Source: Candidatus Magasanikbacteria bacterium CG_4_10_14_0_2_um_filter_33_14
GTDB lineage: Bacteria; Patescibacteriota; Patescibacteriia; Magasanikbacterales; UBA922
Reading direction: 5' to 3'
Assembly: GCA_002793035.1 (NCBI GenBank)
Contig: PFPL01000043.1
Location: 317 to 53,751 of the forward strand
DNA: 53,435 bases
Under the pieces are notes generated by a model. That model was not told the DNA's origin. It saw nothing but the letters and a program-made list of their open reading frames with translations, and searched no databases. The translations under genes were made by a program, and so were the position numbers. Below are positions 1 through 53,435 of this stretch, piece after piece; positions within the stretch are counted from its first letter, which is position 1, and every line of letters starts with the position of its first letter.

Positions 1-647
1 AAACCAAATTACAAAAATATTTTTATTATTTTGTTTTATTTATTATTTTATTAGCTAATTTTGTATCTTTTTCACAAGGTGCTTGGGTGGCACTTGCGGC
101 TGCAATTATTGTCTATCTTTTTTTTGTTGGATATAAAAAGATTAGTATAAGTTTGGTAGTATTAGGAATGATAATTGTGTTGGCAATCCCTACTTTTCGT
201 TCTATCGTCTTGTTTCAGGATGGAGCTGGTAGTAATAGATTTGTTTTGGCTGAATATACTTGGGATTATTTGACCGAGTCTCCTCGTCAATTTGTGACTG
301 GTGCTGGTCTTCGTAATTTTTACGATGCTATTGAAAATCCTAGGCGTGATCCTCTTACTCTTGAACCTCTTACTTTTCCTCACAATATTTTTTTAAATTT
401 TTGGTCAGAAGTTGGACTTGTTGGGATGTTATCTTTTTTCTTCATTTTTGTTTTGCTTATCAAAAATATTTGGAAGATTACAAACAAAAAAAATAAAGCA
501 ATTTTACTTGCTCTACTAACTTCTTTTTTTGTACAGGGACTTGTGGATGTTCCTTATTTTAACAATGATTTAGCGTTACTTTTTTGGTCCATAGCCTTTA
601 TTGTCATAGATGAATATGACAAGACAAAAGATAAAAAGTTGAACTAA
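1..647 (+). CDS. O-antigen ligase/polymerase (Wzy/WaaL-like) membrane protein, 5' truncated by window edge
   Basis: Frame is open from position 3 through the listed ORF at 87; multi-TM with FSQGAWVALAAA and PHNIFLNFWSEVGLVG segments typical of the Wzy_C family. Confidence 0.7.
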   Translation, partial: TKLQKYFYYFVLFIILLANFVSFSQGAWVALAAAIIVYLFFVGYKKISISLVVLGMIIVLAIPTFRSIVLFQDGAGSNRFVLAEYTWDYLTESPRQFVTGAGLRNFYDAIENPRRDPLTLEPLTFPHNIFLNFWSEVGLVGMLSFFFIFVLLIKNIWKITNKKNKAILLALLTSFFVQGLVDVPYFNNDLALLFWSIAFIVIDEYDKTKDKKLN

Positions 648-2068
648 TTTTTTAGAGTCAACAGATCTTTCAATTGTTCTTTGCTAACTGTTCGGCTGAT
701 TATAAGTACCAGAATATAGACTAGGCCACTGAAAATAATTGTCATTAATAATGGCAATTTTTTTAATACCAAAATTATGAAGAGGCCCATGATAATATTG
801 GCCAAAATTATTTTCAAAAATAGTTTTAATTTTAATGGTTGATAAAAACTTTTTCTAATGCTAAAAAATACCAGCAAAGCTGTATAAAATTCTGAAAAGA
901 CGGTCATCCAAGCGGCACCATACATGCCATAGCGAGGAATAAAGATAAGATATCCTATGAGAGTAATGATAGCATTACTAATATATACCCACATTACTTT
1001 CTTTTGCATGTTTACGGCTACCGCTAGATGGCCAAAGATACCACCTAAAAATACTCCCAATACTGCAAGAGATAGGATCTTGAGAGCGTCTCCTGATAAA
1101 TAAAAACTTTCTCCTGCTACAAAGAGCATGATTTGATGTGACAACAAAAATAATCCTGTAAACATGGGGAGTGCAATAAGCATCATGGCATCGAAGGACA
1201 TTTGGTAACGTTCTTGGAATTCTTGTTTGTTACCAGCTACCCAAGAATTGGCTAGTAGAGGTAACATGACTCCCATAACCATCATTGCTGTCTGTATTAC
1301 TAGATCTATGACACGATAAGCGGCCCCATAAATACCTACAACAGATTGTTCTCTAAAATAACTAAGGACCAAGACATCGCCACGTAAATAGACGACATTG
1401 AAAATTATAGCAATAGCAATTGGCCACATTTTTTGGAGTATAGTAAGCCAAATTTTTCTATCGAAACTGAAAGTAATTTTTGTTTTTTTGCGTATATATA
1501 AGTATAGACTAAGAGTATATGATATACTTGCAACAACTATCACCCACATAAGTGTATAAAAACTGGCACGACCAGATATCGCCAAAAAAAGTCCGACTAC
1601 CAAAACTATTCTGCTTATTACCTCGCCGAATGCTTGGATTTGCATGGTAAGCCTTTCTTGTAAAAAACCAATAAAAACTTGATTGAGAGTAATGGCAAAA
1701 AAAGAAATAGAAGTAAATAAAATTGCTATTTTTACAGTATGAGGATATGGAAAAAGAAAAGCTGTAAGAGGAGCAATACTTAAAAAAATAAGTGCTGTAA
1801 AGAATCTAAAGGTAAGAATATTGCTAAAAAGTTTTGTCTTTTCAAATTTGTTTTCACCAAGCATTTGTGCCGTCACTGGTGTCATCCCAAAATCGATTAG
1901 TATCCCAAGAAAACCTAAAAAGGAAATAGTAGTAATATACCAACCAAATTTTTCATCACCTAGATATCGGGTGAGCATCGCCATAGCTGCCAATCCCAAG
2001 AAAGTAGAAAGTATTTTTCCTGTCATTTGAGTAATAGTATTGTGGGCGATTTTTTTACCAAGAGACAT
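644..2068 (-). CDS. Polysaccharide flippase (Wzx/RfbX-like, MATE/MVF superfamily); probable start at MSLGKK (ORF opens at 2152)
   Basis: ~12 TM segments, N-terminal LGKKIAHNTITQMTGKILSTFLGLAAMAMLTRYLG; next to a Wzy-like gene. Confidence 0.75.
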   Translation of the reverse strand: MSLGKKIAHNTITQMTGKILSTFLGLAAMAMLTRYLGDEKFGWYITTISFLGFLGILIDFGMTPVTAQMLGENKFEKTKLFSNILTFRFFTALIFLSIAPLTAFLFPYPHTVKIAILFTSISFFAITLNQVFIGFLQERLTMQIQAFGEVISRIVLVVGLFLAISGRASFYTLMWVIVVASISYTLSLYLYIRKKTKITFSFDRKIWLTILQKMWPIAIAIIFNVVYLRGDVLVLSYFREQSVVGIYGAAYRVIDLVIQTAMMVMGVMLPLLANSWVAGNKQEFQERYQMSFDAMMLIALPMFTGLFLLSHQIMLFVAGESFYLSGDALKILSLAVLGVFLGGIFGHLAVAVNMQKKVMWVYISNAIITLIGYLIFIPRYGMYGAAWMTVFSEFYTALLVFFSIRKSFYQPLKLKLFLKIILANIIMGLFIILVLKKLPLLMTIIFSGLVYILVLIISRTVSKEQLKDLLTLKN

Positions 2069-2303
2069 AACAAAAATGCTTAAAAGGCTTGAAAAGCCAG
2101 AAAGGCTATCAACTAATATTAGAAGTTTAACAAAATTAGCTAAAATTAGCAATCGTTTTGTTAGAAATTTTATTGTGAACTAATTGTTGATAAACATGAT
2201 AATTTTGCTAATTCTGGGGTAGTCTAAAATGTTGGTGAAAAGTAGTAAAATATGCTATAATTTTAGAAGACTATAAATTTATTTAATTTGTCTAAATTCA
2301 ACT

Positions 2304-4193
2304 ATGTTTTTTAAAAAAATCTTTTCATTTTTCATCATTTCTCTTGTTTTTATTACTTCTTTTGCTTTTAGTCCTTCTGTTGTTCAAGCTGCATTACCTG
2401 ACGTTTCTATAAGAGATGATTCTTTTGCTGCCAAATATGTTAGTCAGAGTATCTCTGACCCTGTAAAAATAGAAGCTGGTAGTACTATCACTGTGGACAT
2501 AAAATTCAAAAATGTAGGCACCAAGACTTGGAATGCTAGTTCTGGCAATTACATTTCAGCTTATACTATGGAACCTCGTTATCATAGTTCAGATTTTTCT
2601 GCTAGTAGTTGGGTGAGCAAAAGTCAAACTTCCAAAATTTCAGGTGCTGTAAAGCCTGGTGAAGTAGGAACTTTAAGTTTACAACTTACAGCTCCAGAAA
2701 AGACAGGTACTTATACTGAAAAATTTTGGTTGGCAGCTGAAAACTATTCTTGGTTGAAGGATGGTTATTTTTATCTAAAAATAAATGTAGTAGCAAAAAC
2801 TGCTTCCGTACAAGAAGAGACAAAAGTTACCGAAGAAATAAGTAAAACAGAGGATGTAACTACTTCCAACGAATACAAAGCTAAACAATTTATTTTGAAT
2901 ACCAAAAATGTGACAGCAAGAGGTGGAGAAAAGGTGAGTGTTATCTTGGGTGTACAAAATTTGGGTACAGCTACTTGGCAAAAATATTCTATAGTTGCCA
3001 ATAGCCCTGTTTCTTTGGCTGGTGAATCTTTGAACAATTTGACTTTTGCCGATGCAACTTGGAAGGATAATAATACTGTTTTAGAAAAAGACAAAAAAGT
3101 TGCTCAGTGGGACGTCATCCGTGATACTTTTAGCTTTGTTGCTCCTGCTAAAGCAGGAAGTTATACCTTGAATTTGAAACTAAAAGCAGATGATAGTCAG
3201 GTGAGTGGTTTAGACATAAATATTCCCGTTACTGTCACTTCCAATGCTCCAAATTATGTAGAAAATGTTACTAACAATAATAATATTATTAACGAAGTGC
3301 CTAGACTTTCAGAAGAACCTTTTATTAGAATAGGTGTCTGGCAAAATCCAGAAGACAAAGTAAAATTCTTATCAGATGAAGATGATTATGTAGTATATGC
3401 CGGAGATGTCATGCAAGGTATTTTGGGTAAAGGAGTACCTGCTACTACTTATTATCAAGATGGAATATATTATTTCAATTCTGTGGGATTAGATTTTTCT
3501 GGTAAAGATTTTGTTCGTCTTGTTCCTAGAAACAATTTACATGCAGTTTTTACTCTTGTAAATTACAATAGAGCTGTCACTTGGAAAGGTCCTGTAAACT
3601 TCAACAAATATCGTGGTACGATGGAACTTCGTAAGATAAACAATGGTGATGATGTGTATGTCATTGAAGAAACTTATATGGAAGATTATGTAGCTGGTAT
3701 TGCTGAGACTTCCAATGCAGGACCAACTGAATATATAAAAGCTTTGCTGACTGCGGCTCGTACTTATGCTTATTATGTCAAAGAATATACTACCAAACAT
3801 GATGCCAGAAATTTCGATGTAGTAGCTCATACTGGTGATCAGCTTTATCTTGGTTATGCAAGTGAAGTACTGATGCCAAATGTTGCAGCTGCTCAAAAAG
3901 CTACTCGTGGATATATGGTTACTTACAACAATGATATCGTCATTACACCATACTACAGTACTAGTGATGGTCGTACTAGAAATTGGACTGATGTCTGGGG
4001 AGGAAGTGCCAAACCTTGGTTGGTTTCTGTAACAGCTCCTTATGATTTGCGTGATGGCAAAGCGATGTACGGTCATGGTGTTGGTATGAGTGCTCGCGAT
4101 GCTGCTTATATGGCTGATGAAGAAGGAATTAGTTGGCAAGAAATATTACATCATTATTATACGGATGTGGAAATCAGTGTTATCTATAAATAA
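2304..4193 (+). CDS. Secreted SpoIID/LytB-domain protein with NBR1-like Ig domains
   Basis: Signal peptide; FKNVGTKTW and VQNLGTATW Ig-like repeats; C-terminal AARTYAYY...YYSTSDGRTRNWTDVWGG...GHGVGMSARDA SpoIID signature. Confidence 0.85.
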   Translation: MFFKKIFSFFIISLVFITSFAFSPSVVQAALPDVSIRDDSFAAKYVSQSISDPVKIEAGSTITVDIKFKNVGTKTWNASSGNYISAYTMEPRYHSSDFSASSWVSKSQTSKISGAVKPGEVGTLSLQLTAPEKTGTYTEKFWLAAENYSWLKDGYFYLKINVVAKTASVQEETKVTEEISKTEDVTTSNEYKAKQFILNTKNVTARGGEKVSVILGVQNLGTATWQKYSIVANSPVSLAGESLNNLTFADATWKDNNTVLEKDKKVAQWDVIRDTFSFVAPAKAGSYTLNLKLKADDSQVSGLDINIPVTVTSNAPNYVENVTNNNNIINEVPRLSEEPFIRIGVWQNPEDKVKFLSDEDDYVVYAGDVMQGILGKGVPATTYYQDGIYYFNSVGLDFSGKDFVRLVPRNNLHAVFTLVNYNRAVTWKGPVNFNKYRGTMELRKINNGDDVYVIEETYMEDYVAGIAETSNAGPTEYIKALLTAARTYAYYVKEYTTKHDARNFDVVAHTGDQLYLGYASEVLMPNVAAAQKATRGYMVTYNNDIVITPYYSTSDGRTRNWTDVWGGSAKPWLVSVTAPYDLRDGKAMYGHGVGMSARDAAYMADEEGISWQEILHHYYTDVEISVIYK

Positions 4194-4195
4194 TT

Positions 4196-4891
4196 ATGAC
4201 CGATACACATTTCAAAAAGAAATGTTTAGTTCCTACTGCTAGAGTCTGTTTCCGACTCAAATCTTTGCGTCAAGAGAAACAAGTTTCTTTGTCTGAATTG
4301 GAAATGAGAACTAAGATAAACAAATTATATTTACAAGCATTAGAAGAGTGTCGTTTTTCAGATATCCCACAGACAAGTCTCTACAAGAAAAATTTTGTCA
4401 AAAAATATGTCAAAGCTCTTGGTGAAGATCCTACTTGTTTTGTTGATCAATTTGTTAATGAAGAATTGACATATGTCCCACAAGAAAATAATACTCCAAA
4501 ATTAAAATATAGTAGATTTTATTTTAGCAACATGCCGAGTGTTTTGCGTTTTGTTTTGTTTAGTTTGGTAATAGGAAGTTTGTTATTATTTCTTGGGTCT
4601 CATGTTAATAATATTTTGACACCACCAGATTTGGTCGTGATTTCACCTGAAAATGGATATATTAGTAATAACAATTTTATTGATGTACATGGTAAGACTA
4701 ATCCTGAAACACAGATTACTATCAATGAAGAAGTAATAAAAAATGATGAAAATGGAAACTTTAGCCAAAGTATAAATCTTTTACCAGGTATCAATACTTT
4801 TGTTATCGAAGCTAAAAATAAACATGGCAAGACGACAGAAGAAGTGAGAAACGTGATTTATAAAAATAATGGTAGTATTTCTTTGAAGTAA
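4196..4891 (+). CDS. RodZ-like HTH protein with TM and extracytoplasmic Ig-like domain
   Basis: RLKSLRQEKQVSLSELEMRTKINKLYLQALE HTH_25-like; single TM; SPENGYISNNNFIDVHGKTNPETQITIN domain. Confidence 0.6.
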   Translation: MTDTHFKKKCLVPTARVCFRLKSLRQEKQVSLSELEMRTKINKLYLQALEECRFSDIPQTSLYKKNFVKKYVKALGEDPTCFVDQFVNEELTYVPQENNTPKLKYSRFYFSNMPSVLRFVLFSLVIGSLLLFLGSHVNNILTPPDLVVISPENGYISNNNFIDVHGKTNPETQITINEEVIKNDENGNFSQSINLLPGINTFVIEAKNKHGKTTEEVRNVIYKNNGSISLK

Positions 4892-4932
4892 CATTGATTA
4901 CACTGATTTTAAAATAGATTACATAGATTAAA

Positions 4933-4960
4933 AAAACGACTTGAAGTCGTTTTTATTTTT
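4933..4960 (+). terminator. Intrinsic terminator
   Basis: AAACGACttgaaGTCGTTTTTATTTTTTT. Confidence 0.65.
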
Positions 4961-4970
4961 TTAATTATTT

Positions 4971-5312
4971 TTATTTTCTATTATAATCATCTTCCAATCT
5001 GACAATATCATTTTCATCAAATTCTCCAAAAGATATTTCCATAATTTCCATACTATTTTCATTTGTCATGATACGATGTTTTGTCTCTTTGGGTATGAAA
5101 TGTTCATCACCTTTTTGTACATCAATAATTTCTTCTCCAATAATGATTTGTCCACTTCCTCCGATCACTCGCCAAAATTCGTCACGTTTGTGATGATACT
5201 GTAGACTAAGTTTAGAATTTGGTTTGACGGTAATTATTTTTACAGTTACTTGTTCATTGTGACAAAATTGTTCAAATTTGCCCCAAGGTCTTTCTTCGGA
5301 GTATTTGTTCAT
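4971..5312 (-). CDS. Mannose-6-phosphate isomerase type II / cupin
   Basis: MNKYSEERPWGKFEQFCHNEQVTVKIITVKPNSKLSLQYHHKRDEFWRVIGGSGQ; start placed at internal Met (ORF opens at 5444) just after the HD gene stop. Confidence 0.8.
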   Translation of the reverse strand: MNKYSEERPWGKFEQFCHNEQVTVKIITVKPNSKLSLQYHHKRDEFWRVIGGSGQIIIGEEIIDVQKGDEHFIPKETKHRIMTNENSMEIMEISFGEFDENDIVRLEDDYNRK

Positions 5313-5313
5313 A

Positions 5314-5925
5314 TTATCTATTTTTATTGGTATAAATATTTTCCCACCACTCAGATATTTTACCAGCCAATATTTCTTCTGCCAACTTTTTGGCGGATTC
5401 AGTCTTGAGACTTTTGTATTGGATATTTTCTGTTTGTCCTTCACCTTTACCGTGGAGCCAGATGGCTGCTTCTTGATTGCCTTGGTGTGTGTATTCTTTT
5501 AGCAATAGTATCTGGTCTATCATATCAGCATCTTTGGCGACGATTGCTTCTTTGCTTTCACGCTTTTCGAATTCTGTACTCATATCAAATAAGTCTGGGA
5601 AAGGTAAATCACCTAGTTGGTCTTTTATTATTTCCTCTTCGAAGATCTTTACGTATTTTTTGTGAATGTAGTTGTGATCACCACTACGGATTTCACCCAG
5701 GTCATGAGTGAGAGCCATGAGAGTAGTCTTGTATGGATCAGCATTTTCTAGTTTGGCCAGAAACCATGCTACAAGTCCGACGCGGTAAGAGTGAGTAGCG
5801 ATGTTGTCAGATAAATCTTGGGTAAGTAAGACTTGCTGGTGCATGCGAGGAAGTTTGCGCATGGTGCCGACTTCAAATAAGAAATTGGCGATTTTTTTGT
5901 AGGAGTTTGGTGTTGTTTCTGGCAT
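5314..5925 (-). CDS. HD-domain hydrolase (YfbR/HDDC2-like)
   Basis: HSYRVGLVAWFLAK...LTHDLGEIRSGD metal-binding motif. Confidence 0.8.
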   Translation of the reverse strand: MPETTPNSYKKIANFLFEVGTMRKLPRMHQQVLLTQDLSDNIATHSYRVGLVAWFLAKLENADPYKTTLMALTHDLGEIRSGDHNYIHKKYVKIFEEEIIKDQLGDLPFPDLFDMSTEFEKRESKEAIVAKDADMIDQILLLKEYTHQGNQEAAIWLHGKGEGQTENIQYKSLKTESAKKLAEEILAGKISEWWENIYTNKNR

Positions 5926-5929
5926 ATAT

Positions 5930-6430
5930 TTATTTGTTATCTTTTTTATTCATTAAGTAATTTTTTATTTTATACCAAAATCTTCTAAAAGTAGGAAATT
6001 GTGATAAATATTGTTTATAACTTCTTCCTGCTTTATCAAACACTTGAATATATAATACTTTTAAAAAATCTATATCTTTTTGTTCTGCCATTACTGTAGC
6101 TTCTGGATTTTCTTCATTAAGAATATTTTTAGGATCATCCAAAAGACTATTAGATAATAGGAGAGATTCTCCAGATTCACAAAATAAACCTACCACACCT
6201 AAACGAATAGGTCGACGCCCTTTATTTGTTATTGTTACAACTAGATAATCTTTATCTTCTGAATATGGAGGTATGGCATTTATAATTTTCATGCCTTTTT
6301 GATGACTAACAATGACCTTAGCTCTATCTCTCCATACATTATATGAAACTAGTATCATACTAATAGTGGCTACAATAGCCCCATACCAAGCCACAGAATC
6401 AGCAGAAATATTTAGGGTTAAATTTGGCAT
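5930..6430 (-). CDS. Hypothetical protein with one N-terminal TM
   Basis: ORF of 166 aa. Confidence 0.55.
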   Translation of the reverse strand: MPNLTLNISADSVAWYGAIVATISMILVSYNVWRDRAKVIVSHQKGMKIINAIPPYSEDKDYLVVTITNKGRRPIRLGVVGLFCESGESLLLSNSLLDDPKNILNEENPEATVMAEQKDIDFLKVLYIQVFDKAGRSYKQYLSQFPTFRRFWYKIKNYLMNKKDNK

Positions 6431-6593
6431 ATACCTTTTTTAATTTACTATTTTGTTTAAATTTGATAGTTGTTTCAGTATACCATTCTTATCCCAAAAA
6501 ACAAGTTTGACACCATATCTATAACAGTGTAAAATTAAGCACGGAGGAGAGGGTTTTACCTCTTTTTTAATCTAAAAATTGACCTGTCTTTTT

Positions 6594-6623
6594 CGCGAAA
6601 AAAGGGTTTTAACCCTTCTCGCG
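6594..6623 (+). promoter_or_regulatory. Hairpin in recA upstream/leader region
   Basis: CGCGaaaaAAGGGttttaaCCCTTctCGCG inverted repeat ~30 bp before recA. Confidence 0.4.
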
Positions 6624-6655
6624 ACACGTATAAATTAAGTAATTTAAGTAATATT

Positions 6656-7711
6656 ATGGCAACAAAGAAAGAAAATCCAAAAATGGAAGCTGCTAAGACA
6701 GCAATCGATCAGATTAGACAAAAATATGGTGACAACTCCATCATGCGCTTCGGTGAAGCCAAGACTATGGAAGTGGATGCCGTGTCGACAGGCTCAGTAT
6801 CAATGGACATCGCTCTTGGTGTCGGTGGTGTACCTCGTGGACGTATTATCGAAGTATTTGGACCAGAAGCTTCTGGTAAAACTACTCTTGCTCAACATAT
6901 CGTGGCTGAGGTGCAAAAGCTTGGTGGTATCGCAGCTTTCGTCGATGCGGAACATGCTCTTGATCCAGAGTACGCCAAGAAAATTGGTGTGGACGTCGAT
7001 GCTTTATATATTTCTCAACCTGATACTGGTGAACAAGCTTTAGAAATTCTAGAAACTCTTGTTCGTTCCAATGCTGTGGATGTCGTCGTTATCGACTCTG
7101 TTGCAGCTCTTGTTCCAAAAGCTGAAATCGAAGGTGAAATGGGAGATAGTCATATGGGCTTGCAAGCTAGACTTATGTCTCAAGCTTTGCGTAAACTGAC
7201 AGGTATAGTATCTAAGACTCGTACTGTGGTAATTTTCATCAACCAAACTCGTCAAAAGATTGGTGTGTTCTTCGGTAATCCTGAGACTACTACTGGTGGT
7301 AATGCTCTCAAATTTTATTCTTCAGTTCGTATCGAAGTCCGTCGTAGTGCTCAAATCAAACAAGGTGACAAGATTATTGGTAACAGAGTAAAAGTAAAAA
7401 TCGTGAAGAACAAAGTCGCCGCACCTTTTCGTACTACAGAATTTGATATCATGTACAATGAAGGTATCTCTGTAGCTGGTGATATGCTTGATACTGGTGT
7501 GACTTACAACGTTATTCACAAATCTGGTAACAGTTATAGCTTCGGTGAAGAGAAGTTGGGAGTAGGTAGAGAAAAAGCCAAGCAATTCTTGCGTGAAAAT
7601 CCAAAGATGATGGCAGAAATCAAGACTAGAGTTTGGGAAGCTGTAAAACTAGGGGATGCACCAGAAGAAGAAAAAGGTAAAGCTGGCGAGAAAGAAGATG
7701 TAGAAGAATAG
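6656..7711 (+). CDS. recA: Recombinase RecA
   Basis: [13 protein letters not shown] Walker [61 protein letters not shown]. Confidence 0.98.
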
Positions 7712-7747
7712 AGTTTCATAAAAACACTAGAACATAAAAACATTAAA

Positions 7748-7773
7748 ACAGTCTCGAAAGAGTCTGTTTTTTT
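7748..7773 (+). terminator. Intrinsic terminator after recA
   Basis: ACAGTCTCGAAAGAGTCTGTTTTTTT. Confidence 0.6.
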
Positions 7774-7853
7774 GTATTTTACAAACTTTTGACTTTATAA
7801 ACTTTTAGACTTTATAGACTTATGAAAACATGATATAATGTATTTACAAAAAT

Positions 7854-10361
7854 ATGGCAAAAGGTAAAAAGAAAAAATCATCGCGTTTAGATCCTACACT
7901 TTCTCGTGGGATTATTGCGGTATTGCTAATTATATTAGCTATAATAATAACATTGAGCTTATTTGAAAAAGCTGGTTTTGTTGGTGTCATGATCAATATT
8001 ATTTTAAGTTTTCTTTTTGGAAGTATTACTAAATTTTCTGTACCTATAATAATTTTGATAATATCCTGGTTTCTTATAAACGACGGAAAGTATGATTACA
8101 AACCAACCCATATTATAGGTTCTTTGCTTTTTTTAATTTCATTTTCAAGTATTAGTCATCTAAAATTTGATACTAGTGAAATGTTTTATCAAGCTTTAAA
8201 TGGTCATGGTGGAGGTGTTTTTGGTATGATGGCTTGGCCTATGAAAGAATACTTAAAAAGTATTGCTAGTTATGTAATATTTTTTGGTGTAGGTCTGATT
8301 TCTGTTTTTCTTATTTTCAATACTACTCTTACAGCTTTTGTTCTTATCCATCAAAAAATATTCGAAGGTTTGGGTTGGCTAGGTAGAAGTATTCTTTTTG
8401 TTATCAAAAAACTTTTTGTACCAAGTGGCCACAAATCTGAAGTCAAAATTAGAGGTGAGTACGAGACTGAAGATGATGAATATGAGGATGATGACGAAGA
8501 TTATGAAGACGAGGATGAAGAGGAAGAAACCCAAAAACATGGCCGTCGTTTTCTTAGTAAACGTATCCAAAAACAGGAAGAAGATATTGAAGAGGATGAT
8601 GACGAAGATGAAGATGATACAAAAGAAATTCCAAAATTCAAAGAAAAAGAAGAAAAGAAAAATGATGTCTGGTCCAAGAGGGTTATTATCAAAAATTTAC
8701 CACCATTATCACTTCTTACTACCAAAAAAGGTAAGCCAACTAGTGGTGATATAAAATCTAATGCAGAGATAATTCACAGTACTCTCAATGAATTCAATGT
8801 GGGTGTGACAATGGGAGAAGTTCGTGTTGGCCCAACCGTGACACAATATTCTCTAAAACCTGATAAAGGTGTAAAATTGAGTAAAATTACTAGTTTGTCC
8901 AATGATTTGGCTTTGACTTTGGCTGCTCATCCTATTCGTATTGAAGCACCAATACCAGGTCAATCTTTAGTTGGTATCGAAGTCCCAAATGAAAAATCAG
9001 CTATTGTTTCTTTTCGTGAATTGTTGGAAGCAAAAGAATTTGAAAAAAGACCACACAATATGATGGTAGCTCTTGGTAAAGATGTTGGTGGCAAAACTTG
9101 GTTTGCAGATTTACCAAAAATGCCTCATCTTTTGATTGCTGGTGCTACTGGTAGTGGTAAGACTGTTTGTATGAATACCATTATAATGAGTCTACTCTAC
9201 CAAAATACTGCGGAAACTCTTCGTATGATTATGGTCGACCCAAAAAGAGTAGAACTCACTTTATACAATGGTATCCCTCATTTGCTTACTCCTGTTATTA
9301 CCAATACCCAACAAACAGTCAATGCTCTCAAGTGGTGTATTGGTGAGATGGATAGACGTTTTGAAGTCTTGTCCAAAGTTGGTAGTAGAGATATCACTTC
9401 CTACAATGAAGCTTTCAAAGCTAACAAAATGCCACAGATTGTTTTCATTATCGATGAGTTGGCCGATCTTATGGCGACAGCTGCCGGTGAAGTAGAGGCA
9501 GGTATTATTCGTCTTGCTCAGATGGCTCGTGCGGTGGGTATTCATTTAATTGTAGCTACCCAAAGACCTAGTGTTGATGTTATTACTGGTCTTATGAAAG
9601 CAAATATTCCTGGACGTATCGCTTTTTCAGTGGCTTCTCTTGTAGATTCACGTACTATTTTGGATTCTTCTGGTGCGGAAAAACTTATTGGTCGTGGTGA
9701 TATGCTTTTTCAAACTGCTGAATTTGGTAAACCAATTCGTATTCAAGGTGCCTATATTTCTGAGAGTGAACTAAAAAATGTTGTAAAATATTTAAAAGGT
9801 GATGAAGAACCAGAATATGATATTTCTATTATAGAAAGTAAAAAAGGTGGAAGTAATGGTACTATGAATATGTTTGGTGGGACAGCTGACGATCAAGACC
9901 CTCTATTTGAAGAATGTAAAGAAATAATTATAAAATATGAAAAAGCCAGTGCGTCATTTCTCCAACGTCGTTTGAAGATTGGTTATGCGAGAGCCGCTAG
10001 AATCCTAGACGAGCTAGAAGAGGCTGGTATTGTAGGACCTTCTCAAGGTGCCAAAGCTCGTGAAATACTTGTTACAGCCGAAACTGTGGGGCGTACAAGA
10101 GTTGCAGGAGGTGAACACAATGTCTTTACTGATCCAGAAGATGAAGATGTTGAAGAAAAGGACGAAGTCGAAGAAGAAGAAAATACTGAGGAAGATTATG
10201 AAGAGGATGAAACAGAAGAAGAAACTGAAGATCAATATGCCGATGTTGATATAGATGAGGAAGAAGAGGATGAAACTGATGACGAGGAAGAGGACGATAG
10301 TACCGAAGAAGAAATAGATGATGATCATACTCATAATGGTAGGTCAAGGTTTGAGTACTAA
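7854..10361 (+). CDS. ftsK: DNA translocase FtsK/SpoIIIE
   Basis: 4 N-terminal TMs, acidic linker, AGATGSGKTVCMNTI Walker A, FIIDELADLM, TQRPSVDVITGLMKANIPGRIAF, C-terminal winged helix FLQRRLKIGYARAARILDELEEAGIVGPSQGAK. Confidence 0.97.
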   Translation: MAKGKKKKSSRLDPTLSRGIIAVLLIILAIIITLSLFEKAGFVGVMINIILSFLFGSITKFSVPIIILIISWFLINDGKYDYKPTHIIGSLLFLISFSSISHLKFDTSEMFYQALNGHGGGVFGMMAWPMKEYLKSIASYVIFFGVGLISVFLIFNTTLTAFVLIHQKIFEGLGWLGRSILFVIKKLFVPSGHKSEVKIRGEYETEDDEYEDDDEDYEDEDEEEETQKHGRRFLSKRIQKQEEDIEEDDDEDEDDTKEIPKFKEKEEKKNDVWSKRVIIKNLPPLSLLTTKKGKPTSGDIKSNAEIIHSTLNEFNVGVTMGEVRVGPTVTQYSLKPDKGVKLSKITSLSNDLALTLAAHPIRIEAPIPGQSLVGIEVPNEKSAIVSFRELLEAKEFEKRPHNMMVALGKDVGGKTWFADLPKMPHLLIAGATGSGKTVCMNTIIMSLLYQNTAETLRMIMVDPKRVELTLYNGIPHLLTPVITNTQQTVNALKWCIGEMDRRFEVLSKVGSRDITSYNEAFKANKMPQIVFIIDELADLMATAAGEVEAGIIRLAQMARAVGIHLIVATQRPSVDVITGLMKANIPGRIAFSVASLVDSRTILDSSGAEKLIGRGDMLFQTAEFGKPIRIQGAYISESELKNVVKYLKGDEEPEYDISIIESKKGGSNGTMNMFGGTADDQDPLFEECKEIIIKYEKASASFLQRRLKIGYARAARILDELEEAGIVGPSQGAKAREILVTAETVGRTRVAGGEHNVFTDPEDEDVEEKDEVEEEENTEEDYEEDETEEETEDQYADVDIDEEEEDETDDEEEDDSTEEEIDDDHTHNGRSRFEY

Positions 10362-10462
10362 GAGTAATTTTAGATAAAGTTACTCTTATTTTTTCAATTT
10401 TATTTTGTTTAAAAATGTTTATAAAGTTATACTTTAAGATATTTTTTTATTAATTTTTGTTT

Positions 10463-10639
10463 ATGAATAAAATAGAAATAAAAAATGAAATTTTGGAAGT
10501 AATGAGAAGTTATGGGAAATTTCAAAAAACAAAAGAAAAACTTATAAAAAGAATAAATAATTTGTGTATAAATATAGAAAATGAAAAAGTAAGAATGAAA
10601 ATTGAAAAAATAAGAAAAGATTTAATGGAGAATATATGA
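10463..10639 (+). CDS. Small hypothetical protein, translationally coupled (ATGA) to next gene
   Basis: ORF ending ATATGA overlapping the ATG at 10636. Confidence 0.5.
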   Translation: MNKIEIKNEILEVMRSYGKFQKTKEKLIKRINNLCINIENEKVRMKIEKIRKDLMENI

Positions 10640-12684
10640 AAAATAAAGAATCTTTAAAAAAATTGGAGGTTGTTGATAGTAAGCAAGAAAGACAAGAAAC
10701 AAGTTTATTGTTAAAGGCATTAGATTCTTTTGGAGTTTCTTCGAAAAGGTGGGAGAGAGAATTGGATTTTTTAGAAAGCGACGATACAGATACTGATCTT
10801 GATGGGGATCTTGATCTAGAGGGTCTTATAGATGATGTGGGAAAACGAGTAGAAGAAAAAAAGAAAGACGAAATAAAAAAGCTCAAAAAAACGATTTTGC
10901 CTATAGAAGTAGACGGAAATTTATCAAATATTTCAGAGTTGAGTAAAGAAAGGGCAGATATTATTGAAGATATACAAAAGGTAGAAGAAGGTTTTGACAT
11001 CGAAAATCCAGAGTTTTCAATTGAAGTTCAACAATCTATTGAAGTGTTAAATCATCTTTGTAGTGAAAATATTCATGATAGACAAAAATTATATGATGCT
11101 ATTTATCATAGTAATCAAGATTTGGTCCCTCTGTTAAAGTATATGGAAAAGAATCCTAAAGAATTAATAACTAAAGTTTTACCAAAAATAAAAAATTTAG
11201 AATCAAGATTAATATTAATTAATGAATATAGTGTGATACTAACACTCGCTGGGGTTGATGTTATAGCTTTGAACGAAGATGTAATGACGCAAGCTAAATA
11301 TAGTAATGATGATATAAAAGACAATCTTCTTTATGAGAAAAGAGAAAAGGATTTATTAAATAGTAAAAATGAAAAGAAAAAAAATGCTTTTATTGTTGAA
11401 GATTGTTTGGACAGAATCATGGGGAAGATTGACACAAACATTGAATGGGCTCTGTCAATATACTCAGCATCACTTGATGAAAGCGTAATAGGTGATGGAA
11501 AGATTAGACTAGAAATCAAAAAAGGTTTTGAAAATAAAATACGTGAGATTATAAATGGCTTAAAAGATGTTCAGCCGTTTGAAGTTTTGAAATTATATAG
11601 TTTATTACAAAAAAATGAAATAAATACAGATAGCATTATCGGTGTTCGAGATTTGGGTTATGTAACTGAGGATGCTTTTAGTAAAACAACAGTTAATTCA
11701 GAAAATTATCAAGAAATTTTTCTTAAGTTCAATGAATATTCCGTATTTTTAGAAAAATATCGTTCTAGAATGATATTGGAAAATATTTTAATTGAATTGT
11801 CAGGTGATAATTTGTTATTAGCATTGAGTTTACATGATAGAGAATACAAAAAGACGTTAGGAAGGGACTTCTTTAGAGAAATTATACAGAAAAGATTTAA
11901 CGATGAATTGGCAAAATCACCGCTTGACGCTTTGAAATTTTGTGAAGAATTGCCAGACAGCACGGATTCATTGGAATATCATTACTCAATGATATTAGGA
12001 TTAAAAGATAAAAAATCAATTTTATCATTATTAAAAAGTAATAAACTTAAAGATAGAATAGAGAAAAATATTATACGTCGTTATGATTTAGAACATAGTA
12101 TTTTAAGTTTATTTGTAGAAGGTCTAGAAAGTGGAGTTAAAAGTGTGGTGGACTTTTATCGTGAATTACCAGATGATTTTAATAAGGTTGTAATTTCCCA
12201 AAAGATAGTTTCTCATTTTTGGCTTAGTTTGGATAGCAATCTACCTGAAAAAGAAAAAGGAATAAAAACAAAAGAATATTTTGCAGACAAATTAGATATT
12301 TTGGCAGAAATGATGTGGTCTAAAGATTCTGATAATAATATGGTGTGGCAAATCAGCAATGCTTTTACGAATGGTGGAGGTGTGGTTCAGTTAGATATGA
12401 TAAAAGATATAGTTAAAAGAGACAATAGGCTTACAACACTTGCAAAGTTGAATTTAGGTTCATTGAAAATGATGTATGATCGTATTGTGGCAGAGGATTT
12501 ATTGTCAGATGATGAGTTCAAAAAAATATACAATGCCTGTTTGAAACACAGACCTCAGGATATTCTTTTTTTTAGAGAAATATTTAAAGATAAAGTTGAT
12601 ATATCTGATGATGATTATGCAGCGTCTTTGGCTGAATTATACAAAAATCAAGATGAAAAAATTTTTTTTGGAAATTCTCATTGA
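10636..12684 (+). CDS. Large helical hypothetical protein, N-terminal portion (possibly one gene with 12686..15733)
   Basis: Long ORF; reading frame breaks at AAAAAATTTTTTTT. Confidence 0.7.
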   Translation: MKNKESLKKLEVVDSKQERQETSLLLKALDSFGVSSKRWERELDFLESDDTDTDLDGDLDLEGLIDDVGKRVEEKKKDEIKKLKKTILPIEVDGNLSNISELSKERADIIEDIQKVEEGFDIENPEFSIEVQQSIEVLNHLCSENIHDRQKLYDAIYHSNQDLVPLLKYMEKNPKELITKVLPKIKNLESRLILINEYSVILTLAGVDVIALNEDVMTQAKYSNDDIKDNLLYEKREKDLLNSKNEKKKNAFIVEDCLDRIMGKIDTNIEWALSIYSASLDESVIGDGKIRLEIKKGFENKIREIINGLKDVQPFEVLKLYSLLQKNEINTDSIIGVRDLGYVTEDAFSKTTVNSENYQEIFLKFNEYSVFLEKYRSRMILENILIELSGDNLLLALSLHDREYKKTLGRDFFREIIQKRFNDELAKSPLDALKFCEELPDSTDSLEYHYSMILGLKDKKSILSLLKSNKLKDRIEKNIIRRYDLEHSILSLFVEGLESGVKSVVDFYRELPDDFNKVVISQKIVSHFWLSLDSNLPEKEKGIKTKEYFADKLDILAEMMWSKDSDNNMVWQISNAFTNGGGVVQLDMIKDIVKRDNRLTTLAKLNLGSLKMMYDRIVAEDLLSDDEFKKIYNACLKHRPQDILFFREIFKDKVDISDDDYAASLAELYKNQDEKIFFGNSH

Positions 12685-12685
12685 A

Positions 12686-15600
12686 ATGTATGATAATGGT
12701 ATAATAAATGAAAATAATGAGGAAGAATTTTTTGTCGAAATTTTAAAAAATAATAGTGCTGATGACGTAGAGAGACTAAAATTTTTTGCAAAAGAAGTCT
12801 CTGTTTTTAGTAGTCAATATAAACATATTTTTAATATGTTTAATAGAGATTTGAGTATAATGTATCAGCAAGATCCTGCTAGTCTAAAAGAAGTATTTTC
12901 TTTTTTCAAAAAAATTAGTAATTCATTAAATCAATTGCAGACGAATGACGTAAAAACTTTGTTAATGGATGTCAAGGGAAATATGGGTATGTTTGACTTG
13001 GTTGGTAATATATTAGCTAATTTGGATTTTAAAATAGATACTTCTGCTCTGTTAGATACTGTTTCTAAAAATCCAGATTCAGGAGAAAAACTTTTGGACT
13101 TCTTTTCAAATCATAGAGAAGATTTTGATAAAAATTATAACAAAGAGATCTCTAATCTTATAATCAAAAATGGTGATAAAATTGCCCTAATGGATGCAGA
13201 AAAACAGAATGAGTTTGTAGATTCTTTGAATGAAGTCCAGCGTATATACAACAACTCAAAGCATGTACATCTTGCACCAGCCCTTATGTCTAAGTTATTT
13301 GAAAACGTAGGAGATATAGAAAATCTAGTATCTGTGGCTAACGAACTTTCTAATAGTAAGTTACCTTTCATTGGCAAAGGTATTTCCAAATTTGTTTTTG
13401 AGGGAGAAAGAAATATTACGGAAATAGTTGAAGCTGTTAATGAAGTTGTTGATATTATTGAGGATAACAATTTGTCAATTGTTACTGCTCATGAAATATA
13501 CAAAACTGTAGAAAATATGTTAGTTCTTAATAGGAAAGAGAAGGAACAATATATAGAAATTTTGGGTTTGATAGATTCCAGTCCTTCTCAAGAAATTAAA
13601 CATATTTCTTTTGAGTTAGTTGCTGAAGTAATAAAAGCAGACAACCCTCTCAAGGCTTATCGCACTATTGAAAGTATTTTTGTAAAGAATAATCTACCTT
13701 TAGTGGGAAAGCTTTATCGAGTGTTTGAAACATTGTATCCTCAAAAGAGACTAGATGATAACTTGAAGTTGGAAGTTACTAGTCCCTATTTGCGTAGTAT
13801 AGAAGGTCCGAAGAGATTTCGTACTATATTTAGAGATTTATTAAAGGTTCATATTGATTCTGATAATAGATCTTTGCGTTTATTTTTGGAATCACTTCAA
13901 GAAGGTGAAACTATGTTAGCTCAAGTAGAGGGAGATGGAAAACATGAGCCAACAAAAAGAGAACTAAAGAAATTAGAACATTTTATAACAAAATTAAATA
14001 CATTATTTTTGAGTTCGCAGCTACATTCTATAGAATCTGGAGTGGAATTAAATAGTGATTTGACTATTGATCAAATAAAAGATTCTTACAAAAATTTGAA
14101 ATCTAGTTTGGATCAAATAAGCGTATCTCTTGGGATGGAGAGTGGAAACACTGTCAGTGAAAACATGATAACTCTGTTTTGTGGACAACTCGGTTACAAA
14201 AGTATTGAAGATGTATTAACAAGAATGAAGACATCAAAAGCTATAGCTCATCAAAGATCTATGGATATGGTGAGCGCTGCACCAGATGGTTATTTGAAAA
14301 TTAACAGAGGAGATTTATTGAAGGGTACTGATGGTTCTAGTATGGGGGTTATTCTAGAATCAGGTCCAATTGCTAGAGAGTGTATTGGAGCTGGTGCTAC
14401 GTCTGATTTCACACCCCATGATATAGATTTTCAATTGATGGACTCTAGTATTGAAGGAATTCAGGATTTTGAGACTATCGTAAGAACATCTATTTCCACT
14501 GGATATGGTGATGTACTTATGGTAGTAAAAGATAGAGGTCAATATAATATAACCAGAAATACTGATAGTGAAATGGTGAATGATTATGATCGCGGTAAGT
14601 ATGAATTATATTTATCACCAATACTTGGCAAAGAGCATTATGGAATTAGAACTGGTCTGTCTGCTACAGAAATAGATTTTCTTATTTTGGAGCAAGAGTT
14701 TGATCAAAGAAACCATGAAACATTGTTTTTGGACATTGTTGAGAATGGATATTATATCCCAGTCACAGATCAAACAGGTAAAATAATTTTTACACCAGAG
14801 ATGTATGAGGAGTATCGTCGTTTTTATAGAGGTGTCGAATTGTATAGTGGTGATGATATGGAAATCGTAGAGATGTCACAAGATATGGCGCATAGTGCAG
14901 AAATAGAAAAATTATCAGAAGAAATGAAAAATGAAAGAGGTGATATTTTGGAGATGTTTGAAGGGATAAGAGGGATAATTTCTGAAGTGCTAGTAGAAAG
15001 TGAAATACCATTAAAAGATGACTTGGACATGAGTATTGTTGGAGCTGAATTATCTAGCTCTGGGTCTACAGGCAGAGGTACAAACAAACTAGGTGATTTT
15101 GATTTTGATTTAATACTCAGACTAGATAGTTCAGATGCTTCGAAAGTTAAAGAAGTGATTGGTTTGCTTTGTAATAGATTTGGTGTCAACAAAAGTAGTG
15201 ATGAAGTTGTAACTTTGGCAGGAACAGACACTACAGACTTGGGTCAATTGCGTATACTCAAGGCTAATATTGGTGGAAAAGAAATTGGAATAGATATTGC
15301 TTTTGTGGGAAAGTCTGGAGATGTCTTGTATGCATCCCATGACGCTGTAAGAGATAGATTGTCTTGGATAAAAGAAAATGTGGGAGAAAAAGCTCATGAT
15401 GACGTAAAAGCTAATATTGTACTTACTAAAAAAGTGTTGACTGAAGGTGGTGCATATAAGAAAGTTGAGCATGGTTCTATCGGTGGTATTGGTGTAGAAA
15501 ATTGGATATTGTCAAATGGTGGAAATATGTTGGAAGCTTTTAGGACTTTTAAAGAAGCGGCTTATGATGAAAATAATAATAGACTACCACTTAGCGAATT

Positions 15601-15733
15601 TCAAAAAAAGTACAGAATCCTTGATCCTGGTACAAATGTTAAATATAATAACCATAGTGATTTTGCTCAAACTCTCAAAGAAGGTGGCTATGAAAGAATT
15701 TTAGATGTGATTGATAAGTATATTCCAACCTAA
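12686..15733 (+). CDS. Large helical protein with C-terminal Pol-beta/CCA-OAS-like nucleotidyltransferase motif
   Basis: GSTGRGTNKLGDFDFDLIL (GS..GT...DxD) and a third acidic segment IGIDIAFV; ATG at 12686 follows the upstream TGA (listed ORF opens at 12596). Confidence 0.65.
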   Translation: MYDNGIINENNEEEFFVEILKNNSADDVERLKFFAKEVSVFSSQYKHIFNMFNRDLSIMYQQDPASLKEVFSFFKKISNSLNQLQTNDVKTLLMDVKGNMGMFDLVGNILANLDFKIDTSALLDTVSKNPDSGEKLLDFFSNHREDFDKNYNKEISNLIIKNGDKIALMDAEKQNEFVDSLNEVQRIYNNSKHVHLAPALMSKLFENVGDIENLVSVANELSNSKLPFIGKGISKFVFEGERNITEIVEAVNEVVDIIEDNNLSIVTAHEIYKTVENMLVLNRKEKEQYIEILGLIDSSPSQEIKHISFELVAEVIKADNPLKAYRTIESIFVKNNLPLVGKLYRVFETLYPQKRLDDNLKLEVTSPYLRSIEGPKRFRTIFRDLLKVHIDSDNRSLRLFLESLQEGETMLAQVEGDGKHEPTKRELKKLEHFITKLNTLFLSSQLHSIESGVELNSDLTIDQIKDSYKNLKSSLDQISVSLGMESGNTVSENMITLFCGQLGYKSIEDVLTRMKTSKAIAHQRSMDMVSAAPDGYLKINRGDLLKGTDGSSMGVILESGPIARECIGAGATSDFTPHDIDFQLMDSSIEGIQDFETIVRTSISTGYGDVLMVVKDRGQYNITRNTDSEMVNDYDRGKYELYLSPILGKEHYGIRTGLSATEIDFLILEQEFDQRNHETLFLDIVENGYYIPVTDQTGKIIFTPEMYEEYRRFYRGVELYSGDDMEIVEMSQDMAHSAEIEKLSEEMKNERGDILEMFEGIRGIISEVLVESEIPLKDDLDMSIVGAELSSSGSTGRGTNKLGDFDFDLILRLDSSDASKVKEVIGLLCNRFGVNKSSDEVVTLAGTDTTDLGQLRILKANIGGKEIGIDIAFVGKSGDVLYASHDAVRDRLSWIKENVGEKAHDDVKANIVLTKKVLTEGGAYKKVEHGSIGGIGVENWILSNGGNMLEAFRTFKEAAYDENNNRLPLSEFQKKYRILDPGTNVKYNNHSDFAQTLKEGGYERILDVIDKYIPT

Positions 15734-15760
15734 CCTAGATAAATTATATTTTTATTATAA

Positions 15761-15792
15761 AAAACAGACTTTGTTATAAGTCTGTTTTTTGT
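15761..15792. terminator. Bidirectional intrinsic terminator between convergent genes
   Basis: AAAACAGACTTtgttatAAGTCTGTTTTTT. Confidence 0.75.
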
Positions 15793-15796
15793 TTTA

Positions 15797-17770
15797 TTAA
15801 CCGTGTTTTCCTAATCCTATACCACCTTGTTTGCCTCTGTTTCTATTTGGTTTTGCATTCCTACTACGTGTAGGATGTTCATGACCTGTTTTTGGTCTCA
15901 GTGTATCTTTTCTGTCTACAGGGTGCATATTTTTAGGCCTTTCGAATAGTTGTTTCTTTCTAATACTAAATGGCGGAGGTGGCGGAGGTGGCGGTGGTGG
16001 TGGGGGAGGAGGAGGAGGAGGTGGTGGTGGTGGATCTATAGTTTCATCGTCATTATCTGGTAATTCACCAGGAGGTACAGGTTCTGGATTTTCATTTTCA
16101 GAATCAGGTAGCTCACCAGGAGGTTTAGGAAATTCAACTCCATCACCGTTTTTTGGTTGGTGATTTATTGGAGTCGGCAATTCACCTGGTCTTTTTGGTG
16201 GGATTGGATTTTTTTCTTCTATTTCATTGTTAGGTGGTTGTTCAGCAGGAGGTACAGGTTCTGGATTTTCATTTTCAGAATCAGGTAGCTCACCAGGAGG
16301 TTCTGTGTCTTCATTATCTACATCTTCTAATTCACCAGGAGGTTCAGGTTCTTCATCATTAGGTGGTTCTGGCGGTTCAGGACCATCTCCTGTAGGAGGT
16401 TTTGTTTTTTCATTTTTTTTGTTCTTTTTTTCGTTATAGATCATACCTTCTACTGTATGGGGTAGTGGTATTTTACTTGTTTGGGTAGCTTGACTGATTG
16501 TTGTTGTAGAATCATCAGATTTATCAGTATCTGATGGCTCTGAAACTTTTGATTCTTCCTTTTTTGTTTTTGATTTTTGAGTTGTGGCAGTTTTTTCTGC
16601 TGGTTTTCCTTCCATCTCTGCCATAGTAAGCTCAGAGGTATCTAGTGAAACTGTAAGTAGTACAAAGCGTTGTAAATATTTGTCGAGGATTTGTTGTAGT
16701 TTTTTTGGTAATCTTTCTTTATGGCGATTATAAGTTTTTATGAGATTAGATTCCATGGCTTTCCCATTTTTTTCTTCTGCTTGTTTGAAACTTTTTGCAT
16801 ATCTTTTTAAAGCCTCGTTATCTTTTCTAAGTAGGTGTAATGTTTTTTTGTCTTTGGTGAGACTAATCAAAGTTTCATATTCACTTTGTAAATCTTGTAA
16901 ATCTTTTTTTATTAATTCTACTGTTTCTTGTTCATTGTGCATGTCCACACCTTCTTTCTTTGGGGTTATAGTTTTTTCACCCAGTGCTTCAAAAGTTAGA
17001 TCAATTTTTCCTGTATCACCAAAATCACCTTTATCAAAAGCTTCCAAAATAAAATCTTTTACATCTTCAAGAACGATTTCACTTAGTTTTTGGTTTTTTT
17101 CTGCATTTCCTTCAACACTGGCGTGAGTTTGGAATTTTATACCAATATTGTTGATTAAATTCAAAACAGTTTTGGTATCAAGTTTGTAGCCGGCTTCTTG
17201 TAGTTCTGTCTTATATTCGTTTATTTGTTCAGAGATTAGTTGTGATACTTGCTGAATTAATTCCATTTGAGAAGTTGCTATATCAAAAGTTTTATAATCA
17301 CGTGCCCAACTTCTGCCAATCTCTATGCTTTTTGCTGCACTTTGTAAATGCATTGCGGGTACGCCTTGTTCCGCTTCTTCAATTTTTTGAGCACTTTCTG
17401 CATCATTTTCTTTTACAATTTTTATCAAACCTTCTAAACCTACGCCTTCACCTTGTTTACTTTGTGTATCCATCTTTGTTGTTTCAGTTGAGGTATCTTC
17501 ATCTTTTACTACTACAGTTTTCAATTTTTCACGGACCATTCCTCCTGTAAATAAAAAAGCAATCAAAAGATTGCTAACAGTTTTTGTAAATTTATTGTCT
17601 CTCATTTTTTTCAAAAGAGTGGGTTTGTCCAAATCTGCAAACTCATGTAGTGACGCGCTTACTGTATCAGGGTCAGGTGTAGTTTCAAATTTTAGAGGTT
17701 CTACCAATGATTGGCCATCTATTTGATCTAATTGATCCTGGTCAAAATGTTCACGATTTTTTTCAGACAT
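15797..17770 (-). CDS. Proline-rich, possibly cell-surface/structural hypothetical protein
   Basis: One TM (VSNLLIAFLFTGGMV), coiled middle, repeats PPGELPDSENENPEPVPP, long polyproline run. Confidence 0.7.
   Translation of the reverse strand: MSEKNREHFDQDQLDQIDGQSLVEPLKFETTPDPDTVSASLHEFADLDKPTLLKKMRDNKFTKTVSNLLIAFLFTGGMVREKLKTVVVKDEDTSTETTKMDTQSKQGEGVGLEGLIKIVKENDAESAQKIEEAEQGVPAMHLQSAAKSIEIGRSWARDYKTFDIATSQMELIQQVSQLISEQINEYKTELQEAGYKLDTKTVLNLINNIGIKFQTHASVEGNAEKNQKLSEIVLEDVKDFILEAFDKGDFGDTGKIDLTFEALGEKTITPKKEGVDMHNEQETVELIKKDLQDLQSEYETLISLTKDKKTLHLLRKDNEALKRYAKSFKQAEEKNGKAMESNLIKTYNRHKERLPKKLQQILDKYLQRFVLLTVSLDTSELTMAEMEGKPAEKTATTQKSKTKKEESKVSEPSDTDKSDDSTTTISQATQTSKIPLPHTVEGMIYNEKKNKKNEKTKPPTGDGPEPPEPPNDEEPEPPGELEDVDNEDTEPPGELPDSENENPEPVPPAEQPPNNEIEEKNPIPPKRPGELPTPINHQPKNGDGVEFPKPPGELPDSENENPEPVPPGELPDNDDETIDPPPPPPPPPPPPPPPPPPPPPFSIRKKQLFERPKNMHPVDRKDTLRPKTGHEHPTRSRNAKPNRNRGKQGGIGLGKHG
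16070..16125. repeat. 56-nt exact direct repeat, copy 1
   Basis: aggaggtacaggttctggattttcattttcagaatcaggtagctcaccaggaggtt. Confidence 0.9.
16247..16302. repeat. 56-nt exact direct repeat, copy 2
   Basis: Same 56 nt as 16070-16125. Confidence 0.9.
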
Positions 17771-18012
17771 AATAGAAATTTAAATAAATTGTTATTATTT
17801 TTATTATATCACATTTTATTGTAGTAGAAAAATTTACTCACTTAGTTGATTTTGGGTAAATTTATAAGCCTGTTTGATCAAATTGTTCGTTATTATATTT
17901 TTATAGAAAAATATACTGATGAACGAATTGTTTTTTATTTTTATTATTTTAAAATATTTTTGAGAATTGGTTGGGGTTACTCACTGTGTAAACAGTTTTC
18001 ACCCCACTCGAA

Positions 18013-18348
18013 TCACGTGTGATTTCGCCAGCCAGTGGAGAACTTGGTCTCCCACTGAGAACGGTGGCGACAGATCGTGGGCTCTGGGTCTTTCCCATTG
18101 TCCCAACGTGATTTGCGGATTTCGTATCCGCGGATTAGCCGGTAGATCCTGTCGGGGGAGTGCTTGAACGTTTTGGCGTTCAGGCGCTTCAACTGACGAA
18201 GCATCTTCCGGCGTGGACGGGACATCAGGCTCTTGGGGAACCTGCTCAGCTGTTCACCGAGCTGGATGAGAGTTTTGTTTTCGAAACGAAGTGTACTCTC
18301 ACGAGTAGACTTAGTCTCGTATCGGGGACGCCGGGTGGTTTTACCCAC
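18013..18348 (-). CDS. Small basic hypothetical protein in GC-richer island
   Basis: SD AAAAAGGAGTT 3 nt before the GTG start; 111 aa, Arg/Lys rich. Confidence 0.55.
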   Translation of the reverse strand: MGKTTRRPRYETKSTRESTLRFENKTLIQLGEQLSRFPKSLMSRPRRKMLRQLKRLNAKTFKHSPDRIYRLIRGYEIRKSRWDNGKDPEPTICRHRSQWETKFSTGWRNHT

Positions 18349-18378
18349 GGGAACTCCTTTTTGTTGTGTCTATCACAA

Positions 18379-18417
18379 CATTTCAAATTTTCAATTTTAT
18401 TTTCAAAATTTGAAATG
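18379..18417. repeat. AT-rich perfect inverted repeat (13-bp arms)
   Basis: CATTTCAAATTTT...AAAATTTGAAATG just upstream of the 18348 start on the minus strand. Confidence 0.9.
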
Positions 18418-18488
18418 ATGGGTGAACAATCTTTTTAGGGATTATTCGCCAACATAGAGTTAGTTTCGGGGCTTCACGTCAGATGACG

Positions 18489-18908
18489 TTAGGCTCCACG
18501 AATACCAAACTCTTCGATGATCTGGCCTGCACGGTTGATACACCATCTGTCCAGATCTCTGAACAGCTTGGTGGGCAGGGAGGTGATCATCTCGTACAGC
18601 GTGTCGTAGTGGCACACCAGCTTGCGCAGGTGGCCAAGCGACTTCTTGTACGAGGGAGATCCCTTCGTGGCATCGCAGAAGTGTCCGAGACGAATCTCGA
18701 GTTCCTGCGACATCGTCGTGATAGCGCCTTGGGCGCTATCCCCCAGATCGAGCCAGTTGGGGATGTCTCGGTAGCGGTTACCAGCCTCGATCAGGTGCTC
18801 TGCGGCAAGCATTCCCTGAATGAGAAGGTCGAAGTCGCTACAGTGAGTTTTCTTGGCAAGCTCGCGCTCACCAGCCTGCCAGACATCGTAAAGGGGGGCG
18901 TTCAGCAT
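18489..18908 (-). CDS. Hypothetical protein in GC-richer island
   Basis: SD AAGGAGTcagcaATG; 139 aa globular-looking composition. Confidence 0.55.
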   Translation of the reverse strand: MLNAPLYDVWQAGERELAKKTHCSDFDLLIQGMLAAEHLIEAGNRYRDIPNWLDLGDSAQGAITTMSQELEIRLGHFCDATKGSPSYKKSLGHLRKLVCHYDTLYEMITSLPTKLFRDLDRWCINRAGQIIEEFGIRGA

Positions 18909-19007
18909 TGCTGACTCCTTGACTGTATAGCAAATTCACCAACCGTCAGTGTAACTCCAGACATCTCACAAAATGAGACCGGCCTTTACGGTTGTCGTGT
19001 TTTTTCA

Positions 19008-19058
19008 CAACAATTTATTTTTATGTTTATAAAAAACAAATCGTTGTGAAAAAATTAC
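19008..19058. repeat. Long AT-rich inverted repeat
   Basis: TTTTTTCACAACaATTT...AAATcGTTGTGAAAAAA. Confidence 0.85.
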
Positions 19059-19059
19059 A

Positions 19060-19088
19060 ATAAAAAGAACCCCTTACAAAAGAGGTTC
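19060..19088 (-). terminator. Intrinsic terminator of minus-strand RNA unit
   Basis: Minus: GAACCTCTT-TTGT-AAGGGGTTC-TTTTTATT, 9-bp stem then U-run. Confidence 0.75.
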
Positions 19089-20222
19089 CCAATAGAATTT
19101 CCAAGTCAAATTTTCCCACCACAGAAATTTTTGACAAAGAGACTCTACTGGGTACCCCTTGTATTGTGGTGGTTTTTGACTTGTAACATTATCACTATTT
19201 ATTTTTAAAAAAATAAACAATGAGATGGTGAGAGAGATTATTTGTGCAAATATTCCCTCTCAAACTATGTTGAAGAGTGGACGGGATTTAAACCCGCGGA
19301 TCTAATCGTTTCTGATGCAGAGGTTAGCTACTCTACAGTCAGATACTTTCGACCAGGACTTGTCTTCGGCAGCAGATTACTTTTCCCGTTAGGCAAAAGA
19401 ACCTACACAAATCCTAAACAGTTACCTTCAGCGCCTCCTCAGACCTTCCCCTACGTCGGGGCTGGGATTCTAACCCAGAACAGTGGCTGCAACCACTGCG
19501 TGAGACGGCTAGCAGACCGTCTTCCTTTAGGTAAGAGGTCTTGCTTCCACTCCTCTATAATAACGATATATTAGATCATTTTTATAGAGGAAAGGGAGTG
19601 TGTTTCAAAGATTTTTTCCATTAGCACTAACTATTTTTTCATAAAAATAACCAGTGAGATGGGGCCGAGAGTATTTAGTGCAAATACAATCGGCCGAAAA
19701 TGTGAGGGAGGCAAGATTTTCACTTGCAGTCGGTGTCATAGGTGTTTAAATTCACCCCACCGCCAATTCTTCACATGAGTAGAAAGTACATCGGTATCTC
19801 TTTCGGTTCCCCTACCGGCAGCTGACCGGATGTTGGAGATCCAATTGAAGATCCTCGTACCCCTCTCATGCTTCATTTTTCTCCCCTCAAAATAAAATAA
19901 TAGATTTTACTTTGAGGGATTAGAAATGTTTTTATCGATTTATAATACCGACTGCCGGACCCTGAACTTTCCACGACAAGTGGGGTAGAGGGCCAGCGCA
20001 CTCGGTACTATAGAAAATTCTATAGATGCCTCATGAGAGGATCGGATATATATTTGTTGAGAATATATATCTATGGTCACAGCTCTAGGCATACTCTTTT
20101 TGGCTCAAGAGTGTAGCTGATGCGCTAGAAGAAACAGTTAAGCCTCTTTTGACATCATAGAGATAGTTTCTTTTGAAGCTACTACTATTATGACAAAATT
20201 TGTTAAGACATCATTTACAAAC
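19060..20222 (-). ncRNA. Candidate large structured non-coding RNA (possibly several tandem modules)
   Basis: Promoter at 20229-20257, terminator at 19060-19088, dense inverted repeats, tandem modules with matching architecture, no convincing long ORF. Confidence 0.55.
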
Positions 20223-20228
20223 ATTCTG

Positions 20229-20257
20229 AAGATACCATAAATACTGCTACTTGTCAA
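20229..20257 (-). promoter_or_regulatory. Sigma70-type promoter, minus strand
   Basis: TTGACA-17 nt-TATCTT (reverse complement of 20229-20257). Confidence 0.65.
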
Positions 20258-20384
20258 GTGTTGCTATACAAAGTTATCCACATATTTATAAAAAAGGCTT
20301 ATATTAGCCCATGTATATTTAATTTTCTATTTACATTATATGACTATATTCACTAGGTAACTCTTGGTGTATGTTCAGTTGCTC

Positions 20385-20413
20385 TTGACAAAATATCAAA
20401 AATATGTTATTAT
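20385..20413 (+). promoter_or_regulatory. Sigma70-type promoter, plus strand
   Basis: TTGACA-17 nt-TATTAT. Confidence 0.75.
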
Positions 20414-20419
20414 AGTGGC

Positions 20420-20740
20420 AACTTAGGAGACTGGTGAAACGGCGGGGCGTTCTCGCCTACGCACCGGTCCAAACGACGGAGAAGAGATCATGACGACGAC
20501 GATGACCATGGGTGCGGGAGGTGGTGGTCGCTAGAGACCGCCATTAGCACCCCCCTTTGGTGGATGTACAAATGTCAGACCACAAAAGAGACGCTAGACG
20601 TCTGAAGTGGACTGAGAGAGTTATATCCACCATGAATCCACTCATTGGATAGCCTTCGGGTTCGCCATCAGAGTGGTTCTCTAGTACCTTTCGAGGTACA
20701 AAAAAAGGCCCCCTTGCAGCAATGCTCGGGGGCCTCTTCA
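20420..20740 (+). ncRNA. Candidate structured non-coding RNA (~320 nt)
   Basis: Promoter and terminator at ends; nested helices GACTGGTG/CACCGGTC, GGTGGTC/GACCGCC, GGTGGAT/ATCCACC enclosing AGACGctagaCGTCT, GTACCT-TTCG-AGGTAC. Confidence 0.6.
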
Positions 20741-20745
20741 TTTTA
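20707..20745 (+). terminator. GC-rich terminator hairpin
   Basis: GGCCCCC ttGCAgcaaTGCtc GGGGGCC then TCTTCATTTT. Confidence 0.65.
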
Positions 20746-20797
20746 TAAAATAAAAAACAGTATGTAGTTTGTTTGTACTGTTTTTTTGTTTTTGGGA

Positions 20798-21571
20798 TTA
20801 TTCTTTGCTAACTTCTTTTATTTCTTTGATATTAGTTTTTTTATCTATCAAAAGGTCAAGAAGTTTTTTGAAAGTTTGGACAAGTTCTGGACTTTCTATT
20901 AGAACTACCATTTGTTTGTCTTTATAGACTGACAATGCGAGTTTATTGTTATAGGCTAGTATACTACCTTTCAATTCTCCGTCTAGTTTAAAAGAGTAGA
21001 CTTGTTCGTAATTGCTAAATTTTTTCGGGGGTCTAGTGCTTGTACCATATACTAATTTTCTATTTATTTTCATTTTTATTAATTTACCATAGAGATCATT
21101 CAATACAACATCACCTATAGGTATTTTTCTAAAAGCTTCTAAGTCCTCAAATTCATAAATTTCTTTTGGCTTACTGTGCACTATATCTTCGGCGAGTGCT
21201 TTCAAAGATTCATCTCCTTCAAATAATTTTACTACAGGTTTTTCTCCACGAGCCTTGAGGTCAAGTTCATCTAAACCGGCTTTCATTTCAGAAACAGTGG
21301 CTTTCAAATCTTGCAGTCTTTGTTCGCCGAAGTTCAATAATCTTTGGGGTGGTTCGGCTGCAAAAAGTGTTTTTTTACCTTTTTCGACACTGGTTATCAA
21401 TCCTTGGTTTTTTAAGGAATCAATCAGCGCGTAGATAGTCACACGTGATAGCTTGGTCAAGGTAGATAATTCCTGGACTGTTTTTTGACCATTTTCAAGT
21501 GATGTCAAATAAAGCAATGATTCATTTTCGCTCAGACCTAAATTTGTTAAAAGTTGATTCCAGTGGAACAT
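20798..21571 (-). CDS. TrmB-family HTH transcriptional regulator
   Basis: LGLSENESLLYLTSLENGQKTVQELSTLTKLSRVTIYALIDSLKNQGLITSVEKGKKTLFAAEPP. Confidence 0.8.
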   Translation of the reverse strand: MFHWNQLLTNLGLSENESLLYLTSLENGQKTVQELSTLTKLSRVTIYALIDSLKNQGLITSVEKGKKTLFAAEPPQRLLNFGEQRLQDLKATVSEMKAGLDELDLKARGEKPVVKLFEGDESLKALAEDIVHSKPKEIYEFEDLEAFRKIPIGDVVLNDLYGKLIKMKINRKLVYGTSTRPPKKFSNYEQVYSFKLDGELKGSILAYNNKLALSVYKDKQMVVLIESPELVQTFKKLLDLLIDKKTNIKEIKEVSKE

Positions 21572-21692
21572 ATATTTTTGTTAAATTAGTTTTTATTATT
21601 ATAGCTCTTATTTATTGAATTGTAAAATTTTGTCAACAAAAAAAGTATCTTGAAGATACTAGGGGTTTTTTATTTTTTAGTGAGTAGGGGTC

Positions 21693-21736
21693 GTCTCGGA
21701 TACGGGTGATCTTGGTAGAACACCCATATCCGAGAC
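21693..21736. repeat. Strong hairpin (16-nt arms, one mismatch)
   Basis: GTCTCGGATACGGGTG atcttggtagaa CACCCATATCCGAGAC. Confidence 0.9.
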
Positions 21737-21771
21737 AGTGTCGTGATTTCTTCTTGATGTGGTCTGTGTGG

Positions 21772-22017
21772 CTACTTGAGCCCCATCTTCCACATCTTCA
21801 CGAGGAGAGCGAGGAAATCTTCGGTGGTGATCTCCTCGTTCTCCAGAGCATCTGTCAGGACTCGCTGTGCCTGTGGGAAACTCCCAAAGGACACGTACTT
21901 GTCCTGAAAGATCTTTACTTCCCCATTGGGCCAGTGCACCGATAGGCTGAAGGGGGTTCCTTCATCGACCTTTATGGTGTAGAGGGTGATGGGCTCTCGT
22001 GTCTCCTCGCGCTTCAT
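21772..22017 (-). CDS. Small hypothetical protein, GC-richer than flanks
   Basis: 81-aa ORF followed on the minus strand by a strong hairpin. Confidence 0.5.
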   Translation of the reverse strand: MKREETREPITLYTIKVDEGTPFSLSVHWPNGEVKIFQDKYVSFGSFPQAQRVLTDALENEEITTEDFLALLVKMWKMGLK

Positions 22018-22148
22018 TTTTCATCTCGGACAAAAGGGTTGTCGATGCCTAAAAGAACTTACTCCATTTGGCTAGGGTTGAAAGAAAAGAAAGAATAAAA
22101 AAAGAATGTCAAAGCGACATTCTAAAATAGCAAAAAATTGTATTATTG

Positions 22149-23324
22149 TCAATAGCTGGCGACGAAAGCCGGCGTATCATCTTCTTTTGATTTTTTTTTG
22201 GATAAGCTTGCAATTTCTAGATTCAAAATGTCTACCATGTTTTTGAAAGTTTCATCAGTTCTATAGAAATGATCAACGGAGAGTTTGGCGAATTTTGGCA
22301 TGTCTTTTATTTTTTGTACTATTGCTCCATTTATTTTATCTAATCTAGATTGAAGGATTTCTATGATGTCATAATGTTCTTTATGGTTGGCTATTTTTAT
22401 AAAGGCCTCTAGTTGGATTTGTGCTTCATAAAGAAGTTGTAATTGTACTTCGTGTAGTCTCAATTTTTCTTTTGCTTCATGTTTTTCTTCTGTATATTTT
22501 GATTTTAGCTCTTTGAGACGTTTTTGTATTTCGTTATATGGGATTCCTTTGCTTTTGAGTTCATTTTCTAGTTCGTACATTTTTTCTTTTTCTTCTTTTT
22601 TACTTTCAAACATTTCTGTAGGTCTTTTAGTTTTTGTCCAAAGAGCAATAAGCTCTGTCAATTTTGGTCTATCACAAGTTAGTATTATTCTTGGTATTTT
22701 GTTTACTGCTGTTCTTTCAAAGTCTCCATCTTCATTTTCTCTTGGTATATATTTCAATTCAGATAGTTTTCCACTTCTCACTTGTTGCATCGTTTTTTGC
22801 AATTTTATGTACAGTTTTTCTCTCCTGGCAAAAGTAATATCTATTCCTAGACCTTGGGAACTGCCTTCGTCATCAGAATATTCTAGATAGAGATCTGTAG
22901 CCCGAAGTACATCATCACAAACATGAGTTGGACATAATTCATAATTGGAATTAGCAGTTAGCCAATTATTTTGATACATTTGCTCTAGTAGGATAGCTTC
23001 CATGATAGTAGACATGTCTCTCAACTTTTTTTGTTCTATTGTCGCTTCTTTATTTATGGCATTTTTTGCTCTTTCAAAACTATTAGTGTCTTCTGGTAAT
23101 ATGGGGAAACCAGGCTCGTCATCAATGATCAGTTTGCTTGCTTTCTTTTTTTCTACAGCAGAGTCTATAGCTTCTTCATCACTTAATTCTTCAGGGGCGT
23201 ATTCAGAGATACTAGTTAATCTTTCCTCATAGGCGTGGGGAAGGGCTTCATCTAAAAGATGACGAAAGTTTGTTTCACTTTCATGGAGTGTAGATTCGTC
23301 TAATTCGACATATTTTCGATTCAT
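22149..23324 (-). CDS. Hypothetical protein (391 aa), charged/coiled-coil C-terminal half
   Basis: Long ORF, terminator AGAATGTCaaagcGACATTCT at ~22108. Confidence 0.75.
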   Translation of the reverse strand: MNRKYVELDESTLHESETNFRHLLDEALPHAYEERLTSISEYAPEELSDEEAIDSAVEKKKASKLIIDDEPGFPILPEDTNSFERAKNAINKEATIEQKKLRDMSTIMEAILLEQMYQNNWLTANSNYELCPTHVCDDVLRATDLYLEYSDDEGSSQGLGIDITFARREKLYIKLQKTMQQVRSGKLSELKYIPRENEDGDFERTAVNKIPRIILTCDRPKLTELIALWTKTKRPTEMFESKKEEKEKMYELENELKSKGIPYNEIQKRLKELKSKYTEEKHEAKEKLRLHEVQLQLLYEAQIQLEAFIKIANHKEHYDIIEILQSRLDKINGAIVQKIKDMPKFAKLSVDHFYRTDETFKNMVDILNLEIASLSKKKSKEDDTPAFVASY

Positions 23325-23527
23325 ATATTGTTGTTAGTAATAATGGTTTTATTATATACTTTTTTGTTATATTATGTAAAATTAGCCATGTTTATAAACG
23401 TATAAGGGTTTATGTGGATAAATCTGTGGTTAACTTACAGTACTTATTAAAGTGATTTTATAAATTTGGCTAAAATAAGCTAATAAATAGCTTTCTTGAC
23501 AAATAGTTATCCACCTGTTCTCCTGGT

Positions 23528-23562
23528 TGACAAAATGCGATTTTTCATGTATTCTAAACATG
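23528..23562 (+). promoter_or_regulatory. Probable rpoBC promoter with long leader
   Basis: TTGACA-17 nt-TATTCT upstream of rpoB. Confidence 0.5.
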
Positions 23563-23919
23563 CTAACAGAAACGTCTTGAATTTGCGCAAAATTCTCTAT
23601 ATTTAGCCCAAATTCTGGTATTATCGCCCCTATATTAGCGACTAAGCAGGGGACGGACTATCGGAGATCACATGGCTCAATTTTTTTGCCACAAATAAAT
23701 GAAAGAAGAATCCTTTTCTACAAAGAGGAATTTTTTTGTTGTTTGTAAGAAGTTTATTTATTGATTTTATCAATCAACATGCTTGATTGTTTAAATTAGT
23801 TAATAATAAATTACATATAAAGATTAATATTCGCTGGTTTTAGATTAAAGAATGATCTCATCTTTAAACTAAAGTCAATGATTTCAATCATAATAAGTAA
23901 TAAACATAAATAAATATTT

Positions 23920-26900
23920 ATGGCTCCACTATACAGACGTCAACCACTTAAGACCAAAGAACGTCAGTTCTTTACATCACTTCGCGATGCCGTTGAAGCA
24001 CCAGATTTGATAGAGATTCAAAAATCTTCTTATAGTTGGTTTTTTGAAGAAGGTCTTCGTGAACTTTTTGATGAACTTTCTCCTATTACTGATTTCACTG
24101 GTCGTGACTTGGAAATTTATTTTGAAGATTATTATATTGATGAACCAAAATTTGACCAAGTTACTTGTATCAAGAAAAATATTACTTTTGAAGCACCTCT
24201 TCGTGTCAATGTTCGTCTTGCAAACAAACGTACTAATAAGACTGAAAAACAAGAAATTTATTTGGGTGACATGCCACTCATGACTGATCGTGGTACTTTT
24301 ATCGTCAATGGTATTGAAAGAGTAGTCGTTACTCAGCTTATTCGTAGTGCTGGTGCTTTTTTCACTGCTGAACTTAGTCGCGGTCGTCGTTTTTATGGTG
24401 CTAAAATCATTCCAAATCGTGGAGCTTGGATTGAAATTGAAACTGATCAAAACAATGTCCTTTGGATAAAAGTTGATCGTAAACGTAAAGTAGCTGCTAC
24501 TTCTCTTTTGCGTGCTTTTGGTTACTCAACAGATGAACAAATCAAAGAATTATTTACTGACGTCAATACTCATCCTAATATTGACTATATTGAAAATACA
24601 TTGAAAAAAGATGCTGCAACAAATGAAGACGAAGGTCTTATCGAAGTGTATCGTCGTATTCGTCCAGGTGATTTGGCTACTTCTGACAATGCTAAGAGTC
24701 TTATCCATGCGATGTTTTTCAACTTCGATCGTTATGATCTTGGTAAAGTTGGTGTCTACAAATTCGATATCAAATTTGATTTGAATTTGAAAAAAGAAGA
24801 TTACGATGACAAAGAACAACGTGTTTTATCTCCTGAAAAATTGCTAACAGTTTTACGTGAAATTATTCGTCTAAATGTGACTCAAGAAGAAGCTGATGAT
24901 ATCGATCATTTGGGAAATCGTCGTGTTCGTGGTGTAGGTGAACTTGTTCAAAATCGTTTCCGCATTGGTCTTGCTCGTATGGAGCGTATCATTCGTGATC
25001 GTATGAGTACTATGGATTTGGATACTATTGTACCAAACAAACTTATCAATGCTCGTCCTGTGATTTCTGTTATTCGTGAATTTTTCATGAGTTCACAGCT
25101 TTCACAATTCATGGATCAAATCAATCCTCTAGCTGAACTAGAACACAAACGTCGTATTTCAGCCTTGGGACCTGGTGGTCTTTCTCGTGATAGAGCAGGA
25201 TTCGAAGTTCGTGATGTACATAGAACTCATTATGGTCGTATTTGTCCAATTGCTACTCCTGAAGGACCAAATATCGGTTTAGTTGGACATTTGTCTACTT
25301 TTGCAAAAATTAACAAATTTGGTTTCTTGGAAACTCCTTACAAAAAAGTAATTAGTGTTGTAAAAAATGAAGCTGCTTTTACTGAAGGTGAGATTTCTAA
25401 AATGGATGTCAAAGGTATTGTCAAAGTTGGTGACAAAATCACTGCCGATATTGCCAAAAAATTAGAAAAAGAAAAAAATATTACAGAAGTACAAGTAAAA
25501 CCTCATGTTTCTAGTGAAGTTGTTTATTTGAATTCTTTCCAAGAAGAAAGAACTATCACAGCTAGTGCTACTACTCCAATTGATGAACATGGTTACTTTA
25601 CTGAAGAAAGAACTTCTGCTCGTGTAAATGGTGAACCTCAACTTATTGAATCTGATAATATAAATTATATAGACGTAGCTTCTAATCAAATTTTGTCAGT
25701 AGCTACAAGTATGATTCCTTTCTTGGAACATGATGATGCGACTCGTGCTTTGATGGGTACAAACATGCAACGTCAGGCTGTCCCTTGTATTAAACCGGAA
25801 CCTCCTCTTGTTGGTACTGGAATTGAACGTATTGCTGCTTTAAATAGTGGTTATGTATTTCGTGCACCTGCCAATGGTGAAGTCACTTATGTCGATGGTA
25901 GTAAAATTGAATTTACAGATACAAAAGGTAAAATCACTACTTATACTTTATCAAAATATACTAGATCAAATGCTTCAAGTAGTATCAACCAACGTCCAAC
26001 TGTAACTGTCGGACAAAAATTGAAAAAAGGTGATCCTATGAGTGATGGTCCATCTATCAAAGATGCAGAATTGTCACTTGGTCAAAACGTACTTGTAGCT
26101 TACATGGTTTGGGAAGGTTTCAACTATGAAGATGCTATTATCGTTTCTGAAAGATTGGTAAAAGATGATAGATATACTTCTATTCATATCGAAGATTACA
26201 CAATAAATGTTCGTGAAACTAAGCTTGGTGAAGAAGTGATTACTTCTGATATCCCAAATGTTAGTGAAGAAAAATTACGCCATCTAGATTCAGAAGGTAT
26301 TGTTCGTATTGGTGCAGAAGTTCGTTCTGGTGACATCCTTGTTGGTAAGATTACTCCAAAAGGTGAAACTGAACTTACTCCAGAAGAAAGATTGCTTCGT
26401 GCAATATTCGGTGAAAAAGCTCGTGATGTACGTGATTCTTCACTTTATCTAGAACATGGTGAACAAGGAAAAGTAATTGATGTCAAAGTATTTTCAACAG
26501 AACAAGGTGACAAACTTCAACCTGGTGTTATCAAGCAAGTTCAAGTGACTGTCGCTGACATGAGAAAAATTCAAGTTGGTGATAAAATGGCTGGTCGTCA
26601 TGGTAACAAAGGTGTTATCTCACGTGTCGTGCCTGCTTCGGACATGCCATTCCTAGAAGATGGAACTCCTGTTGATATTATATTGTCTCCACTTGGTGTC
26701 GTGTCTCGTATGAACTTAGGACAATTGCTAGAGACTCATCTTGGTTTAGCTGTAAACGCTCTTGGTTACAAAGCTGCCACACCAGTACTCAATGGTATTA
26801 CTGAATTACAAATTGAAGAAGAATTAATAAAAGCGGGTTTCCCAATTGACGGACAACTCCAACTTTATGATGGACGTACAGGTGAAGCTTATGACAATAA

Positions 26901-27366
26901 GACAACTGTTGGTTACAACTATATGTTGAAATTGAATCACATGGTGGAAGATAAAATCCATCAACGTTCTATCGGTCCATACAGTCTTATCACTCAACAA
27001 CCTTTGGGAGGTAAAGCTCAGTTTGGTGGACAACGTTTCGGAGAAATGGAAGTCTGGGCATTACAAGCTTATGGCGCTGCTTATAGTTTGCAAGAAATTT
27101 TGACTATCAAGTCTGATGATGTGCCAGGTAGATCAAAAGCTTATGAAGCTATAATAAAGGGTGAACCTATTACTAAAGTCAATTTACCAGAGTCTTTCAA
27201 TGTTCTTGTAAGAGAAATGAAAGGTTTGGGACTTGACGTAGAGTTATTGAAGAAAAATGATGCTGACGAATATATAGAAGTGGAAGAAGCTCAAAAACAA
27301 GAAAAAGAAAAAAAGTTTTCTGAAATAAATAAAGATATGATTGGAAAAGAAGTTGCTGAAGAATAA
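23920..27366 (+). CDS. rpoB: DNA-directed RNA polymerase subunit beta
   Basis: SQLSQFMDQINPLAELEHKRRISALGPGGLSRDRAGFEVRDVHRTHYGRICPIATPEGPNIGL; GDKMAGRHGNKGVIS. Confidence 0.99.
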   Translation: MAPLYRRQPLKTKERQFFTSLRDAVEAPDLIEIQKSSYSWFFEEGLRELFDELSPITDFTGRDLEIYFEDYYIDEPKFDQVTCIKKNITFEAPLRVNVRLANKRTNKTEKQEIYLGDMPLMTDRGTFIVNGIERVVVTQLIRSAGAFFTAELSRGRRFYGAKIIPNRGAWIEIETDQNNVLWIKVDRKRKVAATSLLRAFGYSTDEQIKELFTDVNTHPNIDYIENTLKKDAATNEDEGLIEVYRRIRPGDLATSDNAKSLIHAMFFNFDRYDLGKVGVYKFDIKFDLNLKKEDYDDKEQRVLSPEKLLTVLREIIRLNVTQEEADDIDHLGNRRVRGVGELVQNRFRIGLARMERIIRDRMSTMDLDTIVPNKLINARPVISVIREFFMSSQLSQFMDQINPLAELEHKRRISALGPGGLSRDRAGFEVRDVHRTHYGRICPIATPEGPNIGLVGHLSTFAKINKFGFLETPYKKVISVVKNEAAFTEGEISKMDVKGIVKVGDKITADIAKKLEKEKNITEVQVKPHVSSEVVYLNSFQEERTITASATTPIDEHGYFTEERTSARVNGEPQLIESDNINYIDVASNQILSVATSMIPFLEHDDATRALMGTNMQRQAVPCIKPEPPLVGTGIERIAALNSGYVFRAPANGEVTYVDGSKIEFTDTKGKITTYTLSKYTRSNASSSINQRPTVTVGQKLKKGDPMSDGPSIKDAELSLGQNVLVAYMVWEGFNYEDAIIVSERLVKDDRYTSIHIEDYTINVRETKLGEEVITSDIPNVSEEKLRHLDSEGIVRIGAEVRSGDILVGKITPKGETELTPEERLLRAIFGEKARDVRDSSLYLEHGEQGKVIDVKVFSTEQGDKLQPGVIKQVQVTVADMRKIQVGDKMAGRHGNKGVISRVVPASDMPFLEDGTPVDIILSPLGVVSRMNLGQLLETHLGLAVNALGYKAATPVLNGITELQIEEELIKAGFPIDGQLQLYDGRTGEAYDNKTTVGYNYMLKLNHMVEDKIHQRSIGPYSLITQQPLGGKAQFGGQRFGEMEVWALQAYGAAYSLQEILTIKSDDVPGRSKAYEAIIKGEPITKVNLPESFNVLVREMKGLGLDVELLKKNDADEYIEVEEAQKQEKEKKFSEINKDMIGKEVAEE

Positions 27367-27412
27367 TAAAATTTTAAATCAATTATCTAAACTCTAAAAT
27401 AATAAAAATCTT

Positions 27413-30400
27413 ATGTCACGCGATACTTTTCACTCCATGAACTTCGACGCTCTACGTCTGAAGGTCGCTTCTCCAGAAACTATTCGTAAGTGGTCTTACG
27501 GTGAAGTTTATAAACCAGAAACAATTAATTATCGTACACAAAAACCTGAAAAAGGTGGTCTCTTTGCTGAAGAAATTTTTGGACCTACCAAAGATTGGGA
27601 ATGTTATTGTGGAAAATATAAAAAAATTCGTTACAAAGGGATTGTCTGTGACAAATGTGGCGTAGAAGTGACTCACTCCCTTGTACGTCGTGAACGTATG
27701 GGGCATATTGAACTTGCTACACCTGTATCACATATTTGGTTTTTACGTACTATTCCTTCACGTGTAGGTTTGGTTCTTGATTTGTCTATTCAAGCTTTGG
27801 AAAAAATAATTTATTTTGCTTCTTTTATCATTACTCATGTCGATGAAAACGAAAAGAAAATTGTGGCTGATGCTCTAAAAAAAGAATACAAAGTTAAGAA
27901 AAAAGAAATTGAAGCTGACTTCAATAAAAAATCTGCTGGTGTAGAAAAAAGTGCATTGAAAGATTTGGAATCAGAACGTGATAGAAAGATGGCTAGTCTT
28001 GAAGAAGATTTCAAAGATGCTGAAGATGAATTGAAGGATATTGAAATGCTTAATATTATTTCTGAAGCACGTTATCAAAACTTGTCATTACGTTATGGTC
28101 ATTTGTTTGAATCTGGTATTGGAGCTGGAGCTATTCGTGGACTACTCGAAAGACTTGATTTACCAGAAACTATTGTTCGTCTTGAAACTGAATTAAAGAA
28201 AAGTAAAGGTGCCAAACGTGAACGTCTAATGCGTCGTATCAAATTACTCAAGAGTCTTCATAAAAATGATATTCGTCCAGAATGGATGATTATGACCAAT
28301 ATTCCTGTGATTCCACCAGACTTGCGTCCGATGGTTGCACTAGATGGTGGTCGTTTTGCTACTTCTGATTTGAATGATCTTTATCGTCGTGTAATTAACA
28401 GAAACAATCGTCTTCGTCGTTTGCTTGATTTGAATGCTCCTGAAGTTATCTGTCGTAATGAAAAACGCATGTTACAAGAAGCTGTTGACGCTCTTATCGA
28501 CAACAATGCTCGTGCTACCAAGACTGTCCGTGCTTCAACCGGACAAAAACGTCAACTTCGTTCTCTAGCTGATATCTTAAAAGGTAAACAAGGTCGTTTC
28601 CGTCAAAATTTGCTTGGTAAACGTGTCGACTACTCTGGTCGTTCCGTTATTGTCGTTGGACCAAATTTGAAAATTAGTGAATGTGGTTTGCCAAAAATGA
28701 TTGCTCTAGAACTTTTCAAACCATTTATAATGTCAGAAATAATAAAGCGTGAATTGGCTCACAATGTTCGTAGTGCTTCTAGATTTATTGAAAGTAATGC
28801 TTCTGAAGTTTGGGATATTTTGGAAGAACTTACCAAAACTACTCGTGTACTTTTGAATCGTGCTCCTACTTTGCATAGACTTGGTATTCAAGCTTTCCGC
28901 CCAACTTTGGTTGAGGGTAAAGCAATTAGACTTCATCCTCTTGTTTGTGCGGCTTTCAATGCCGATTTCGATGGTGATCAAATGGCTGTTCATTTGCCAT
29001 TGTCAGAACAAGCAAAATGGGAAGCTGAAAATTTGATGGCTTCAGAAAAGAATTTGCTTAAACCTGCTACAGGTGCACCAGTTATCACTCCTCAACAAGA
29101 TATTGCTCTTGGTTCTTATTATTTGACTAAACTGGATAATGAAAATGTTGATGAAAAATCTATTAAGACTTTTTCAAGTATTACTGAAGCCAGATATGCT
29201 TATAAGACAAGAGTTATTGGATTACGTGAAACTATCAAAGTAAGATTTGATAATCTGGATAAATTTGAAGTAGGAACTAATAAATTTATTGAAACAAGTT
29301 TTGGTCGTATTCTTTTCAATGAAATTTTGCCTGATAAAATTACTTATCATAATCAAACTGTAACTAAAAAAGATTTGAGTAATATCATTCAATTTCTTCT
29401 TGAATTTTATGGTCAAGAAATCACTGCTGAACATTTAGACAAGATTAAAAATCTTGGTTATAAATATGCTACCAAATCTGGTTATTCACTTGGTAAAGGT
29501 GACTTCCCATCTATCCCTGGTAAAAAAGAATTATTGCTTGAGGCTGACAAAAAAGTTTTGTTGGTAGAAGAACAATATGCTGAAGGTCTCCTTACTGATT
29601 CAGAACGTCATGGAAAAGTCTTGGAAATCTGGACAGAAACCAAAGATAAATTGGTAGGTATGGGACGCGACGTTATGGATCAAGACAAATCAGTATTTGC
29701 TATGATTGACTCTGGTGCTCGTGGTAGTTGGGGACAACTTGGACAAGTTATTTCTATGAAAGGTCTTGTGGCTTCTCCATCTGGTGATGTTATTGAACTT
29801 CCTGTGAAAGGAAACTTTAAAGAAGGTTTCGGAGTACTTGAATTTTTCATCTCATCTCATGGTACTCGTAAAGGTCTGTCAGATATGGCGCTTCGTACTG
29901 CTAATGCTGGATATCTTACTCGTCGTTTAGTAGATGTTGCTCAAGAAGTTGTTGTCAAAGAAGAAGATTGTGGAGATACTGATGGTGAATTGTTTACTTT
30001 GGAACAATCCAAACAAATGGGTGAAAAATTATCAGAACGTGTTCTTGGTCGTTATGTTTTGGCTGATGTCAAACATGGTAAAAAAGTAATTATCAAAGCT
30101 GGTGAAGTGGTGACAGCTGAGATTGCTCGTGTTATTGAAAAAGAAGAGGTTGATAATATGCATGTACGCTCAGTTTTACAATGTAAATTAGCAAAAGGCG
30201 TTTGTACAAAGTGTTATGGTTTTGACTTGAGTAATCGTATGCCTGTAAAAACAGGTACTGCTGTTGGTGTTATTGCTGCTCAGTCTATTGGTGAACCGGG
30301 TACTCAGCTTACTATGCGTACATTCCATTTGGGGGGTGTCGCTGGTGGTGGAGATATTACTCAAGGTTTGCCTCGTGTAGAAGAACTTTTCGAAGCTCGT

Positions 30401-31351
30401 AATCCAAAGCGTAAAGCTGTACTAGCCGAAGTTGCTGGTAAGATTGAGATAGAAGATGCTGATGGTAAAATAATAACAAGTCCAACTGGTCGTAAGATTT
30501 TTGAAGGACGTCGTGGTCAAAAAATTGTTAAGGTTCATCATGAAGGTAGTGAAGAAGTCGTCTATGAAATTAGTAAAGAAGACGATGTAAAAATTGCTGA
30601 AGGACAAAAAGTTAAAAAAGGTGACAAAATACTTGTTCGTGGAGGTAGTGGCGAGATTATAAAAGCTACGAATCCAGGAGTCGTCAGATTTGATGGTGAA
30701 AAGATGATTTTGACTTATGATGGTAAGACTACTAAAGAATATGTCATCCCTCTTGGTTATAAACTTTGGGTAAATGATGGTGATGATGTAGAAAAAGGTG
30801 ACCAACTTACAGAAGGTGCTCTTGATCTAAAAGAACTCTTTGAGTTAAAAGGTCAGGATGCTGTGAAGAGATATGTGCTTGCTGAAATTCAAGAAATCTA
30901 TGCATCACAAGGTCAAAGATTGAATGACAAACATATTGAAATCATCATCAAACAAATGTTTAGTCGTGTCTTCATCGAAGATCCAGGTGAAACAGATTTG
31001 CTTCCTGGTGAAATCGTCGAAAGATCACAACTTATCTTGGCTAATAGACAAGCTAAGAAAGATGGTGTCAAAGAAGCCAAAGGACGTGTTATGCTTATGG
31101 GTATCAGTAAGATTTCTCTTACAACTCAAAGTTTCTTGTCATCTGCTTCTTTTCAAGAAACATCTCGTGTTCTTGTTTCAGCTGCTATCACAGGTAAAAT
31201 AGACTATCTAGAAGGTCTAAAAGAAAATGTGATTATTGGTCGTCTTATTTCTGCTGGTACTGGTGTATCTGGTATTCCAGAGTTGGATGAAAAGCATGCT
31301 GCTGAGGCTGTGGTTGAGACCGAAGTCGAAGAAGTGGCTGTTGTTGAATAA
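27413..31351 (+). CDS. rpoC: DNA-directed RNA polymerase subunit beta'
   Basis: [24 protein letters not shown] zinc site; [29 protein letters not shown]. Confidence 0.99.
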
Positions 31352-31370
31352 TAGTTATTGAAAATTAAAG

Positions 31371-31399
31371 ACTCCTCGTGAAAGCGGGGAGTTTTTTTT
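31371..31399 (+). terminator. Intrinsic terminator after rpoC
   Basis: ACTCCTCGtgaaagCGGGGAGTTTTTTTT. Confidence 0.8.
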
Positions 31400-31571
31400 A
31401 GCAGAATAAGCAAATTAAGCAGAATAGGCAGAATAAGTAATCTTATAAACTTTTAACTTCCTTGTTCGCCTTGGGTGGAATAGACTTTAAGAACTTCGTT
31501 TATCCTTGATTTTCTCTCTAAAATATGCTAAATTATACTTAATTGAACATAAATTTTAAAGTTTAAGAAAT

Positions 31572-32408
31572 ATGAGGAATAATTTGTTTTCTTTTTTTAC
31601 AAGATTGTATTTGTTAATGATGCCGGCTCTTTTTGTTGCCGTATTCGTTTATTTTAAAGTATATTATAGTGAAAATTGGTTTATGAGTTCTCAAATGACG
31701 AACTTTGTGGTTGCTGTAATAGCTGTTTTTTTCCCAGTTTTTTTAGTTAGATTTTCACCAAAATTTAAAAAATTAAAAGAGATTAAAGTTTTACCAGTAG
31801 TTAAATATACTTTTTTGTTTTGTGTAATATTGTTTGATATAGTAGCTTTTTCTTATGCATTTTTGATTTATGAATCAGGTAGAACAGATGTTTTTGCAAG
31901 TTTTGATTTTTTAAAAGAAAAGGGTAGACTAATAGAAAGTATTGATAATAATTTTAAAATTTACGAGAACAAATATAGAGGTTTTGTTATGAAGTATCCA
32001 AATAATTGGAGTTATACAAATGGCGAAAAAAATAAAATTGTGGAATTTTTGGCACCTCTTAGTTCTACATCTGATGATTTCAGAGAAAACTTATTACTTA
32101 ATCTTACTAAATCTGCTATAAATTTGGAACAACTTGAAAAAGAAGTTAATAATGCCATTGAGAAGGCCTCTATTGTGTGAGTGAAAGTAGAATCGTCTGA
32201 AGATTTTATTGTAAATAACAAAACATGGAAAAAAATTATCGTGACAGGAAAAAACTTTCAAGATGATTCTCTAGTAAAAATCGCTTATTTTTATTATGTA
32301 GATGAAAAGAATCATAAGGATTATATTTTTACCTATATTGGTCATGATCCTGATTTTGAAAAATATATGTTTCAGATAGAGGACACAATTAAATCTTTTA
32401 TTTTTTAA
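31572..32408 (+). pseudogene. Membrane-anchored PsbP-like/hypothetical protein interrupted by in-frame TGA at 32178-32180
   Basis: ORFs 31572-32180 and 32181-32408 are in the same frame, separated only by one TGA. Confidence 0.6.
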
Positions 32409-32426
32409 GTAATGCAATAAAAAAGT

Positions 32427-32495
32427 ATGTCCGGACACTCAAAATGGCACCCCGCAGAACTTCCTTTCAGTCAGTTTGCGGGGCAAGCGTGGTAG
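32427..32495 (+). other. Fragment duplicating the YebC N-terminus (MSGHSKWH)
   Basis: ATG TCC GGA CAC TCA AAA TGG CAC vs true start ATG TCA GGT CAT TCT AAG TGG CAC at 32536. Confidence 0.75.
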
Positions 32496-32535
32496 TTTGG
32501 ACGTAATTAATTTATTTAACGTAATTTGTAATTTT

Positions 32536-33264
32536 ATGTCAGGTCATTCTAAGTGGCACAATATTCAAGGGAAAAAAGGTAAAGCTGACAAAGCTCGTAG
32601 TAATTTGTTTACCAAGCTTGCTAAGACTATTACGGTAGCTGCGCAACTTGGTGGAGGAGATCCAGAAATGAATTTTTCTCTTCGTCTGGCAATTGACAAA
32701 GCAAAGGGTGGTAACATGCCAAAAGATAATATTGAACGTGCTATCAAGCGTGGTACAGGTGAACTAGAAGGAGGAGTACTTCAAGAAGTTATTTATGAAG
32801 GTTATGGACCTGGTGGAGTAGCTTTGCTTATCAAGACTGTTACTGACAATATCAATCGTACCATTTCGGAACTCAAAGGAACTTTCAACAAATTCAATGC
32901 TTCTCTTGGTGCCAAGGGTTCTGTGCAGTGGCAATTTGAAAATGTAACTGTAGTACGTATTACAGCAGAAGAAAAAGCTAAAATTAAAAATTGGGAAGAA
33001 TCTCAGCTTGAATTGATGGACGCAGGAGTCAATGATATTGTCGAAAGTGAGGAAGGTGTAGAGCTCATTGGTGCTATGGAAAAATTTCAATCCATTATGG
33101 AAGTTGTAGAAAAATTAGGATGTGAAGTAGAAACTTCTGGCCTTGAATGGTTGGCCAAAGAAACTATTGAACTTCCTGCTGATAAGTCTGAATCATTAGA
33201 AAAACTTGTGGAGGCTTTGCAAGATCTAGATGATATTGAGGATGTATATACAAATGAATTTTAG
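32536..33264 (+). CDS. yebC: YebC/TACO1-family protein
   Basis: MSGHSKWHNIQGKKGKADKARSNLFTKLAKTITVAA; ORF track start at 32476 is too early. Confidence 0.95.
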   Translation: MSGHSKWHNIQGKKGKADKARSNLFTKLAKTITVAAQLGGGDPEMNFSLRLAIDKAKGGNMPKDNIERAIKRGTGELEGGVLQEVIYEGYGPGGVALLIKTVTDNINRTISELKGTFNKFNASLGAKGSVQWQFENVTVVRITAEEKAKIKNWEESQLELMDAGVNDIVESEEGVELIGAMEKFQSIMEVVEKLGCEVETSGLEWLAKETIELPADKSESLEKLVEALQDLDDIEDVYTNEF

Positions 33265-33315
33265 AATTTTCAATTTTTAATTTTAAAACAATTTTAAATT
33301 TCTAAATTATCCCAT

Positions 33316-33816
33316 ATGCCAACTAAAAAACCAGAACGAATCCTAGGGATAGATCCTGGCTTTGGGCGTATTGGTTGGGGAGTGATTGAACATCGAAAAG
33401 GTAAGTGGGTTGGTGTGGCGTATGGTTGTATTGAAACGAACAAAAAAGCTGACTTTGTAGATAGACTTTTGGAATTGAGTATAGACTTGACTAATATAAT
33501 AAAAAAATATAAACCAGAGTACAGTGCTGTGGAAGAATTGTTTTTTTATAAAAATGTTACAACTGGGATAAAAGTTGGACAAGCCCGAGGAGTTATTTTA
33601 CTTACTCTCAAACAGCAAAAAGTCATAGTTTACGAGTATACTCCTTTACAAATCAAACAAAGTATTACAGGTTACGGACGGGCAGAAAAAGGTCAACTTC
33701 AGCGTATGGTCAAGATGATGCTTGGTGTGAAGAAACCAATCACCCCAGATGATGCGGCAGATGCTTTGGCTGTAGCACTTACTTGTAGTACTGGACTACG
33801 GATGTTGAGGATGTAA
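33316..33816 (+). CDS. ruvC: Crossover junction endodeoxyribonuclease RuvC
   Basis: ILGIDPGFGRIGWGVIE, AVEELFF, DDAADALAVALTC. Confidence 0.96.
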   Translation: MPTKKPERILGIDPGFGRIGWGVIEHRKGKWVGVAYGCIETNKKADFVDRLLELSIDLTNIIKKYKPEYSAVEELFFYKNVTTGIKVGQARGVILLTLKQQKVIVYEYTPLQIKQSITGYGRAEKGQLQRMVKMMLGVKKPITPDDAADALAVALTCSTGLRMLRM

Positions 33817-33877
33817 TTTTAAGGAAAACAAAAAACACTAGTTTAATCGAGACTGGTGTTTTTAGTTTGTAAAAAAT

Positions 33878-34315
33878 TTATTTATTTTTTATTACAAATG
33901 TTTTGGCAATCATATCATGCCAAGTTCTTTTTTTGGGGTGAAAGCCAATCCAGAAAAAACCCAGTAAAAAAGGTATCGCACTTATTATGAGAGAAAAAAA
34001 TCTGATTACTGCTTGAGAAACATTTATATTCAGTCCTTTTTCATCAATTATTTTTAATCCAAGAATAATTTTACCTGGAGTGGCAGATTTCCAAATCCAG
34101 AATCCTATAAAATAAGTTATAGGGACAACGACTTTCCAGCCCGTATATGCGAAGGCTAATTCAAAAGGTCCAATACTACTGGCACCAAATAAAAGACCTA
34201 AAATAGACAAAGCTATAAAATCTATAAACAAAGCCAAAACTCTGATCCAAAAACCAGCATAGTGTCTTTCTTCTTTTGTTTTGTTTGATATTTTTTGTTG
34301 AGGTTTATTTTCCAT
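33878..34315 (-). CDS. RDD-family membrane protein
   Basis: YAGFWIRVLALFIDFIALSILG...WKSATPGKIILGLKIID...KRTWHDMIAKT. Confidence 0.85.
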   Translation of the reverse strand: MENKPQQKISNKTKEERHYAGFWIRVLALFIDFIALSILGLLFGASSIGPFELAFAYTGWKVVVPITYFIGFWIWKSATPGKIILGLKIIDEKGLNINVSQAVIRFFSLIISAIPFLLGFFWIGFHPKKRTWHDMIAKTFVIKNK

Positions 34316-34446
34316 ATTGTTTTTTATATTTATTATATTAAGACTATTTTATCATTATTTGTCTCTATTTTACAATGGGTTGCTAGTTTTTGTCTTATAA
34401 ATGTGATAAAATATATATGTTATAAATTTATATAATTTAAAAAAAT

Positions 34447-35457
34447 ATGGCTCAAAAAATAAGAATCGCTATCAATGGTTTTGGACGTATTGGACGTCAT
34501 GCTTTCAAGGTCGCCCAAGCAAAAAGAAATGTCGAAGTTGTCGCTATCAATGATTTAACAGATACCAAAACTTTGGCTCATTTGCTCAAATATGATACTG
34601 CATATCCAGATAGTAAATTAAAAATTGGTTTTGACGAAAAAAATATTATTATTAATGGTAAAAAAGTTCCAAGTTTTTCTGAGCGTGATCCAAAGATGTT
34701 GCCTTGGAAAAAGTTAAAAGTAGACGTGGTAATTGAGTCTACTGGAGTTTTTCGTACTTCAGAATTGGCTGGGTTACATCTTCAAGCTGGCGCCAAAAAG
34801 GTAGTACTTTCAGCTCCTGGCAAAGGTGATGATATTCATACTTATGTACGTGGTGTTAATTGTGGTACCTATAAAGATAAAAAAGAAAAAATTATTGACA
34901 ATGCTTCTTGTACAACCAACTGTACTGCCCCTATAATGAGAGTATTAGAAAATGAATTTGGAATTGAAAAAGCAATGCTTACTACAGTACATTCTTATAC
35001 TGCTGACCAAAATATTCAAGATGGTCCACACAAAGATTTGCGTCGTGCGAGAGCCGCTGCCCAAAATATTGTTCCTACTTCTACCGGAGCTGCTATTGCC
35101 ACTACTAGAGTAGTGCCAGAACTTGAAAATAAATTCGATGGTATGGCTTTGCGTGTACCTACAATTACAGGTTCACTTACTGATTTTACAATAGTTCTAA
35201 AAAAAGATGTAACTGTAGAACAAATTAATAAAGCTTTTATAAAGGCAAGTAAAACTTATCTCAAAGGAATTTTGATGACGACTACTGAAGAAATAGTTTC
35301 TTCAGATATTATTGGTAATTCTTATTCTTCTATTGCTGACCTTAGCCTTACCAAAGTAGTTGGAGGCAATCTTGTTAAAGTCGTTTCTTGGTATGACAAT
35401 GAATGGGGTTATGCTAATAGATTGGTGGAGATGGTTGAGATTGTAGGTAAGAACTAA
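34447..35457 (+). CDS. gap: Glyceraldehyde-3-phosphate dehydrogenase
   Basis: INGFGRIGRHAFK, NASCTTNCTAP, SWYDNEWGYANRLVEM. Confidence 0.98.
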   Translation: MAQKIRIAINGFGRIGRHAFKVAQAKRNVEVVAINDLTDTKTLAHLLKYDTAYPDSKLKIGFDEKNIIINGKKVPSFSERDPKMLPWKKLKVDVVIESTGVFRTSELAGLHLQAGAKKVVLSAPGKGDDIHTYVRGVNCGTYKDKKEKIIDNASCTTNCTAPIMRVLENEFGIEKAMLTTVHSYTADQNIQDGPHKDLRRARAAAQNIVPTSTGAAIATTRVVPELENKFDGMALRVPTITGSLTDFTIVLKKDVTVEQINKAFIKASKTYLKGILMTTTEEIVSSDIIGNSYSSIADLSLTKVVGGNLVKVVSWYDNEWGYANRLVEMVEIVGKN

Positions 35458-35466
35458 TTTAGAAAT

Positions 35467-35490
35467 TTTATCCCGATTTAATCGGGATTA
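35467..35490 (+). terminator. Hairpin between gap and pgk
   Basis: ATCCCGATTtaATCGGGATT. Confidence 0.45.
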
Positions 35491-35596
35491 AAACAATTCA
35501 AAAATTTTGAAATTTAAAAAACTTTTTTTTAAAAATTTAAAATTAAAACATTAAAAATTGTTTTAAAATTTAAAATTACTAAATTTAAAATTTTTT

Positions 35597-36793
35597 ATGA
35601 AGACTATCAATAAACTAAAAAACCTTGCAAACAAAATTGTCCTTCTTCGTGTCGATTACAATGTTCCTCTTAAGAAAGGTGAGATTTTGGATGATGAAAA
35701 AATTGTGAAGTCTCTACCGACTATTCGTGCTTTACAAGCCAAGAAAGCCAAAATTCTTATTGTCACGCATATTGGACGTCCGGATGGTAAAATTGTTTCA
35801 GATTTAAAAGTAGATCCTGTTGCTTTGCGTCTTGGAAAATTATTGAAACAAAGAATCGTAAAATTAGATAGCAAAAATTGGGCCAAAAAATCTGGTGATA
35901 AAATGCGTTTAGATATGTTGATGACAATTGACAAGATGCGTCCAGGTGAAGTGGCTATGCTAGAAAATATCAGATTCTCCAAAGATGAAGAAGGAAATAA
36001 AGGAACTTTGGCACAAGAATTGGCTAATCTAGCGGATATTTTTGTGCTAGATGGTTTTGCTGTATCTCACAGAGCTGATGCCTCTGTAGTTGGTGTGGCT
36101 AAATATTTACCTGCGTTTGCTGGTTTACTTATGGAAAGTGAAGTAAAAGCTTTGTCAAAAGTTTTGAAAAGTCCAAAGAAACCTTTTGTTGCTATCATTG
36201 GTGGTGTGAAAGCCGAAACAAAAATTCCTGTTATCAAAAATTTATTGAAAAAAAGTAATTACATTCTTATCGGTGGAGGAATAGTGAATACTTATCTTTA
36301 TGCTAAGGGTTTCAAAATTGGTAATTCTGTTGTAGACAAAAAATACGCCAAAGAAATTTTGCAATATTGTAAAAGTAAAAAAGTTATCAAACCACTTGAT
36401 GTTGTAGTGGGAGATATCAAAGGTAAAAAATATTGGGTGAAAGATTTAGACAAAAATTTCAAAATTACTGATAAAAATTTGGCAATTTATGATATTGGTC
36501 CTAAGACTATTCATGAATATGCTAAGTATATCAAGAAAGCCAAGACAATTGTCTGGAACGGAGCAATGGGTTATTTCGAACAACATCCTTATGAAAATGC
36601 GACTTATAGTATCGCTCGTCTGGTCGCTACAAGATCAAAAGGTAAAGCTTTTGGTGTAGTTGGTGGTGGGGAAACATTGCTTAGTCTCGAAGTCGTGAAG
36701 ATGACTGAATATGTAGATCATGTTTCTACTGGTGGTGGTGCGATGTTAGAATTTTTGTCAGGGAAACAATTGCCAGGAGTTAAAATACTTTAG
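35597..36793 (+). CDS. pgk: Phosphoglycerate kinase
   Basis: VLLRVDYNVPL, THIGRPDG, VSTGGGAMLEFLSG. Confidence 0.97.
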   Translation: MKTINKLKNLANKIVLLRVDYNVPLKKGEILDDEKIVKSLPTIRALQAKKAKILIVTHIGRPDGKIVSDLKVDPVALRLGKLLKQRIVKLDSKNWAKKSGDKMRLDMLMTIDKMRPGEVAMLENIRFSKDEEGNKGTLAQELANLADIFVLDGFAVSHRADASVVGVAKYLPAFAGLLMESEVKALSKVLKSPKKPFVAIIGGVKAETKIPVIKNLLKKSNYILIGGGIVNTYLYAKGFKIGNSVVDKKYAKEILQYCKSKKVIKPLDVVVGDIKGKKYWVKDLDKNFKITDKNLAIYDIGPKTIHEYAKYIKKAKTIVWNGAMGYFEQHPYENATYSIARLVATRSKGKAFGVVGGGETLLSLEVVKMTEYVDHVSTGGGAMLEFLSGKQLPGVKIL

Positions 36794-36839
36794 TGGAATG
36801 AGGAAAGGGGAATGTGGAATGTAATGTGATTAAATTTTT

Positions 36840-37100
36840 ATGAAAAAAATAAAATGTTTACGTAAAAAAATAGATTGCGTTGACAAAAAGATTTTGAAAT
36901 TATTGTCCAAGCGTTTTGTTTTGACTGACAAAATTGGTAAAATAAAAAAATTAGAACAAATTGAAATAGAAGATAAAAACAGAGAAACAGAACTTGTAGA
37001 CAAATTTGTAAGTTTTTCAGAAAAATCAAACTTAGATAAAAAATTTACTTTAGATCTTCTCCAACTTATTTTGCAAGAATCTAAAAAAAGACAGAAATAA
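36840..37100 (+). CDS. Chorismate mutase type II-like small protein
   Basis: LRKKIDCVDKKILKLLSKRFVLTDKIGKIK...RETELVDKF. Confidence 0.65.
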   Translation: MKKIKCLRKKIDCVDKKILKLLSKRFVLTDKIGKIKKLEQIEIEDKNRETELVDKFVSFSEKSNLDKKFTLDLLQLILQESKKRQK

Positions 37101-37205
37101 AGCCTGGTGAGCCTCGTAGGCCTTGTAAGCTTTGTAAGCCTTTTTATACCCTTGCAATATTCTCTCTTTCTGTTAAAGTATAGTTATATTTAAGTAAAAA
37201 ATTTT

Positions 37206-38192
37206 ATGTCAAAAAAGAAAATCGTCTTTTCCGCTATTCAACCAACCGGCAACTTGCACATCGGCAATTATCTTGGCGCTGTCAGAAATTGGGTAGAATT
37301 ACAGAAAAATGAAGACTATGAGTGTATTTTTTGTATAGCAGATTATCATGCTATGACTGGCGACAAAACAGCTCAAGACAGACGCGATCAGATTATTTTG
37401 ATGGCGGCTGAGCTTTTGGCACTAGGTATTGATCCTAAGAAATCGACTTTTTTTGTCCAATCTCATGTGCCAGAACATACTGAGCTTGCTTGGATTTTTA
37501 ATACCATTACTCCTCTTGCTGAATTGGAAAGAATGACTCAATTTAAAGATAAATCCAAAAAACAAGCTAAAAATATAAATACAGGTTTACTTACTTATCC
37601 TATTTTGCAGGCTGCTGATATTTTGATGTATAAAGGAAATTTTGTTCCTGTAGGGCAAGATCAAATACAACATGTTGAACTAACTCGTGATACTGCTCGA
37701 TGGTTTAATAATCGTTATGGGGAATATTTTCCAGAAACAGAGGCCTTGCTTACAGAAACTCCCAAAATAATGAGTTTACTGGAACCGACTAGAAAAATGA
37801 GTAAGAGTTATGGACTAAGTCATGTGTTAGAGCTTGCTGACGAACCAGAAGTGATTTTGGCAAAACTCAAAAAAGCTGTGACAGCTAGTGAACCTGGTGA
37901 AAAATCTCCAGGCGTAGAAAACTTGTTATTGCTACTAAAAAACTTCGCAGATGAGACTGTGTATAACAACTTTGTGGAAGCTGAAAAAAATGGTACTATT
38001 AAATATGGAGAGTTGAAGGAAACCTTGGCGCAGGCTATAGGAGACTATTTTGCAGATTTTCGCGAAAATAGGACACAGTACCTAGAAGATAGAAGTTTCT
38101 TGGCTACAGTGCTCTCAGAGGGTGAAATAAAGGCCAGTAAGATTGCCAAGGCTTCTATGAAAGAAGTAAGACATCTCATTGGAATTAGATAA
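37206..38192 (+). CDS. trpS: Tryptophan-tRNA ligase
   Basis: FSAIQPTGNLHIGNYLGAVRNWV, KMSKSYG. Confidence 0.97.
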   Translation: MSKKKIVFSAIQPTGNLHIGNYLGAVRNWVELQKNEDYECIFCIADYHAMTGDKTAQDRRDQIILMAAELLALGIDPKKSTFFVQSHVPEHTELAWIFNTITPLAELERMTQFKDKSKKQAKNINTGLLTYPILQAADILMYKGNFVPVGQDQIQHVELTRDTARWFNNRYGEYFPETEALLTETPKIMSLLEPTRKMSKSYGLSHVLELADEPEVILAKLKKAVTASEPGEKSPGVENLLLLLKNFADETVYNNFVEAEKNGTIKYGELKETLAQAIGDYFADFRENRTQYLEDRSFLATVLSEGEIKASKIAKASMKEVRHLIGIR

Positions 38193-38234
38193 AAAATTTT
38201 TATTTATCTAAATTTAGAAAGGGGGTGAAAAAAT

Positions 38235-38441
38235 ATGAAAGCATTACATATGGTGGCATTTCTACTCGTAGTAGTAGGAGCTTTGAATTGGTTACTTGTT
38301 GGTCTATTTTCTTTTGATCTAGTAGCTTATCTTTTCAACGGTGGTTTGGATTGGATAGCTACAGTAGTCTACGTATTGGTAGGTCTATCTGGACTTGTTC
38401 TTCTTTTCACTCATAAAAAAGATTGTAAAATGTGTAGTTAA
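38235..38441 (+). CDS. DUF378-family small membrane protein
   Basis: LLVVVGALNWLLVGLFSFDLVAYLFNG...VYVLVGLSGL. Confidence 0.85.
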   Translation: MKALHMVAFLLVVVGALNWLLVGLFSFDLVAYLFNGGLDWIATVVYVLVGLSGLVLLFTHKKDCKMCS

Positions 38442-38648
38442 ATTTGGTAAGTACAGTTTTTATAAAACACAAAAAAGATGCTACATGCTTGTGGGCGTCT
38501 TTTTTGTTTTTAGTAGCAGATACAGCTTTTCAGCATACATAGCAGAGTCAGCAGATGTAGCTATAGTTGACAGAAAATTTAAGTTTATGTAATATAAACA
38601 AACTTTACAATCAGTGTAATCTAATAAAAATCAGTTTAAATCAGTGTT

Positions 38649-38954
38649 ATGAAAACAATAAATACTCCAGAACTAATAGAATGGCAAAAACAAAATAAAA
38701 AGATTAGAATTATTGATGTTCGCACAGAATATGAATACAATGAGGGGGCTATAAAAAATTCGGAGCTTATTCCTCTTGATGTTTTAGATAGAGTTTTTGC
38801 TGAAAAATTGACTGACAAAGATGAAATTATTGTATGTGTTTGTCGCAGTGGTGGCAGGAGTAGCATGGCGGTGGATTTTTTGAACAATCAAGGTTATAGT
38901 AATGTTTATAATCTTATCGGTGGTTATACTATGTATAAATTATTTGCTGTATAA
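38649..38954 (+). CDS. Rhodanese-like domain protein
   Basis: RIIDVRTEYEYNEGAIKNSELIPL...VCRSGGRSSMA. Confidence 0.9.
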   Translation: MKTINTPELIEWQKQNKKIRIIDVRTEYEYNEGAIKNSELIPLDVLDRVFAEKLTDKDEIIVCVCRSGGRSSMAVDFLNNQGYSNVYNLIGGYTMYKLFAV

Positions 38955-39015
38955 TACATTGTATATTTTAATTGTATATTTTAGTAGTATTTTTTGTTTA
39001 TTATTTTTAGTGTAT

Positions 39016-39459
39016 ATGAAAATTTCCATTGCTTTTGCTACTTTATCAGGAAACACTGAGAAGATCGCATATGAATTAGAAAAATTTTTGTTGAATAAAT
39101 CTTATGATGTAGATTTGTTGAATTTAGAAAACACTAAAGTAGATGAGTTGAAAAAATATGATTTGGTTTTTTTAGGTTGTTCTACTTATGGTGATGGAGA
39201 CTTGAATCTTATAATGGATATTTTTTTATCTGAAGCTGAACAGATTTGTCATCTGTGTGAGTCTACAAAATTTGCAATATTTTCCTTGGGTGATAGTATT
39301 TATCCTAATTTTGCTATTGCAGGAGAGATTGTAGAAGATAAAATTATAAATATGGGAGGAGAAGTAATTCACCCTTATATTAAAATAGATGGATACCCTT
39401 CTTCTGAAGTTTTCGAAGAAATCAAAAAGTGGACTTTGGAAGTTTTAAAATTTTTTTAG
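39016..39459 (+). CDS. Flavodoxin-like protein
   Basis: MKISIAFATLSGNTEKIAYELEKFL...GCSTYGDGDLN; start at internal Met 39016. Confidence 0.85.
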   Translation: MKISIAFATLSGNTEKIAYELEKFLLNKSYDVDLLNLENTKVDELKKYDLVFLGCSTYGDGDLNLIMDIFLSEAEQICHLCESTKFAIFSLGDSIYPNFAIAGEIVEDKIINMGGEVIHPYIKIDGYPSSEVFEEIKKWTLEVLKFF

Positions 39460-39589
39460 TGTAGATAAATGATTTGACATTTTTAAATAACTGTAGTAAA
39501 GTATTAAGGCTATGATACAACTATTGAATAACAATAATTTGAATAATAACCGCCAATAACGGGTGTCATTTTTGTAAATCAAAAAATCA

Positions 39590-39614
39590 CCCGCTTAAAG
39601 AAGCGGGATTTTTA
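39590..39614 (+). terminator. Intrinsic terminator
   Basis: CCCGCTTaaagAAGCGGGaTTTTT. Confidence 0.7.
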
Positions 39615-39681
39615 TTGGAAAATATTCCGAGGTAAGTTCCTGCCCAAGGTGGGCAAGCAGTGGTAGAATCCCGATCAAAGC

Positions 39682-39753
39682 TCCGAGATAGTTCAGTGGT
39701 AGAACGCAGCGCTGTTAACGCTGATGTCACAGGTTCGAATCCTGTTCTCGGAG
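39682..39753 (+). tRNA. tRNA-Asn (anticodon GTT)
   Basis: Acceptor TCCGAGA/TCTCGGA, D-loop AGTGGTAGAAC, anticodon loop CTGTTAA, T-arm CAGGTTCGAATCCTG. Confidence 0.95.
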
Positions 39754-39765
39754 CTTTTATCGGGA

Positions 39766-39808
39766 CTGTTAACGCTGATGTCACAGGTTCGAATCCTGTT
39801 CTCGGAGC
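39766..39808 (+). repeat. 43-nt exact duplicate of tRNA-Asn 3' half
   Basis: ctgttaacgctgatgtcacaggttcgaatcctgttctcggagc also at 39712-39754. Confidence 0.95.
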
Positions 39809-39868
39809 AAATTATACATGAAGAAGGACGAAGCAATTGCTTCGTCCTTTTGTACTTATACCTCCTTG

Positions 39869-40681
39869 TTATTCACCATAGGATTCATGGAAAAGCCTCG
39901 GGTAACGGTTGACTTTCGCGAGGAGATCTTCGTTGCTGAAGGTTTGCCTCTCGATTGTCTTCCAGTCTTCCCAAGACCAGTCATTTCGCGTTGGACAGAT
40001 GGACTTGATCCAGTTGAGGTAGGGAGCAAGTTCACCGGTCTTCGGATCACGACGCGTGTAGTGGAGGATCTGGCAGTTGTTGATCCTGTCTTTCGGATCT
40101 CGAGATTCGTCCAGCCTGCGCCACTCTTCTTGAGTCAGTCGCTCGAGCCTCATGCGAAAAGCCCACATGGTCTCTCCGTGTGAGACCACTAGAACTTTTT
40201 TGTCTCCACATTCACGATGGAGCGTCTGCAAGAAACGGTCAGCACGGATGCAGAGATCTGCCATCGATTCCCCATTGGGAGGACGCCAGTAGAAACTCTG
40301 GGCTTCTTTCTTCTCAAGAGACTTTAGGAAATTAAGTTTGTTTTCGATCACGGGAGTGGTGTCAATATCACCACGATCACGTTCACGAAGTAGAAACTCT
40401 TGTTTCCAGGAAGCTCCTTTGAGTTCGAGATATCCCGCTGTTTCTAGAGTTCTCAAGTACTCGGAGACGTAGTAGCGATCGAAGCTAGGGGAGTAGTCTC
40501 GCAGGAATTCTCCCGCCTGCTTGGCTTGCTTGATTCCTACTTCGCTTAGTCTCCACTCCGAGCTATGGCGGGCAATGAACTCTTTGGTGTAGGCTTTGTC
40601 GTCACCAGCTTTGGCCAAGTGAACGGCAGCATTGCCTTCACTCTGAGCGTGGCGAACGAAGATAAGGTCGATGGGCATCAT
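39869..40681 (-). CDS. Histidine phosphatase (phosphoglycerate mutase-like) family protein, GC-richer than flanks
   Basis: FVRHAQSEGN and VVSHGETMWAFRMRLERLTQEEW; SD AAAGGATT. Confidence 0.85.
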   Translation of the reverse strand: MMPIDLIFVRHAQSEGNAAVHLAKAGDDKAYTKEFIARHSSEWRLSEVGIKQAKQAGEFLRDYSPSFDRYYVSEYLRTLETAGYLELKGASWKQEFLLRERDRGDIDTTPVIENKLNFLKSLEKKEAQSFYWRPPNGESMADLCIRADRFLQTLHRECGDKKVLVVSHGETMWAFRMRLERLTQEEWRRLDESRDPKDRINNCQILHYTRRDPKTGELAPYLNWIKSICPTRNDWSWEDWKTIERQTFSNEDLLAKVNRYPRLFHESYGE

Positions 40682-40709
40682 TGTTTGAATCCTTTGGTTG
40701 ATTGTGAAA

Positions 40710-40774
40710 GTACTAAGTACACTATATCGTATTTTTACATATATGTATTATATAAGTACTACTTGTGTAGTGTA
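40710..40774. promoter_or_regulatory. Palindromic operator-like motifs between divergent phosphatase and TrmB-like genes
   Basis: GTACTAAGTAC (40710-40720), AAGTACTACTT (40754-40764), TACACTA/TAGTGTA arms. Confidence 0.45.
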
Positions 40775-40853
40775 TATCTTTTTGTATAGAATAATTGACT
40801 TTATTTAAGCTATATTTTATAATATAAAAAAGTGTATAAAATAAATACAAAAT

Positions 40854-41582
40854 ATGAAAAATATACCATTATTGACACAACTAGGCTTCAGTCAACAAGA
40901 ACATGGAATTTATGTTACTTTACTTGAGCAGGGTCCTTCTACTATATCTAGTATTTCTAAAGGTACAGGTATTTATAGGCCTACTATATATAAGACTTTG
41001 CCTAAGTTACTCAAACAAGGTTTAATTACTGTTACCAAAAAAGGTAAGAGAAATAAATATGTAGCGGAGCATCCACGAATGTTGGAAGGCCTGGTTAAAG
41101 AAATGAAAAATAAAGTAGAGTCTGATTTTGATGAACTTCAACAGATATACTTAGTACACGACAAACGTCCATTGGTAAAATATCTTGAAGGGCGCAAAGG
41201 TTTGTCTTTTGTACTGGATGATATTGCGATAAGTTCAAACAAACATGATGTGATTTGTCGTTATAGTTCTAGGAAAGACACTACTGATGTTGATAAGTAT
41301 GTTTCTCAAAAATATCGTGATATGAGAGAAAAAAAACAGTTGGAAAGATTAGTTATTACTAGTGATACTTTGGCCAAAAAGAAAACTACCCCTCGTTTGG
41401 ATAGGACTATCAAAGTCGTACCAACTAAATTTGATCTTTTTGATGATGATGTTTCTCTTTATATCTATGGAGACAAGGTTGCTTTCGTAGATTATAATTC
41501 GGACAGTGCTTTTATAGTGGAGAGCAAATATATAGCTAGTTTTCAAAAAAAGATTTTTAAATTACTTTTTAGTAAACTTTAG
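40854..41582 (+). CDS. TrmB-family HTH transcriptional regulator
   Basis: LTQLGFSQQEHGIYVTLLEQGPSTISSISKGTGIYRPTIYKTLPKLLKQGLITVTKKGKRNKYVAEHP. Confidence 0.8.
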   Translation: MKNIPLLTQLGFSQQEHGIYVTLLEQGPSTISSISKGTGIYRPTIYKTLPKLLKQGLITVTKKGKRNKYVAEHPRMLEGLVKEMKNKVESDFDELQQIYLVHDKRPLVKYLEGRKGLSFVLDDIAISSNKHDVICRYSSRKDTTDVDKYVSQKYRDMREKKQLERLVITSDTLAKKKTTPRLDRTIKVVPTKFDLFDDDVSLYIYGDKVAFVDYNSDSAFIVESKYIASFQKKIFKLLFSKL

Positions 41583-41593
41583 TTTTTAAAAAT

Positions 41594-41624
41594 AAAAACA
41601 GACTATTTTCATAGTCTGTTTTTT
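41594..41624. terminator. Bidirectional intrinsic terminator
   Basis: AAAAACAGACTAttttcaTAGTCTGTTTTTT. Confidence 0.8.
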
Positions 41625-41637
41625 AGTATATAAGAGA

Positions 41638-41835
41638 TTATTCGGCTCTTTGTACATTTGTAGCAGCTTTTCCTTTTGGAGTTTCTTCAACTTCGAAAGT
41701 AACAGCGTCGCCTTCTCTTAATTCAGAGAAACTAACACCATTCAAACTGTTAGCGTGGAAGAATAAATCTTCGCCGCCTTCTTGAGAGATGAAACCGAAG
41801 TTTTTGTCTGTCAATTTTTTGATGATACCTTGCAT
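41638..41835 (-). CDS. Cold-shock (CspA-like) protein
   Basis: MQGIIKKLTDKNFGFISQEGGEDLFFHANSL...VTFEVEETPKGKAATNVQ. Confidence 0.93.
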   Translation of the reverse strand: MQGIIKKLTDKNFGFISQEGGEDLFFHANSLNGVSFSELREGDAVTFEVEETPKGKAATNVQRAE

Positions 41836-41932
41836 ATTTATGTAAAGATATGTGAATTAAATACCAAGAGGCAGAAATTCGACTATTATCTCTACACTTT
41901 CAATATTTTTGTAACACTTGGTTACGAGGTAA

Positions 41933-41961
41933 ATTATAGCATAAAAATAGGTTTTTGTCAA
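41933..41961 (-). promoter_or_regulatory. Consensus sigma70 promoter for csp gene
   Basis: Minus: TTGACA-17 nt-TATAAT. Confidence 0.85.
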
Positions 41962-42032
41962 TACTAGCTAATCTTAGCTCTAATATAGGTAAATTTAATA
42001 GCATAGATAATTCTTAATAAGACTTACTTTGC

Positions 42033-42061
42033 TTGACAAAGTAATGCTTTTCTGCTATACT
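42033..42061 (+). promoter_or_regulatory. Sigma70 promoter for DEAD-box helicase
   Basis: TTGACA-17 nt-TATACT; ~200-nt leader. Confidence 0.8.
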
Positions 42062-42271
42062 TAGGCATTAGTCATTAGCTAGATAATTTCTTTTGAAGTT
42101 AATTAGTGACTTTTTCAAATAACGAGGAGAAATATCTTCTCGTCCCGATGAAATCGGGATTAACTCATATGCACGGCTAGAGATAGTCCTGCGACTCGAA
42201 TTTTTTTGTGTCATTTCGCCTTAGGCGAATATAGTGTGACTCTTGGAAATGTTGGGTCACATATTTTTTTT

Positions 42272-43576
42272 ATGACAGAAAAACAAATAGATACCGGTCG
42301 TTTTGACGATCTTGGTATCAAAAAGAATTTCTTAGAAATTCTTAAAAACAAAGGATTCGAGAAGCCTACTCCTATCCAGCACCAGGTTATTCCAGGTGCT
42401 CTAGAAGGTAAAGACGTAGTGGGTATAGCCCAAACTGGTACAGGGAAGACTTTAGCTTATGGTATACCTCTTATTCAGCTTTTGTCTAGTCAAAAAGGAC
42501 AAGGACTGATTTTGGTGCCTACTCGTGAATTGGCTCAGCAAGTAGCTGACGCTTTGAAACAAATTGGTGGATCTCTAGGTTTACGCATTGCTGTGATTAT
42601 CGGTGGTGTGTCTTCTCGTCCACAAATCAAGGATTTGCGTAACAATCCACATATTGTTATTGCGACTCCTGGTCGTCTTGACGATTTGATGGAACAAAGA
42701 CAATATAGACTCGACAAAGTAAGTGTACTTATTTTGGATGAAGCTGATAGAATGCTAGATGTAGGATTTTTGCCACAAATAAAACGTATTTTCAAATTAG
42801 CGCCTGCCAATAAGCAGACTATGCTTTTTTCAGCGACTATGCCATCTTCTATTTCTAGTTTGGCTAGTGCTTTTATGAAGATGCCTCTTCGTATTGAAAT
42901 AGCACCTCAAGGTACTTCAGCTGAAAATGTTGAACAAGAAGTATTCGTAGTTAGTAAACCTGACAAAATGCGTTTGCTTTATTCTCTTTTGAAAACTTAT
43001 AGAGAAGATACTATACTTATTTTTTCTCGTACCAAACATGGGGCTAAGCGTATCACTCGTGATATCAATGATGCTGGGCATACTGTAACAGAAATTCATT
43101 CTAATCGTACTCAAGGTCAACGTAAGGCATCACTTGAAGGATTTTCTAGAGGTAGATTTCGTATCATGGTAGCGACAGATATTGCTGCCCGTGGAATTGA
43201 TGTGAAACAAATTTCTTTGGTAATAAACTTTGACTTACCAGATAATTCAGAAGACTATGTTCATCGTATTGGTCGTACTGGTCGTGCTGGTAGATCTGGA
43301 AAAGCAATTTCTTTTGTAACACCTTCTGAAAAAATGGACATTAGAAAAATAGAAAGACTGATTCGTAAAACTTTGCCAATTTTAGACTTACCTATTATAG
43401 CTCGTGAACCTGTAAGTAATTTTGTACCAGACAGAGGTGTTCCTACTTCAAGACAAAACTTTGGTGGTCAGCGTCGTCGTGGTCAAGGACAAAGTCAAGG
43501 TCAGAATCAAGGACGTCGTCGTAATTTTCGTCGTGATCGTCAATATGGACGTAGTCAGGCGAGAGGTGAAAGATAA
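42272..43576 (+). CDS. DEAD-box ATP-dependent RNA helicase
   Basis: PTPIQHQVIPGAL, AQTGTGKT, PTRELAQQ, LDEADRMLD, FSATMP, HRIGRTGRAGR; Arg/Gly/Gln-rich tail. Confidence 0.95.
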   Translation: MTEKQIDTGRFDDLGIKKNFLEILKNKGFEKPTPIQHQVIPGALEGKDVVGIAQTGTGKTLAYGIPLIQLLSSQKGQGLILVPTRELAQQVADALKQIGGSLGLRIAVIIGGVSSRPQIKDLRNNPHIVIATPGRLDDLMEQRQYRLDKVSVLILDEADRMLDVGFLPQIKRIFKLAPANKQTMLFSATMPSSISSLASAFMKMPLRIEIAPQGTSAENVEQEVFVVSKPDKMRLLYSLLKTYREDTILIFSRTKHGAKRITRDINDAGHTVTEIHSNRTQGQRKASLEGFSRGRFRIMVATDIAARGIDVKQISLVINFDLPDNSEDYVHRIGRTGRAGRSGKAISFVTPSEKMDIRKIERLIRKTLPILDLPIIAREPVSNFVPDRGVPTSRQNFGGQRRRGQGQSQGQNQGRRRNFRRDRQYGRSQARGER

Positions 43577-43592
43577 TTTTAAAATTTATTAT

Positions 43593-43787
43593 ATGCTTAG
43601 TAAAGTATTAAAAAACTTAAAAAAAATAGAAAAAGTAAAAGGCTCTGATTTGACAGTCAGCCTTGGTGATATCAAAAAACCAACTCTACAAAGAAACGGT
43701 TTTCAAGCCAAAGCCAATAGTCAGGCTGGTGCACTCAGACAGAGAAGTATGGGAAACAGAATGAGTAAGCCTAGTAGAGCAAAATAA
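43593..43787 (+). CDS. Small basic hypothetical protein
   Basis: MLSKVLKNLKKIEKVKGSDLTVSLGDIKKPTLQRNGFQAKANSQAGALRQRSMGNRMSKPSRAK; 3' part of ORF 43422-43787. Confidence 0.5.
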   Translation: MLSKVLKNLKKIEKVKGSDLTVSLGDIKKPTLQRNGFQAKANSQAGALRQRSMGNRMSKPSRAK

Positions 43788-43800
43788 AAAAATTATAAAA

Positions 43801-43831
43801 ACAGTCTCGACAAAATCGGGACTGTTTTTTT
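43801..43831 (+). terminator. Intrinsic terminator
   Basis: ACAGTCTCGACAAAATCGGGACTGTTTTTTT. Confidence 0.75.
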
Positions 43832-43965
43832 ATACTAAAATAAGGTAAAAAATATTTATTTGAAATAAACAACTAAGTTTTTGCGTAATATATTGTATAT
43901 TGACTATGGCTTTATTTAATAAAGCTTGTTATAATCTTTCAGTCTTAATCTAAAATTTATCTTAT

Positions 43966-44493
43966 ATGAAAAAACAAAGTAAAATTCCAAATCTGTTAAT
44001 TTTGTCAGCTATTGTAACTTTAGCTTTTGTTGCGACTGGCTGTGGTGTCACTACTCCTGCTACAAATTCAGACAAGAGCACTTCAACAGTTTCTACTAAT
44101 GTAAATACTACGACCAAAGGAAATGGCTTGGGCAATGGTAACGGTAACGGAAATGGCATGATGAACGGTGGAAACGGGAACGGCATGATGAATAGATTCT
44201 CTTATAAAGATGGTACCTACAGTGCTAATGGTGAATATTTTGCAGAAGATAAAGAAGTAATTGGTGTTTCTCTTACTGTGCAAAATGATATTATTACAGA
44301 TGCTAGTGTAACTCCTCAAGCACGTGATAAAACCTCAAAAGGTTATCAACTTATGTTTGTTGATAATTTTAAATCACAAGTGGTTGGTAAAAAAATTGCT
44401 GACTTGAAATTGAGTAGAGTAGCTGGTGCTTCTTTAACAACTCAAGGTTTTAACAACGCTGTTTCAATTATAAAATCTCAAGCAGCTTTATAA
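43966..44493 (+). CDS. FMN-binding domain lipoprotein
   Basis: Lipobox VATGC; (NG)n linker; YKDGTYSANGEYF...ISLTVQNDIITDASV-type FMN_bind fold. Confidence 0.75.
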   Translation: MKKQSKIPNLLILSAIVTLAFVATGCGVTTPATNSDKSTSTVSTNVNTTTKGNGLGNGNGNGNGMMNGGNGNGMMNRFSYKDGTYSANGEYFAEDKEVIGVSLTVQNDIITDASVTPQARDKTSKGYQLMFVDNFKSQVVGKKIADLKLSRVAGASLTTQGFNNAVSIIKSQAAL

Positions 44494-44510
44494 TTTTTTT
44501 AAATATTTTT

Positions 44511-45392
44511 ATGGATCCAAAAAGTTTGAACTTTGAGGCTATCGGGACTCATTGGCAAATAGATATTTGGGAAGATTCACCTCTCTTTGATGAGGTGAGT
44601 TTTTTTGCTAGTCTAAAAAATAGAATAGAAGAATTTGAACAAATTTATTCTCGTTTTCGTGAAGACTCTTGGCTTAGGCAAGTTTGTAATGAACCAGGAG
44701 ATTATGAATTGCCACCAGATGCAAAAGTACTTTTTGATTTGTATTTTGAATTTTATAAATTAACTAATGGTATATTCACACCACTTATTGCTCAGACTTT
44801 GGTAGATGCAGGATATGATAGTAATTATTCTTTGCAACCCAAAGAAAATATTGCTAAACCAAAATCATTGTCTGAAGTTTTGGAATATGAATTTCCAAAA
44901 TTGGTTGTCAAAGAAAAAACAATATTGGATTTTGGTGCTTGTGGTAAAGGACATATTATAGATATTGTTAGTAATATGTTAGATGAAAAAAACGTAAAAC
45001 ATTTTTGTGTGGATGCTGGTGGAGATATTTTTTACAAAAATAATGGTATTGAAAAAATGCGGGTTGGTCTAGAAAATCCTAATAATTTTTCAGAAGTTAT
45101 TGGTATCGCTGAAATTCATAATCAAAGTATTTGTTCATCTTCTGGTAGTAGACGTAAATGGGGGAAGTTTAATCATATGATAAATCCAGAAAATCTCGAA
45201 TCTCCAAAAGATGTGGTTGCTACCTGGGTTATCGTTGAAACTGCTATTTTGGCTGATGCTCTTGCTACTTCTTTGCATATGGTAGACAAAAAAGTTTTTT
45301 TTGGAAAGTATAATTTTGAATATGTGATTATGTATGCTGACAATAGTGTAGAGAAGTCTGCAAATTTTCCAGGAGAACCATTTTTGAATTAG
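44511..45392 (+). CDS. apbE: FAD:protein FMN transferase (ApbE-like)
   Basis: RFREDSWLRQVCNEPG, DFGACGKGHIIDIV, DAGGDIFYKN. Confidence 0.85.
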   Translation: MDPKSLNFEAIGTHWQIDIWEDSPLFDEVSFFASLKNRIEEFEQIYSRFREDSWLRQVCNEPGDYELPPDAKVLFDLYFEFYKLTNGIFTPLIAQTLVDAGYDSNYSLQPKENIAKPKSLSEVLEYEFPKLVVKEKTILDFGACGKGHIIDIVSNMLDEKNVKHFCVDAGGDIFYKNNGIEKMRVGLENPNNFSEVIGIAEIHNQSICSSSGSRRKWGKFNHMINPENLESPKDVVATWVIVETAILADALATSLHMVDKKVFFGKYNFEYVIMYADNSVEKSANFPGEPFLN

Positions 45393-45455
45393 TTAGATTG
45401 TGTTATAGTAAATATAGAAGTATTTGTTCATTATTTATATAATTTCATATAATAT

Positions 45456-45761
45456 ATGAAAAACTATCCTCGTGTTGGTAAACGTCAAGGCCAACCAGCC
45501 TTTCGTATACCATCAAGTTTCAAAAATAATGTACATAAAGTAGTGAGACAAATTCCCAAAGGACAGGTTTTGACGTATAAAGAAGTTGCGTATAGAGCAG
45601 GTTCACCTCGAGCTTACAGAGCTGTGGGGAATATTTTGAACAAAAATTATGATCCAAATATTCCTTGTCATAGAGTAGTGAGGTCTGACGGAAAATCAGG
45701 TGGCTATAATAGAGGAAGTGACAAAAAGAAAGAGATTTTGGAAAGTGAAAAAGCTATTTGA
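45456..45761 (+). CDS. Methylated-DNA-protein-cysteine methyltransferase-like (MGMT/Ogt C-terminal domain)
   Basis: IPKGQVLTYKEVAYRAGSPRAYRAVGNILNKNYDPNIPCHRVV. Confidence 0.9.
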   Translation: MKNYPRVGKRQGQPAFRIPSSFKNNVHKVVRQIPKGQVLTYKEVAYRAGSPRAYRAVGNILNKNYDPNIPCHRVVRSDGKSGGYNRGSDKKKEILESEKAI

Positions 45762-45841
45762 CAAATTACCTGTTTACAACTAGTATAAGACAGCTATTTT
45801 AGCTGTTTTAAATTTTTTATAAAATGTAGTACAATAAGAAT

Positions 45842-47050
45842 ATGAAACGTAAATTTTTAAAATTTTCTTTAATTATCATTATTAGTTTGGGTATTTTGAT
45901 ATCGGTGCCTTATTTTGTGGTACACTTCAACAGGACTGCTGAGGAAAAAGCTGCACAAGCTATTATTGATAAACAGCAAGAAGATATAAAAGAGATTATC
46001 TCGAGGAGACAATTAGAAAGAACTTCTGTAGGAGATGATGAAGATCCTTTTGGTGAAGATGGAATTGTCAGAGTATTATTGATTGGTTTAGATAGTAGAG
46101 CTGGTCAGACTGCTGGGCATTGTGATGTCATTCAGATGATTGAAATAGATAAAAATAATAATACTGTAAATATTACAGCCGTACCTCGTGGTACTTATTC
46201 ACCTTTGCCTCTTGGTAAAGCTACTACATCGACTGATTATTATGTTTCAAATGCTTGTGGTTTGGCAGGACTTAATTACGGTATTAATCAAATAGAAAAA
46301 ATTTCTGGTAAAAAAGCTGATTATTTGGTAATGGTAGGTTTTTCAGAAACACTTGGAATTTTGCGTAATTTGAAATTGCCTACTACCGAAACTTTGCAGT
46401 GGTTACGTCAACGTCAAGGTTATGCTATTGGTGAACCTCAACGTGCTCGCAATCATTCTACTTTTATCAAGCAACTTTTGACAAAATATTTACCAGATGA
46501 TCATTCTAAAATAGATACAGCTTTCCATTATATTTTGTATAAGATTATAAAAACAGATTTAACTTTTGCGGAAAGTGAAAAAATAGTAGATGCTTTGATT
46601 GACATGGATATAAAAAATAATCCTGAGAAAATAAGTCTTTCTATGCGTCCAAGTTATAATGTCCAAGATATTCCTTATGATCCTGATACTGCTGGAGAAT
46701 ATGTAAAAAGTATGATTGATCCTGTCAAAGGGTATCTGAAAGGAACTAGTTATACGGGTATTACTACAGAGGAAGCTGACCAAAGAATTGTTGATACGAT
46801 TGATAAAAAAATAAGTGATGATGAGTTTGTTTTGTGGGCATATGAAAATCAGTTGTGGTTGCAAATCGAAGATGATATAATAAGAGAAGAAAAACAATAT
46901 GAAATTATTTGGCAATATTTGAACCAAGTTTCAGAAGAAGAACAACAATTGATTGTGGCTGATTATGTATTGGAAATGAGATATTTGGGATTGGAAGATT
47001 GGGCTGTAAAGGGTGAAGATTGGATAAAGGCGGAAATAACAAAAAATTAA
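45842..47050 (+). CDS. LytR-CpsA-Psr (LCP) family protein
   Basis: RVLLIGLDSRAGQTAGHCDVIQMIEIDKNNNTVNITAVPRGTYSPL. Confidence 0.8.
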   Translation: MKRKFLKFSLIIIISLGILISVPYFVVHFNRTAEEKAAQAIIDKQQEDIKEIISRRQLERTSVGDDEDPFGEDGIVRVLLIGLDSRAGQTAGHCDVIQMIEIDKNNNTVNITAVPRGTYSPLPLGKATTSTDYYVSNACGLAGLNYGINQIEKISGKKADYLVMVGFSETLGILRNLKLPTTETLQWLRQRQGYAIGEPQRARNHSTFIKQLLTKYLPDDHSKIDTAFHYILYKIIKTDLTFAESEKIVDALIDMDIKNNPEKISLSMRPSYNVQDIPYDPDTAGEYVKSMIDPVKGYLKGTSYTGITTEEADQRIVDTIDKKISDDEFVLWAYENQLWLQIEDDIIREEKQYEIIWQYLNQVSEEEQQLIVADYVLEMRYLGLEDWAVKGEDWIKAEITKN

Positions 47051-47147
47051 TCCCGACCTCGTACCTCGGTGCGGGATGAATTAGATTATTTAATTATTTT
47101 AGGTTTGACCTGTAATCAATGCTTTTAATTTATTTTATAAAAATTTT

Positions 47148-47915
47148 ATGGAAGATAAAAAACATTTTTATATACAAGTCGTATTGGGCGTTGTCTTGAT
47201 TTTGACAGTTCTTATTGTTGTTTTTATTCTTTTTTCTGATCAGTTTTTTAAGGGACAAGTATTAAATCAAAATGTTGTTACTCAGAGTAAACAAAATATA
47301 GTGGCTACACCTGTAAATTCAAGTACTCAAGATATTGTCAGTGATCAAAACAATAGTACAACTACGGAAGATTTTTCTACTACAACATTGTCTTTTGATA
47401 TTATGAATTGGTATGAAACTAAGCCATTGTCTTTTGATAATCTTGATTGGAAAGAAATTATAAGATATGATGGGGTAGGATTTATAGCTCCTATACAGGC
47501 TCCTTTCTTTAATTGGTCACCGGAAGTAAAAATATCTAAAGGAAAGCTGAATTGTCCTGTATCAGACACACCTTTAAATAGTCCCGTACCTCATTTTGTT
47601 GAAAAAAATATTGGTGATAAGCCATACTGCTTATATGTCTATGGGGACGGTGCTGCAGGGACTTCTTATAGTAGTAGTTTATATATTACTGAGGTTGAAG
47701 ATGGACTTTTAGTAGAAATACCTATTGTATTATCTCATACTAACTGTGGTTCTTATGGGGATGAAGATATTGAAAATTGTAAGATTAGACAAGAATCCCT
47801 GAATAGTTTTATGGAGGATAATTTAGACGGATTTATAAATAAAATAGTAAGTAGTATAAATATTCCAAATGATGTAAAAAATGATTTACCTGAGTTTACT
47901 GGATTTTTGAATTAA
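47148..47915 (+). CDS. Membrane-anchored hypothetical protein, paralog of next gene
   Basis: N-terminal TM; WKEIIRYDGVGFIAPIQAP and YCLYVYGDGAAGTSYSS. Confidence 0.7.
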   Translation: MEDKKHFYIQVVLGVVLILTVLIVVFILFSDQFFKGQVLNQNVVTQSKQNIVATPVNSSTQDIVSDQNNSTTTEDFSTTTLSFDIMNWYETKPLSFDNLDWKEIIRYDGVGFIAPIQAPFFNWSPEVKISKGKLNCPVSDTPLNSPVPHFVEKNIGDKPYCLYVYGDGAAGTSYSSSLYITEVEDGLLVEIPIVLSHTNCGSYGDEDIENCKIRQESLNSFMEDNLDGFINKIVSSINIPNDVKNDLPEFTGFLN

Positions 47916-47935
47916 ACATTTTATAAACTAAAAAT

Positions 47936-48664
47936 ATGAATGAAAAAAAATCATGGCTTGTCCCAATTGTAGTTTTTGTGATATTAATCCTTGTATCTTT
48001 TGTGCTTGTGTTAGTGATGTTCAAAGATTCTTGGTTGAATAAGCAAGCTAATAATCAAAATAACGAAATCGAAGAATATTTTTGTACTGCTGATGCTAAG
48101 TTGTGTCCAGATGGTTCTTATGTAAGTAGGCAACATGATAATGGTTGCAAATTTGCAGCTTGTCCAGAAGCCGATACCAATACTAATGTTGGTTTTTTAG
48201 AAGATATTGATGCAGGAAATATGGGGTTCCCTAATTTGGAATGGCAGGAATTTACAGATGGAGATGTGAATTTTAGAGCACCAAAAGAAATAATGGGATT
48301 GAATTATGTAAGGTTTGATTATTGGCCACCTAGAGTAAGTATTTTGGGTAGTAGTTATACATGTGAAGAAACAGAGTTTGTTGTAAGTGGAAGTATTTAT
48401 GAAAAAGAAATTCAAGGTCGTACTTATTGTATAGAAACTTGGATTGAAGGAGCTGCAGGTTCTACCTATACAGATTATGCTTATACAGTAGCTTTGGATG
48501 ATATGACAATTGCTAAAATTGCTTTTACAGTTCGTATGCCACAGTGTTTGAACTATGATAGTCCAAAGAGTGAAGATTGTACTCTCGAAGAAAAAGAGTT
48601 TAGTATGGATAGAGTGGTTGATACAATTGTAGAAAGTCTAGCAGAACCAGAGTTAACATTTTAA
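47936..48664 (+). CDS. Membrane-anchored hypothetical protein, paralog of previous gene
   Basis: N-terminal TM; WQEFTDGDVNFRAP and YCIETWIEGAAGSTYTD. Confidence 0.7.
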   Translation: MNEKKSWLVPIVVFVILILVSFVLVLVMFKDSWLNKQANNQNNEIEEYFCTADAKLCPDGSYVSRQHDNGCKFAACPEADTNTNVGFLEDIDAGNMGFPNLEWQEFTDGDVNFRAPKEIMGLNYVRFDYWPPRVSILGSSYTCEETEFVVSGSIYEKEIQGRTYCIETWIEGAAGSTYTDYAYTVALDDMTIAKIAFTVRMPQCLNYDSPKSEDCTLEEKEFSMDRVVDTIVESLAEPELTF

Positions 48665-48672
48665 ATTAAATA

Positions 48673-48703
48673 AAAAAACGTCAGATAAATTCTGGCGTTT
48701 TTT
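48673..48703. terminator. Bidirectional intrinsic terminator
   Basis: AAAACGTCAGataaatTCTGGCGTTTTTT. Confidence 0.75.
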
Positions 48704-48729
48704 GTTATTTATTTTATTATTAATATATT

Positions 48730-49890
48730 TTAGTGATGATGTCCGTGAAATTCTTCTACTTTCATTTTTGTTACTTCAGTTTTGCTTAGAAAATGTGCTG
48801 CAATGTAAGTAGAAATTGGTACTGCCAAGATGAGAGCTGTACTACCAACCAGAGTACGTACGACTTCTTCGGAAATAAATTGGCTGTTTAAGCTGTACCA
48901 AAAAGGTGTATCAGGATAAGCTGAGAATAATAAAAATAAAGGGAGGGAGGCTCCGGCATAAGCCAAGACAAGAGTATTTACTAAAGATGAGATATGTTCT
49001 TTGCCAACTACCAAAGCTCTCTTATGTAACTCATGTTTTGACAAAGTTGGGTTAGCTAGTCTTAGCTCACCAACTACAGAAGTTTGAGCTGTGGTAATGT
49101 CATCCAACACACCTAGAGTACCGATAATTATACCTGCTAGGAGTAGTCCTTGTAGATTGATCTCTCCCAAAGACGAATTGGCTAAAAACATTGCATCTTC
49201 AGATCCTTGACCAAGTAGACGAGAAATATTTACAAAAAAAGTTGCAAGACCAATAGAAATCCCCAAAGTGATTAGTGTACTCAACATTGATAAATGAGTT
49301 CTTTTGTTGAAGCCATGAGCTAGATAAAGAGAAACACTCAGAATAACAACAGATCCAACAATTGTTATTAGCAGTGGATTGGCACCTCCAGCGATTTGAG
49401 GAACAATAAAATATCTAAGAACAAGAATACTAAATATTAGACCAAATAAAGATCCAAGACCTTTTAGTCTTCCAAAATAGAGTACCAGTAAAATAAAAAT
49501 TATAAAAATAAGTAATAGAGATGGTAATCGATAAGTATCTACATAGACATAATTACTACTGCCATCTATCAAATTGTTCTTTGAGATTATTATTTTTTCA
49601 CCAATATCTATTTTTTGGATATTATTTTCTGCTGTTTTATCTGGGATAGGTAATTGTACTTCATTGTTTTTTTCATTTCCTGACAATATTTTTACTTTGA
49701 TTACTTGCTTGCTTTTGGTGATATTTTCTTCATTTTTTTCTATTACATCTTCTATATTTAGTACTGAAGCTTTGAAATATTCTATGTCTGGTTTTTTTTC
49801 AGTAGTTGTGGTCTGTGCAAAAGTTTGTCTTGGTATTAGTAGACTGAGTGTAAGTAAAGTGAAGAAAAAGAGTTTTTTGGTAATTGTCAT
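48730..49890 (-). CDS. YibE/F family multi-TM protein
   Basis: GVLDDITTAQTSVVGELRLANP; 8 TM; signal peptide. Confidence 0.85.
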   Translation of the reverse strand: MTITKKLFFFTLLTLSLLIPRQTFAQTTTTEKKPDIEYFKASVLNIEDVIEKNEENITKSKQVIKVKILSGNEKNNEVQLPIPDKTAENNIQKIDIGEKIIISKNNLIDGSSNYVYVDTYRLPSLLLIFIIFILLVLYFGRLKGLGSLFGLIFSILVLRYFIVPQIAGGANPLLITIVGSVVILSVSLYLAHGFNKRTHLSMLSTLITLGISIGLATFFVNISRLLGQGSEDAMFLANSSLGEINLQGLLLAGIIIGTLGVLDDITTAQTSVVGELRLANPTLSKHELHKRALVVGKEHISSLVNTLVLAYAGASLPLFLLFSAYPDTPFWYSLNSQFISEEVVRTLVGSTALILAVPISTYIAAHFLSKTEVTKMKVEEFHGHHH

Positions 49891-49947
49891 AAGTTTATCT
49901 CTAAGTTAAGATTAGATACAGTATAACATAGTTGGGGATAGTTTACT

Positions 49948-49966
49948 ATTGCAAATCATTCGCAAT
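49948..49966. promoter_or_regulatory. Fur/Zur-type operator
   Basis: ATTGCAAAT-C-ATTCGCAAT, 9-1-9 near-perfect palindrome before the fur-family gene. Confidence 0.7.
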
Positions 49967-49986
49967 TGTGATATAGTATCTTCAAT

Positions 49987-50364
49987 ATGAAAGACATTTT
50001 AGAACAATTGAAAAATAAGGGCTACAAGCTTACTCAGCCTAGAGAAAAGGTTTTGGGTATTTTGCTTCATAATCATACAGCCTTGTCTGTTCAAGATATC
50101 CACAAAAAAATAGATAGTGTGGACAAAGCATCTGTGTATCGTGTGTTGAATTTGTTTGAAGAATTGGGGTTAGTAAATATCGAAAATTTTAATAATGAAA
50201 AACTATATTGTCTGACTCGTGATCCTCATCATCATATCATTTGTAAAAAATGTGGTTATAGTGAAGAAGTCCCTTGTACTTATGAACACCACGATTTCAA
50301 TAATTTTGATAATGTTCAACACCAGATGACTTTGACCGGTGTTTGTAATAATTGTAATAAATAA
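49987..50364 (+). CDS. Fur-family regulator (probable Zur)
   Basis: LTQPREKVLGILLHNHTALSVQDIHKKI...DKASVYRVLNLFEELGLV...DPHHHIICKKCG. Confidence 0.9.
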   Translation: MKDILEQLKNKGYKLTQPREKVLGILLHNHTALSVQDIHKKIDSVDKASVYRVLNLFEELGLVNIENFNNEKLYCLTRDPHHHIICKKCGYSEEVPCTYEHHDFNNFDNVQHQMTLTGVCNNCNK

Positions 50365-50369
50365 AAAAT

Positions 50370-51290
50370 ATGTTTAAGAAAATAATTTTGACTGCTATTT
50401 TATTCTTGGGAATTACTTCTATTTTTAGTGGCTGTAGTTTGAATAATAAAAATAATCAAGAAAGTAATAATGCTAAAATAAAAGTAGCTGCTAGTATTTT
50501 CCCAATTTATGATATCACAAAAGAAATTGCTGGAGATAAAATAGACGTAAATCTGATTCTTCCTCCTGGTGCTAGCCCTCATACTTTCGAAGTGTCAGCT
50601 TCACAGATAAAAAATTTGCAAAATACAAAATTGTTTTTTGTAAACGGACAAAATTTGGATAGTTGGGTAGAAAATATTTCTTCTTCAGTCTCAGGTTCTC
50701 AAACTATTGATTTGAGTGAAGTAGTAGATTTGCAACAGCTAGATGAAAATAATCCAAATCATAGACCTGACGAAGAAGACTCAGGTTTCGATCCCCACTA
50801 TTGGTTGAATCCAAAAAATGTTTATGCTGTATCAGAAGAAATACTAAATCAATTGGTAGTACTGTCTCCAGAAGATGAGCAATACTTTTTGGGGAATTAT
50901 AATAATTTTGTAAATGAATTGCAAAGTAAGGATACAGAATGGAAAGATAAAATGAATAGTTTGTTAGACAAAAATATTTTTGTTTTTCATGATGCTTGGG
51001 GATATTTTGCAGATAGTTTTGATCTGACTATCGTGGGTACTTTTGAACCATTTCCAGGACAAGAGCCAACGCCAAAATATTTGAAAGAATTACAAACTGC
51101 TGTCAAAGAAAATAATATCAAAACTTTGTTTGTCGAGCCTCAGCTTTCACAAAGTTCTATCAAGACTTTGGCGAGTGATTTGGGGGTGCAGATAGAAGTA
51201 CTAGATCCTTTGGGAGGAGTGGAAGGTAGAATGAGTTATATTGAGATGATGGATTTTAATGTGAATAATGTATATGGATTATTGAAATAA
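50370..51290 (+). CDS. znuA: Zinc/manganese ABC transporter substrate-binding lipoprotein
   Basis: GCSLNNK lipobox; VAASIFPIYDITKEIAGDKIDVNLILPPGASPHTFE; FDPHYWLNPKN; FHDAWGYFADSF. Confidence 0.88.
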   Translation: MFKKIILTAILFLGITSIFSGCSLNNKNNQESNNAKIKVAASIFPIYDITKEIAGDKIDVNLILPPGASPHTFEVSASQIKNLQNTKLFFVNGQNLDSWVENISSSVSGSQTIDLSEVVDLQQLDENNPNHRPDEEDSGFDPHYWLNPKNVYAVSEEILNQLVVLSPEDEQYFLGNYNNFVNELQSKDTEWKDKMNSLLDKNIFVFHDAWGYFADSFDLTIVGTFEPFPGQEPTPKYLKELQTAVKENNIKTLFVEPQLSQSSIKTLASDLGVQIEVLDPLGGVEGRMSYIEMMDFNVNNVYGLLK

Positions 51291-51303
51291 TAAATAGTTT
51301 TAA

Positions 51304-51402
51304 TTCCCCCTCCTATTAGGAGGGGCTAGGGGAGGTCTATAATATAATAAAACGTTTTATCTTGCTAAAGACCCCCTCTAACTCCCCCTACTAGGGGGAG
51401 AA
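51304..51402. repeat. Pair of inverted GC-rich REP-like palindromes
   Basis: TTCCCCCTCCTATTAGGAGGGGCTAGGGGAGGTC ... GACCCCCTCTAACTCCCCCTACTAGGGGGAGAA. Confidence 0.8.
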
Positions 51403-51414
51403 TAACAATTTGGT

Positions 51415-52134
51415 ATGCTAATAGAAGTAAAAAACCTATCTTACAAATTCAACGATTTCACTGCTCTGGAGAACGTCTCTTTTGAGATTGAAAAAGGGGA
51501 CATCGTGGCTATCATCGGGCCAAACGGTAGTGGTAAGACAACACTCTTACAAAATATTATCGGAGTACTTAGTCCAACTACTGGTACTATTACGATTGAT
51601 GGTGAGAAACCTAGAGACGTGAGAAAAAAAATTGGTTATGTTCCACAAAAATTTGAATTTGATAGAACTATTCCAATTAGTGTTCATGAATTCATGAGTC
51701 TAGAAAAATGTGGCAAAAAAGGTCATGATGAAAAAAATATTATAGAAGCTCTAAGAGAAGTTGGTCTAGAAGATGTGGAAGAAAAACAATTGGGACATTT
51801 GTCTGGTGGACAATTTCAACGTGTGATGATTGCACGCGCTCTGCTTCATGAAAAAGAAATATTAATTTTTGATGAACCTTCTACTGGAATAGATTTGGTA
51901 GGTGAAAAAACTATTTATGATTTGATAAAAAAAATAAATGAAGATAGAGGAACGACTTGTCTGATAGTTTCGCATGAACTTAATATCGTCAACAAATATA
52001 CCAAAAAAGTAGTTTGTATCAACAAACAAATGGTTTGTTATGGAAGCCCTGAAATTGTGATTACGCCTGAAACTTTGCAGAAGCTTTATGGTAGTGGTAC
52101 AGGACTTTATCATCCTCATAATCATATTCATTAA
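51415..52134 (+). CDS. znuC: Zinc/manganese ABC transporter ATP-binding protein
   Basis: IIGPNGSGKTTLLQNIIG, LSGGQFQRVMIARALL, LIFDEPSTGID. Confidence 0.92.
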   Translation: MLIEVKNLSYKFNDFTALENVSFEIEKGDIVAIIGPNGSGKTTLLQNIIGVLSPTTGTITIDGEKPRDVRKKIGYVPQKFEFDRTIPISVHEFMSLEKCGKKGHDEKNIIEALREVGLEDVEEKQLGHLSGGQFQRVMIARALLHEKEILIFDEPSTGIDLVGEKTIYDLIKKINEDRGTTCLIVSHELNIVNKYTKKVVCINKQMVCYGSPEIVITPETLQKLYGSGTGLYHPHNHIH

Positions 52135-52232
52135 TGTTATAAATGTTGAAGATGTCGTATCACTGCGTTTGTTCTAATTGATATTTCATTTATAACATTT
52201 TCAACAATTTCAACATATTCAACAATTATTTT

Positions 52233-53054
52233 ATGCTAGAATTCCTACAATACCCCTTCATGATTAGAGCTCTCTTGAGCGGTGTTTTCATTTCTATCTT
52301 ACTTGGCTGGCTTGGTACTTTTGTGGTGACTCGCAAAATGAGTTTCATTGGTGATGGAATTGCTCATGCGTCACTTGCTGGTATTGCTCTTGCAGTATTA
52401 CTTGGTTGGGCGCCGATTCCGACAGCGGTAATTCTTGCAAGTATCATCGCGGTGATTATTTATTTTTTGGAAAAGAAAACAAACATCTCAAGCGACATGG
52501 CGATAGCGCTCATGCTGACGACAGGAATGGCGATTGGTATTATTTTGCTTAGTTTTTATCAAGGTTATCAACCGGAGCTAATGAGCTACTTATTTGGCAA
52601 TATTTTGACTATCAATAGTTATGATTTGTGGTCAATTTTACTTATTGGTTCTGTAGTTTTGATAGCTCTACCTATTTTTTATCGCAAAATATTGTTTAGT
52701 ACTTTTGATCCTATCGGTTCTTATTTGTCGGGGATAAACAATTGGATTTTTGATTTGTTGCTTTATGTCTCGACTGCGATTGTGATTATCCTTAGTATCA
52801 AGCTAGTGGGTGTGATTCTCGTGAGTTCTTTGCTTGTCACACCAAGTGCGATTGCCAAAATGTTTGCCAAAAGTTTTAAATCTTTTACTTTGCTTACTAT
52901 TATCTTTTCAGTGTTTATTGTATTGATTGGACTTATTCTTTCTTATTATTTAGATTTGCCTTCTGGAGCGACAATTATTTTGACTGGTACTGCTTTGTTT
53001 ATTTTGGCGTATTTGTTTTCTTTGGCGTTGAAACGTAGAAGTATTAAAACATAA
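52233..53054 (+). CDS. znuB: Zinc/manganese ABC transporter permease (ABC-3 family)
   Basis: VVTRKMSFIGDGIAHASLAGIALA; multi-TM. Confidence 0.9.
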   Translation: MLEFLQYPFMIRALLSGVFISILLGWLGTFVVTRKMSFIGDGIAHASLAGIALAVLLGWAPIPTAVILASIIAVIIYFLEKKTNISSDMAIALMLTTGMAIGIILLSFYQGYQPELMSYLFGNILTINSYDLWSILLIGSVVLIALPIFYRKILFSTFDPIGSYLSGINNWIFDLLLYVSTAIVIILSIKLVGVILVSSLLVTPSAIAKMFAKSFKSFTLLTIIFSVFIVLIGLILSYYLDLPSGATIILTGTALFILAYLFSLALKRRSIKT

Positions 53055-53090
53055 AAACATGAAAATATAAAAATAATTTTGAAGATAAAA

Positions 53091-53120
53091 AAATCAACTT
53101 GGAGAAGTTGATTTTTTTTA
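53091..53120 (+). terminator. Intrinsic terminator
   Basis: AAATCAACTTggagAAGTTGATTTTTTTT. Confidence 0.8.
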
Positions 53121-53435
53121 TTTCAGCTAATGTTAGGGATATACGAAATTTCTCTGGAACGAAGTGGAAGAAAAATTTGGGTGAAGCACGAGCTGAGGGC
53201 TGAACCGTATATCCCTTGTTATACGCCCCGACAACCGAAGGGAGGAGAGCGCAGCGTGGCACGAAGCGTAGCGGAGTGAGTTCAAAAATATTTTTCGTTC
53301 TTATTCATTATGATAGGCTTTCCTCATTTCTTATAAATTTCATTTTTCAAAGATTCTTTATTTTTTTTCTGTATTATTTCGCAAAAAGTAATATAAAATA
53401 TCTAAGATGAAGATTATTATTAAAAATAAAAGAAA

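What the first reader, a model, noticed from the sequence alone, without database searches (positions are those of the whole stretch)
10636..15733. Probable ~1,690-aa helical protein with a C-terminal Pol-beta-fold nucleotidyltransferase, split by a homopolymer
The C-terminus has GSTGRGTNKLGDFDFDL plus IGIDIAFV, matching the GS-GT-DxD...D pattern of the archaeal CCA-adding/OAS/cGAS class. It is preceded by a conserved-looking domain (GYGDVLMVVKDRGQYNIT...GIRTGLSATEIDFLI...YYIPVTDQTGKIIFTPEMYEEYRRFY) that I cannot assign. It follows very long helical repeats. Fused or coupled, this would be an unusual architecture; function unknown.
Basis: partly seen in the sequence, partly recalled or inferred. 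Interest (0 to 1): 0.7.

Follow-up and report, generated by a model that had tools for sequence, protein, structure and literature searches.

The report
Giant ART-plus-nucleotidyltransferase protein of Patescibacteria
The window encodes, broken by a one-base frame change, a very large bacterial protein that ends in two enzyme-like domains (one resembling ADP-ribose-transferring enzymes, one resembling the enzymes that add nucleotides to RNA ends or make immune signals), and about 40 intact relatives in other tiny-genome bacteria show that this unstudied combination is real.

Summary
Two ORFs (10636-12684; then frame +1 to 15733) form one ~1,699-codon gene; coding signal switches frame at an A6T8 run (12656-12669). 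About 40 relatives have one unbroken ORF of up to 2,612 aa, so the split is a sequencing error or recent mutation. The C-terminus is a Pol-beta nucleotidyltransferase (NTase): GS-DxD-D is invariant in every relative covering it, and the AlphaFold model (pLDDT 84) matches poly(A) polymerase, archaeal CCA-adding enzyme and CdnC. New here: the preceding 'unassignable' domain has the ADP-ribosyltransferase (ART) fold; all 50 listed PDB matches are ARTs, and a sister branch keeps H[GA]...[ST]EI. The same chassis carries other C-termini in relatives: DUF294-like NTase, HD-like, or kinase-like plus HD. It is patchy (8 of 380 genomes of the phylum), single-copy, without conserved neighbours, and absent from the phages and plasmids searched. 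Best reading: an accessory intracellular conflict/stress enzyme in which a fast-diverging helical sensor controls an ART-like plus NTase tip acting on RNA ends or nucleotides. Architecture is well supported; function is inferred.

The parts
10636..12684 (+). ORF1: N-terminal part of the giant protein (682 aa, charged, helical-looking, no TM-like segment)
   Evidence: frame-1 coding signal to 12655; max 19-residue hydropathy 1.78; no Pfam/NCBIfam hit
12656..12669 (+). A6T8 homopolymer tract in which the reading frame changes by one base
   Evidence: sequence; coding-frame switch; relatives are single ORFs
12596..15733 (+). ORF2 (frame 2): remainder of the protein; coding signal in this frame from about 12660
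13541..14275 (+). Conserved all-helical module before the ART-like domain (SPSQEI..., [ED]xIF[IV]KNNLP...GK.Y..FE.L.P, NRSLR)
   Evidence: alignments A2/A3; AF2 secondary structure H2-H246
14276..14866 (+). D1: ART-fold domain (KG..., SDxTPxDxD, YG, HYGIRTG, TEID, YIPV...G.I.FTPEMY)
   Evidence: AF2 model pLDDT 83, pTM 0.82; Foldseek PDB, all 50 listed matches ART superfamily; 7/7 H-type sisters keep H + E
14321..14323 (+). D1 Lys261 (A3 numbering) at the place of the NAD-binding His of ARTs; invariant 28/28 in K-type D1, His in H-type sisters
14669..14671 (+). D1 Glu377 of the [ST]EI motif, candidate catalytic Glu; 23/28 in K-type, 7/7 in H-type
14960..15730 (+). C-terminal Pol-beta nucleotidyltransferase with helical core domain (class I CCA / PAP / CD-NTase type)
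15062..15109 (+). NTase catalytic motif GSTGRGTN...DFD
   Evidence: GS 28/28, D521 and D523 27/27
15293..15295 (+). Third catalytic Asp (D585, in IDIAF)
   Evidence: 27/27
15473..15511 (+). GSIGGIGVENWIL motif of the helical core domain
   Evidence: GGxGGxGVENWIL, key positions conserved in 25-27 of 27

Best explanation
It is one member, frame-broken in this assembly, of an undescribed family of giant (mostly 1,300-2,600 aa) intracellular proteins found mainly in Patescibacteria. SHOWN: a helical, fast-diverging N-terminus, a conserved helical module, an ART-fold domain (by structure prediction), and a class I CCA/PAP/CD-NTase-like nucleotidyltransferase with intact catalytic residues; in relatives the last domain is replaced by other enzyme domains. 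INFERRED: the protein is an accessory stress or conflict enzyme. The long helical part binds a trigger (a phage, plasmid or cell-state signal) and relieves inhibition of the C-terminal tip. The ART-like domain binds NAD+ or a nucleotide/RNA end, and the NTase then adds NMP units to an RNA 3' end, most likely tRNA, or to the bound nucleotide, stopping translation or making a signal.
For: NTase: AF2 and Foldseek matches to yeast PAP (8.0e-5), archaeal CCA enzyme (1.5e-4), CdnC (2.9e-4); catalytic GS/DxD/D invariant. ART: all 50 listed PDB matches are ARTs, Tpt1 and DarT first; viral matches include PARP-like and Tpt1 proteins; H-type sisters align to KptA over the HGT strand-helix with hhalign probability 51, against 0.1-0.2 in three controls (reversed profile, NTase, helical module). 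Chassis with swapped C-termini: five C-terminal states, at least 4 changes on the D1 tree; L008 and L011 share N-terminal helical sequence (E 1.6e-39) but carry different NTases. Accessory: 7/86 genomes of the order, 16/381 of the class, 8/380 of the phylum, one copy each, absent from the four sampled sister species of the genus. Not housekeeping CCA addition: the genome has a normal class II CCA enzyme. N-terminus diverges beyond detection.
Against: No direct evidence for any substrate, for sensing or for toxicity. No conserved neighbour such as an antitoxin, immunity gene or CBASS effector. Not found in the phages, plasmids or viral contigs searched, where conflict genes are often shared. 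The ART assignment of the K-type domain rests on predicted structure and on its H-type sisters: the K-type profile alone does not match KptA (probability 0.4), each single Foldseek PDB E-value is 3e-3 or weaker, and Lys replaces the NAD-binding His, so it may not use NAD+. The NTase could equally be a signal synthase.
Confidence: 0.45

Rival explanations
1. It is a CD-NTase (cGAS/DncV-like) second-messenger synthase with a built-in giant sensor and an ART-like domain that makes or modifies the nucleotide substrate.
For: PADLOC oligonucleotide-cyclase profiles hit 8/28 relatives (best 4.7e-5); Pfam SMODS hits 2/27; Foldseek matches CdnC, CdnD and CdnE; long helical sensors coupled to NTases fit an immune logic.
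Against: No effector gene next to any of the loci compared; archaeal CCA is the commonest NCBIfam hit (11/27) and PAP/CCA rank above CdnC in Foldseek; the window protein itself hits no cyclase profile.
Confidence: 0.2
2. It is an RNA-repair enzyme: a Tpt1-like domain cleans a 2'-phosphate end and a CCA-like NTase restores the 3' end of damaged tRNA; the HD-like variants remove phosphates instead.
For: Tpt1 is the best structural match of D1 and archaeal CCA the commonest profile match of the NTase; HD-type C-termini in relatives.
Against: Patchy presence (8/380); the genome already has a class II CCA enzyme; no repair gene conserved nearby; PF01885 does not recognise it.
Confidence: 0.15
3. 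It is an effector delivered by an epibiotic Patescibacterium into its host cell, with exchangeable C-terminal enzyme domains as in polymorphic toxins.
For: C-terminal domain exchange on a common chassis; ART and NTase domains are common toxin activities; several carriers belong to host-dependent groups (general knowledge).
Against: No signal peptide-like start or TM segment, no immunity gene neighbour, N-terminus not a known export domain.
Confidence: 0.12
4. In this organism the gene is a decaying or already dead copy (real frameshift), so the window product has no function although the family does.
For: Single frame break at a homopolymer; sister genomes of the genus lack the gene; long end branch of the window row on the D1 tree (0.99 against a median of 0.53); some otherwise conserved D1 positions drift in the window (GS to GP at 275-276).
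Against: Both halves keep full coding signal and no other stop interrupts 1,699 codons; all NTase catalytic residues intact; A6T8 tracts are typical places for assembly error or for transcript slippage.
Confidence: 0.25

Closest known systems
Archaeal (class I) CCA-adding enzyme, TIGR03671 / PDB 1r89, 1uet
   Same: GST-R-T...D-D catalytic motif, Pol-beta plus helical core fold; Foldseek 1.5e-4; profile hits in 11/27 relatives
   Different: Weak profile scores and none in the window; fused to an ART-like domain and a giant helical chassis; a normal class II CCA enzyme exists in the same genome
CD-NTases of CBASS (CdnC, CdnD, CdnE)
   Same: Same NTase class; Foldseek 2.9e-4; PADLOC cyclase hits in 8/28
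   Different: Not a small stand-alone enzyme, no conserved effector, HORMA or TRIP13 neighbours
Tpt1/KptA RNA 2'-phosphotransferase
   Same: Best PDB fold match of D1 (3.3e-3); HGT strand-helix shared with H-type sisters
   Different: Tpt1 Pfam model does not detect D1; the H is K in the window branch; D1 keeps a C-terminal TEI glutamate; no N-terminal Tpt1 lobe
DarT DNA ADP-ribosyltransferase toxins
   Same: Second and third fold matches of D1 (7.6e-3, 8.7e-3)
   Different: DarT Pfam model does not detect D1; no DarG macrodomain antitoxin in fusion or as conserved neighbour
DUF294/GlnD-type nucleotidyltransferases
   Same: Occupy the same C-terminal place in sister giants L011, L012, L013, L071 (DUF294 2.8e-6 to 2.9e-4)
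   Different: A different NTase family (GSxGRxExxxGSDxDY) from that of the window

Membership tests
Pol-beta nucleotidyltransferase superfamily | GS...DxD...D catalytic triad on the Pol-beta fold | tested here: met
   Residues invariant; AF2 pLDDT 84 and Foldseek matches
Archaeal class I CCA-adding enzymes | Recognition by the family profile (TIGR03671) | tested here: not met
   Window: no hit at E<=0.1; relatives only E 8.6e-4 at best, 11/27
Archaeal class I CCA-adding enzymes | Adds CCA to tRNA | not testable with these tools
   Needs a biochemical assay
CD-NTase / CBASS | Operon with a nucleotide-activated effector | tested here: not met
   No shared neighbour across the loci compared
CD-NTase / CBASS | Cyclase profile match | tested here: inconclusive
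   8/28 relatives at up to 4.7e-5, window none
ADP-ribosyltransferase superfamily | ART fold | tested here: met
   All 50 listed PDB matches to the predicted D1 model are ARTs, best E 3.3e-3
ADP-ribosyltransferase superfamily | His (or Arg) on the first strand and Glu on the last strand of the NAD site | tested here: inconclusive
   H-type sisters have both (7/7); the window branch has Lys (28/28) plus Glu (23/28)
ADP-ribosyltransferase superfamily | NAD+ binding and ADP-ribose transfer | not testable with these tools
   Needs an assay
Tpt1/KptA | Match to PF01885 | tested here: not met
   0/116 genomes including G000 and G016, which hold D1
DarT | Match to PF14487 | tested here: not met
   0/116 genomes including G000 and G016

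The most novel reading that the evidence does not exclude
A new class of single-protein prokaryotic conflict machine: a giant recognition scaffold whose ART-like domain (with Lys in place of the NAD-binding His) prepares or binds an ADP-ribosyl or nucleotide acceptor that the adjacent CCA/cGAS-class NTase then extends, giving a chemistry (nucleotidylation of an ADP-ribosylated acceptor, or an NAD-derived second messenger) not yet described, with an interchangeable last enzyme (NTase, HD, kinase).
Probability: 0.15. Interest if true: 0.88.

Novelty: new variant of a known kind. Interest (0 to 1): 0.6.

Why it matters
Patescibacteria have about 1 Mb genomes, yet some spend 4-8 kb on a single gene of this family, so it must pay for itself. 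An ART-fold domain fused to a CCA/OAS/cGAS-class nucleotidyltransferase was not found described in the papers searched, and the exchange of the last enzyme domain on a shared chassis points to a modular conflict or signalling system that can be assayed directly with the C-terminal ~480 residues.

Tried and rejected
(1) D1 as a second Pol-beta NTase (its NGS...DxD...EID pattern looks like one): rejected, because the fold search of D1 alone listed only ARTs and hhalign of D1 against the NTase profile gave probability 0.8 or less. (2) Programmed frameshift at A6T8: not favoured, because no relative has a split gene of this kind. (3) Housekeeping CCA enzyme: rejected, a class II enzyme is present. 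(4) Phage, plasmid or viral origin: no match. (5) Operon-type CBASS or toxin-antitoxin: no shared neighbours. (6) Sequence searches with the window protein or profiles against PDB, Pfam, NCBIfam and PHROGs gave nothing usable for the window itself. (7) First genome-contig scan with the window sequence alone found nothing; with alignment A2 it found 30 loci. (8) NCBIfam on neighbours of the 'Bacilli' loci did not settle their taxonomy.

Full report
CHECK OF THE OBSERVATION. Codon-usage scoring trained on thirteen other large ORFs of the window shows frame 1 as the only coding frame up to the A6T8 run at 12656-12669 and frame 2 as the only one after it (sequence). Nothing else interrupts 1,699 codons. 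All quoted peptides are in frame 2. The window lies in a 1.1 Mb draft genome (97% complete). The two relatives of the same family, G016 and G036, have contigs of the same lengths (35,177 and 39,093 bases) and the same protein lengths as public records named Ca. Magasanikbacteria, so the organism is most likely a Magasanikbacteria-type Patescibacterium (inference).

INTACT RELATIVES. Searching 95 relatives with the last 478 residues gave three full homologues at 41-48% identity and three that match only the first half. Each sits in one uninterrupted ORF: 2,429 aa in L008, 1,420 in L009, 1,723 in L010, 2,612 in L011, at least 1,395 in L012 and 1,830 in L013. A profile scan of public genome contigs brought 30 loci from Magasanik-, Uhr-, Vogel-, Taylor-, Zambryski-, Jackson- and Saccharibacteria and from MAGs labelled Bacilli or Clostridia, mostly ORFs of 1,300-2,400 aa; the shorter ones include cases cut by a contig end. 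Several of these records are the same genomes seen in the first search, so about 40 distinct relatives remain. The split in the window is therefore not a family trait.

C-TERMINAL NTASE. In a 28-sequence alignment GS is present in 28/28 and both Asp of DxD and the third Asp in 27/27 that cover them. The AlphaFold model of 730 residues has pLDDT 84 and pTM 0.85. Foldseek ranks yeast poly(A) polymerase (8.0e-5), archaeal CCA-adding enzyme (1.5e-4), TUT7, CdnC (2.9e-4), Cid1 and NF90. Profile hits in individual relatives agree: NTP_transf_2 in 12/27 (best 4.4e-4), SMODS in 2/27, archaeal CCA TIGR03671 in 11/27 (best 8.6e-4), PADLOC oligonucleotide cyclase in 8/28 (best 4.7e-5). The domain is thus a class I CCA / PAP / CD-NTase-type enzyme with an intact active site; which product it makes cannot be told from sequence.

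THE UNASSIGNED DOMAIN IS ART-LIKE. Modelled alone (pLDDT 83, pTM 0.82), residues 14276-14866 match only ADP-ribosyltransferase-fold proteins among the 50 listed PDB hits: Tpt1 (3.3e-3), DarT1 (7.6e-3), DarTG, KptA, PARPs, tankyrases and bacterial ART toxins. Each E-value is modest, but the unanimity is not expected by chance. Matches to viral proteins include PARP-like and Tpt1 proteins. A sister branch of the domain (L011, L012, L013, L071, L073, L083, L086) has H[GA] instead of KG on the first strand and keeps [ST]EI (7/7). Its profile aligns to the HGT strand-helix of nine KptA sequences with probability 51, against 0.1-0.2 for a reversed profile and two unrelated profiles. The two branches are plainly homologous (hhalign probability 100). 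In the window's branch the His is an invariant Lys and the Glu is kept in 23/28, so an altered ligand or chemistry is likely. The domain is not recognised by the Tpt1 or DarT Pfam models.

ONE CHASSIS, SEVERAL LAST DOMAINS. After the ART-like domain different relatives carry: a CCA/OAS-like NTase (38 of 46 rows), a DUF294-like NTase (L011, L012, L013, L071; Pfam E 2.8e-6 to 2.9e-4), an HD-like motif domain (L055, L056; motif by eye, no Pfam hit), a kinase-like region plus HD (L073; HD 7e-4, HipA_2 0.04, sub-threshold), or nothing (L083). On a tree of the domain these five states need four changes, the minimum. L008 and L011 share N-terminal helical sequence (E 1.6e-39) although their last domains differ.

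DISTRIBUTION AND CONTEXT. Present in 7/86 genomes of the order, 16/381 of the class and 8/380 of the phylum sampled, always one copy, and missing from the four other sampled species of the window's genus. Neighbours are not shared between loci beyond scattered unrelated genes. No match in 50,697 phage records (C-terminal 730 aa), 72,556 plasmid records (D1) or IMG/VR (D1 profile). The genome has its own class II CCA enzyme. No TM-like segments.

MECHANISM. Shown: the domain order, an intact NTase active site, an ART-like predicted fold, domain exchange, patchy single-copy presence, and an N-terminus that diverges beyond detection. Inferred: the fast-evolving helical part recognises something variable; the conserved tip is an enzyme pair working on RNA ends or nucleotides; the whole is an accessory conflict or stress protein. 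Rivals (CD-NTase signalling, tRNA repair, delivered effector, dead copy) are kept open with the tests that separate them. The dead-copy rival is not exclusive of the others: it concerns this gene copy, not the family.

COMPARISON WITH WHAT IS KNOWN. Searches of the paper library for ART plus nucleotidyltransferase in Patescibacteria/CPR, and passages of two surveys of ART and conflict systems (PMC9503650, PMC7159879), did not show this architecture. That is not an exhaustive literature search. Both enzyme folds are known; their fusion on a giant exchangeable chassis appears new, hence 'new variant of a known kind'.

Noticed in passing
L013:14260-19845 (-): The gene next to the DUF294-type giant of G011 is another giant (1,861 aa) with an ABC1/UbiB-type kinase domain near its C-terminus (Pfam 7e-18): possibly a second giant chassis.
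   Followed up: no
window:15797-17770 (-): Convergent 657-aa ORF with a long acidic/proline-rich low-complexity region and a C-terminal poly-proline run; no Pfam or NCBIfam hit.
   Followed up: no
L043-L045, L047, L050-L054, L057: Ten MAG contigs labelled Bacilli or Clostridia (several from isolates named Lapin) carry full or near-full homologues forming one cluster with the Saccharibacteria ones; horizontal transfer or mis-binning, unresolved.
   Followed up: partly
L083:4867-6996 (+): A 710-aa protein ending in the ART-like domain with an intact HGT...STEI signature and no enzyme after it: a good minimal construct for testing ART activity.
   Followed up: no
L055, L056: ART-like domain followed by a ~200-aa HD-type domain (EHT...LHDxGKP) that Pfam does not recognise.
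   Followed up: partly
window:6656-10361 (+): recA and ftsK lie directly upstream of the giant gene on the same strand.
   Followed up: no
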